This document shows positions 1-43,802 of a DNA stretch of 43,802 nt, one piece after another. The first letter of the stretch is position 1, and each line of letters begins with the position of its first letter. The notes under the pieces were generated by a model. It did no database searches. It was not told the origin of the DNA and saw only the letters and a list, made by a program, of their open reading frames with translations. Origin of the DNA: Lentisphaeria bacterium (lineage in GTDB: Bacteria; Verrucomicrobiota; Lentisphaeria; Victivallales; UBA1829); contig JAFTJI010000070.1 in the NCBI GenBank assembly GCA_017456495.1, positions 1 through 43,802 on the forward strand, read 5' to 3'. The position numbers and the translations under genes were made by a program.

Positions 1-96
1 AAGAAACGCGTTGGCCGTTCTCCCATCGTCGGCAAAAGAGCTGACTGGAAGAAAGCCATCGTCACCCTTGCTGAAGGCACCATTGAGCTTGCTTGA
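1..96 (+). CDS. rplW: 50S ribosomal protein L23, C-terminal end (partial)
   Basis: The window opens inside this gene; only the last 31 codons and a TGA stop are present. The tail (KKRVGR, then [16 protein letters not shown]) matches the conserved C-terminal GRR[10 protein letters not shown] region of bacterial L23, which binds 23S rRNA near the peptide exit tunnel. It lies 14 bases before rplB, the standard S10-operon order (rplW-rplB-rpsS), which supports the call. The 5' part lies outside the window. Confidence 0.9.
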
Positions 97-110
97 GGAG
101 AGGAATAGAC

Positions 111-935
111 ATGCCTATCAAATCATACAAACCCTTTACGAAGAGCCGCAGATATGTTACGGTTCTCGATTACTCTGAACTCACCGCGACAGCTCCCAAA
201 AAGAGCTTGACCAAAGGGATCAAATCTTCCGGCGGACGTAACAATGCCGGTCGTATCACAGTCCGTTTCCGCGGTGCAGGAAACAAACGTCGTTACCGTG
301 CAATTGACTTTGCCCGTAGAAACACTCTGCCCGCAGTTGTTCAGACACTTGAATACGACCCCAACCGCAGTGCATTCATTGCTCTGCTGGCTTATGAAGA
401 CGGTTCCAAGAGCTACATTCTGGCTCCGGAAGGTCTGAAGGTCGGTGACAAGGTTCAGGCTGGCGATGCTTGCGAACCGAAGTCCGGTAACAGCATGAAG
501 ATCCGCAATATTCCTGTCGGTCTCGAAATCCACAACATCGAATTGGAACCCGGCAAGGGTGCCAAGATGGTTCGTTCTGCAGGACAGGTTGCTGTTCTCC
601 GTGCTAAAGATGGCAACTACGCTCAGATCAAGCTGCCCAGCGGAGAAGTCCGCCTGGTTCACCTTGACTGCCGTGCAACCATCGGTAAAGTCGGTAATGC
701 AGACCATATGAACGTTTCTCTCGGTAAAGCCGGTAAGAAACGCTACCTCGGGTTCCGCCCCCACGTCCGTGGTGTTGTTCAGAACCCTGTCGACCACCCG
801 ATGGGTGGTGGAGAAGGCAGAAGCTCCGGTGGTGGACATCCTGTCTCCCCGTGGGGTCAGCTCGCCAAAGGCAAGAAGACCCGCTGCCCGCGTAAGAACA
901 GCAAACGTTTCATTGTTGAACGGAGGAAGAAATAA
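111..935 (+). CDS. rplB: 50S ribosomal protein L2
   Basis: This encodes L2 (274 aa), a core 23S rRNA-binding protein needed for subunit association and peptidyl-transferase centre assembly. The N-terminus ([14 protein letters not shown]) and the C-terminal signature [13 protein letters not shown]...[10 protein letters not shown] are typical. The common DHPHGGGEG motif reads DHPMGGGEG here, a variant I believe other phyla share. The ATG at 111 follows GAGGAG at 96-101. An in-frame TTG at 93 overlaps the rplW stop and is an unlikely start. The stop codon overlaps the rpsS start by one base, so the two are probably translationally coupled. Confidence 0.97.
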
Positions 936-1210
936 TGGCCAGATCTATCAAGAAGGGACCTTTCGTAGACTATCATCTGATCGAAAAGATCGAAAGAATG
1001 AACGAGTCCGGCAAGAAGGCTCCGATTAAAACCTGGTCTCGCCGTTCCATGGTGATTCCGGATTTTGTCGGTCATACTTTCCATGTGCACAACGGAAAGC
1101 AGTTCATCCCTGTCTTCGTTACCGAAAACATGGTTGGACACAAGCTCGGCGAATTCTCTGTGACCCGTACATTCAAGGGACACGGGGTTATCTCCGGAAA
1201 GAACGCTTAA
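935..1210 (+). CDS. rpsS: 30S ribosomal protein S19
   Basis: S19 (91 aa, normal length) sits in the head of the 30S subunit. [12 protein letters not shown], the IKTWSRRS motif and the [18 protein letters not shown] block are the family signature. The start overlaps the rplB stop (TAATG) and is preceded by GGAGG in the rplB tail. In most bacteria rplV, rpsC and rplP follow directly. Here the gene is followed by a strong intrinsic terminator and unrelated genes, so the cluster ends early. Confidence 0.97.
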
Positions 1211-1226
1211 TCAGTTGTTCTTCTAC

Positions 1227-1264
1227 AACCGATCGCCTCAACAGGGGCGGTCGGTTTTTTTTTA
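1227..1264 (+). terminator. Rho-independent terminator after rpsS
   Basis: A GC-rich stem pairs ACCGATCGCCT (from 1228) with GGGCGGTCGGT (ending 1255) around a short loop. It is followed by a run of nine T residues. It begins under 20 bases after the rpsS stop, so the ribosomal transcript ends here. Confidence 0.9.
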
Positions 1265-1289
1265 GTTTGCTCTAAATAAGGGGTGGTAT

Positions 1290-1338
1290 TTGGGGAAGCG
1301 GAAAAAACTTTTGAGGAAAGTCTTTTCCGCTTCCCCAA
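1290..1338. repeat. Perfect 16-bp inverted repeat (intergenic hairpin)
   Basis: TTGGGGAAGCGGAAAA at 1290-1305 is exactly reverse-complemented at 1323-1338. The 17-base interior can pair further (ACTTT with AAAGT). There is no U-tract right after it and a terminator already lies upstream, so it is more likely a dispersed intergenic palindrome or an RNA-stabilising hairpin than a second terminator. The rest of 1265-1480 holds no convincing gene. Confidence 0.7.
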
Positions 1339-1367
1339 GCCCCATCACTTTTTTCAAACCTTTTTGC

Positions 1368-1406
1368 GGCATATTAATTTTTTGTTTGTAAAAAAATTGA
1401 TATGCC
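1368..1406. repeat. Second inverted repeat, AT-rich
   Basis: GGCATATTAATTTTTT at 1368-1383 pairs with AAAAAATTGATATGCC at 1391-1406, with one G:T pair and a 7-base loop. The A/T runs are inside the stem, so it could act as a weak bidirectional terminator. A further, imperfect hairpin (about 1430-1457) lies just before the arfB ribosome-binding site. Confidence 0.55.
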
Positions 1407-1480
1407 ATTATAAAAAGTTCAGAAATTGCAAAAAGCCCCTGTATTGGGAACAGAGCCTTTTATTTTAAGGAGATCACATT

Positions 1481-1891
1481 ATGGCAGAAAAAAAATTGTT
1501 ACTTCCTCCTGAGGAGGAACTGCAGGAGTTTTTTGTGCGGACTGCCAGCGGTCCCGGCGGGCAGAATGTGAACAAAACTTCCACCGCAGTCCGTCTGGTC
1601 TATCGTTTTATGGAGAGTGATTTCCTGTCAGATACCGTAAAAGAGCGTCTCCGGAACATGTTGGGAGGCGACAAGGATTTTATTTCTATTTTAGCGCGTG
1701 AATCACGCAGTTTACCTGCGAACCGTGAAGCGGCACGGGAGCGGTTGTCGAACCTGCTTAAAACGGCGTTTAAGGAGCCTAAAAAGCGGAAAGCGACCAA
1801 GCCGACGAAGGCTTCCATAGAGAAACGTTTGGCAAAGAAGTCCCGGCGTTCAGAAATCAAAGCCGGCAGACGGGCTTCTTTTGATGATTGA
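1481..1891 (+). CDS. arfB: Ribosome-rescue peptidyl-tRNA hydrolase ArfB (YaeJ)
   Basis: A 136-aa stand-alone release-factor catalytic domain. The GGQ motif (residues 26-28, in GPGGQNVNKTSTAV) is the peptidyl-tRNA hydrolysis loop of class I release factors. There is no codon-recognition domain. The tail is strongly basic (about residues 98-136, containing KPTKASIEKRLAKKSRR), as in ArfB, where the tail enters the empty mRNA channel of stalled ribosomes. Length matches E. coli ArfB (140 aa). AAGGAG at 1467-1472 fixes the start at 1481. It is a single gene converging on acpS with only 5 bases between the stops. A stray prfB fragment is unlikely because the tail is of ArfB type. Confidence 0.9.
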   Translation: MAEKKLLLPPEEELQEFFVRTASGPGGQNVNKTSTAVRLVYRFMESDFLSDTVKERLRNMLGGDKDFISILARESRSLPANREAARERLSNLLKTAFKEPKKRKATKPTKASIEKRLAKKSRRSEIKAGRRASFDD

Positions 1892-1896
1892 CGGCA

Positions 1897-2271
1897 TTAT
1901 TCGCCGATAACAGTTGCGATGCAGTAGTGCTGTTCGTGACTGATGGAGAGGTGGATTTTTGTGATTCCGAGAGTTTCTGCTGTTTTTTTTGCTGCGCCGG
2001 AGAGGATCACATAAGGTGCGCCCTTTTCGTTATTGAGAATATTGATATCCTGAAAGGAGCAATCTTTTCCGATTCCAGTTCCCAGCATTTTTGAAACGGC
2101 TTCTTTTGCGGTCCATCGTCCTGCGTAAAAATCTGTGACGGCTCTGCCTTTATTTTCCGCGATTTTCCTCTCATCCGGGGTCAAAATATGTTCCAGGAAT
2201 TTTCCTCCGCTTCTCAGAAGAGCTTTTTCCAGCCGGGCGATTTCCAGAATATCTGTACCGATACCGATCAT
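1897..2271 (-). CDS. acpS: Holo-[acyl-carrier-protein] synthase
   Basis: AcpS (124 aa) moves 4'-phosphopantetheine from CoA to a serine of acyl carrier protein, activating fatty-acid synthesis in the cytoplasm. MIGIGTDILEI carries the Mg2+-binding Asp near residue 7. The second signature is RWTAKEAVSKMLGTG, with the metal/CoA-contacting Glu. The C-terminal LSISHEQHYCIATV is also typical. Its ATG overlaps the radC stop by four bases (ATGA), so it is the last gene of a long minus-strand run. Confidence 0.95.
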   Translation of the reverse strand: MIGIGTDILEIARLEKALLRSGGKFLEHILTPDERKIAENKGRAVTDFYAGRWTAKEAVSKMLGTGIGKDCSFQDINILNNEKGAPYVILSGAAKKTAETLGITKIHLSISHEQHYCIATVIGE

Positions 2272-3101
2272 TCCTGACCTCCTTTTTTCTTTGTTTTCCG
2301 TGTTAATTCGGACATTGGTTTGCTGATTTTCCGCGGATGAAACGGGAGCTGATCATATTTATCTTTATTTGGTTCAGCTGCAGCTTTTCTTTCATCGGGG
2401 AACCGATAGAAGTCTTCATTTCCGAGCTCAATGCGCTGATCCATTGTAATACTGTAGGCTGCATCGTGAGTGATAACGAGATGATCCAGAAGATCAATTC
2501 TCATTGCCGGACCGGTTTTTCTGATGCTTTCAGTCAATGCTCTGTCATCGGGTGACGGTTCAGCAGAGCCTCCCGGGTGATTGTGAACGAGAATAATTCC
2601 TCTTGCGCTCCGTTTGAGAGCCTCTGCCAGCAGTTCTCTGACATGAATAAAGACTTGGTCGATAGTTCCATCTGCGAGGATTTCTGTGTCGATTACTTCG
2701 TTTCTGGTGTTCAGGTAAATGACAAGGAATGCCTCTTTTCTGAGACCTGCGAGTTTCATTCTGACGAATTTAATTACATCGGCGGTACATGCAAAGACAG
2801 ATTTGTGAAGCAGCCGTTCTTTATGAAAATCTGCGCCGAGATTTCTGACAAGCAGGATGAGGTTAGCGATATTTTCGCCGACACCCGGAATGAGGAGCAG
2901 TTCCTCTTTGCTTGCATCCAGGATGCCTGCGATCCCTCCGAATCTGTTCAGCAGAGCTTTTGCCAGAGGTTTAACGTCAAGTCTTGGAACTGCATATGTA
3001 AGGAGAAGTTCGATTTTTTCATAATCGAAGAGATTATCATGTCCGAACCGGCTGTATTTTTCTTTCAAACGTTTCCGGTGACCAGAATTACTGTTATTCA
3101 T
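2268..3101 (-). CDS. radC: RadC-family JAMM/MPN+ protein
   Basis: A 277-aa RadC homolog. The N-terminal part (about 1-90) has a UPF0758-type helix-hairpin-helix (LLLIPGVGENIANLI). The C-terminal part carries the JAMM zinc motif HNHPGG...SPDD (His173, His175, Ser183, Asp186). Despite the name, a DNA-repair role is disputed and the biochemical function is not settled. After the JAMM domain there is an extra, charged, Lys-rich tail of roughly 45 residues, making it longer than typical RadC (about 225 aa). Four-base overlaps on both sides show tight coupling with the methyltransferase gene and acpS. Confidence 0.9.
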   Translation of the reverse strand: MNNSNSGHRKRLKEKYSRFGHDNLFDYEKIELLLTYAVPRLDVKPLAKALLNRFGGIAGILDASKEELLLIPGVGENIANLILLVRNLGADFHKERLLHKSVFACTADVIKFVRMKLAGLRKEAFLVIYLNTRNEVIDTEILADGTIDQVFIHVRELLAEALKRSARGIILVHNHPGGSAEPSPDDRALTESIRKTGPAMRIDLLDHLVITHDAAYSITMDQRIELGNEDFYRFPDERKAAAEPNKDKYDQLPFHPRKISKPMSELTRKTKKKGGQE

Positions 3102-4252
3102 CGTTCCAATAAAGTTATTGATTCAAAATGAGCCGTTGCGGGGAAGAGATCGACCAGCCGGGTGGAGACAACGCGCCACGGATGTTCACCTGTTTCCAGT
3201 ATTTTCAAATCCCGGGCGAGGGTATCCGGGCCGCAGGAGACATAGATCATGCGGCGCAAACCGGATTGGTTGATCTTTCTGCAGAGATCGGGTGCAAGCC
3301 CTGTCCGGGGCGGGTCGACAAGGAACAGGATGTGTTCCTGCTTTTCTTTCCGGATATGAGAGAACATCGCGGAGGCATCGCCGCAGAGGAAGCGTTTTTC
3401 AGCAGTCCCCTTCCCTTTGAGATTAGCGGCAGCAGTTTTGACAGCCTGACGATCCAGTTCGATTCCGAGAATTTTTTTGACATTTGTCTGAGCGGCAAGC
3501 AGAGAAAATGTTCCGGAACCGCAATAGAGTTCTGCAAAAATTTCCGGTTCCAATCCGTTGATAAGATCCAGGAACTCTTGAGCGAGCAGGTCAAAAGCCT
3601 CTTGATTGATCTGGAAGAATGCACCCGCCGGAACGGACATTTCCTGTCCGAGAATTTTTTCCTGCAGCAGCTCTGCCGCGTTTTCTTCTGTTACGATCCG
3701 GGCTCCCTCTTCCGAGGAGCGGAAGGTTGTTTTTCCAGTGCCTTCCTGAGGAATGGGGGTTCGGATCGCCAGATTCCGGATATCGAGCCGTGCAAGCTGA
3801 CAATCAGCGATTTCGATCAGGGAACGGTTATCTTCCGCCAGATAGCCGCGGATGCCGTCTTTGTAAGTGAACCGGATTTTATTCCGCCATCCCAAACGTG
3901 CGGGCGCACCGATGGGCGGTTTCATTGCAGAGGGATCCGCAAGTTTGCTGTGGATCAGAAACCGTTCAAATTGTTTCTGTTTCCATTCCAGTTCCAGTTT
4001 GTACGGGATATTGAGATAAGAACAACCGGGGCATTGTCCGAAGTAAGGACATGCCGGTTTGATTCTGTCAGGAGAGGGGGTAATGATTTCGCTGATCTCT
4101 CCGACGGCAAATTTTTTCCGGTCGGATACTACATTGATTTTAAGAGTATCGCCGGGGACACCGCCGCGGACAAAGCAGCGTTTTCCGTTTTCAAGCGTTC
4201 CAACAGCTCCTCCGCCGAAAGCGAGGGAATCAATTTGCAAAGTTTCTTCCAT
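3098..4252 (-). CDS. TrmA/RlmD-family RNA (uracil-5-)-methyltransferase
   Basis: A 384-aa SAM-dependent RNA m5U methyltransferase. The N-terminal TRAM-like domain (about 1-60) is followed by iron-sulfur ligands Cys68, Cys74 and Cys77 (CPYFGQCPGC), with Cys151 a likely fourth. The Rossmann SAM site is ELYCGSGTFSLLAA (about 241-254). VDPPRTGL (about 312-319) and the catalytic Cys340 in VSCGPDTLARD follow. The TRAM domain and cluster place it with RlmC/RlmD/RlmCD rather than TrmA proper, but the rRNA target cannot be told from sequence. It lies 3 bases after the preceding gene and overlaps radC by four. Confidence 0.9.
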   Translation of the reverse strand: MEETLQIDSLAFGGGAVGTLENGKRCFVRGGVPGDTLKINVVSDRKKFAVGEISEIITPSPDRIKPACPYFGQCPGCSYLNIPYKLELEWKQKQFERFLIHSKLADPSAMKPPIGAPARLGWRNKIRFTYKDGIRGYLAEDNRSLIEIADCQLARLDIRNLAIRTPIPQEGTGKTTFRSSEEGARIVTEENAAELLQEKILGQEMSVPAGAFFQINQEAFDLLAQEFLDLINGLEPEIFAELYCGSGTFSLLAAQTNVKKILGIELDRQAVKTAAANLKGKGTAEKRFLCGDASAMFSHIRKEKQEHILFLVDPPRTGLAPDLCRKINQSGLRRMIYVSCGPDTLARDLKILETGEHPWRVVSTRLVDLFPATAHFESITLLER

Positions 4253-4255
4253 GTT

Positions 4256-5476
4256 TTACTCCGTCCAGGGGCGCATGATTCCCAGTTTCCGCCATCTGCG
4301 CGGAGTTGCATCGATTTTGCTGAGTCCGCCGACAGAGTCAAAGATCAGGAAGAAACCTGTTTCTGCCGCGTTGAAAAGCATCACCGGTTTTCCGGGCGTT
4401 TCCGGTCTCAGAGAACCGACATTTGTTGATGACATAAATTTTCCTGTTGCGCTGTCACGCTTTTCAATACGGTTTTTCGGTTTGATTGAGTAAAATGCTC
4501 TTCCGGATTGATCTGGAACGACAGTTCCGGAGAGATTTGCAAAAATCAATCTGGGGGCACCTTTCGTCACGAGATAAAGGGTTTCGGGCCAGGTGAGGCT
4601 TTCGAAGCTGGAGAGATTTCTTCCGAGCAGAAGTCTGGGCGGCTCTCCGTTCAGGAAGACGAACGTGGTGTCCGGAACCATTTTAACGGTATATACGAGC
4701 GTTTTATCTTCGGAAGAGTAGAGACGTGTCTGTTTTCCTGCCACGACGGCGATGTATTGGGTATCCGGAGAGGGTTTGAAATCTTTGATCTCTTCTTTGA
4801 GTTCCAGATAAAGCTCTTTCCTGCCATCGGTGAAAAGACGGTAGAGTTTTCCGTTTTCCAGGATCCATGCGAATCTTCCGGTGATGTGAGGGTACATACG
4901 CTTGGGAAGAGTCTTCAAGCTGACTTCAGAAATGATCTCTCCGGTTTTTGCATCAAGGATACCGAATCCGGAGGAATCCCGCAGGGTGTCGGGCTGTGCT
5001 TTCCGCAGGAACCAGACTTTTCCGCTGCTGCCCTGACAACGGATCTCATAAGCATAAAACGGCAGGTCATAGAGTTTCAGCACGATCAGATTGATCGTAT
5101 CAGCAAAGATCAGGCGGGTTCCGTTAGGACCATCTTTTTTCCCTGTAGATTCAGTGAAAACGATCACAGAATTATCGAAACTCTGGCTGGTTTCCCGGAG
5201 CATCATCCGGTTGAGATTTTCCGGATCGACGGCGGGATACCAGCGAATATTTTTTTGTGGAAGACCCAGAACGCCTGCAAAGGAGTCGGGGGAAAGCCTC
5301 CGGAAATTTTCTTTTCCGGAAAAGTCTTCGATCAGAATATTGGACGAATCAACTTCTACTTTATCTGCCTCTCCGCGCTCACTTTCCGGGAGGATGAATT
5401 TATTCCCGGAAGCGAGCGTGACAGCAGGAAGTAATACGCTGAACAGCAGAAAAGTACACAGAAGAATCCTGAACAT
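4256..5476 (-). CDS. Secreted protein of unknown function
   Basis: I do not recognise this 406-aa family. Residues 1-22 (MFRILLCTFLLFSVLLPAVTLASG) form a clear signal peptide with an ALAS-like cleavage region, so export to the periplasm is likely. The rest is mainly short beta-strand-like segments with alternating hydrophobic and charged residues (for example LYSSEDKTLVYTVKM, YIAVVAGKQTRLY). That resembles a beta-propeller or WD40-like fold, but this is inference only. GAGGTG precedes the ATG. It lies 18 bases after purT and 3 bases before the RNA methyltransferase, inside a housekeeping operon that says little about its role. Confidence 0.75.
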   Translation of the reverse strand: MFRILLCTFLLFSVLLPAVTLASGNKFILPESERGEADKVEVDSSNILIEDFSGKENFRRLSPDSFAGVLGLPQKNIRWYPAVDPENLNRMMLRETSQSFDNSVIVFTESTGKKDGPNGTRLIFADTINLIVLKLYDLPFYAYEIRCQGSSGKVWFLRKAQPDTLRDSSGFGILDAKTGEIISEVSLKTLPKRMYPHITGRFAWILENGKLYRLFTDGRKELYLELKEEIKDFKPSPDTQYIAVVAGKQTRLYSSEDKTLVYTVKMVPDTTFVFLNGEPPRLLLGRNLSSFESLTWPETLYLVTKGAPRLIFANLSGTVVPDQSGRAFYSIKPKNRIEKRDSATGKFMSSTNVGSLRPETPGKPVMLFNAAETGFFLIFDSVGGLSKIDATPRRWRKLGIMRPWTE

Positions 5477-5494
5477 CCTGCACCTCAGTCAGTT

Positions 5495-6679
5495 TCAGAG
5501 TTCGACGGTCAGATCTTCCCGCATTGCAAAAACTTTCTGCAGGGCTTCGTCGGTGTCTTTTCCTCTGGCAAGCAGAACTCCGAGACGGCGATGACCGTTG
5601 AGTTCTCCTTTTCCGAAGATACGCATGGAGGTGTCTTCTCTGGAGAGAACCTTGTCAAGATTACCGAATTTGACATGGTTGGAGACACCGTCCACAACAA
5701 CTGCTTTGGAAGCGGAGGGGCTGTTGAATCTGATGTTGGGGACAGGAAGACCGAGGATCGCGCGTGCATGGAGCGCAAATTCGGAGAGATCCTGAGAGAT
5801 CAGCGTAACCATTCCGGTGTCATGAGGACGGGGGCTGATTTCACTGAAGATCACATCATCGCCCTGAATGAACATTTCCACGCCGAAGATTCCGCGGCCG
5901 CCGATGGCATCAGTGATTTTTTTGGCGATATCCTGAGCCTTGGCTTTTGCGACAGGGCTCATTGCCTGAGGCTGCCAGGATTCCTGATAGTCACCGTCAA
6001 CCTGATGGTGTCCGATGGGTTCAAGGAAGCTGGTTCCGCCGACGTGACGGACTGTCAGCAGGGTGATTTCGTAGTCGAATTTGACAAAGCCTTCCACGAT
6101 AACACGACCTGCTCCGGCTCTTCCGCCGCTCTGGGAGATTTCCCAGGAACGCATGATGCCTTCTTCATCTTTGACAACGCTCTGACCGTGTCCGGAGGAG
6201 CTCATGACAGGCTTGACGACGCAGGGGATGCCGACTTCTTTGACTGCTTCTTTATACTCTTCCACGGTGGAAGCAAAGCGGTATTTGGACGTGGGAAGTC
6301 CCAGCTCTTCGGCTGCAAGTTTACGAATCCCTTCCCGGTTCATGGTCAGGTAAGTTGCTCTTGCATTGGGGATGACGTTCCATCCTTCTTCTTCGAGCTT
6401 CAGAAGTTCGGAAGTTGCGATCGCTTCGATTTCCGGAACGATATAATCGGGCTTTTCAGCTTCGATGATCTTGCGGATTGCTGCGGCATCCAGCATATTT
6501 GCTGTGTAGCTGCGGTGAGCGACCTGCATAGCGGGTGCATTTTCATAGCGGTCAACGGCGATAACTTCCACGCCGAGACGCTGAAATTCGATTGTAACTT
6601 CTTTTCCGAGTTCACCGGAACCGAGCATCAAAACTTTTGTTGCGCTTGATGTAAGAGCTGTACCGAGTTCTGCTGACAT
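5495..6679 (-). CDS. purT: Formate-dependent phosphoribosylglycinamide formyltransferase
   Basis: PurT (394 aa) is an ATP-grasp enzyme that formylates glycinamide ribonucleotide using formate and ATP, an alternative to folate-dependent PurN in purine synthesis. Visible features are the [26 protein letters not shown] nucleotide-fold start, the SSSGHGQS phosphate loop (about 160-168) and the metal-binding HDTGMVTL block with the ISPRPHD motif. Length matches E. coli PurT (392 aa). AGGAGAG lies upstream of the ATG. It follows purM by 23 bases, so two steps of purine synthesis are co-transcribed. Using formate fits a fermentative or anaerobic lifestyle. Confidence 0.96.
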
Positions 6680-6702
6680 AATTCTCTCTCCTGATCTTAA
6701 AA

Positions 6703-7755
6703 TTATTCAACAACCTGAGATTTGCCTGTACCTGCAACGATTTCACCGCAGCGGAAGGCTTCAACTTTGTGCTGTTTGCAGATTTCAATTGCTTTTTCTG
6801 CATCAGCTTCGGGAACGAACCAGACCATGCCGACGCCCATATTGAACACGCGGTATGCTTCGCTGTCGTCGAGGTTTCCGGCTTCCTGCAGGACCTTGAA
6901 GATCGGCGGCGGGTTCTTGATGGTGCTCTTGTGGAAGACTGCATCCACGTTTTTGGGCAGGATTCTGGGGACGTTGTCGAAGAGACCGCCGCCAGTGATG
7001 TGAGCGATACCATCAAGAGCAATCCCTGCATCCATAGCAGCTTTGATTGCGTTCCAGTAGCAGGTATGGGGTTTCAGCAGTGCTTCGCCGAGAGTTTCAC
7101 CCAGTTCGGGGAGTTCTGTGTCGACGGTGTAGTGGCAGATTTCGAAGAGGATCTTTCTTGCGAGACTGAACCCGTTGGTGTGGAGCCCGTTGGAGGGCAG
7201 ACCGATCGCGACATATCCGGGAGCGAGTTTTTCGCCGGTGATGAGTTTATCTTTTTCCACGATACCGTTGATGACGCCGACCAGGTCGAAGTCATTGCCG
7301 TACATGCCGGGCATTTCAGCGGTTTCGCCGCCGAGGACAGCACAGCCAGCGGCTTTACAGGCATCCGCGATTCCGCCGAGAACCTGCTCGTACAGAGGAC
7401 TGCGGAGTTTTCCGATTCCGATGTAGTCGAGGAAGTAGATGGGTTCTGCGCCCTGAACGCTGATATCGTTGATACAGTGGTTGACGATGTCATAGCCGAC
7501 GGTGTCATACTTCTGCATCATAGCTGCGATCATGAGTTTTGTGCCGACGCCGTCGATACTGGAAACGAGGACGGGGTTTTTGTACTTGGAAAGATCCAGC
7601 TGGAAGAGACCGCCGAAGCCGCCGATGGGCGCGAGCATCTCTGGCCGTCTGGCGGAAGCAAGTTTCTGTTTCACACTGGAAAGAAGCTGGGTTGCGAGAT
7701 CAATATCGACGCCTGCGTCTTTATACGTTGCCTTGACTGCATTGTTGGATGCCAT
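6703..7755 (-). CDS. purM: Phosphoribosylformylglycinamidine cyclo-ligase (AIR synthetase)
   Basis: PurM (350 aa) closes the imidazole ring of 5-aminoimidazole ribotide with ATP. Family blocks are [12 protein letters not shown] at the N-terminus, [60 protein letters not shown] and [16 protein letters not shown]. Length is normal. AAGGGA lies upstream of the ATG. It starts a purM-purT pair and is separated from the upstream operon by 332 bases that contain a long foldback element. I could not find a good promoter immediately upstream. Confidence 0.97.
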
Positions 7756-7810
7756 TTTGCGATATCCCTTCTTTTGTTCAGAAAATCTTTTTCTGTGTTG
7801 GTTTTAATAG

Positions 7811-7997
7811 TTGAGGCAATTTCAAAAGTCTTCAAAAATGGCAGAAAATTCTTGTTGCGATCTGCAAATGGAGCGTTTTCGGCTTGTCCTCCATAGCTTC
7901 AGCGAAGGAGGATGGTAGCCACGCTCAAATTACCATTTCCAACTCATCAACAATCTTTTTTCAGCCAAATTTTGCCGGACTTTTGAAATTACCTCAG
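7811..7997. repeat. 188-bp foldback element with terminal inverted repeats
   Basis: Left end TTGAGGCAATTTCAAAAGTC (7811-7830) matches the reverse complement of the right end (7978-7997) at 18 of 20 positions. The arms continue to pair imperfectly inward (TTGTTG with CAACAA). The centre forms a tight hairpin: GAGCGT 7871-7876 with ACGCTC 7921-7926, GGCT with AGCC, TCCTCC with GGAGGA, and CTTC with GAAG around AGC. There is no ORF inside. This is either a MITE-like mobile remnant or a structured RNA. No clear target-site duplication is visible. It fills most of the 7756-8087 gap between purM and the upstream operon. Confidence 0.65.
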
Positions 7998-8087
7998 TTA
8001 CAAACTGTCATGGGGTAATATACACCACATTCCGGGAAATTACGAATTTTTTTTGTCTGTTTCAGAAAGATTTTAACAAGTTTTCTG

Positions 8088-8603
8088 TCATTTATTGAGG
8101 ATTTCGCTGAAACCGATCCCTTCGATCAGCCATTCTCCATTTTTTTTGACCCAGTTCATCTCCAGGTCATAGCCCTCCTGAAAGTTTTCTCCGAGTTTTG
8201 TTTTTGCCTTGAGCATTCCGGTGAAAAGGACTTTGCAGCGTTTTGGATCGCCTTCCTGAAAATAAAATTCCATCTCATAAAATTTCAAATCAAGCGTTGT
8301 TGTCCAGTTCCGGGCAGTTATAACATTCTGTTCTATGTTCTGTCGGGTCATTTTTGCTTCCCTGTGGAACTTCGGCAGCCGGATGTCGCAGATTTCATCG
8401 AAATATTTAGAAATGGTGCGGGCATGTTCCAGCTGAACAACGAAACCTTCCTGTCCGCTTTTTCCCATTGCCAGTGCAAGTTCATTCATGCGCCGTTCCA
8501 GAATTTCTTTGTCATTTTCGCCGAAAACAGCTTTCCAGACAAAAAAGCCGGCAGCACAGGCAATCACGAAAAGAATAACGATCATCCAGATTTTTTTGTT
8601 CAT
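8088..8603 (-). CDS. Membrane-anchored protein of unknown function
   Basis: A 171-aa protein with an N-terminal hydrophobic helix (about residues 4-27) that would serve as a signal anchor, leaving about 140 residues outside the cytoplasmic membrane. The soluble part ends in strands DLEMNWVKKNGEWLIEGIGF, which is how SnoaL/NTF2-like domains often end. That is only a fold guess. Its start overlaps the lepB stop by four bases, so it belongs to the lepB transcript. It is the last gene before the foldback element. Confidence 0.7.
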   Translation of the reverse strand: MNKKIWMIVILFVIACAAGFFVWKAVFGENDKEILERRMNELALAMGKSGQEGFVVQLEHARTISKYFDEICDIRLPKFHREAKMTRQNIEQNVITARNWTTTLDLKFYEMEFYFQEGDPKRCKVLFTGMLKAKTKLGENFQEGYDLEMNWVKKNGEWLIEGIGFSEILNK

Positions 8604-9112
8604 AACAGCAACGCTCCTTCCAGACGGGTTTGACGGATCTCTCCGAATTTATGCTGATACATCGGCATGGAACGGTTATCTCCCACGACATAGTAGTGAC
8701 CTTCCGCGACTTTCCGTGGTTTCAAGTTCCAGCGGGCACGTTTGAATTTTACATAAGGTTCTTCCTGTTCAACGCCGTTCAAGTAAAGAACACCGTCGCG
8801 GAACTCAACCGTATCTCCGGGAAGTCCGATCACCCGTTTCAGGAGCAGAACACGGTCTCCGGCATAGCGCAGAACAACCACGTCCCCACGTTCCGGTTTC
8901 CGGAACCAGTAAGTCGGTGCCCAGCAGAAATTCAAAGTGCCGCTGTGATAGTTCGGTTCCATACTCTCTCCGTTCAAAAACATCGGTTCGCAGATAAAGC
9001 CGAAAAAGACAAATGCCGCAACTGCAAGAACTGCTACCCGGATAAAGTACATTTTGTTCATTTCCGGCTTGAACAGCCAGAGAAACAGCTTTTCCAAATA
9101 CGCTTTCCACAT
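8600..9112 (-). CDS. lepB: Signal peptidase I
   Basis: LepB (170 aa) removes signal peptides from exported proteins at the cytoplasmic membrane. It has one N-terminal transmembrane helix (about 24-41). The catalytic Ser50 is in NGESMEPN, the general-base Lys92 in LLKRVIGLPGD, and box E is GDNRS at 144-148. The ATG at 9112 is chosen because AGGAGGG lies 8 bases before it. A longer in-frame reading from 9151 would overlap the permease gene and lacks such a site. The protein is shorter than enterobacterial LepB but normal for one-helix S26 peptidases. Confidence 0.92.
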   Translation of the reverse strand: MWKAYLEKLFLWLFKPEMNKMYFIRVAVLAVAAFVFFGFICEPMFLNGESMEPNYHSGTLNFCWAPTYWFRKPERGDVVVLRYAGDRVLLLKRVIGLPGDTVEFRDGVLYLNGVEQEEPYVKFKRARWNLKPRKVAEGHYYVVGDNRSMPMYQHKFGEIRQTRLEGALLL

Positions 9113-9128
9113 TCTGTTGTCCCTCCTG

Positions 9129-10289
9129 TCAATTGATCGCTTTCCGGACACCCTCTCCTACAAAATTGAAGGCGCATACTGAAAGGAAAATAGCAAGCCC
9201 GGGCCAGAGGATCAACCGCCAATAGATCATCGGTGAAGGTTCCGCCTGACTGATCAGTTCCCCCCAGCTGGAAACAGGATCCTGCACTCCGAACCCGAGA
9301 AAACTCAGGGAACTTTCCACCAGGATCGCACTGGCAAATTCAAAGGAAAAAATCACAATGATCGGTCCGGAAACGTTGGGAAGAAGATGTTTCAGAAGGA
9401 TCTTCCAGCGCGGCACTCCAAGACATTCCGCCGCAGAAATGTAGGTCATGCTCCTCTGTTTCAGAACTTCACCGCGCACCAGCCGGCACAGTCCCGTCCA
9501 GTTGAAAAGACCGATGACTGCAATCACCAGAAGAACCGATTGTCTGGAACCGTAATCCAGCATGATCGACATCAGAATCAAAAGCAGCAGAAACTGGGGA
9601 AAGCAGATCACGATCTCAACAAGCCGCATGACAAACAAATCGGTTCGCCCTCCGCAGTACCCCGCCAGAAGCCCGACCAATGTCCCGATGATCATGGAAA
9701 TTGCCGTGGCGGCGAGCCCGACGATCACAGAAACTCTTGCCCCGAACACCATGCGGGCAAAAACGTCACGTCCTGCATGATCCGTTCCCAGCCAATGTTC
9801 TTTCGACGATGGCTGGTAGGGGGCTGCTTTCGTTTCAAATGGACCGTAAGCAACCAGTGCGGTTACAACAGTTCCGCCCTTTGCCCGGATCTCCTGAACC
9901 TGCTCATGCCAGTTTTGGGAATCAATGACCGGTTTTACTGTCAGAAACGGAATCAGCAGAACAACTCCGGCGATCCCGCAGAGAAGAACTCTTTTCTTAT
10001 TGAAAATCAGAGAGATCAAACCGGTCAGAGGGAGGAACAATGCAAGATAGTTGAAGAACCGTTCAATGATCATTTCCGGGGAATCCGGAGCGAAAAAAGC
10101 CCTCCATGCCGGAAAACTGAGTTTCCCGCCGGATAGAACCATGAGCGGTTGCCCGTTCGCCAGAAGCGGTGCATAAATCGCAATAAGGACCAGCAGAACA
10201 ACAAAAGACAAACCTGCTACGGCGATCCTGTCCTGACAAAACCGCTTTACAAATGTTTTGAGCAATGAATGTTCGTTTCCTGCTGTCAT
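9129..10289 (-). CDS. Oligopeptide-type ABC transporter permease (OppC/DppC-like)
   Basis: A 386-aa inner-membrane permease. TM1 (about 22-45) is followed by an unusually long segment to about residue 165, which holds two extra hydrophobic helices (about 80-97 and 101-118). Then comes the BPD_transp_1 core starting HWLGTDHAGRDVFARMVFGARVS, characteristic of OppC/DppC. The coupling EAA loop reads SAAECLGVPRWKILLKHLLPN. No partner permease, ATPase or binding protein is present in the window, so the gene is an orphan or works with distant subunits. It sits between an AsmA-like gene and lepB. The substrate is unknown; peptides are only a family-based guess. Confidence 0.88.
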   Translation of the reverse strand: MTAGNEHSLLKTFVKRFCQDRIAVAGLSFVVLLVLIAIYAPLLANGQPLMVLSGGKLSFPAWRAFFAPDSPEMIIERFFNYLALFLPLTGLISLIFNKKRVLLCGIAGVVLLIPFLTVKPVIDSQNWHEQVQEIRAKGGTVVTALVAYGPFETKAAPYQPSSKEHWLGTDHAGRDVFARMVFGARVSVIVGLAATAISMIIGTLVGLLAGYCGGRTDLFVMRLVEIVICFPQFLLLLILMSIMLDYGSRQSVLLVIAVIGLFNWTGLCRLVRGEVLKQRSMTYISAAECLGVPRWKILLKHLLPNVSGPIIVIFSFEFASAILVESSLSFLGFGVQDPVSSWGELISQAEPSPMIYWRLILWPGLAIFLSVCAFNFVGEGVRKAIN

Positions 10290-10310
10290 AGTTGATATAA
10301 ACTCCTTTGA

Positions 10311-11705
10311 TCAGAACAGTGACCTCAGACTGTTGAACTGATCCTTTATGCTTTTTGACCCCTCTTCAAAGGTCTTTGTCGCATTCAATTTCAAGTCCAT
10401 GCCAAATTTTTTTGCATGTTTTCCGATGGCAAGAAGAGAACCGTTCGTAAGTTCATCAAGGGCAATGATAAAGATTTCCGATCCGGTGATGCCTTCCTGA
10501 GATGTCCCGAGATCTTTCTGTTCAATATCAAGAACCGGAAGCGTCAGCTTCTGCTTCAGAACAACTGTATGAACATTGATATTGGTCAGAGAAAGATCAT
10601 CGAGCTGAACTTTTGTCTCACTGTTCGTTTCATCTTCCGGGGTGCTGCTGTCCGGCGTTTTGAATGCGATCTTGATATAATCCTGAAGCCGTCCGACATT
10701 GCTGTTTCCAGTTGCTTCCGGTTCAAAATAAAAGTCCAGACCATCTACGAGAAACTGTCTGATTGTGATTTTTTTCTTGCCGAGAGTATTCAGATCAACA
10801 GCGGCTTTGATTCGCTTGAGAGTCAGGATATTCTCTTCAAAAAATCCGGCGGGGTTGGAGATGATGATATTTTTGATCTCAGCTTCACCTCTCTGCTGAA
10901 AAACATCAATTTCTGTCAAGGTGATGGCTATCCCTTCGTTGAGCGCACTTAGTTCTTTCGGCATTCGGGCATGCAAAACAATATTTTTCAGGGAGATATG
11001 ACCGATCTGAACTTGTTTCGGTTCGCCCGGCTCTTCCTTTTTTTCAGATGCCGGGAACAGCTTTGTAACGTGATCCACAAGCATTTCAACGTTATTTTTT
11101 CCTGCGGAAGACGGTTCGAAGTAAAAATCCAGACCGTCAACAAGGATTTTATTGATGACGATCGTCTCTTTCGAGAGGGAACTGATGTTCAAATTTACAG
11201 CGATCTGCTTCAGGGTCAGCATCTCTTTATCCTGAAATCCTTTCGGATTGGCTGCGGAAATCCCGCTGACATTCACATTTCCGCTCCAAAGATGAAGCTC
11301 AATTCTTTGGATTTTTGCCAAATGATCGGTGTTCAAGTCTTTGGAATCTCCGATTTTGAGATCCTGAATACAAACGTACCCGCTCAGCAGTCCCAGTTCA
11401 ATATCACCCAATTTTACGGGGATCCCGGCAATTCCGGATGCGAAGCTATTGACACCCCAGACGATAATCGGAGAAAGCAAAAGCCGGAGAAGGAGAAGCC
11501 CAAGGACAATACAACCGAGAACGGTACATAATTTTTTGTGCCGTTTGAAAAAATCAGGAACTTTCTTTTGTTCAGGAGCGGAATCCGTATTTGAAACAGT
11601 TGCTCCATCCGGCGCAGAACCGGAAACTTCATGATTATCTTGAGCTGCAGCGTTTTCAACTGCGGCTTCCGGCTCAGTTACTGTTGTTTTATCATCATTT
11701 TCCAT
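10311..11705 (-). CDS. AsmA-like envelope protein with an internal duplication
   Basis: A 464-aa protein with an acidic N-terminus (about 1-50), one transmembrane helix (about 60-84), and a long extracytoplasmic part of beta-rich repeats. The pattern GIPVKLGDIELGLLSGYVCIQDLKIG right after the helix is typical of AsmA/DUF748-like proteins, which bridge the periplasm or affect outer-membrane lipid traffic. Two segments, about 149-217 and 281-348, are copies; both contain VDGLDFYFEP and a preceding NPxGF...LTLK block. The ATG at 11705 is preferred over a TTG at 11717. It lies 15 bases after the flavin reductase gene. Confidence 0.7.
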   Translation of the reverse strand: MENDDKTTVTEPEAAVENAAAQDNHEVSGSAPDGATVSNTDSAPEQKKVPDFFKRHKKLCTVLGCIVLGLLLLRLLLSPIIVWGVNSFASGIAGIPVKLGDIELGLLSGYVCIQDLKIGDSKDLNTDHLAKIQRIELHLWSGNVNVSGISAANPKGFQDKEMLTLKQIAVNLNISSLSKETIVINKILVDGLDFYFEPSSAGKNNVEMLVDHVTKLFPASEKKEEPGEPKQVQIGHISLKNIVLHARMPKELSALNEGIAITLTEIDVFQQRGEAEIKNIIISNPAGFFEENILTLKRIKAAVDLNTLGKKKITIRQFLVDGLDFYFEPEATGNSNVGRLQDYIKIAFKTPDSSTPEDETNSETKVQLDDLSLTNINVHTVVLKQKLTLPVLDIEQKDLGTSQEGITGSEIFIIALDELTNGSLLAIGKHAKKFGMDLKLNATKTFEEGSKSIKDQFNSLRSLF

Positions 11706-11720
11706 ATCGCCACCCAATTG

Positions 11721-12281
11721 TTATTTTTTACCGGAGAACCCGAATGAGCCGATCAACTCACCCAGCGCATAATATTGTCCGCAGACATAAGCGAGCAAGT
11801 TCGTTTTGCTCAAGTCAAACTTGCCGTCCTCTGTGAGAAATTCTTTTGAGACTTGAACAGCAACGATTTCTGCAAGGAACATGTCATGCGTTCCAAGAGG
11901 GATCTTCTGTGTAACATTACATTCCAGCGCAATGGGGCACTCTTCTGCGATGGGGGCTGCAACTTTGCTTCCGGCAACCGCAGTCAAACCGCATTCTGCA
12001 AACTTATCATGATCTTTTCCGGAGACGATCCCGCACCAGTCAAGAGCTTTCGCCTGATCCGCCGCAGGAATGTTTACGGTAAATTCACCGGTCTTTTCCA
12101 ACGCTTCATAGCTGTATCTGCCGGGGCGGACAGAGATGGAGAGCATGGGCGGTTCACTGTTGATAACACCAGCCCATGCAAGCGTGATCAGGTTGTTTTT
12201 GAATCCGTTTCCGCCGGTTCCTACGAGGATCGCGGGGACAGGTGCCAGTTTTGTACTGCCGGGTAAAATTACTTTGCTCAT
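11721..12281 (-). CDS. Flavin reductase-like FMN-binding protein
   Basis: A 186-aa member of the flavin reductase domain family (DIM6/NTAB, split-barrel FMN-binding). Visible blocks are LVGTGGNGFKNNLITLAWAGVINSEPPMLSISVRPGRYSYEAL near the N-terminus (the FMN-binding face), then GEFTVNIPAADQAKALDWCGIVSGKDHDKF and HDMFLAEIVAV. Such proteins either reduce flavin with NAD(P)H or bind FMN as small flavoproteins. The substrate is not deducible. It lies 3 bases after rmuC and 15 bases before the AsmA-like gene. Confidence 0.88.
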   Translation of the reverse strand: MSKVILPGSTKLAPVPAILVGTGGNGFKNNLITLAWAGVINSEPPMLSISVRPGRYSYEALEKTGEFTVNIPAADQAKALDWCGIVSGKDHDKFAECGLTAVAGSKVAAPIAEECPIALECNVTQKIPLGTHDMFLAEIVAVQVSKEFLTEDGKFDLSKTNLLAYVCGQYYALGELIGSFGFSGKK

Positions 12282-12284
12282 GGA

Positions 12285-13607
12285 TCAATTTCCTCCGTTT
12301 AATAAATTTTCATCCAGTGCCGCAGGTGTTGAGTCTGAGGGAAGTTCGTGAACATCCCTCAGTTCCCGTTCCAATGCCCGGGAACGTGTCCCGAGTTTTT
12401 CGATATGATTCATCGCTGCGATCAAACTTTTTTTCGTGGAATCCACTTCATCGCCGAACTTCTGGAACTGGGTCTTTACCCCGGAAAGGATCGTCCAGAC
12501 TTCGTGGGACCGCTTTTCAATGGCAAGTGTACGGAAGCCCATCTGCAGGGAGTTCAGAAACGCCACAAGATTGGAAGGTCCGACGACAGAAATGTGGTAT
12601 GTGTTCTGTAAAAATTCCACCAGCCCGGGCAGACGCAGGATCTCCGCATAGATCCCTTCGCTGGGAACAAACATCAAAGCAAAATCGGTTGTCAGCGGAG
12701 GATTGACATACTTTTCCCGGATCGTCTTTGCACACTTCTTGACAGCACTTTCAAAGGCAGTCTGTGCTTTTTTCAGCTCTGCTGACATCTTCGGATATTC
12801 TTCGTATGCCTCAAGCAAACGCTGATAATCTTCCACCGGGAACTTGCTGTCGACAGGGAGCAGAACCGGCTCATCATCTTTTTTCCCGGGCAGACGGATT
12901 GCGAACTCCACAAGGTCCAGTTTTCCGGGAACGGTGGAAACGTTGGTGAGGTATTGGTCTGCTGCAAGATACTGTTCCAGGATCGCCGCAAGCTGGATCT
13001 CACCGATATTTCCCCGGGTTTTGACATTGGAAAGGACTTTTTTCAGATCGCCCACGCCGGATGCCAGACTCTGCATTTCACCGAGCCCTTTCTGAACCAG
13101 TTCCAGCCGTTCGCCGATGAGTTTGAAGGACTCCTGAAAGTGGGTCTGTACGGATTTCTGGAGTTTTTCATCGACAGTTTTCCGCATTTCTTCCAATTTT
13201 TCAGCGTTCTGATCGCGGATCTCCTGTATTTTTTTATCCATGGTTTCGCGGATTTCAGCGAACCGCAAATTATTTGATTGCTGGATCCGTTCCAGCATTG
13301 CGAGCGTTTCCTGTCTGTTTTTCCGGCTTTCCTCGGAGAGATTCTGTCCGAATTCTGTGAGCAGTTTTGTATTGGACTCTGTAAAGATCCGGAAATTCCC
13401 GCCTTGTTCGGTTCTTCCTGCTGCGAGATTTTCGCCCAACTCCTGACGGCTTCTCTGAAAACCTTCATTGCAAGCGTTTTCGATCCGCTTCAGCTCATCT
13501 TTCAGAGTATCATCCTGTGGATTTTTTTTCTTTCTGACAGCAAGAAACGCTGCGACGGAAAACCCTGTGATGACAATCAATAAAATCAATTCGATCCACT
13601 CAAACAT
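12285..13607 (-). CDS. rmuC: DNA recombination protein RmuC homolog
   Basis: A 440-aa RmuC-family protein. It has an N-terminal membrane helix (about 5-25), a long coiled coil (about 35-170, rich in Glu, Lys and Gln), then the RmuC domain with VKTRGNIGEIQLAAILEQYL, LPVDSKFPVEDYQRLLEAY and FVPSEGIYAEILR. In E. coli RmuC limits recombination at inverted repeats; the domain has a restriction-endonuclease-like fold. The ATG at 13607 follows GGAGG by 7 bases; the longer reading to 13664 runs into the promoter. First gene of the long minus-strand run. Confidence 0.92.
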   Translation of the reverse strand: MFEWIELILLIVITGFSVAAFLAVRKKKNPQDDTLKDELKRIENACNEGFQRSRQELGENLAAGRTEQGGNFRIFTESNTKLLTEFGQNLSEESRKNRQETLAMLERIQQSNNLRFAEIRETMDKKIQEIRDQNAEKLEEMRKTVDEKLQKSVQTHFQESFKLIGERLELVQKGLGEMQSLASGVGDLKKVLSNVKTRGNIGEIQLAAILEQYLAADQYLTNVSTVPGKLDLVEFAIRLPGKKDDEPVLLPVDSKFPVEDYQRLLEAYEEYPKMSAELKKAQTAFESAVKKCAKTIREKYVNPPLTTDFALMFVPSEGIYAEILRLPGLVEFLQNTYHISVVGPSNLVAFLNSLQMGFRTLAIEKRSHEVWTILSGVKTQFQKFGDEVDSTKKSLIAAMNHIEKLGTRSRALERELRDVHELPSDSTPAALDENLLNGGN

Positions 13608-13636
13608 TACGAAAACCTCCATTATCTCGTCTCTGC

Positions 13637-13664
13637 AATATAGCAGAACAGAGCATTTTTTCAA
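13637..13664 (-). promoter_or_regulatory. Sigma-70-type promoter for rmuC and downstream genes
   Basis: Read on the minus strand: TTGAAA (13659-13664), a 16-base spacer, then TATATT (13637-13642). It lies about 30 bases upstream of the rmuC ATG and its GGAGG site, so the leader would be short. Confidence 0.65.
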
Positions 13665-13799
13665 GTAAAATCATTAAAAAATCAAAAATAAGCAAGGATT
13701 AAGAAAATACCAAGATGCTAATCATCTGGAGATTGAAAACTTAATGCTTTTAGAGCAGTTCGATTTCTGTTAAACTCAATCAAATCCAGTAAAAACAAT

Positions 13800-13828
13800 T
13801 TGACAAAATCTCAGCTTTATGTTATATT
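13800..13828 (+). promoter_or_regulatory. Promoter P1 upstream of the restriction-modification genes
   Basis: TTGACA (13800-13805), a 17-base spacer and TATATT (13823-13828): a near-consensus vegetative promoter. A transcript from here would carry a leader of about 230 bases before the methyltransferase ATG at 14069. The stretch 13665-13799 is AT-rich and shows nothing else I can name. Confidence 0.7.
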
Positions 13829-13853
13829 ACAAAGGTTATAGGGAAAACGCCAG

Positions 13854-13901
13854 CGTCAAAGAGAATATATCCGCTTCTTGACGTTTTGTGGATATTTTTT
13901 A
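13854..13901 (+). promoter_or_regulatory. Candidate attenuator in the restriction-modification leader
   Basis: Two hairpins exclude each other. CGTCAAAGA (13854-13862) can pair with TCTTGACG (13876-13883), with one bulge. ATATCC (13867-13872) can pair with GGATAT (13890-13895), which runs straight into a T-tract to 13900. The second looks like a weak intrinsic terminator for transcripts from P1, and the first would interfere with it. Confidence 0.4.
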
Positions 13902-13907
13902 TTCACG

Positions 13908-13952
13908 TTGGCAATGAACAAAATAGTAATCTATATTGTGGAATACAATATA
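13908..13952 (+). promoter_or_regulatory. Promoter P2 with a palindrome on its -10 box
   Basis: TTGGCA (13908-13913), an 18-base spacer and TATATT (13932-13937). The -10 box is the left half of a perfect palindrome, TATATTGT (13932-13939) and ACAATATA (13945-13952), separated by five bases. A repressor on this palindrome would block P2. No separate controller gene is visible nearby, and the methyltransferase has no extra DNA-binding domain. Confidence 0.5.
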
Positions 13953-14068
13953 CCAGAGTGTTTTCAGCTGATTACTTTTAGTTCAATAAGGAAGGCACGG
14001 ACAACGGGGAATTTTGCATAGTCGCAGACCTCAGTAACCCGCAATAACAAGTTAACAGGGATCTGATA

Positions 14069-15124
14069 ATGAATATACTTAGTTTGTTTAGCGGATGTGG
14101 TGGATTGGATTTAGGCTTTGAACGCGCCGGATTTGATATCCCTGTCGCCAATGAATTTGATCCTGCCATATACGAGACATTTAAGGTAAACCATCCAAAA
14201 ACACATCTTCTGGAGGGGGATGTTCGCCAAATCACAAAAGAAAATATATTACCATTCGTAAATGGAGAAATAGATGGGATTATTGGCGGTCCACCTTGTC
14301 AATCCTGGTCAGAAGCGGGCTCCCTCAAAGGAATTGAGGATGCGAGAGGACAATTGTTTTTCGATTATATTAGACTTTTGCAAGAACTCCGTCCAAAATT
14401 TTTTCTGGCAGAAAATGTCAGTGGGATGTTGGCGGACCGTCATAGCGTTGCAGTACAAAATATCTTGGATTTGTTTAATCAGTCCGGTTATGATGTCTCT
14501 TTGACTCTAGTCAATGCCAAAGATTATGGTGTTGCAGAGGAAAGAAAAAGGGTGTTTTATATCGGCTTCAGGAAAGATTTGGGAATCCGCTTCCGTTTCC
14601 CGAAAGGTTCTACAGCAGAAGACGAAAAAAAAATAACTTTGCGTGATATTATTTGGGATCTGCAAAGCACGGCTGTTCCGGCCGGCCCTAAAAATCATCA
14701 CAATCCGGCAGCAATAAATAATAATGAATACTTTACCGGGGCATTCTCGCCAATATTCATGAGCCGGAATCGCGTGAAATCATGGGATGAACAGGCTTTT
14801 ACTGTACAAGCATCCGGACGTCAATGTCAGCTGCACCCAAAAGCTCCTAAAATGGTAAAGTTTGACAAGAATGATTGCCGTTTCGTTGAAGGTGCAGAAC
14901 ATTTATACCGCCGTATGACAATTCGCGAGGTGGCAAGAGTTCAAGGTTTCCCTGATGATTTCCAGTTTATTTATAAAGATACCAATAATGCCTATAAGAT
15001 GATTGGAAATGCTGTTCCTGTTAATTTGGCATACGAGGTAGCTATCGCTATAAAGTTGTTCTTGGAAGGCAGAGGAGAAGAAGTTATTGGTATTAATGAC
15101 GAAGAAGGGAGATTGTTTGCATGA
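14069..15124 (+). CDS. DNA (cytosine-5) methyltransferase, HaeIII-like (GGCC)
   Basis: A 351-aa C5-cytosine methyltransferase. Motif I is [13 protein letters not shown] (residues 6-18), motif [11 protein letters not shown] with catalytic Cys77, motif VI AENV (114-117), motif [20 protein letters not shown], motif [15 protein letters not shown] and motif [12 protein letters not shown]. The target-recognition part, including [15 protein letters not shown] and [18 protein letters not shown], closely resembles M.HaeIII as I remember it, so GGCC is the predicted target (inner C methylated). It overlaps the nuclease gene by four bases. The region is more AT-rich than its neighbours, a sign of transfer. 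The likely start is the ATG of MNILSLFSG; its SD (AGGGAT) is weak. Confidence 0.93.
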
Positions 15125-16074
15125 GTAACAGCAGTAATGACCAAGGTCGTGCCTATGAGTTTGCGTGGATAAATGCATTATGTAATGCGTTGAAACAATA
15201 TCGCACTGTCCGTATTGTTGAAAACTCAAGTTTAGAGGCGAATCAGCGTGCATGGAAATTGATTGACACTGAAAAGCAGGAACTGTTTGAGATTTCTGCA
15301 AAAGCTGCCTTGAAAACAGTTGTTGATTTGGAGCCTAATCTGATCGAAGAAACTTCTGATGAATTACTGCTTGAATTCCAGAGAGATCAAGCTGGCGTAA
15401 AAGGTGATGTCAGGGATATCGTTGTGAAATGCGATTCCGTAAACTGGGAAATAGGCTTTAGTATCAAACACAACCACGAAGCCGTGAAACATAGTCGTTT
15501 AAGTCATACATTGGATTTTGGGCAAGAATGGTTTGATGTTCCATGCGGAAAAAATTATTGGAAAAAAGTCAAACCGATTTTTGACAGACTGAAAGAGGAA
15601 AAAGATAAACAGACAAAATGGTCGGATATTGCACAAAAAGATGAAACCGTATATGTTCCTCTGCTTAAGGCTTTCATATCTGAAGTAAAAAGAGTTTATA
15701 AAATAGATAAAACTTTACCGCGGAAAATGGTGGAATATCTGGTCGGGACCAAGGACTATTATAAAGTTGTCAGCAAAGATAGTAAACGGTTGACCATAAT
15801 AGAAACATTTAATCTTCATGGAACGCTTAACAAACCTGGTAAACTAAAAGTTTCCGCTATTACAGTTCCTGTTATTGATTTGCCTACGGAACTGGTTGAA
15901 TTGAAATTCAAGACAGAAAGTAAAAATACTGTTGAGATGTATTTGAACAATGGCTGGCAGTTAAGTTTCCGAATCCATAGTGCCAGTACTAAAGTTGAAC
16001 CGAGTCTGAAATTTGACATTCAATTTATCGGAATGCCAGTATCCGTAATGAGTATAGAGTGTAAGTGGAAATAA
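15121..16074 (+). CDS. Type II restriction endonuclease, HaeIII family
   Basis: A 317-aa protein strongly resembling R.HaeIII in length and sequence blocks: GRAYEFAWI at the N-terminus, [39 protein letters not shown] and, near the C-terminus, [29 protein letters not shown]. It should cut unmethylated GGCC. Asp96 or Asp99 together with Glu110 and Lys116 could form the metal-binding core; that assignment is inference. ATGA overlap with the methyltransferase ensures the nuclease is made after or with its protector. It appears intact, so the system is probably active. Only 122 AT-rich bases separate it from the next gene. Confidence 0.92.
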
Positions 16075-16196
16075 TAAGATTAAGGTAGTTCAGACTATGG
16101 ATATGATATTATAACAAGACACTTTGGAATAAGTTGTGTTAAAGTTGCTTTCTTTGAATTTCAAGAGAAAACAGAAGTAAAAAAAGGAATTTTACA

Positions 16197-18179
16197 ATGC
16201 TTGCTTTGAATCCTCTCTTTCAGGATCATGCTGTTTTTCAGCAGAAAATACCGGTTCCGGTCTGGGGAAAGGCTGAACCCGGACACCGTTTGAAAGCTGA
16301 GCTTTCCGGAACAACAGCTTTTACAAAAGTTTCCGCTTCAGGTTCCTTTAAACTCCGGCTGCCCCCAATGACGGCTGGCGGACCATTCATCTTTACTGTT
16401 ACAGATCTGGATTCCGGCGAACAAATCACTCTTCAGGATGTCCTTGTCGGGGAAGTCTGGCTCGCTTCGGGTCAGTCCAATATGGAATATCCCCTTTCCG
16501 GAAAAGGTTTTTCCCGTCCGTCTGCCGGGGATGAAACTCCCCTTTCCGAAATTCAGGTGCAGGAGTATATTTCCACGATCCCGGACGGCGAAAAATTCCG
16601 GTTCATTACTATTCCCCGCAATGCGTCCGGCTGTCCGGAAGAAACTTTCAACGGAAACTGGCGGGTCGTAACACCGGAATCTGCCGGAGAACTCTCTGCC
16701 GCAGCCGCATGGTTCGGAAAATATATTCAGGAAAAACTGGATGTCCCTGTGGGGGTGATCCATTGTTCCTGGGGCGGCAGCCGTGCTGTCGGCTGGATCG
16801 GCAGAGCCGGACTGTTCTCCGAACCGGAGACGGTTCATTTTATCAATCAAAGAGATGCAGAGCTTGTAAAAGCGGATCTCTGGGATGAACGGAAGGCTTC
16901 CCAGCAGCCGATCCCTGTTCCGCGGGAGTTTATCGACCCCGGCAACAAAGGTGTTGACTGGGGCTGGGCAAACTCTGACTTCAACGACTCCGGATGGGAG
17001 GATTTTACTGTTCCCGGAAGTTGGGTGCATCAGAAATATGCCGGTAACGGCGCAGTTTGGATCAGAAAAACAGTCGAGCTTCCTGCTCACTGGGCTGGAA
17101 AAAATCTCTCGCTGGAACTTGGACCTGTTGATAAAATGGATATCTCCTATTTCAACGGAACTGAAATCGGCAGATCCGGAAAAGAGCTTGACCCCTCTTT
17201 CTGGAACAAACGGAGAAGTTATCCCATCCCCGCCGATCTTGTGAAACCCGGAAAAAATACCGTTGCCGTCCGCGCTTATTCCTATATAGATGACGGTACA
17301 TTCAGCGGAACGGGCGAGCTTTATTATCTTCTGGAACCGGAATCCGGGGAACGCATTGAGCTTGGCGGTGCATGGAAGTTCCGGGCAGAATATGATATGG
17401 GGCTTACGAAACGCCCTGCGCAGCGGCTGGGTCCCTGCAATACTTGCACCCCATCCATTCTCTTTGAGGGAATGATCAATCCGATCAAAACATACGGGAT
17501 CCGGGGCGCGATCTGGTATCAGGGCGAAAGCGATACCGGAACTCTTGCTGAAGCGTTGGCTTACCGGAAGAAACTGGCTGAGATGATTCAGAATTGGCGT
17601 TATGTCTGGGAACAGGGCGATTTTCCCTTCATCCAGATGCAGCTTGCCGGTTATAATCTCGGAAGAGAGTCTCAATACGATCCGGAATCCTGGTGGTCGG
17701 TTTTGAGCGATAATCAGCGGCGGATCTGTGAAGATCTTCCGGGCGTTTATATGGCTTCTGCCGTTGATATCGGCGAAGCAAAAGACATTCACCCGCAGAA
17801 CAAGAAAACTGCCGGATACCGTCTGGCACTCTGCGCGCTGAACAATGTTTACCGGATCAGAGAAAAAGCTCCGGAAGGTCCCCGTTTTGCCGGATGCGTT
17901 CAGGAGGGACACTCCATCAGAGTCCGGTTCCGTCATGCTGAGGGCTTGACTCTGAAAGAAGATCTTCCCCGGAGTTTTTATATTGCCGGAGACGATCATC
18001 ATTTTTATCCGGCGGACAAGGTCGGGATCGAAGGCGATACTCTGCTCCTCTCCTCTGAAAAAGTGGAAATCCCCTGTGCCGTGCGCTATGCCTGGTCGGG
18101 CTTCCCTTCAAATACACTTTATAACGGTGACGGCTTGCCCGCTTCGCCGTTCCGTTCTGATGATTGGGAAATCAATTAA
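16197..18179 (+). CDS. Sialate O-acetylesterase family protein, copy 1
   Basis: A 660-aa SGNH-fold (SASA family) carbohydrate esterase. The nucleophile Ser94 is in ASGQSNMEY; IRGAIWYQGESD and DIGEAKDIHPQNK supply the remaining blocks with the catalytic His. A galactose-binding-like domain is inserted between blocks (about 245-400; DFNDSGWEDFTVPGSW...GNGAVWIRK), as in bacterial 9-O-acetylesterases. There is no signal peptide: the protein starts directly with MLALNPLFQDHAVFQQ, so it is probably cytoplasmic. AAGGA precedes the ATG. It is first of three tandem paralogs (15- and 11-base gaps). The true substrate may be sialic acid or another acetylated sugar. Confidence 0.9.
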   Translation: MLALNPLFQDHAVFQQKIPVPVWGKAEPGHRLKAELSGTTAFTKVSASGSFKLRLPPMTAGGPFIFTVTDLDSGEQITLQDVLVGEVWLASGQSNMEYPLSGKGFSRPSAGDETPLSEIQVQEYISTIPDGEKFRFITIPRNASGCPEETFNGNWRVVTPESAGELSAAAAWFGKYIQEKLDVPVGVIHCSWGGSRAVGWIGRAGLFSEPETVHFINQRDAELVKADLWDERKASQQPIPVPREFIDPGNKGVDWGWANSDFNDSGWEDFTVPGSWVHQKYAGNGAVWIRKTVELPAHWAGKNLSLELGPVDKMDISYFNGTEIGRSGKELDPSFWNKRRSYPIPADLVKPGKNTVAVRAYSYIDDGTFSGTGELYYLLEPESGERIELGGAWKFRAEYDMGLTKRPAQRLGPCNTCTPSILFEGMINPIKTYGIRGAIWYQGESDTGTLAEALAYRKKLAEMIQNWRYVWEQGDFPFIQMQLAGYNLGRESQYDPESWWSVLSDNQRRICEDLPGVYMASAVDIGEAKDIHPQNKKTAGYRLALCALNNVYRIREKAPEGPRFAGCVQEGHSIRVRFRHAEGLTLKEDLPRSFYIAGDDHHFYPADKVGIEGDTLLLSSEKVEIPCAVRYAWSGFPSNTLYNGDGLPASPFRSDDWEIN

Positions 18180-18194
18180 CATAAGGAAAAAACA

Positions 18195-20180
18195 ATGATC
18201 ACACTGAACAAAATGTTCCAGACGGGTGCTGTTTTTCAGCAGAAAATGCCGATCCCGGTCTGGGGAAATGCAACTCCGGGGAATCTCCTGAAAGCGGAAT
18301 TTGCCGGTATGGAGTCCTGGACAAGAGTTGCCGCAGCCGGAAACTTCATGTTGCGTCTGTCTCCCGTGGATGCCGGCGGACCTTACACGCTCAAGATCAC
18401 GGAAGTTGAGACCGGAGACACCGTTGTGCTGGAAGATATTCTTGTCGGGGAAGTCTGGCTCGCCTCCGGACAGTCCAACATGGAATATCAGCTCTCTTCC
18501 GACTGGACCGTGTTTCCCGGTGCAGCGAAAGAACCTTCCGGTGTAAACGCTGCACAGGCAGATGAATATTACAAGACCATCAAAGATCCTTCCCGTATGC
18601 GTTTTATTACTGTGAAAAAACTTGCCACCGGAATGGAAGAGGATACCTTTGAAGGCGAATGGAAATATATGAATGAAGATAACGCCTATATGGCATCTGC
18701 TGTTGCGGCATGGTTCGGGCGGTTCGTTCAGGAAAAACAGGATGTCCCGGTGGGGTTGATCATTTCAGCCTGGGGCGGAACCATTGCGGAAGCATGGACA
18801 AGCCGTGCCGGATTGCTCTCAAACCCTGATACTCTTCCTCTGGTTTATGAGACCGATCAGATTTTGCGGGAAGAGGAAAGCTGGACCCGGGATTCTGGCA
18901 ATGCCATGCCTGCTGAGGCGGTGAAAGATGCCGGAAACAAAGGTGTGGAATGGGGCTGGGCTGCTCCTGATTTCAACGATTCTGAATGGGTGGAAATGAA
19001 TATCCCCGGCAGCTGGATCAATCAGAAAGTCTCCGGAAACGGTGCGCTCTGGGTTCGTCAGGAAGTCACGATTCCCCCGCGTTGGAAAGGAAAAAATCTT
19101 GTTCTGCACATGGGCGGGATCGACAAACAGGATGTCACTTACTTCAACGGTGTGGAAATCGGCGGCATGGGAAAAGATCTTGATGCCAGTTTCTGGAACA
19201 TTCCCCGTATTTACAAGATCCCCGCAGAACTGGTGAAAGTCGGCAGGAATGTCATTGCTGTCAGAGGTTATTCTTTCCTGTTCGATGGTGCATTCCTCGG
19301 TCAGAAGAGAGACTATTATGTTCAGCCTGAAGGCGGAACCGAAGAGGACAGAATCCAGATCGGCGGTATGTGGAAAGCCGCTGCAGAACTTGACCTTGGT
19401 GTGATCTCTGCTTCTCTGGTCACTCCGGGACCCGGAATGGCCAATACTCCCGGGATTCTCTTCAACAGCATGATCCGTCCGCTGGTTCCTTACGGGATCC
19501 GGGGCGCAATCTGGTATCAGGGGGAAAGCAATGCAAATAGCGTGCCGGCTTCTCTTTCCTATGAACGGAAACTCAGCACCATGATCCGCGACTGGCGGTA
19601 CTGGTGGGGTCAGGGCAATTTCCCGTTCATTCAAGTGCAGCTTGCAAATTACTCTCCCAGCTTTGATCCGCCGTTTGTTCCCGCATCCAGATGGGCGATC
19701 CTCCGTGACACGCAGCGGCTCGTCTGCAATGCACTGCCCAATGTTTATATGGCATCTGCCATTGATATCGGTGATTTGATTGATATTCACCCGCAGGACA
19801 AAAAGTCTGTTGGTGCAAGACTTGCGGCAACTGCGTTCCGTTATGTCTATAAAGATCCGTCAGTTGTCCCCTGCGGTCCGCTTTATCAGGGATATTCTGT
19901 CGAGGACAATGCCATCCGGATCGACTTTGCCTATGCTGACGGCTTGACCGTTCTTGAAGATCGTCCCCAGAGCTTTTACATTGCCGGGAAAGACCGGGTT
20001 TTCCATCCCGCGACATCCGTTAAAGTCGAAGGCAGCTCTGTTCTCGTTTCCAACAAAAAAATCGCAAACCCCATGGCTGTCCGTTACGGCTGGTCCGATG
20101 CGGTCATCACTACAGTTTATAATGCAGCAGGACTTCCCGCTTCTTCCTTCCGGACGGATGACTGGGATTTCTATGAATAA
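18195..20180 (+). CDS. Sialate O-acetylesterase family protein, copy 2
   Basis: A 661-aa paralog of copy 1 with the same domain order: N-terminal beta domain (MITLNKMFQTGAVFQQKMPIPVWG), Ser94 in ASGQSNMEY, a galactose-binding-like insert (about 250-400), IRGAIWYQGESN and DIGDLIDIHPQDKK. It too lacks a signal peptide, so its substrate is probably an imported acetylated sugar. AAGGA lies ahead of the ATG. The conserved blocks are almost identical to copy 1, but the segments between them differ, which points to an old duplication with possible change in substrate. Confidence 0.9.
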   Translation: MITLNKMFQTGAVFQQKMPIPVWGNATPGNLLKAEFAGMESWTRVAAAGNFMLRLSPVDAGGPYTLKITEVETGDTVVLEDILVGEVWLASGQSNMEYQLSSDWTVFPGAAKEPSGVNAAQADEYYKTIKDPSRMRFITVKKLATGMEEDTFEGEWKYMNEDNAYMASAVAAWFGRFVQEKQDVPVGLIISAWGGTIAEAWTSRAGLLSNPDTLPLVYETDQILREEESWTRDSGNAMPAEAVKDAGNKGVEWGWAAPDFNDSEWVEMNIPGSWINQKVSGNGALWVRQEVTIPPRWKGKNLVLHMGGIDKQDVTYFNGVEIGGMGKDLDASFWNIPRIYKIPAELVKVGRNVIAVRGYSFLFDGAFLGQKRDYYVQPEGGTEEDRIQIGGMWKAAAELDLGVISASLVTPGPGMANTPGILFNSMIRPLVPYGIRGAIWYQGESNANSVPASLSYERKLSTMIRDWRYWWGQGNFPFIQVQLANYSPSFDPPFVPASRWAILRDTQRLVCNALPNVYMASAIDIGDLIDIHPQDKKSVGARLAATAFRYVYKDPSVVPCGPLYQGYSVEDNAIRIDFAYADGLTVLEDRPQSFYIAGKDRVFHPATSVKVEGSSVLVSNKKIANPMAVRYGWSDAVITTVYNAAGLPASSFRTDDWDFYE

Positions 20181-20191
20181 GGAATAAAACC

Positions 20192-22237
20192 ATGAAAAAA
20201 TTATTATGTCTCGTTCTTCTCTTCTGTGCGGCTTTTCTCTTTGCTGCACAGAAAATCACGCTTGGAAGTCTCTTCCAGGATGGAGCGGTGTTCCAGCGGA
20301 ATACAGATATTCCGGTCTGGGGAAAAACTCTGCCGGGCAGATCTTTGCTGGCTGAATTTGCCGGACAGAAGATCCGCACAAAATCCAACGCTGCCGGGGA
20401 GTTCATGTTCCGTTTTTCCCCTGTCAGAGCGGGCGGACCTTATGTTCTGACCATCACTGACAAAGACAGTAAGGCAGTCGTCACTGTCAAAGATATCCTT
20501 GTGGGCGAAGTCTGGGTCGCCTCCGGACAGTCCAACATGGAATATCAGATCGGTTCTGACTGGGCGTTTCCCGCCAAATTCAGAAACGACCCCAACAGTT
20601 TGGCGCGCCGTCAGCAGCGGGAATATATTGCAGGAATCAAAAATCCCGGAAAATTGCGCTATTTCTATGTTCCTCACAACTGCACCGGTGTCCGGGAAAG
20701 TACAGTCCCCGGAACCTGGAAGTATGTTGATGCAAAATCGGCTCCCGGATTTTCAGCTGCAGCCGCATGGTTTGCAAAGGCTGTTCAGGAAAACTTGAAT
20801 GTTCCTGTGGGCGTTATCGTAACAGCCTGGGGCGGGACCCGTGTGGAAGCATGGACAAGCCGGGAGGCTTTGCTCACCAATCCGGAAACGGCTGCAATGG
20901 CGAAAGAGGCTGACCGTGCTTTGCAGGATCCCGGGTTGTGGGATGCCGCCGCACGGAGAAAAAATGCTCAGAAAAACTTGAAGCGTGACCCCGGCAACAA
21001 AGGGTTCGGTATGGGATACGCGAAAGTCGATCTCAACGATTCCGGATGGAAAGATATGGTTGTCCCCGGCAGCTGGATCGTACAGAAAATTTCCGGGAAC
21101 GGTGCTGTCTGGGTCAGAAAAACTGTCATGATCCCAGCAAGCTGGGCTGGAAAAGATCTTATTCTCAGAACCGGCGGGATCGACAAGATGGATATTTCCT
21201 ATTTCAATGGTGTTGAGATCGGAAGAACCGGTAAAGGTTTGGATTTTAAGAGCTGGGACCAGAAGAGAACCTACACCATTCCCGGCAAACTGGTCAAAGC
21301 CGGAAAGAATGTGATCGCGATCCGTGCATACTCTTTCCTTCATGATGGTTCTCTCAACGGAAGAACGGAAGATTATTCTCTTTCTTTGAAGGGGTCAACC
21401 GTCGGTTCCATCAAACTTGCCGGAATGTGGAAAGCAAAGTCTGAAGTGGATTATGGTATTCTCAGTCCCCGTTCCGCAGGTTACAATCCGGAATACCCCA
21501 ATACACCGGGGATTCTGTTTGACGGCATGATCAATCCGCTTTTGCCCTATGCGATCCGCGGCGTGATCTGGTATCAGGGCTGCAGCAATGCCGGAAATGT
21601 TCACAATGCAAAAGCTTATCAGCAGCGTCTTGTGACAATGATCCGGGATTGGCGTTTCCGCTGGGGCGTGGGGGATTTCCCGTTCATTCAGGTTCAGCTG
21701 GCATACTTTGACCGTCTTCAGGAAGGGGTGTTCCTCAGAAATTCTCCGTGGGCATATCTCCGGGAATCCCAGCGGCTGGTCTGTGAAAGCCTCCCCAATG
21801 TCTTTATGGCATCAGTGATCGACAACGGCGATAAGCTGGATATTCACCCGCAGGACAAGAAAACAGTCGGTCTGCGGCTTGCTGCCAATGCGCTGCACAA
21901 TGTCTATCTCAAGCAGTCTGTCATTCCCTGCGGACCCCTTTATCAGAGTTACCGTGTGGAGGGAAACAGGATCCGGATCACATTCCGTCATGGTGACGGC
22001 TTGAAGGTCAAGGGCGACTTCAGGAAGAGTTTCTATATCGGAAATGATCTTGGAGCGTTCTTCCCGGCAGATACTCTGACGATCGAGGGCAACAGTCTTG
22101 TCTTGAGCAGCAAATCTGTTGCGGTTCCGGCAGCTGTCCGTTATGCCTGGTCACAGGCTCCGGAGTCTTGTCTTTACAACTCTGCCGACTTGCCGGCATC
22201 ATCATTCCGTACGGATAATTGGGATTCATCCCGTTGA
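20192..22237 (+). CDS. Sialate O-acetylesterase family protein, copy 3 (exported)
   Basis: A 681-aa paralog which, unlike copies 1 and 2, begins with a cleavable signal peptide (MKKLLCLVLLFCAAFLFAAQ), so it acts in the periplasm or outside. The nucleophile is Ser114 (ASGQSNMEY). The oxyanion block reads IRGVIWYQGCSN, with Cys where copies 1 and 2 have Glu (YQGES). That substitution in a normally conserved block may alter activity. The His block is IDNGDKLDIHPQDKK. The galactose-binding-like insert is present. The gene ends at a terminator it shares with the convergent araC-type gene. Confidence 0.9.
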   Translation: MKKLLCLVLLFCAAFLFAAQKITLGSLFQDGAVFQRNTDIPVWGKTLPGRSLLAEFAGQKIRTKSNAAGEFMFRFSPVRAGGPYVLTITDKDSKAVVTVKDILVGEVWVASGQSNMEYQIGSDWAFPAKFRNDPNSLARRQQREYIAGIKNPGKLRYFYVPHNCTGVRESTVPGTWKYVDAKSAPGFSAAAAWFAKAVQENLNVPVGVIVTAWGGTRVEAWTSREALLTNPETAAMAKEADRALQDPGLWDAAARRKNAQKNLKRDPGNKGFGMGYAKVDLNDSGWKDMVVPGSWIVQKISGNGAVWVRKTVMIPASWAGKDLILRTGGIDKMDISYFNGVEIGRTGKGLDFKSWDQKRTYTIPGKLVKAGKNVIAIRAYSFLHDGSLNGRTEDYSLSLKGSTVGSIKLAGMWKAKSEVDYGILSPRSAGYNPEYPNTPGILFDGMINPLLPYAIRGVIWYQGCSNAGNVHNAKAYQQRLVTMIRDWRFRWGVGDFPFIQVQLAYFDRLQEGVFLRNSPWAYLRESQRLVCESLPNVFMASVIDNGDKLDIHPQDKKTVGLRLAANALHNVYLKQSVIPCGPLYQSYRVEGNRIRITFRHGDGLKVKGDFRKSFYIGNDLGAFFPADTLTIEGNSLVLSSKSVAVPAAVRYAWSQAPESCLYNSADLPASSFRTDNWDSSR

Positions 22238-22250
22238 AAATAACGGTTCA

Positions 22251-22285
22251 GACCGCTCTCTTTTCTAATTTGAGAGGGAGCGGTC
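22251..22285. terminator. Bidirectional terminator between esterase 3 and the AraC gene
   Basis: GACCGCTC (22251-22258) pairs exactly with GAGCGGTC (22278-22285), with a few weaker pairs inside. T-rich bases lie within the loop, not after it, so the termination strength is uncertain. The hairpin overlaps the last codons and stop of the minus-strand AraC gene. Confidence 0.6.
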
Positions 22286-23107
22286 GATAATATCCCGGTG
22301 TTTTCTGAGCCAGATCCAGAAATTGGACGGTGTGGAAAAGCCGAGCTCAAAAGAGATTTCTTTCTGCCGCAATCCGCGTTTCATGGCTTCTACAGTGTAT
22401 TGGATCCGGATTTTGTCGATATATTCTCCGATGGTGCAGCCTTCGCATTCACGGAAACGATGGGAAAGATAAAATCTGCTGTATCCGGAAATTTTTTCCA
22501 GATGTTCCAGAGAACAACCTCTGGCATTGGACATGCGGATATACCGTTTCAGAGATTCGATAACGGTGTCAGAGTTTTCCTGTGCGACAGAATCCTGTCC
22601 TGTGCGTGACATAAAAAAACGGACTTCATCCAGCAGAGCTTCCAGCGGTGCTTTCAAATATTCGTCTATCATGTCCTGTGTGACGTTTTTTTCTTCGTTC
22701 AAGGCGTTCCAGCGGCGGGTCAGCATCATCTTGTATTCCAGAGAAAGTCGGACTCTATTCCACAATGCTTTGAACTCTCCGCCCATTCCCACTGTCAGAA
22801 AGTTTCCGGAAATCTGCTGATCCGGTTCGCTGACCTGCATCCAGAGATGGATCAGATCGTGATCTTGCGGCAGATAACCGAAAGCATGAGGATCCCAGTA
22901 ATCGATCAAAAAAAATGTTCCGGGTTCGGCATCATAGACTTTCCCATTAAACATATAACGGCTGCTGCCTTTCAGAACATAAAGGATCTCCCTCTGGGGA
23001 TGGGTACTGGAAAGAAATTCCCCGCACCCATCCGGAGTTCCCTCCGGAGAGTGACGGGTAATGATTTTTTTAACACCGTTTGACAGGTGCTGTCGGATTG
23101 ATTCCAT
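22265..23107 (-). CDS. AraC-family transcriptional regulator
   Basis: A 280-aa regulator. The N-terminal half is a cupin sensor domain (REILYVLKGSSRYMFNGKVYDAEPGTFFLIDYWDPHAFGY, about 39-78), which binds a small ligand. The C-terminal half (about 185-275) is a double helix-turn-helix of AraC/XylS type (GCSLEHLEKISGYSRFYLSHRFRECEGCTIGEYIDKIRIQ). It is the last gene of the amidohydrolase/isomerase/DegT operon, 13 bases after DegT, so it probably controls this operon and perhaps the neighbouring esterase genes in response to a sugar-like inducer. The sensed ligand is unknown. Confidence 0.9.
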   Translation of the reverse strand: MESIRQHLSNGVKKIITRHSPEGTPDGCGEFLSSTHPQREILYVLKGSSRYMFNGKVYDAEPGTFFLIDYWDPHAFGYLPQDHDLIHLWMQVSEPDQQISGNFLTVGMGGEFKALWNRVRLSLEYKMMLTRRWNALNEEKNVTQDMIDEYLKAPLEALLDEVRFFMSRTGQDSVAQENSDTVIESLKRYIRMSNARGCSLEHLEKISGYSRFYLSHRFRECEGCTIGEYIDKIRIQYTVEAMKRGLRQKEISFELGFSTPSNFWIWLRKHRDIIDRSLSN

Positions 23108-23120
23108 TCAGGAATGCTCC

Positions 23121-24365
23121 TCAGGCTTTGCTTGCGGCGTACTGCTTCAGTTCATCAATGTTATCATAGATCTTGTGCAGAACGGCACTCAGTTTTTCAA
23201 CTGTTGCTCTGTGTGTGAGAACATAATGAGCGCTGCCGAGGGTTCTGTCAAAGAGGTCTTCGCAAACGGCACATCTTCCATCGGGGATCCGGTATTCTCC
23301 CTTGCTCAGATCCAGGTTGAAGAGACTTGCCTTGTAGACAGGTCCGTGCGTTCCGTTTCCGATGCCGAAACCTTCAGCATCGCATGCTGCATTGATGATG
23401 GATTTCGGAATATCCTTGAACGGTTCGCCGTCAAAGATCAGGTGGAAACTGTAGTAGCCCTGAGGTTCGGAAAGTCTTCCGGGAGCCTGCATACGGACTC
23501 CGGGGATATCCTTGATGGATTCTCTTAAAAATGCTGCATTCTTTGAGTAGGTGTCGATCAGCTTGTTCAAGCCTTTGAGCTGCTGGCTGAGGATGACAGC
23601 CTGGAATGCTGTTGCGCGGTAGTTGTGGCAGAGCAAGCCTTCCGGTGCTCTGATCGCCTGTCCCTGCTTGATCCCGCGGGAGTAACCGATATGTTTCAGC
23701 AGATAGATTTTTTCTGCCAGTTCCGGATCGTTGGTAATACAGATCCCGCCTTCACCGGAGGACATTGTTTTGCTCTGCTGGAAGCTGAAAGAACCGACTT
23801 TTCCCCAGCTGCCGACGCCGCGTCCGTTCCAGAATCCGCCGTGCATGTGGGCGCAGTCTTCGATCACCGGAATGCCGTGAGCATCAGCGATTTCAAGGAT
23901 CTTTTCCATGTCTGCGGTGGAACCGTAAACGTGAACCGGGATGATCGCCTTGGTTTTCGGTGTGATCGCTGCACGCATCTTTTCCGGATCCATACAGAGG
24001 GTCGTCGGTTCGATATCCACGATCACGGGAGTTGCACCGACATAGGAAGCTGCCAGAGCGGTTGCCATCCATGTCAGGGCGGGAACGATGACTTCATCGC
24101 CCTTTGTAACACCCAGTGCGGTAAGCGCGCATTCCAGCGTAGTGGTTCCGTTTGCCATGAAGATCCCGTATTTTGCCCCGTGATATTCTGCAAAAGCCTT
24201 TTCAAATTCCTGTTCAGCCGGACTGTTGAAGGACCAGTTGCCTTCCATATAAGTCTTTTTCAGGACTTCCGCAGTTTCTTCATCTCTCGGAGGCCATGCC
24301 GGAAACAGAGTTAAATACTCTTCCTTGATCAGTTTGTCTCCGCCCAAAATTGCGAGGTTTGCCAT
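23121..24365 (-). CDS. DegT/DnrJ/EryC1/StrS-family PLP aminotransferase
   Basis: A 414-aa PLP enzyme. The Schiff-base lysine is Lys199 in SFSFQQSKTMSSGEGG; Asp170 (VIEDCAHMHG) should contact the pyridine nitrogen. EVIVPALTWMATALAASYVGATPV and the N-terminal LAILGGDKLIKE resemble the sub-branch holding scyllo-inosose aminotransferases and AHBA synthase rather than nucleotide-sugar aminotransferases. A cyclitol or keto-sugar as amino acceptor is therefore plausible, though that rests on remembered motifs. It lies 27 bases after the isomerase gene and 13 before the AraC gene. Confidence 0.9.
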   Translation of the reverse strand: MANLAILGGDKLIKEEYLTLFPAWPPRDEETAEVLKKTYMEGNWSFNSPAEQEFEKAFAEYHGAKYGIFMANGTTTLECALTALGVTKGDEVIVPALTWMATALAASYVGATPVIVDIEPTTLCMDPEKMRAAITPKTKAIIPVHVYGSTADMEKILEIADAHGIPVIEDCAHMHGGFWNGRGVGSWGKVGSFSFQQSKTMSSGEGGICITNDPELAEKIYLLKHIGYSRGIKQGQAIRAPEGLLCHNYRATAFQAVILSQQLKGLNKLIDTYSKNAAFLRESIKDIPGVRMQAPGRLSEPQGYYSFHLIFDGEPFKDIPKSIINAACDAEGFGIGNGTHGPVYKASLFNLDLSKGEYRIPDGRCAVCEDLFDRTLGSAHYVLTHRATVEKLSAVLHKIYDNIDELKQYAASKA

Positions 24366-24392
24366 TTTTTTTCTCCAAATTTTCTGATTTGC

Positions 24393-25124
24393 TCAAAGTG
24401 ATTTCATGTATGCGAGACTGTCTGCTGCACTCTGGAAGGGATCTGCGGAGTTATCCTGTTCAAAGATCAGCCATTCTGCGTTGATCTCTTTTGCTGCTGC
24501 GAATGCACTCTTCAGGTCAACAATACCGGTTCCGAGGGTTGCGGTCGTTCCGGGATCGGTGGGAACAACGATATCTTTGAAGTGAACCTGCTTGATTCTG
24601 TCTGCATACTTGCGGATGTAAGAAGCGGGATCCATTCCTGCACGGGTCAGCCAGCAGACATCGGGTTCCACGAAGATTTTTTCTGCGCCGGGAGCATCCA
24701 GAATGCGGTACATTGCGGGAATCCCGTCAGCCAGATCATATTCTGCCCAGTGGTTGTGGTAAGAGAAGATCACATTCTTAGCTTCGGCGTTTTTCTGGAT
24801 CGCCAGACACATATCGAGGATCTCCTGCCATTTATTGGCGAAGTCGACCATTGCGCTGATGCTGATAGCCGGGGGAGCCAGTTTCTTTGTGTATTCCCAT
24901 GCGATATCATCGGCATTTGTCAGAGCTGCACCCTGGAACATTGCGCCGCAGCTTTCCAGTTTGATCTCTTTCATGAATTCTGCGATTTCATCGGGGGTCA
25001 TTCCGCCGAAATTGAATGCGAATTCCACACCGTCGAACCCGATTTTTGCAATCTCTTTCATGGTTCCTTTGAAATCTTCTGAGAGAGCTGTGCGGAAGTT
25101 GTAAAGCTGTACACCGTACTTCAT
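24393..25124 (-). CDS. Sugar phosphate isomerase/epimerase-like TIM barrel
   Basis: A 243-aa AP endonuclease-2/xylose isomerase-like barrel (IolE/IolI/IolH relatives). Strand-end residues fit a divalent-metal site: FSYHNHWAEYD (about 127-137), VEPDVCWLTRAG, KQVHFKDI and WLIFEQDN near the C-terminus. The N-terminal MKYGVQLYNFRTAL...GFDGVEFAF is typical. Likely reactions are isomerisation, epimerisation or dehydration of a sugar or inosose. It follows the amidohydrolase gene by 2 bases and precedes DegT by 27, so it is firmly part of this operon. Confidence 0.85.
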   Translation of the reverse strand: MKYGVQLYNFRTALSEDFKGTMKEIAKIGFDGVEFAFNFGGMTPDEIAEFMKEIKLESCGAMFQGAALTNADDIAWEYTKKLAPPAISISAMVDFANKWQEILDMCLAIQKNAEAKNVIFSYHNHWAEYDLADGIPAMYRILDAPGAEKIFVEPDVCWLTRAGMDPASYIRKYADRIKQVHFKDIVVPTDPGTTATLGTGIVDLKSAFAAAKEINAEWLIFEQDNSADPFQSAADSLAYMKSL

Positions 25125-25126
25125 GA

Positions 25127-25930
25127 TTAAAAGTCCTTTCCGAGAATCCGTTCGGGATTCCTGCTTAAAATATTGAGTTTATCTTCATCTGTGATCTTGG
25201 CAGAGAGAACCCCGCCGACCCCCTGATATTCATCAAACCAGGGCATGTCTGTTCCGTAAAGGATCCGTTCGCTGCCGACTCCTTCCACGAGCTTTTCGAT
25301 GATTCCCCTGTCCCCCGGGATCGCTGTCAATTCCAGCCAGACATTGTTGTTGGATTCTTTCACGCACTGGATCGCATAGTCCCATGCACCGTAGCAGCAG
25401 TGGGCAATAAAGAATTTGGCATTCGGATATTTCTGAATTGCTTTCAGCACTGCCGGGTCATTCCCCCAGGTATGCACCAGAACAGGAAGCCCCCGTTCAT
25501 TGGCGAAGGAGAGCGCATAGTCATACCGGGGATCCATCATATCGCAGTTATGATATCCGGGCAGTAATTTCAGCCCGACGGCATAGGGAGCCCACTTGTC
25601 GAACTGTGCAATATCTTCTCTGATATGATCTTCCCGCTGGGGAACGATCGAGAGATACATTCTGAGAGTATCGGGGAACTGTTTGCAGATTTCATAAACC
25701 CGAGCATTGCGAAATGTTCCCCACAGTGCTTCGTGGTGGGAGAAGACAAGACGTTTCACGCCGATCCTTTTGACATGTGCCACCATTTCCGGAGCTTCGC
25801 AGATCTTGAAGTAGATCGCATAATGGGCGCCCATGTGGCCGTGCATATCATAAATCGGAAAATCTGCTTTTCCGTCTTTCCAGAACTTTTCGGCAAGAGA
25901 CCCCGGCTGATTCCAAATACATTCGCTCAT
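25127..25930 (-). CDS. Amidohydrolase 2 (metal-dependent TIM-barrel hydrolase)
   Basis: A 267-aa amidohydrolase_2 member. All expected metal motifs are visible: HxH at 30-32 (YDMHGHMG), His in VLVHTWG (about 156), His in FFIAHCCYG (about 178) and the terminal Asp in LYGTDMPWFDE. The family includes lactonases (SMP-30-independent), decarboxylases and dehydratases, so the exact reaction is open. It overlaps a related but degenerate paralog upstream by four bases and is 2 bases from the isomerase gene. Probably cytoplasmic, since no signal peptide is present. Confidence 0.87.
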   Translation of the reverse strand: MSECIWNQPGSLAEKFWKDGKADFPIYDMHGHMGAHYAIYFKICEAPEMVAHVKRIGVKRLVFSHHEALWGTFRNARVYEICKQFPDTLRMYLSIVPQREDHIREDIAQFDKWAPYAVGLKLLPGYHNCDMMDPRYDYALSFANERGLPVLVHTWGNDPAVLKAIQKYPNAKFFIAHCCYGAWDYAIQCVKESNNNVWLELTAIPGDRGIIEKLVEGVGSERILYGTDMPWFDEYQGVGGVLSAKITDEDKLNILSRNPERILGKDF

Positions 25931-26679
25931 AATTCTGCTCCTTTCAGGATCCGTTCCAGATTTTTTCCGGCGATTTTGGCAATAGATTCATCATCCAGAC
26001 CGGAGTGTTTCAGCTGAAGCATGCCGTTCCCCTGATTACCGGCAGGGAAATTTGTACCGTAAAGGATCCGTTCAGCTCCATACTTTTCTGCCAGTCCGCG
26101 GACTCCTTCCGGAACCCAGTAGCGGGCAATTTCAAAATAGAAGTTTTCGTATGTTTCGAGCAGAGGACGGATATTTCTGTCGCTGCCCCATTTTCCCCAG
26201 TTCTCTGCATAAATAAATGTATTCTTCGGGAAAATTTCCAGAAAATCATAGAGTTTATCCCACTGTCCGGCAAAGGCATCCAGCAGCACGGGAACTTTCC
26301 GTTCAGCGGCGGCATCCATGATCTTTCCGATCACGATCCGGCGTGGTTGATAGCGGTGTTCAAAGGGGGAAAGAGTGATTGCCCCGATCCGGTTTTCTTT
26401 CATTTGACGGAAAAATTCATCCGGTTCCGGGATCTCGTCACAGGAATTCGGCAGAATACACCAGACACCGGTCAATCTCTGATCCGGATCTTCCTCTCTC
26501 AGCATTCTGGCAATTTCCTGGTTAGTGGAAAGGGGTGCCTTGGGAATACCGTTGTGACGGACAAGAGCCTTATCGACACCGTAGTAGTCCATGTCCGACA
26601 GCAATTCTTTCACACCGGGGTTTGCGTTCCCGAAGTCGCCGACCCGGCAGTTTGCATCGAAAAACATCAAGTCTTTCAT
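25927..26679 (-). CDS. Amidohydrolase-2-like protein lacking the metal ligands
   Basis: A 250-aa homolog of the next gene, first in the operon. At each usual metal-ligand site the residue differs: the N-terminal HxH site reads FDANCRVGD, the VLVHTWG site VLLDAFAG, the IAHCC site IYAENWG, and the GTDxP site YGTNFPAGN. The fold and the C-terminal SIAKIAGKNLERIL signature are kept. It may be a pseudoenzyme partner of the active copy, a binding protein, or a metal-independent enzyme. The ATG at 26679 follows AGGAG by about 7 bases; the longer frame to 26775 would run through the promoter. Its stop overlaps the next start by four bases. Confidence 0.8.
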   Translation of the reverse strand: MKDLMFFDANCRVGDFGNANPGVKELLSDMDYYGVDKALVRHNGIPKAPLSTNQEIARMLREEDPDQRLTGVWCILPNSCDEIPEPDEFFRQMKENRIGAITLSPFEHRYQPRRIVIGKIMDAAAERKVPVLLDAFAGQWDKLYDFLEIFPKNTFIYAENWGKWGSDRNIRPLLETYENFYFEIARYWVPEGVRGLAEKYGAERILYGTNFPAGNQGNGMLQLKHSGLDDESIAKIAGKNLERILKGAEL

Positions 26680-26766
26680 AAATAACTCCTCTTTTCGCAG
26701 AGCATTCTCTGAAAAACTATTGAAGTTTTGCGGATAAAAACTCTGCAATTTTCTTTGTCTGGGAGT

Positions 26767-26795
26767 ATTATACATTCAAAAAGGTGTTTTGTAAA
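26767..26795 (-). promoter_or_regulatory. Strong promoter for the amidohydrolase-isomerase-DegT-AraC operon
   Basis: On the minus strand: TTTACA (26790-26795), 17 bases, TATAAT (26767-26772), with A/T-rich sequence upstream that could act as an UP element. The start of transcription would be near 26760, giving a leader of about 80 bases before the ATG at 26679. No clear AraC-type direct repeats were identified upstream. Confidence 0.75.
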
Positions 26796-26861
26796 TACTT
26801 TAATTATCCAAAAAAATACTTTTTTTTTGCTATTTTATGCTGATTTCTTGCAAAAATAAAA

Positions 26862-26889
26862 AACCGGAGAGTTTTTATCACCCTCCGGT
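26862..26889 (-). terminator. Terminator of the alpha/beta hydrolase gene
   Basis: ACCGGAG (26873-26879) pairs with CTCCGGT (26883-26889). On the minus strand the stem is followed by a long T-run (complement of the A-run at 26862-26872). It ends the transcript from the hydrolase gene whose stop is at 26916. The interval 26796-26861 is AT-rich with nothing else to report. Confidence 0.75.
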
Positions 26890-26915
26890 GGAGCTTTTTT
26901 CTGTATGATCCGGGA

Positions 26916-27731
26916 TCAGTCTTTCATGCCTGCGGCGCGGCGGAACCATTTTCCTGCAGGTGTATTCCATTCATTTACAGGGAATCCGCGGCGGAAAAGT
27001 CCATAACCGTGACCGCCCTCTGCAAAAAGGTGCATTTCGCAGGGAACGTTTGCTTTCCGCATTGCAAGATACCAGGCAACCGCATTTTCCACATTGATCC
27101 CATCGTCTTGAGTCTGAATAATAAAGGTTGACGGAGTATTTGCATTGACGTCAAACTCCGGAGCAAGCTGAAGCGTTTCCTTGTCAGCAAGATAAGCAGG
27201 GTAGATCAAAGCTGTGAAGTCCGGACGGAATGAGAGGTTATCTACTTCATCCAGAGGTTCGTAGGGAACCGGATTTGCCGGAGCGGAGATGGAGGCACAG
27301 AGGTGACCGCCTGCAGAGAACCCGATACAGCCGATGCGGTTGGGGTCGATTTCCAATGCTTCGGCGTTGGCACGGAGAAAACGCATTGCGCGGGCAGCAT
27401 CGGCATGAGCAGCCAGACGGCGGTCCGGACAACGGTATTTCAGAACAAATGCGCTGAATCCGATGGAGTTGAGCCAGGCGGCAATGTCATAACCTTCGTG
27501 ATTGACTGCCTGATAGCTGTAACTTCCGCCGGGACAGACAAGCACAGCCGGGTGCGGTCCGGTTCCGGATGTCGGAAAATAACGGACAGCCGCTTCGGTC
27601 ACATCATGGATCCGGATGATTCCGCCATCTTTCGGACGGCTCTCTTTCCGGTTGGCATCTTCCGGTGTTGTAAAAGGTATGACATCGTTCCAGACGGGGA
27701 TTTCCTGGTAATAGGCAGGTGTTTCTTTCAT
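26916..27731 (-). CDS. Alpha/beta-hydrolase (carbohydrate acetylesterase-like)
   Basis: A 271-aa alpha/beta hydrolase. CPGGSY (about 66-71) is the oxyanion region, Ser139 in GFSAGGH the nucleophile, Asp209 or Asp210 (QTQDDGI) the acid, and His241 (EGGHGYGLF) the base. The GFSAGGH plus GGHGYG pattern is common in xylan or sugar acetylesterases of the BD-FAE/dienelactone-hydrolase-like group. No signal peptide, so the substrate would be intracellular. Transcribed away from a second hydrolase gene with a shared 133-base promoter region, in line with joint control. Confidence 0.85.
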   Translation of the reverse strand: MKETPAYYQEIPVWNDVIPFTTPEDANRKESRPKDGGIIRIHDVTEAAVRYFPTSGTGPHPAVLVCPGGSYSYQAVNHEGYDIAAWLNSIGFSAFVLKYRCPDRRLAAHADAARAMRFLRANAEALEIDPNRIGCIGFSAGGHLCASISAPANPVPYEPLDEVDNLSFRPDFTALIYPAYLADKETLQLAPEFDVNANTPSTFIIQTQDDGINVENAVAWYLAMRKANVPCEMHLFAEGGHGYGLFRRGFPVNEWNTPAGKWFRRAAGMKD

Positions 27732-27764
27732 TTTTTCTCGGTCTCCTTTGAGTTGTTTCCGGAG

Positions 27765-27793
27765 AATATAGCATATTTTTTCACTTTTTTCAA
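27765..27793 (-). promoter_or_regulatory. Promoter for the minus-strand hydrolase gene
   Basis: On the minus strand: TTGAAA (27788-27793), 17 bases, TATATT (27765-27770). It lies about 35 bases before the ATG at 27731. The same TTGAAA/TATATT pair precedes rmuC. Confidence 0.7.
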
Positions 27794-27813
27794 TACTTTT
27801 TCACCGATTTCTT

Positions 27814-27841
27814 TTTACTTTTTTGAAACTGGATGTATAGT
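27814..27841 (+). promoter_or_regulatory. Candidate promoter for the plus-strand hydrolase gene
   Basis: TTTACT (27814-27819), 16 bases, TATAGT (27836-27841), close ahead of the ATG at 27865. Weaker than the divergent promoter. The two promoters are about 20 bases apart, so one bound regulator could affect both. Confidence 0.45.
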
Positions 27842-27864
27842 AACAGAAATGAAAGGAAAAAACG

Positions 27865-28677
27865 ATGGCATATCAACTTATCACCCACTATCTCGACAAG
27901 CCGATCCAAACTGGACGGGTCTATGATATTTTCCTTCCGGAAAATATGCAGCACGATACCGCGATCTTTCTGATCCACGGCGGCGGATGGACCGCCGGAA
28001 GCAGAATCAGTTATCATACTCCGATCATGGAAACTCTGGCAGAAAAAGGGTATATCGTTGCTTCAACCGACTATCGTCTGACCGTTTCCGCAATGGAACA
28101 GCTGAAAGATTGCCGTGAGGCTTATATGCACTTTGTCAATGAGTTGCGGAAACTCGGACGTCCCATGAAGATCGCTGTTTACGGCAGTTCAGCCGGGGCG
28201 CATCTCTCCTCCCTGCTTGCTGTGGCAAAACCGGGTGCATCCGGCGAAGATTTCCCCGCTGATGCCGACTGGGTCGTTCCGGAATGTGCGCTTCTGCAAT
28301 CCTGTCCCATGAGCTTTGAACCGTGGGAAGAGATTTTCCCTCATATCTGGAGTTCCATGCAGAATGCCGCCCGTGTGCCTTACGAGGAAAATCCGGAAGT
28401 TTATAAAAAACTCTCTCTGGATCATCACATCCATTCAGATATGCCCCGGATCTTCTTTATGGAAGCGGAGTGGGAACACATGTTCTGGCCCCCGCAGAAA
28501 GTTTCTCTTGCCAAAAAGATCGCTTCTCTGAAAGGTTCCGTCAAAGTCAAGATCTACAAAAATATGGAACACGGGTTCCTCTTTAACTTTGACCGTGAAC
28601 ACCAGCGGGAAGGTTTTGCTGACTTTATTAAATTTATTGAAAACGAACCTATCGGAAATACCGTTTTCGAAGCATAA
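27865..28677 (+). CDS. Alpha/beta-hydrolase (BD-FAE/carboxylesterase-like)
   Basis: A 270-aa esterase-type alpha/beta hydrolase. HGGGW (38-42) is the oxyanion motif of hormone-sensitive-lipase/BD-FAE-like enzymes, Ser109 in GSSAGAH the nucleophile, and His in NMEHGFLF (about 236) the base. The acid is less clear: Glu in FMEAEWEHMFW occupies the usual place. No signal peptide. AAAGGA precedes the ATG. Ten-odd bases follow before the isomerase gene, so both are probably one transcript. Confidence 0.83.
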   Translation: MAYQLITHYLDKPIQTGRVYDIFLPENMQHDTAIFLIHGGGWTAGSRISYHTPIMETLAEKGYIVASTDYRLTVSAMEQLKDCREAYMHFVNELRKLGRPMKIAVYGSSAGAHLSSLLAVAKPGASGEDFPADADWVVPECALLQSCPMSFEPWEEIFPHIWSSMQNAARVPYEENPEVYKKLSLDHHIHSDMPRIFFMEAEWEHMFWPPQKVSLAKKIASLKGSVKVKIYKNMEHGFLFNFDREHQREGFADFIKFIENEPIGNTVFEA

Positions 28678-28692
28678 AAAAGGAGTTTGAAA

Positions 28693-29487
28693 ATGAACAT
28701 TTGTATGATGTCCCTGACAATGCAGGACAGTACCCCGGAAGAAATCGTTGATATCGCAGTCAAGTGCAATATGGGCGCGATCGACTGGATCACCACTCAC
28801 AAAAGCGATCCCGGCTGGTTGGGAAAGATCTCCCGCGATGCCGGATTGGAAGTTGCCGCTTACACTCCGCTGGATCAGGCTTATATCAATGGCGAAGGAA
28901 ACTGGAAAGATGAGTTCAAATACTCTCTGGAGGCAGCCGTTTCCATGGGCGCACCCGTAATGATGGTTCCGCCTTTTGCATTGAAAAAGCACCCCGATAT
29001 GTCCGAGGGCAGAAAGTATTGGACAGAGTTTTTTGCCTGGGCAACGCCTCTTGCCAAAGAAGCAAACGTGATCCTGACCCTTGAAAGCACCGGTTTCATC
29101 AACAGTCCCATCACAACTGCCGATGAAAATCTGGAAGTACTGAAAAATGTTCCCGATCTCCGTCTTACGTTTGACAACGGAAATATCGAGACCGCAGAAA
29201 GTGCAATTGATGCTTATGCAAAACTGAAAGATTATGTTGTCCGTTTTCACCTGAAAGACTGGAAGATCACCGATCAGGAGATTCCCGGATCCGACAAAAA
29301 ACGCTGCGGAAAATATTTTACCATGGCGGCGATCGGAGAAGGCAGTCTGGATCTGCGCTCTTTCTGGGATTCCGTGATTCCGGAACAGAAGAACTTCACC
29401 GTGAATCTGGAAACATGGAAGCCCTCCGGCGAGCAGTTCTCTCTGGATGAATACAGAGTGATCTGCGACAGAGTCCGAGGCTGGTAA
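28693..29487 (+). CDS. Sugar phosphate isomerase/epimerase-like TIM barrel
   Basis: A 264-aa xylose isomerase-like barrel, distinct from the one at 24393. Metal-site candidates are Glu in LTLESTGF, Asp in LTFDNGN, His in VRFHLKDW and Glu in NLETWKP. The ATG at 28693 sits 7 bases after AGGAG; a TTG at 28687 is too close to that site. It follows the alpha/beta hydrolase and precedes mtaB by 8 bases. Likely acts on the sugar released by the neighbouring esterases, but the substrate is unknown. Confidence 0.83.
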   Translation: MNICMMSLTMQDSTPEEIVDIAVKCNMGAIDWITTHKSDPGWLGKISRDAGLEVAAYTPLDQAYINGEGNWKDEFKYSLEAAVSMGAPVMMVPPFALKKHPDMSEGRKYWTEFFAWATPLAKEANVILTLESTGFINSPITTADENLEVLKNVPDLRLTFDNGNIETAESAIDAYAKLKDYVVRFHLKDWKITDQEIPGSDKKRCGKYFTMAAIGEGSLDLRSFWDSVIPEQKNFTVNLETWKPSGEQFSLDEYRVICDRVRGW

Positions 29488-29495
29488 TCTGTTTT

Positions 29496-30749
29496 ATGAT
29501 CGCTTCCATCATCACTTTGGGCTGCCGTCTTAATCAGGCTGAGTCCGCCCTGATCACCTCCCGGCTGGAACGGATGGGGTACACTGTTGTGCCCTATGAC
29601 CGGAACACCCAGCCGGATCTGATCGTTCTCAACAGCTGCGCCGTAACTGCCACCGCTGAACGGAAAGCCCGGCAGAACATCAGGACTCTGCGGACACGGC
29701 ATCCGGAGGCAAAACTCCTGTTCACCGGTTGCGCCTGCACTTCTGCTCTGCAGGAGATTCCCGGTTTGACAGTTGTTCCCAATGCCCGGAAAAGTGAGTT
29801 GGACGATTTTTTGAAACAGGAAAGATCCCTTGCCGTGGAAGAGTGGCGGGGCAATACAGCTGAGCATCTCGTCTTTGCGGAAAATATCCTGACTGCCCCC
29901 ACTGAACGGACACGGGCAAATTTGAAAATACAGGAAGGCTGCAACAATTTCTGTGCCTACTGCATTATCCCTTTTAAACGCGGAAGAGAACGCTCCCGCG
30001 ATCTGGAAGAGACCGTTGAAGATTTCCGTCATCTGGTGAAACTCGGTTTTCAGGAGATCGTTTTGACCGGGATCAACACCTGCACTTATAACTGCCGCGG
30101 GGCAAAGCTCAATGATCTGCTGGAACGCCTTCTGGAAACAGATGGAAATTACCGGATCCGGATCGGGTCAACAGAACCGGGACCCATGCTTGCAAAAATC
30201 GTGGATGTCATGGCAAAAGCTGACGGGAAATTATGCGAATTTCTGCACCCCTCTCTGCAGAACGGCTCCGATACGGTCCTCAAACTCATGAACCGGCACT
30301 GCCTGACGGAAGAGTATGCCGGGTATGTTCAGTATGCCCGGGAGAAAGTGCCGCACATCCATATTGGAACGGATATCATCACCGGTTTTCCGGGGGAAAC
30401 GGATGCAACCTTTGAAGAAACGGTCGCGTTTGTTGAAAAAATCCGATTCGCCAATATTCATATTTTCCCGTTTTCGCCCCGGAAAGGAACGGCGGCATAC
30501 TCAATGAAACCGGTCGTCCCCAGTGTGCTTGCCAGGGAACGGGCGGAAAAATTGACTCTGCTGAAAGAAAAATTTGCAGCGGAGTTCCGGCATTCTCTTT
30601 TGGGAACTGTGCAAACGCTTATCCCTGAACAGGATGGAATCGGATTGACCGGAAATTATATCCGCGTAAAAGCTGATGGAACCGGGCTTATGCGGGTCGA
30701 AATCACAAACACGGATCAGGAAGTCACCATAGGAAAAAAGAAGGAGTAA
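29496..30749 (+). CDS. mtaB: tRNA threonylcarbamoyladenosine methylthiotransferase MtaB
   Basis: A 417-aa radical-SAM methylthiotransferase that converts t6A37 to ms2t6A37 in tRNAs reading ANN codons. The N-terminal domain has auxiliary-cluster cysteines Cys10, Cys48 and Cys79 (TLGCRLNQAES, NSCAVT, TGCA). The radical-SAM triad is Cys149, Cys153 and Cys156 (CNNFCAYC). TDIITGFPGETDATFEET and FPFSPRKGTAA are further family blocks. TLGCRLNQ and KARQNIR point to the MtaB branch rather than MiaB or RimO. It is sandwiched between sugar-metabolism genes with 8- and 3-base spacings, an odd place for a tRNA-modification gene. Confidence 0.9.
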   Translation: MIASIITLGCRLNQAESALITSRLERMGYTVVPYDRNTQPDLIVLNSCAVTATAERKARQNIRTLRTRHPEAKLLFTGCACTSALQEIPGLTVVPNARKSELDDFLKQERSLAVEEWRGNTAEHLVFAENILTAPTERTRANLKIQEGCNNFCAYCIIPFKRGRERSRDLEETVEDFRHLVKLGFQEIVLTGINTCTYNCRGAKLNDLLERLLETDGNYRIRIGSTEPGPMLAKIVDVMAKADGKLCEFLHPSLQNGSDTVLKLMNRHCLTEEYAGYVQYAREKVPHIHIGTDIITGFPGETDATFEETVAFVEKIRFANIHIFPFSPRKGTAAYSMKPVVPSVLARERAEKLTLLKEKFAAEFRHSLLGTVQTLIPEQDGIGLTGNYIRVKADGTGLMRVEITNTDQEVTIGKKKE

Positions 30750-30752
30750 AAA

Positions 30753-31466
30753 ATGAGAATCGACAATGCAAAAGTAGATATCTGGCTTGGTTTCAAGCGG
30801 CATATATTTGATTTTCAGGGACATGAAGCGTGGATCGTAGAGCCGGAAACGGCAGCTCCGGGAACTCCCTGGACATGGTGTATGGAGTGGCCCACCGCAT
30901 TTGTCCCCCGGACAGGTGTGCCGGATCTGGTGAAAAAAGGGTTCCACCACGTTCATATCAAGGCTTTCGGACATGGAAATGATGAAGACCAGAAAGTTTT
31001 TGCGGCGTTCCACGAGTATCTGGTCGGCCTCGGATTTGCCAAAAAATGCGGACTGATCGGTTTGAGTTTCGGAGGGCTTTACTCCTGCCGTTTTGCGGCA
31101 TTCCATCCCGAAAAAGTCGCCTGTATTTATCTTGATGCACCCCTGTGCAATTTTCATCACTTCCAGCATTGGGAACTTGTAAAAGATGAATACAGTTTGA
31201 AAAACAAAGCAGATCTTTTTGACCTGCCCGGTCTGCCGATCAACCTGACCGCACGTCTGAAAGATTTCCCGATCCTGCTGATTTACGGGAAAGCAGATAC
31301 AACAGTTCCGCCGGAAGATAATTGCGAAATGCTTCTTGCGCGTTTGGAAGTACAGAACGGCTCCGGTGAAGTGAAAGTGATCGCCCGGAACGCGTGGGCT
31401 CATCATCCTCACGGATTGGATGACACTGCGCCGATTCAGGAATTTATGACAAAATACTGCTGCTGA
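30753..31466 (+). CDS. Alpha/beta-hydrolase
   Basis: A 237-aa alpha/beta hydrolase. Ser105 in GLSFGG is the nucleophile, Asp in LLIYGKADTTVPPEDN (about 190) the acid, and a His in WAHHPHGLDD (about 218) the base. The CMEWPTAF region lies where the oxyanion loop should be. No signal peptide. It is 3 bases after mtaB and converges on the VWA gene with 7 bases between the stops. Likely a small carbohydrate or acyl ester is the substrate, as in the other hydrolases of this island, but it could be unrelated. Confidence 0.8.
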   Translation: MRIDNAKVDIWLGFKRHIFDFQGHEAWIVEPETAAPGTPWTWCMEWPTAFVPRTGVPDLVKKGFHHVHIKAFGHGNDEDQKVFAAFHEYLVGLGFAKKCGLIGLSFGGLYSCRFAAFHPEKVACIYLDAPLCNFHHFQHWELVKDEYSLKNKADLFDLPGLPINLTARLKDFPILLIYGKADTTVPPEDNCEMLLARLEVQNGSGEVKVIARNAWAHHPHGLDDTAPIQEFMTKYCC

Positions 31467-31473
31467 GAGCTTT

Positions 31474-32511
31474 TTACGGAGCCTTCAGGAAGATGGTGTT
31501 TTCCAGGAGGAACGCTAAAAGCAACGCTCCGAGAGCTGCGGTAATCAGAGGAAATGCAAATTCTTTCCAATTGATCAGGATCTGCTGTTCAAAGGTCGTT
31601 TTTTCCAGTTTGTCAATGGAATCCATGGCTGCTTTCATGGATGAAATATCTTTTGCCCGGTAATATTTGCCTCCGGTTATGGAAGCGATCTCTTTCAGCA
31701 GCGGTTCGTCAAAATCGTTTGGTGCAGGCTCAAACTGCGTTCCGAAAGGAGTTTGTTCAATATAAATCGCCCGTTCGGAGCCGATCCCGACAGTATAAAT
31801 GATGATTCCGAACTCTTTTGCCATTTTTGCTGCCTGCCGCGGAGTGATTTTTGCTTCAACATTGTTTGCGCCATCTGTGAAGAGAACAATGATTTTCCGC
31901 TTGGAATCGCTGTCTTTGAGCCGTCTGATCCCGGAGGCAACCGGTCCGGCAATACCGGTTTGGTTTCCGATGTCTCCCGGACGGAATGACTTCAAATCTT
32001 CCAACAGCCGGGCATGGTCCAGCGTTGGCGGGCATGCCAGATATGGCTGTTGAGCGAAGACGATCAAGCCGATTCTGTCAGAGGGGCGTGCCTGAATAAA
32101 TTTTGAAATTTCCTGCTTTGCCACATTCAGCCGGGGTGCCACTTTCCCTGAGTTCAACGCTTGAAGCAGCTGAGGTTCGTGCCTGATCCCGGATGGAATA
32201 TCAATCGAAGACATACTGCCGGAAATATCCAGCGCGATAATGATATCCACGCCATTGGAACGCTGTCTGATCTCTTCCGTTCCCTCCTGGGGGCGCGCCA
32301 GAGAAAGGATGATCAGGATCAAAGCAAGACAGAGCAGCAGGAACGGGATCAATTGCTTATAAGACGGAAACCGTTTTCTGCCGTTCGTGATTGCGGAAAG
32401 ATCCGGGAAAATCACCGATGGCTGTTTTTTTCTGAGGAAGATCCATGCTGCGATAAAGGCAGGGATCAACAGCAGCAACATCCAGGGGGATGCAAGATCC
32501 GGAATTTTCAT
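31474..32511 (-). CDS. VWA-domain membrane protein (BatA-like)
   Basis: A 345-aa protein with a helix near the N-terminus (about 9-27), another at about 52-71, a von Willebrand factor A domain (about 86-290) and a C-terminal helix (about 318-337). The MIDAS metal motif is intact: DISGSMS (95-101), Thr in GNQTGIA and Asp in LFTDGANN. This is the BatA arrangement found in MoxR-associated operons linked with envelope integrity or aerotolerance. It overlaps the preceding gene by four bases. Last gene of the operon; no batB- or batC-like gene follows. Confidence 0.88.
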   Translation of the reverse strand: MKIPDLASPWMLLLLIPAFIAAWIFLRKKQPSVIFPDLSAITNGRKRFPSYKQLIPFLLLCLALILIILSLARPQEGTEEIRQRSNGVDIIIALDISGSMSSIDIPSGIRHEPQLLQALNSGKVAPRLNVAKQEISKFIQARPSDRIGLIVFAQQPYLACPPTLDHARLLEDLKSFRPGDIGNQTGIAGPVASGIRRLKDSDSKRKIIVLFTDGANNVEAKITPRQAAKMAKEFGIIIYTVGIGSERAIYIEQTPFGTQFEPAPNDFDEPLLKEIASITGGKYYRAKDISSMKAAMDSIDKLEKTTFEQQILINWKEFAFPLITAALGALLLAFLLENTIFLKAP

Positions 32512-33488
32512 GATTTTTCCTCCTTCATCTCAATCGTCTGAGAAGTTGTCCTGATCAGAGATTCTGCACGTTCTGCAGCTCCCTCAAACATCTTTTCATC
32601 CGTGTCCATCCGGGCAAATTTTACCATATCGGCAGAGGTCAGGAACTCCCGCAGAAATTGCCGCTGTTCCACATCCAGAGGGCTGTTTGCACTGCGCATG
32701 GACTCCAGAAATTCCGGTGTAGTCTGCCGTTCAGCCCGAAGCGAGAACCGTTCTGCAAGATAGTCACGGATGATATAAGTCAGCTTTGTTACAGCGTTTT
32801 CTGTGGAAATTTCTTTTCCGCTAAGTGTCGCCCGCAAATCTGAGATCGCATTCAGAGCTGTGACCCAGGGCGGCATTTGCGATTTTTGTCCGCGTATTTT
32901 TGCCCGGATAAAGAGCCAGATAAGGATGCCAAGGACGAAAACAGCGGCTCCGCAGAGATACCAGATCCATCTTCTGTTTTTCTTCTCTTCCGGAGAAAGA
33001 GAAACCTGCTGTTCAATATCTAGTTTTTCATTGAGATCGCTTTCTGCCAGTTTGACTTTGAACCCCGGGATCTTCGCCTTTACAACTGCTCTGCCGTCGG
33101 GTCCGCCTTCGCAGAGGATGCTGACAGGTGTTGCCGGATAGTCTCCGTCACGGTAAGGCTGAACCCAGACAGTGACGTTCCAGAGTCTTGTTCCCCACAT
33201 CCACTTTCCGGGCTTGATTTCTGCCTCCCTGAACTCCTGCAAGCCTTCCTTCGGGGTTATATTTGCGTTAACAGGCATGAGGCTCCAGGAGGTTTTGACC
33301 AGGAACGTACAGGGGATTTTTTCTCCGATCCCGGCTTCTTTTGTCTTAAAGAGCGTTCCGGTGATTTCCGGTACGGATTTTGTGTTCGTGCACTGGTTCC
33401 ATTTTACGAGAAAAACTCCGGCACCGATCGCGGTAATGGCAAACAGAACCAAAAATATAATGATGATAACTTGTACGAACCGTTTCAT
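32508..33488 (-). CDS. Two-TM protein of the MoxR/VWA operon (BatD/DUF4381-like)
   Basis: A 326-aa protein: N-terminal helix (about 6-28), an extracytoplasmic beta-rich domain (about 40-165), a second helix (about 172-195), and a cytoplasmic tail that looks helical (about 215-320; LTYIIRDYLAERFSLRAERQTTPEFLESM). The tail pattern, IRDYLAxRF...TTxEFL, occurs in DUF4381-type proteins beside DUF58/VWA genes. The protein seems to combine parts that other genomes split between BatD and DUF4381; this is inference from layout. Four-base overlap with the VWA gene and 4 bases after DUF58. Confidence 0.7.
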   Translation of the reverse strand: MKRFVQVIIIIFLVLFAITAIGAGVFLVKWNQCTNTKSVPEITGTLFKTKEAGIGEKIPCTFLVKTSWSLMPVNANITPKEGLQEFREAEIKPGKWMWGTRLWNVTVWVQPYRDGDYPATPVSILCEGGPDGRAVVKAKIPGFKVKLAESDLNEKLDIEQQVSLSPEEKKNRRWIWYLCGAAVFVLGILIWLFIRAKIRGQKSQMPPWVTALNAISDLRATLSGKEISTENAVTKLTYIIRDYLAERFSLRAERQTTPEFLESMRSANSPLDVEQRQFLREFLTSADMVKFARMDTDEKMFEGAAERAESLIRTTSQTIEMKEEKS

Positions 33489-33492
33489 TCTG

Positions 33493-34377
33493 TCACCCGT
33501 TTTTCCGTCTGCGCATCCGGAAGAAGTTCATGATGGGGACGACCGGATCTTCCCCGCAGAACAGCTCCACAACGTCAACTTTCGCCCTGCGGAACAGTTC
33601 CGCAACGGCATTCCGTTTTTCTTTGACTTTTTTTCCGAAAAGCGATCTTGCTTTGGCGGAAGCGGCATCGAACCAGGAGATTTCCCCGGTCTCGGCATCT
33701 TCCAGAGAAAGCATGGAAAGTTTCGGAAATCCGACTTCCATTTTATCCGAGATCCTGATGGCGGTGAGATCGTGGCGTATGTTCAGGATCTTCAGCTGTT
33801 TTTCGTAGGGGAGATCAGAAATGAAATCGCTGATCAGGAAGATCACTGATTTCCGTTTCAAATTTTTTGCAAGGGAATCCATGGCGTGCCCGATATCCGT
33901 TCCTGTCGATTCCGGTTCAAAGGCAAGCAGATCCCGGATCAGACGCAGAACATGAGATTTTCCTGACTTTGGCGGGAGCCAGAGTTCCGTCTTATCGGTA
34001 AAGACGAGCAAGCCCACTTTGTCGTTGTTGCGGATGGCACTGAGTGCGAGAAGGGCAGCGATCCCCGCCGCTTCCTCCCGTTTGCTGCTGCCGGCTTTTC
34101 CGAACGAGAGAGAAGCCGAAGCATCAACAGCCAGGATCACGGTGAGTTCCCGTTCCTCCACATATTTTTTGATATATGGAGTTCCCATTCTGGCAGTCAC
34201 GTTCCAGTCAATATCGCGGACATCGTCATCGGGGGTGTATTCTCTGACTTCAGAAAATTCGATCCCGCGTCCTTTGTAAACGCTGTGCCAAGCCCCGCCG
34301 GTCAGCTCTTCCACGAGCCGCCGGGACCGGATCTCGATCTTCCGGACTTTTGCCAGCAATTCCCTTGTCTGCATCAT
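33493..34377 (-). CDS. DUF58-domain protein
   Basis: A 294-aa cytoplasmic DUF58 protein, which has a VWA-like fold. The central block FSEVREYTPDDDVRDIDWNVTARMGTPYIKKYVEERELTV (about 41-80) is diagnostic. DASASLSFG (about 85-93) substitutes for the MIDAS start. Such proteins are encoded with MoxR ATPases and are thought to be their adaptors. GAGGTGAGG precedes the ATG. It lies 13 bases after moxR. Confidence 0.92.
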   Translation of the reverse strand: MMQTRELLAKVRKIEIRSRRLVEELTGGAWHSVYKGRGIEFSEVREYTPDDDVRDIDWNVTARMGTPYIKKYVEERELTVILAVDASASLSFGKAGSSKREEAAGIAALLALSAIRNNDKVGLLVFTDKTELWLPPKSGKSHVLRLIRDLLAFEPESTGTDIGHAMDSLAKNLKRKSVIFLISDFISDLPYEKQLKILNIRHDLTAIRISDKMEVGFPKLSMLSLEDAETGEISWFDAASAKARSLFGKKVKEKRNAVAELFRRAKVDVVELFCGEDPVVPIMNFFRMRRRKNG

Positions 34378-34390
34378 TCCTCACCTCACA

Positions 34391-35413
34391 TCAGGGAGTT
34401 TTCAGTTCCTCAAGGATCTTTGTGATCAAATCATCGGCACTCACATTTTCCGCTTCTGCTTCATAGGAAAGCATGATCCTGTGCCGGAGAACATCGTGAG
34501 CGATATCCTTCACATCCTGCGGTGTCACATAGGCGCGACCTTCCATGAATGCAAGTGCTTTGGAGGCAAGGACAAGCGCGATCGTGGCGCGGGGGGATGC
34601 TCCGTACTGGATCAGCGGGATCAACCCGGAAAGTTTGGTGTTCTGCTGCCGTTCGGAGAGTTCTGCATGATGTTTCGGACGGGTTGCAAAGACAATGTCA
34701 AGAATATATTCCAACAGTTTCTGATCCATATAGATCTTATCGACCATTTTTCTTGCGGCAGTGATATCTGCCAGAGAAGCAACCGTCATCGCCTGCGGGA
34801 AAAATTCCGGATGGGCATTATTTTCAGCAATGAGCCGTTCTTCTTCCCGGGTAGGATAATCCACTCTCAACTTGAACAGAAAACGGTCGATCTGAGCTTC
34901 CGGAAGAGGATAGGTCCCCTCCTGCTCAATGGGGTTCTGAGTCGCAAGCACCAGAAACGGTTCCGGCATTTTACAAGTGGTTCCACTGATGGTCGCCTGA
35001 CGTTCCTGCATACATTCCAGAAGTGCGCTCTGAACCTTTGCCGGGGCACGGTTGATTTCATCTGCCAGCACGATATTCGCAAAAACAGGTCCCTGCTTGA
35101 CTGTAAAGGTATGCTCTGCCGGATTGTAAATATTGGTTCCGATCACATCGGCGGGAAGAAGGTCAGGGGTGAACTGGATCCGGGAAAATTTTCCGTCAAG
35201 AGCCTTTGCAAGTGTTTTGACAGCAAGTGTTTTAGCCAGACCGGGCAGTCCTTCCAGAAGAACGTGTCCATCTGCAATCAATGCGGCAAGAAGACGGTCA
35301 ATGAGCTTGTGCTGTCCGGAAACGATTCGGCTCATTTCGGCTTTCAGCGGACGGAGAAATGCGGATGCCGCAGTGATCTCCCCTTGCAATTTCTGTAAAT
35401 CTTCCTGAGTCAT
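34391..35413 (-). CDS. MoxR-family AAA+ ATPase
   Basis: A 340-aa AAA+ ATPase. Walker A is GLPGLAKT (55-62), Walker B LADEINRAPAK with Asp118 and Glu119, sensor 1 VLATQNPIEQEGTYPLPEAQ, then DRFLFK and a GASPRA sensor-2-like motif. MoxR ATPases act as chaperones that help assemble VWA proteins, and here the VWA and DUF58 partners follow in the same operon. GAGGAG is upstream of the ATG. First gene of the operon, 51 bases after the pseudouridine synthase gene, without an obvious terminator between them. Confidence 0.95.
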   Translation of the reverse strand: MTQEDLQKLQGEITAASAFLRPLKAEMSRIVSGQHKLIDRLLAALIADGHVLLEGLPGLAKTLAVKTLAKALDGKFSRIQFTPDLLPADVIGTNIYNPAEHTFTVKQGPVFANIVLADEINRAPAKVQSALLECMQERQATISGTTCKMPEPFLVLATQNPIEQEGTYPLPEAQIDRFLFKLRVDYPTREEERLIAENNAHPEFFPQAMTVASLADITAARKMVDKIYMDQKLLEYILDIVFATRPKHHAELSERQQNTKLSGLIPLIQYGASPRATIALVLASKALAFMEGRAYVTPQDVKDIAHDVLRHRIMLSYEAEAENVSADDLITKILEELKTP

Positions 35414-35464
35414 AGTTCTATTCTCCTCAATAAATTGATTTTTCTCTCATAGACACAGACGGTT

Positions 35465-36406
35465 TTAAAATTGTTCACCGTCCTTGAACAGATCCGGGAA
35501 TTTTTCGCGCCACACAGCCGGAACCGGTGCTTTGAAGTGGATCCCGTCCCAGATCAGCTCTGCCGCATGAAGTGCCTGCCCCGGCAAAATCAGTTTTGCT
35601 CTGTCCTCTTCCGTCAGCGCATCATCAATGAAACGGAGAAAGAAGGTTTCGTCCACTCCGTAAAGTTTATCCCCGGCAAGAGGATAGCCCAGGGAACAGA
35701 GCGTAGCCCGGATCTGATGAAGTCTCCCTGTGGCGGGTTGAGCTTCCACCAGAGAGAATGTACCGTTTGATGCAATGGGCAGAAGCCGGGTATCAGAACT
35801 CTCCGACTCCGGCACTTCTTCTGTTGTGAAACGGCGTTTTTTATGAACAGCGGCATGGGGATCATTGGAAAGATACCCCCGCGCATGGATCGCTTTGTCA
35901 AAATTTCCGTGAACGATGGAACAGTAGCGTTTTCCGATTTTTCCCGCCATCATGTCCTGAGTCATACGGGAGGCTGTTTCGGGATCAAGGGCGGCAAGTA
36001 CAACGCCGGAAGTCTCCCGGTCGAGACGCGTGATGATATGAAGATCATAGCCCAGATCCTCTTTCATGAGATACCAGAGCGTGTGTTTGAAAAAGATCCC
36101 GGATGGATGACATGGCAGGTTTCCGGGTTTGTTCACGGCAATATAACGGGAAGTCCGCTCAATGATTTGATAATCGGTTGCAACAGGCGGTTCTTCCAGA
36201 GGATTTTTCGGCACAAAAGCGATTTTTTCCCCTGCATGAAGCACACGGGAGGCTTTCGTCTTTTGTCCGTTAAGAAGGATCTCCCCTTCCTGAACGGCTT
36301 TTTGCCATTCGGAACGGGAATGGTAGTTGAAGCGTTTTGCAAGAAAAATATCGAGCCGGAGGTCATTTGCCTCCGGCCCGGTAATGATTTCAGAGATCCG
36401 TTCCAT
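35465..36406 (-). CDS. RluA-family pseudouridine synthase
   Basis: A 313-aa enzyme converting uridine to pseudouridine in rRNA or tRNA. An N-terminal S4 RNA-binding domain (about 15-75; RLDIFLAKRF...KASRVLHAGEKI) precedes the catalytic domain. The catalytic Asp is in HIITRLDRETSGVVL (about 123-137), and ATGRLHQIRATL gives the motif III Arg. Which RNA site it modifies (RluC- or RluD-like) is not deducible. Its ATG overlaps the ilvD stop by one base (TGATG), so it is translationally coupled to an unrelated biosynthetic gene. Confidence 0.92.
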   Translation of the reverse strand: MERISEIITGPEANDLRLDIFLAKRFNYHSRSEWQKAVQEGEILLNGQKTKASRVLHAGEKIAFVPKNPLEEPPVATDYQIIERTSRYIAVNKPGNLPCHPSGIFFKHTLWYLMKEDLGYDLHIITRLDRETSGVVLAALDPETASRMTQDMMAGKIGKRYCSIVHGNFDKAIHARGYLSNDPHAAVHKKRRFTTEEVPESESSDTRLLPIASNGTFSLVEAQPATGRLHQIRATLCSLGYPLAGDKLYGVDETFFLRFIDDALTEEDRAKLILPGQALHAAELIWDGIHFKAPVPAVWREKFPDLFKDGEQF

Positions 36407-38094
36407 CAGTTATCGGAAAGGATACCGCCGGAGTCGGCACTGGTTGCCAGCTTTGCATAGCGGCGGAGCCACTTGGAGTTCAGCTGACGGGTTTTGGGAA
36501 CCCAGTTTTCACGGCGTTTTGCAAGAACATCTTCGGGAACTGCAAGGTTGATGCTGCGGTTCGGAATGTCGATTTCGATGATATCGCCCTCTTCCACCAG
36601 ACCGATGAGACCGCCTTCCGCAGCTTCAGGGCTGATGTGACCGATACAGGCACCGTGGGTCGCCCCGGAGAAACGTCCGTCAGTGATCAGTGCCACAGAT
36701 TCGCCGAGCCCCTGACCCATGATGTAACTGGTGGGTGCAAGCATTTCCTGCATACCGGGTCCGCCTTTGGGTCCTTCATAACGGATCACAACAACGTCGC
36801 CGGCTTTGACTTTTCCGCCGAGGATCCCGGCACAGGCATCTTCCTGACTTTCAAAGATCACAGCAGGACCTTTATGGACAAGCATGGACGGTGCAACACC
36901 GGCAGCTTTCACAACGCCGCCGCGTTCTGCAAGGTTTCCGAAGAGAACAGCAAGTCCGCCGGATTTGCTGTAGGGATTTTCCACGGTACGGATGACGGTT
37001 CCATCGGGAGCGGGAGCTTCAGCAGCAGCTTCGCCGATGGTCTTGCCGGAAACGGTGATGGCATCTGCTTTGACCGTACCCATCTTGGAGATTTCCTTGA
37101 GGATCCCCATGATACCGCCTGCAAGACGGACATCTTCCATGTGGTAGTGGCTGGAGGGAGCAACTTTGCAGATGTTCGGAGTCATGCGGCTGATTTCGTC
37201 CATCTTGTGAAGGTCGAGTTTGACACCTGCTTCGTTTGCGACTGCCAGAGTGTGAAGAATGGTATTGGTGCTTCCGCCCATTGCCATATCCATGACGAGA
37301 GCGTTATAGAACGCATCAGCGGTTGCGATCTGTCTCGGAAGAGGACCGTTTGCCTTTGCCATTTCAACGATACGGCGGGCAGATTTCTTCCAGTGTTCGA
37401 TTCTTTCTTCGGAATCAGCAGCAATGGAACCGTTTCCGGGGAGTGCGAACCCGAGGACTTCGCAGAGACAGTTCATACTGTTTGCGGTGAACATACCGGA
37501 GCAGGAGCCGCATCCGGGGCAGGCATCACATTCCAGCTGTTCCAGTTCCTGATCGTTCATCTTGCCGACGGAGTGACGGGCAACACCTTCAAACACGGAG
37601 TTCAGGTCGCTGTCATGACCATCGAATTTCTTACCGGCACGCATGGGTCCGCCGGAAGCGAAGATGGTGGGGATGTTGAGACGCATGGTTGCCATGAGCA
37701 TACCGGGAACGATCTTGTCGCAGTTGGGGATGCAGATCATAGCATCGAAAGGATGAGCGGATGCCATGGATTCCACACAGTCGGCGATGAGTTCGCGGCT
37801 GGGCAGAGAAAATTTCATTCCGGAGTGACCCATTGCGATACCGTCGCAGACCGCGATGGTGTTGAATTCAAAGGGAACGCCGCCTGCTTTGCGGATCTCT
37901 TCACAGATGAGCTTTCCGACTTTGTCCAGGTGACAATGTCCGGGGACGATTGAGGTGTAGGAGTTGCAAACGCCGATAAAAGGCTTGCCGAAGTCTTCCG
38001 TTTTGAGTCCAGTCGCGCGGAAAAGAGAACGGTGCGGCGCACGTTCCAAGCCGTCTTTCATGATACTGCTGCGCATTTTTTTCTGACTTTCCAT
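36406..38094 (-). CDS. ilvD: Dihydroxy-acid dehydratase
   Basis: IlvD (562 aa) dehydrates dihydroxyacids to 2-ketoacids in valine, isoleucine and leucine synthesis. Iron-sulfur cysteines are in [21 protein letters not shown] and [15 protein letters not shown]. The [12 protein letters not shown] block reads [24 protein letters not shown]. The N-terminal [18 protein letters not shown] from residue 7 is the usual family start, so translation may begin at 38076 instead of 38094; neither has a good Shine-Dalgarno. No other ilv or leu genes lie in the window. It is transcribed divergently from ffh across 133 bases. Confidence 0.96.
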
Positions 38095-38115
38095 GATTTT
38101 TTTTTATTTCAGGGG

Positions 38116-38160
38116 TTGAAATTTCACCGTAAAATGTATATAATATATAGAATTTTACGG
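38116..38160 (+). promoter_or_regulatory. ffh promoter overlapped by a palindrome
   Basis: TTGAAA (38116-38121), 17 bases, TATAAT (38139-38144). CCGTAAAAT (38128-38136) and its exact reverse complement ATTTTACGG (38152-38160) surround the -10 box and likely start point. The palindrome also lies about 35 bases upstream of the ilvD ATG on the other strand, so it could be a shared operator. A second TATAAT at 38180-38185 lacks a -35 partner. Confidence 0.6.
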
Positions 38161-38227
38161 GGCATTCTGTGTACTTGGGTATAATGTAGCACGGAGTTTC
38201 CCATTTTACAATCTCAAGAGGTGAAAA

Positions 38228-39676
38228 ATGTTTAATAATTTGACAGATAAGCTGCATGATGCCTTGCGGAAACTCCGCGGCGTGGCTTCTCTCTCGGAAT
38301 CAAATATCTCGGAGGCGATGAATGATGTCCGCACAGCAATGCTGGATGCAGACGTCAACCGTGAGGTGGTTGATGAGTTTATTTCCGAAGTGCAGAAGAG
38401 TTGTCTCGGCAGTGATGTGATCCGCAGTATCACTCCCGGTCAGATGGCGGTCAAGATCGTCAATGATAAACTCGTGGAACTTATGGGTCCTGCAGAGGCT
38501 CCCCTGAATTTTGAACCGCAGATCCACCCCAACGTGGCAATGCTCGTCGGTCTTCACGGTTCCGGTAAAACCACAACCACCGCAAAACTGGCTCTCCATC
38601 TTTCCAAGCATGGAAGAAAACCCTTGATGACTGCTTGCGACGTCTACCGTCCGGCAGCTATCGACCAGTTGGAGATCCTCGGAGTGGAGACCGGCTTGCC
38701 CGTTCACTCCCAGCGCGGAAATATGGATGTCTGTGCCATTGCTAACGATGCAATCGCCAAAGCACGCGCAGCAGGGAACGATTACGTCCTGCTGGATACT
38801 GCCGGACGTTTGCAGATCGATACTGATATGGTACAGGAACTTGTCCGGTTGAAAGAGACGGTCCGTCCCCAGGAAATCATTCTTGTCGCGGATGCCGCTC
38901 TCGGTCAGCAGGCTGTTTCTGTTGCAAAGCACTTCCACGAAGCTCTCGGGATCACCGGTATTATTCTGACAAAACTGGATGGTGATGCCCGCGGCGGTGC
39001 AGCTCTTTCCATCAAGAAAGTCACCGGATGTCCCATCAAATTCATGGGTGTGGGCGAAAAACTGGATGAACTGGAAGTGTTCCATCCGGATCGTATGGCA
39101 TCCCGTATCCTGGGAATGGGGGATATCGTTTCTCTCGTGGAACGTGCCGCAGAAGAGATGGACAAGGAAGAAGCCCGGAAGCTTCAGGAAAAACTCAAGA
39201 AAAACGACTTCGATTTTGAAGATTTCCTTTCCCAGCTCCGTCAGATGTCCCGTATGGGCGGGATCGAATCCATTCTGAAACTTCTTCCCGGCGGAAACAA
39301 ACTTGCCGGAATGGGTGATCTTGATACATCCAAGTTCAAGCAGATGGAAGCGATCATCTGTTCCATGACAAAGAAAGAGCGCGCGACTCCGGAAATTCTT
39401 GATATGTCCCGCCGGAAACGTATTGCCAAAGGCAGCGGAACCAATGTGGACGAAGTCAGCCAGCTGATCAAACAGTTTGTAAATATGCGCAAGATGATGA
39501 AATCCACCGGTATTTTCGGAAAACTGTTCTCCTCCGGCTCTCTGCCGTCATCGCTTGGTGATCTCGGCGGATTGGCTGGCATGGGCGGTCTCGGCGGCGG
39601 TATGGGCGGGTTCCGTCCCTCCTTCTCACGCGGTTCCAATTTTACACCTCCCAAGAAAAAACGGAAGAAAAAATAA
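38228..39676 (+). CDS. ffh: Signal recognition particle protein Ffh
   Basis: Ffh (482 aa) binds signal sequences on nascent membrane proteins and, with 4.5S RNA and FtsY, delivers them to the translocon. N domain about 1-85; G domain with GLHGSGKTTTTAKLA (about 108-122), DVYRPAAIDQLE, DTAGR and TKLDGDARGGAA; M domain from about 325 with SRMGGIESILKLLPG. The C-terminus is extended by a Gly/Met-rich stretch and a basic tail (PKKKRKKK). Downstream lpxB follows after 9 bases. Confidence 0.97.
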   Translation: MFNNLTDKLHDALRKLRGVASLSESNISEAMNDVRTAMLDADVNREVVDEFISEVQKSCLGSDVIRSITPGQMAVKIVNDKLVELMGPAEAPLNFEPQIHPNVAMLVGLHGSGKTTTTAKLALHLSKHGRKPLMTACDVYRPAAIDQLEILGVETGLPVHSQRGNMDVCAIANDAIAKARAAGNDYVLLDTAGRLQIDTDMVQELVRLKETVRPQEIILVADAALGQQAVSVAKHFHEALGITGIILTKLDGDARGGAALSIKKVTGCPIKFMGVGEKLDELEVFHPDRMASRILGMGDIVSLVERAAEEMDKEEARKLQEKLKKNDFDFEDFLSQLRQMSRMGGIESILKLLPGGNKLAGMGDLDTSKFKQMEAIICSMTKKERATPEILDMSRRKRIAKGSGTNVDEVSQLIKQFVNMRKMMKSTGIFGKLFSSGSLPSSLGDLGGLAGMGGLGGGMGGFRPSFSRGSNFTPPKKKRKKK

Positions 39677-39685
39677 GGTGCAGCT

Positions 39686-40843
39686 ATGGCAGTATCCAAT
39701 GAGATCTGGATCATTTCCGGAGAATCCTCCGGAGATCTTTACGGCGGAAAGATCGCTCAGGAATTGAAACGTCAGGATCCCTCCCTGAAGATCAAAGGGA
39801 TGGGCGGCTTGAACATGCGCCGTGCAGGTGTTGAGATCATGGTGGACTCCACGGAACTCGGCGTGATCGGGATCGTGGAAGTTCTGGAAAACATTTTCAA
39901 ATTCATCAAGATCTTCTTTTTCCTCGTCAAAGAAGCGAAACGTGTCCGTCCCCGTGGGGTGGTCATGGTGGATTATCCCGGGTTCAATCTCCGTTTTGCC
40001 AAAGCTCTCTGGAAACTGGGGATCCCTGTGGTTTGGTATATCAGTCCCCAAGTGTGGGTCTGGCGCAAAGGAAACATCAAAAAATTGGCAAAATACTGTA
40101 AAAAAATGCTGGTTATCTTCCCCTTTGAACCGGAAGTCTATAACGGTTCCGGTCTGGATGTGGAATTTGTCGGACACCCCCTGGTGGAAATTGTTCAGGA
40201 ACGCACGGATCCGGCAATCGAACGGGATCCGGAAACGGTTCTTCTTCTGCCCGGAAGCCGGAAAAAAGAGATCAAATATCTTTTGGAACCGTTCCTGGAA
40301 ACTGTCTCCATCCTGAAAATGCGGCATCCGGAGCTTTCGTTTGTGATCTCAGCCCCCCGCGAAACGATTCTGGGGATGATCCGGGAAGGAATCGCAGATT
40401 TCCGCAAAAAACATCCGGGAAAGATCCTGCCGGAATTGGAGCTGACTTCCGGAAAGACTTCATTCTGGCAGCAGAGATGCACCTGTGGGCTTGCCGCATC
40501 CGGTACGGTCACGGTGGAATGTGCCATTGCAGGTCTGCCGCTGGTAGTGGCTTATAAGCTGAATAAGATCACCTTCATGCTGGCGCGTCTGATCATCGGA
40601 AAACTCTTCCGGGGATTCTTTACCATGGTGAACATCATTCTTTATAAAAATGTGTTCCATGAGTTCCTGCAGCACTTTATTGTGCCGGAAACTCTGGCGG
40701 ATGAAGTGGAGATGCTTCTCCCCGGCGGATCACGTCGTGAGGAAGTCGATCAGGATATGAAAGCCATGACCGATGCCCTGCGCGGCGGTTCCGAAGGCGC
40801 AATGAAGAAAACTGCAAAAGCGATCCTTGAGGCTTGCCGTTGA
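39686..40843 (+). CDS. lpxB: Lipid-A-disaccharide synthase
   Basis: LpxB (385 aa) joins UDP-2,3-diacylglucosamine and lipid X, forming the lipid A disaccharide at the inner membrane. ISGESSGDLYGGKIAQELKRQ (9-29), GMGGLNMRRAGVEIM, ELGVIGIVEVL, YISPQVWVWRKGNIKKLAK, FVGHPLVE, LLPGSRKKEI and ASGTVTVECAIAGLPLVVAYKLN are family blocks. It shows that the organism makes LPS-type lipid A. AAGGTG precedes the ATG. It is 9 bases after ffh, and the kinase gene begins almost at its stop. Confidence 0.95.
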   Translation: MAVSNEIWIISGESSGDLYGGKIAQELKRQDPSLKIKGMGGLNMRRAGVEIMVDSTELGVIGIVEVLENIFKFIKIFFFLVKEAKRVRPRGVVMVDYPGFNLRFAKALWKLGIPVVWYISPQVWVWRKGNIKKLAKYCKKMLVIFPFEPEVYNGSGLDVEFVGHPLVEIVQERTDPAIERDPETVLLLPGSRKKEIKYLLEPFLETVSILKMRHPELSFVISAPRETILGMIREGIADFRKKHPGKILPELELTSGKTSFWQQRCTCGLAASGTVTVECAIAGLPLVVAYKLNKITFMLARLIIGKLFRGFFTMVNIILYKNVFHEFLQHFIVPETLADEVEMLLPGGSRREEVDQDMKAMTDALRGGSEGAMKKTAKAILEACR

Positions 40844-40845
40844 TT

Positions 40846-42537
40846 ATGGATAACGATGTGACCAGACCTCCCAGAGGGAATTTTCATCCATTTGACCTCG
40901 ATGAAGCTGAAACGATTCCGTCCGGGATCACCCCCCGGCATACCGGAAGGTTTTCGATTGGTGATTTGATCATCGAACGTTACAAAGTCCTTTCTGAACT
41001 CGGTCAGGGCGGAATGGGGGTTGTTTACAGATGCTTTGATGAAGTCTCCGGAATTGAGATCGCATTGAAAGCCCTGCCTCCGGAATTGAGTCATAATTCT
41101 CTTGAGATGGAGGATATCAAAGAAAACTTCCAGCTCGTGTCGAAACTGATCCACCAGAATATTGCAATTACCAAAAATCTGGAACGGGATGAACGGTCAG
41201 GGGATTATTATCTCATCATGGAGTGCTGCGAGGAGGAAAATCTGCGGCACCTGATACGACAGAAGAGAGGGCCCATGAAGCTGGATGATGTGATCCCCAT
41301 CATCCGGCAGGTCGCAGATGCCCTGGATTATGCGCACGATGAAAATGTGCTGCACCGCGATATCAAACCCGGGAATATTATGATCAACAGCCGGGGTAAA
41401 ATCAAAGTTCTGGACTTCGGTCTTGCCGCCCAGATCCATACCAGTATGAGCAGGGTCTCCAATGCTTATCACGGAACCTCCGGGACGGGTCCTTACATGG
41501 CTCCGGAACAGTGGCGCGGACGCGCTCAGGGGGCTTCGGCTGACCAATATGCTCTGGCTGTAATGACCTATGAAATGCTCGCCGGACATCTGCCCTTTGA
41601 AAATCCAGATCCGGCTGTCCTGCGGGAAGCCGTGTTGAATGAATCTCCCGAAAAAATACCCGGGCTCCCTGCGCAAACCATGTCTGCAATTATCCGGGCT
41701 ATGAACAAAGAGCCGTCTGCCAGATTTGAGAGATGTATTGATTTTGTAAATGCCCTGCGGGGAAAAACAATTGAACCCGCAATCCCCAAAAAAGCATTTC
41801 AGGCGGAACCCGTAAAAGCATTAAGCAAAAAAGAACGGATTCAATATTTTGATTTGCTTTCTGATTTGGAAGAGGCTTTCAGCGAGCCTCCGGAAGATCC
41901 GGTTTTACAGAAACAATTTAACGCTTTGCAGCAGGATTTTGAACTCATCCGGGATTCAGAACAGAATACTGATGCTCTGCAGAAGCTCCGGCAGATCAAA
42001 ACAACGCTGGGGGGATTGGAATCCACTTTTCAGAACATTCGCGAAGTACAAAGTTTACTTGCTGAGACAGAGCAGCTTGAAGAAGAAATGCTGAAATTTG
42101 GAAAGCCAACTGCGAAAGAGTACCGGGATATCAAACGGAAAGTCGAACTTTCCATGGCAGACCGGGACTACGATGTCGCTGTTTATTATCTGAAAAACTA
42201 TAAAGACTTTATATCTCAACAGCTTGCCGTATTTCCCGAATATGCTGAAGCTGAAGCAAAACGCCGCAAGGCTGAGGCAGATGCAAAGTGGGAAGCCTGG
42301 GAAAAACAGCGGAGGGAAGCTGCATATGCTGAAGCTGAAGAAGCAAAACGCCGCAAGGCTGAGGCAGATGCAAAGTGGGAAGCCTGGGAAAAACAGCGGA
42401 AAGAAGAGCAAAATACTAACGCTGAACAGCCTGCAAACACAGAAAAACAAAATACAGATACAAAAGACACCATTATAGGATGTGTCACCCTCGTAATTAT
42501 TATACTGATCATCGGCGGCTGTATTTCAGGCTGTTGA
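40846..42537 (+). CDS. Tail-anchored Ser/Thr protein kinase with a coiled-coil segment
   Basis: A 563-aa Hanks-type kinase. Gly-rich loop GQGGMGVVY (53-61), ATP-site Lys75, catalytic loop HRDIKPGN (170-177), DFG (190-192) and APE (219-221) are intact, so it should be active. After the kinase domain (about 45-320) comes a helical region with coiled-coil character (about 325-525) that ends in a duplicated Lys/Glu/Ala/Trp-rich unit, then one C-terminal helix (about 542-560, IIGCVTLVIIILIIGGC). The kinase would face the cytoplasm, anchored by its tail. The ATG at 40846 is the best start; its SD (GAGG, 40829-40832) is distant, so TTG at 40840 is possible. No PASTA or other sensor is present. Confidence 0.9.
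   Translation: MDNDVTRPPRGNFHPFDLDEAETIPSGITPRHTGRFSIGDLIIERYKVLSELGQGGMGVVYRCFDEVSGIEIALKALPPELSHNSLEMEDIKENFQLVSKLIHQNIAITKNLERDERSGDYYLIMECCEEENLRHLIRQKRGPMKLDDVIPIIRQVADALDYAHDENVLHRDIKPGNIMINSRGKIKVLDFGLAAQIHTSMSRVSNAYHGTSGTGPYMAPEQWRGRAQGASADQYALAVMTYEMLAGHLPFENPDPAVLREAVLNESPEKIPGLPAQTMSAIIRAMNKEPSARFERCIDFVNALRGKTIEPAIPKKAFQAEPVKALSKKERIQYFDLLSDLEEAFSEPPEDPVLQKQFNALQQDFELIRDSEQNTDALQKLRQIKTTLGGLESTFQNIREVQSLLAETEQLEEEMLKFGKPTAKEYRDIKRKVELSMADRDYDVAVYYLKNYKDFISQQLAVFPEYAEAEAKRRKAEADAKWEAWEKQRREAAYAEAEEAKRRKAEADAKWEAWEKQRKEEQNTNAEQPANTEKQNTDTKDTIIGCVTLVIIILIIGGCISGC
42241..42399 (+). repeat. Tandem in-frame duplication in the kinase gene
   Basis: A 72-base unit (42241-42312) recurs as a 75-base unit (42325-42399). 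The copies are identical apart from one extra GAA codon in the second. Each encodes AKRRKAEADAKWEAWEKQR. The near-identity suggests a recent duplication or an expandable repeat. Confidence 0.85.
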
Positions 42538-42559
42538 TCCGCAAAAAAAGGAACAGAAT

Positions 42560-43651
42560 ATGTCAGACCGTGAAATAGCAAAATTTGATAAGGCTATGGG
42601 GTACAGGAACGAAACGCTTGACGGCATGGATTGGTATTCTGTGGATGCCCCCAATGTGGAACTGAATGGACTTTACTGGCGGAAACCCGGCGAGGCGTTC
42701 CGGCGGATCCCTTTCACCAGCAAGGTGTCCGATGGCGTGGATTTTCTTGCATGGCACACCGCCGGAGTCATGCTCCGGTTCAAAACAGACAGCCAGGAAA
42801 TCAAAGTCAATGTCAAAGTCGGGCATTCCAGCCGGATGGATCACATGGCACACGTCGGGAGCATGGGATTTGATATCTATCTCGGCAGCGGTTCTTCCAA
42901 ATTTTTTGCCGGAAGCACCCGGTTCGATCATAACAAAGATGAATATAATGTCAAGTTTTTTGAGCCTTTTCCCACAAAGAAAATGCGGGAATTTACCATT
43001 CATTTCCCGCTCTATTCCGGGGTGGAATCCTTCCGTCTCGGCGTGAACGAAGGGGCTGTTGTCGAATTGCCGACCCCGTGGAAAGATCCCCGTCCGGTGG
43101 TGGTTTACGGAACCTCCATCCAGCAGGGCGGCTGCGCATCCCGTCCGGGAATGTGCCATACAAACCAGATCAGCCGGATGCTTGACCGTCCATTTATCAA
43201 CCTTGCTTTTTCCGGCAGCGGAAAGGGCGAACCGGAGATGGCTGAGCTGATCGCTCAAATCAAAGATCCCGCTATGATCGTGCTGGATTATGATGCCAAT
43301 GCTCATTGCGACGGTTTGGAGGCAACGCTTCCCACGTTCATTGATATCATCCGGAAAGCTCACCCTGAAGTGCCGATCCTGCTGGTTTCAAGATTGCCGT
43401 TCAAAGAAGAGTGCATTGAAGCTCCGGCATATAAGGAAGACCGTTTCCGTTATACCGCCATCCACATGGCAGAGCTGAAACGCCGCAGGGATATGGGCGA
43501 CAAAAATATCCATTTTCTCGACGGCTCAACTCTTTACGGTCCGGATCCCTCCGAATGTACTGTTGACGGCTGTCATGCGACAGACCTCGGGTTTTACCAG
43601 ATTTCCAAGCGGATGGCTCCGGTCATCGAACGGATCCTGACCCAATTCTGA
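42560..43651 (+). CDS. SGNH-fold carbohydrate esterase with an N-terminal beta domain
   Basis: A 363-aa SGNH hydrolase. About residues 30-170 form a beta-rich N-terminal domain found in some SGNH/CE2-like carbohydrate esterases. The catalytic half starts at VVVYGTSIQQGG with nucleophile Ser186. Block II Gly is in LAFSGSGKG, block III Asn247 in LDYDANAHC, and Asp336/His339 lie in VDGCHATDLGF. No signal peptide. AGGAAC lies ahead of the ATG. It follows the kinase gene by 22 bases and ends the operon at a terminator. Probably an acetyl-sugar deacetylase; the substrate is not known. Confidence 0.87.
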   Translation: MSDREIAKFDKAMGYRNETLDGMDWYSVDAPNVELNGLYWRKPGEAFRRIPFTSKVSDGVDFLAWHTAGVMLRFKTDSQEIKVNVKVGHSSRMDHMAHVGSMGFDIYLGSGSSKFFAGSTRFDHNKDEYNVKFFEPFPTKKMREFTIHFPLYSGVESFRLGVNEGAVVELPTPWKDPRPVVVYGTSIQQGGCASRPGMCHTNQISRMLDRPFINLAFSGSGKGEPEMAELIAQIKDPAMIVLDYDANAHCDGLEATLPTFIDIIRKAHPEVPILLVSRLPFKEECIEAPAYKEDRFRYTAIHMAELKRRRDMGDKNIHFLDGSTLYGPDPSECTVDGCHATDLGFYQISKRMAPVIERILTQF

Positions 43652-43661
43652 GCCGACTTAC

Positions 43662-43710
43662 AGGGGCTGTTGCAAAACCAGAAATTTTACAATAGCCCTT
43701 ATTTTATTGT
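43662..43710 (+). terminator. Rho-independent terminator after the SGNH esterase gene
   Basis: AGGGGCTGTTG (43662-43672) pairs with CAATAGCCCTT (43690-43700), with two G:T pairs. It is followed by the T-rich stretch TATTTTATTGTTT. It closes the ffh-lpxB-kinase-esterase transcript. Confidence 0.75.
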
Positions 43711-43727
43711 TTGAGCATTGAAATCAT

Positions 43728-43754
43728 TTGCAGACATCCATGTCTGTATATAAT
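43728..43754 (+). promoter_or_regulatory. Candidate promoter with a palindrome at the window's end
   Basis: CAGACAT and ATGTCTG form a 16-base palindrome (43731-43746) directly before TATAAT (43749-43754). A partial -35 (TTGCAG, 43728-43733) is 15 bases upstream, so the spacing is short. The downstream gene is outside the window. Confidence 0.4.
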
Positions 43755-43802
43755 GTAGACGTTTTTATCAGTCTGCTCAAATGTCTTGATTGAGGGAGCT
43801 GC

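Follow-up and report, generated by a model that had tools for sequence, protein, structure and literature searches.

A metal-ligand-free Amidohydro_2 protein inherited with an intact homologous partner, probably as the non-catalytic half of a two-subunit amidohydrolase

Enzyme/pseudoenzyme pairs are known mostly in eukaryotes. The dead paralogue of trypanosomatid DHS activates its partner about 3000-fold (PMC3663545), and in both the AdoMetDC prozyme and DHS a dead paralogue joins an impaired active paralogue, forming the active enzyme (PMC5201418, PMC3663545). In the amidohydrolase superfamily, the pDHO of the Pseudomonas ATCase dodecamer is an inactive member that is needed by its partner enzyme (PMC7053772). 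ACMSD, a relative by fold of the proteins described here, is inactive as a monomer, since an arginine that binds the substrate comes from the neighbouring subunit (PMC9021598, PMC11650718). In human ACMSD this trans-arginine is Arg235, 11 residues past the ligand His224 (PMC9021598). Dead subunits of this superfamily and dead/live paralogue pairs are known already, but dead/live pairs of Amidohydro_2 proteins were not found described: the open-licence literature gave no description of paired or fused active and inactive Amidohydro_2 proteins.

The window analysed here is the whole 43,802-nucleotide stretch of contig JAFTJI010000070.1 of a Lentisphaeria bacterium, and the close named relatives of the source genome are gut Lentisphaeria MAGs. 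Two Amidohydro_2 genes open an operon with the order PS, EN, IolE-like barrel, DegT aminotransferase, AraC regulator. The features of the first two genes are as follows.

25927-26679, minus strand: PS, Amidohydro_2 protein without metal ligands, 250 aa, gene 1 of the operon (Pfam PF04909, E = 4.9e-13)
25127-25930, minus strand: EN, ligand-complete Amidohydro_2 partner, 267 aa (Pfam PF04909, E = 2e-21)
25927-25930, minus strand: ATGA stop/start overlap of PS and EN, 4 bp, read from the sequence
26644-26658, minus strand: DANCR, PS residues 8-12, at the HxH site following strand 1 (joint alignment)
26278-26280, minus strand: Asp134 of PS, replacing the strand-5 His (joint alignment)
26203-26205, minus strand: Glu159 of PS, replacing the strand-6 His (joint alignment)
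26050-26052, minus strand: Asn210 of PS, replacing the strand-8 Asp (joint alignment)

The PF04909 scores of PS (49.9 bits) and EN (77.4 bits) were both above the curated cut-off of 26.4, which places both proteins in Amidohydro_2. The PS reading frame is intact; it starts with the ATG at 26679, and AGGAG lies 6 bases upstream. The sequence-only reading had described an intact frame with a good ribosome-binding site, and its coordinates and strand were correct. Translational coupling of PS and EN would be expected from the ATGA overlap, and the same 4-bp overlap recurred in 40 of the 69 adjacent PS->EN pairs of the joint domain survey described below.

The joint alignment matched D28, H30, H32, K121, H153, H177, and D228 of EN with D8, N10, R12, T102, D134, E159, and N210 of PS. 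EN has the complete HxH, His, His, and Asp set, and these seven residues were invariant in EN and 19 relatives. At the five metal-ligand columns, where a catalytic amidohydrolase has H, H, H, H, and D, PS has N10, R12, D134, E159, and N210, the sole survivor being the Asp of the first motif, which is not a ligand. The motifs DANCR (8-12), LDAFA (133-137), AENWG (158-162), and GTNFP (208-212) were all present in PS, so the earlier observation that every metal-ligand motif is absent from this protein and intact in the next gene was confirmed. PS contains just three histidines (42, 108, and 225), which cannot stand in for the ligand set. Its AlphaFold (AF2) model (pLDDT 94.4, pTM 0.92) showed a regular barrel with normal strand order and an intact barrel mouth. 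Compared with solved Amidohydro_2 structures the model gave TMq of about 0.6-0.7 and E down to 4e-10, which is the TIM-barrel fold of the family. From the joint alignment, the histidine count, and the predicted model, the ligands of PS are gone and not shifted, and shifted ligands were ruled out as an explanation.

Sequence searches of the PDB with single proteins gave no match, and a profile search found only distant Amidohydro_2 members. The fold and PF04909 are common to the pair and to ACMSD, gamma-resorcylate/2,6-dihydroxybenzoate decarboxylase, and 2-pyrone-4,6-dicarboxylate hydrolase; in the PDB, both models matched folds of this family best. Sequence identity to solved Amidohydro_2 members is about 11-17%. 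EN keeps the metal ligands like these enzymes. The known PF04909 enzymes are homo-oligomers with a full metal site in each subunit, whereas here one of the two proteins has none. NCBIfam holds no model for PS.

PS homologues were present in the genus, the family, and the order, and in at least 94 of 388 genomes drawn from the phylum Verrucomicrobiota at E<=1e-15; this count is a lower bound because scoring was limited to six candidates in each genome. We aligned 291 Amidohydro_2 domains from Verrucomicrobiota loci jointly, and their ligand content was bimodal. All five ligands were present in 154 domains and four in 1, while 129 domains had none or one, and 7, mostly fragments, were partial. 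Almost all ligand-less domains (124/129) adjoined or were fused to an intact partner: 69 were directly upstream of it, 21 directly downstream, and 34 fused to it, two of these fusions (L112, L113) being doubtful. Homologous dead and live copies co-occur in these loci, as in an enzyme/pseudoenzyme paralogue pair. The linkage count is not circular, because loci were picked by similarity to PS and not by the presence of EN. Five ligand-less domains were unpartnered; three of them lie at contig ends (L006, L118, L163), one has a partner minus two ligands (L172), and one is truly solo (L090). The presumed active partner in L172 (L172:2338-3779) reads H, Y, H, H, S, and this pair is possibly doubly degraded.

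The converse search, with an EN profile over the order, gave 53 matches above 160 bits, and the next match followed after a gap at 131 bits. PS was found at most 300 bases away on the same strand for 52 of these 53. The remaining match (G063:C1) starts 151 bases from its contig end. No ligand-keeping homologue was found in the position of PS, and no alignment showed a ligand shift. The sequence-only reading had also raised the recurrence of the same substitutions; the ligand loss is seen in 129 domains, and the replacing residues vary between PS subfamilies.

A second ligand-less group (FDVNTAIGHWPFR...) was seen in L088, L092, L102, L104, L105, L108, L164, and L171. Its intact partner (DAHNHxW...) lies upstream, giving the order EN->PS, and the group is probably a sister branch of the PS/EN system. 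The solo protein of L090 (L090:3056-3841) is the only ligand-less protein of this group that has no adjoining intact partner.

The source genome itself carries three PS/EN systems, namely the window pair, a second split pair on C43, and a fused protein on C94. The latter (L030:1501-3084, G000:C94) is a natural PS-EN protein of 527 aa. Its structure was modelled from an alignment of 13 natural fusions only and showed pLDDT 82.5 and pTM 0.85 over 527 residues. Because unrelated orientations would give a much lower pTM, the two predicted barrels are likely packed against each other in a defined manner.

The tree was built from 113 representatives after the ligand columns were removed. All 57 ligand-less proteins fell on one side of one branch, against about 38 changes with shuffled labels. 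This result is consistent with a single origin of the ligand loss but does not prove it, because the SH-aLRT value is weak (62) and several tips are long. On the ligand-less side, a PS->EN/fused group of 40 rows (support 96) separates from a group of 15 rows (support 93) in which EN->PS order prevails. Across 124 pairs, PS identity and EN identity were correlated with r=0.926 (pairs below 60% PS identity). When partners were shuffled within genomes (300 shuffles), mean r was 0.61 and the maximum 0.74. Because within-genome shuffling controls for species history, the co-divergence of PS and EN exceeds what species history gives.

Between close orthologues, dN/dS was 0.06-0.13 for PS and 0.05-0.12 for EN (one saturated EN comparison was left out). 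PS is under purifying selection, in agreement with the earlier proposal that it is kept by selection, and the ligand loss is not local decay.

Related arrangements were also detected outside Verrucomicrobiota by tblastn against plasmids; these matches were judged by eye and by profile and left out of the tree. Subdoligranulum variabile (Bacillota) showed PS-EN pairs, and Nonomuraea (Actinomycetota) showed two pairs. Two PS-EN fusions occurred in the haloarchaeon Halomontanus rarus, together with one whose intact half comes first. Examples of the motifs in these plasmid matches are FADCN and LFDCN for the first halves or genes and VVDCHMH and IIDLHGH for their partners. One H. rarus plasmid locus (L188:3917-7304) holds a PS-EN and then an EN-PS fusion, consecutive and in opposite order. 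A sugar phosphate isomerase/epimerase gene, similar to the neighbour of the window pair, adjoins one of the Halomontanus fusions.

The residues of PS that are conserved family-wide (G14, N53, P77, P105, P151, G201, R204, G208, P212, and N240) are mostly structural, and its conservation as a whole falls mainly on glycine, proline, asparagine, and hydrophobic residues. The former ligand positions are occupied by varied residues across the PS subfamilies. An alternative polar set at the strand ends was looked for in 74 effective PS sequences, and none was conserved. The window clade showed one further motif.

26167-26178, minus strand: Arg168-x-x-Arg171 of PS, after strand 6, kept 100% and 98% in 41 window-clade PS, absent from EN

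R168 and R171 lie 9 and 12 residues past the strand-6 position E159, which resembles the placement of the ACMSD trans-arginine, 11 residues past the strand-6 His (PMC9021598). Their conservation is limited to the window clade and does not extend to the main fusion clade. From this position, both arginines are candidates for trans residues that might reach the active site of EN.

As PS and EN are almost always adjacent or fused, they are most likely one two-part enzyme, half dead and half live. We consider that PS is probably the non-catalytic subunit of a two-subunit amidohydrolase, an old and obligate enzyme/pseudoenzyme heteromer, in which it would complete or activate the EN site. The pair probably descends from a homo-oligomeric Amidohydro_2 enzyme, whose gene would have been duplicated, one copy then losing all its metal ligands. 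PS and EN would since have been inherited as a unit, either co-translated with the 4-bp overlap or as a PS-EN fusion. Metal binding and catalysis would be performed by EN alone. PS most likely packs on EN as in the homodimer of the family, and in this putative complex it may lend residues to EN or hold its loops, so that a composite site would be formed, with one functional active site per PS-EN heterodimer. The earlier suggestion of an enzyme with a pseudoenzyme partner gained support from four independent lines: the linkage in both directions, the fusions, the co-divergence, and the selection on PS. Points against a physical heteromer are the solo PS of L090, the restriction of R168 and R171 to the window clade, and the fact that adjacency and fusion would also suit pathway partners that do not bind each other. 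The regulatory role that it named may be one among several mechanisms, beside completing or stabilising EN.

Like PS, the pDHO of Pseudomonas is a dead subunit, but its partner is a non-homologous transcarbamoylase, whereas the partner of PS is a homologous amidohydrolase and often fused to it. No transcarbamoylase was present among the neighbour genes examined, so PS does not qualify as the pDHO of a class A2 ATCase. The AdoMetDC prozyme and DHS have unrelated folds and are eukaryotic, while PS/EN is prokaryotic, operon-coupled or fused, and present in several phyla and one archaeon.

The retained pocket might have another use. As a ligand-sensing regulatory subunit, PS would bind an effector or product in the emptied pocket and switch EN on or off; we regard this as rather unlikely in its own right. 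The pocket is retained as a fold, and partner-activating pseudoenzyme paralogues are known in trypanosomatid DHS (PMC3663545) and the AdoMetDC prozyme (PMC5201418). The pocket residues are poorly conserved family-wide, though pathway-specific sensors could account for that. This reading is a sub-case of a non-catalytic subunit and is inseparable from it here. The mostly structural conservation of PS also suits a subunit that acts as a stabiliser or folding partner only and leaves the chemistry unaffected, as does the inactive pDHO chain that is required for assembly of active ATCase in Pseudomonas (PMC7053772); we judge such a limited role to be clearly unlikely.

A metal-independent enzyme of different chemistry, placed beside EN through a common pathway, is improbable. 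The fold and the barrel mouth of PS are intact in its model, and D8, H108, R168, and R171, which are polar, and W188 are conserved in the window clade. Genes of one pathway frequently adjoin. However, the mostly structural conservation and the variable ligand positions disfavour a second chemistry, no polar set being conserved, and the exclusive homologous pairing, the fusions, and the co-divergence exceed the needs of pathway membership. The different chemistry offered as an alternative by the sequence-only reading is for this reason not favoured. The chance that PS is a pseudogene in decay, or an artefact of assembly or annotation, is negligible: the 129 homologous domains are intact and come from independent assemblies and genomes, and decay was excluded by the low dN/dS and the breadth of homologues.

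The other genes of the operon may hint at the pathway of the putative two-part enzyme.

24393-25124, minus strand: gene 3, xylose-isomerase-like TIM barrel protein, IolE-like (PF01261, E = 8.5e-19)
23121-24365, minus strand: gene 4, DegT/DnrJ/EryC1/StrS aminotransferase (PF01041, E = 6e-90)
22265-23107, minus strand: downstream AraC-family regulator (PF12833, E = 9e-11)

Gene 3 scored 48.6 bits against TIGR04379, far under the NCBIfam cut-off of 290. In the four closest loci (L031-L034), PS-EN is likewise followed by the barrel, DegT, and AraC genes. A DegT gene was near 36 of 98 PS->EN or fused pairs, whereas for solo amidohydrolases the count was 1 of 21 (Fisher p=0.003); this p-value is rough because the flanks differed in length and were short, and because related loci are non-independent. 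The recurrence of DegT next to PS-EN pairs of distant genomes hints at a common pathway module. From the DegT, sugar-isomerase-like barrel, and AraC neighbours, our guess is that PS/EN takes part in breaking down a sugar or cyclitol derivative. Elsewhere in the window lies a restriction-modification pair with a 4-base overlap (14069-16074), made up of a C-5 cytosine methylase and a restriction endonuclease of the HaeIII type (PF09556, E = 3.6e-136), and three tandem genes (16197-22237) encode SASA-type carbohydrate esterases of 660-681 aa each.

For annotation, the result means that hundreds of 'amidohydrolase family protein' entries probably have no metal site. Expressed alone, EN-type partners may appear inactive, and functional screens of the superfamily would then be misled. 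Because this prokaryotic family is large, with natural fusions and dozens of pairs that diverged independently, the effect of the dead subunit on the live one is testable by comparison. It is possible, though somewhat doubtful, that PS/EN forms an ancient and wide prokaryotic class of obligate heteromeric amidohydrolases, with one ancestral loss of the metal site, diversification as pairs, and PS supplying part of its partner's site. If this is true, the class would cover many specificities, each complex combining a live site with a permanently dead one.
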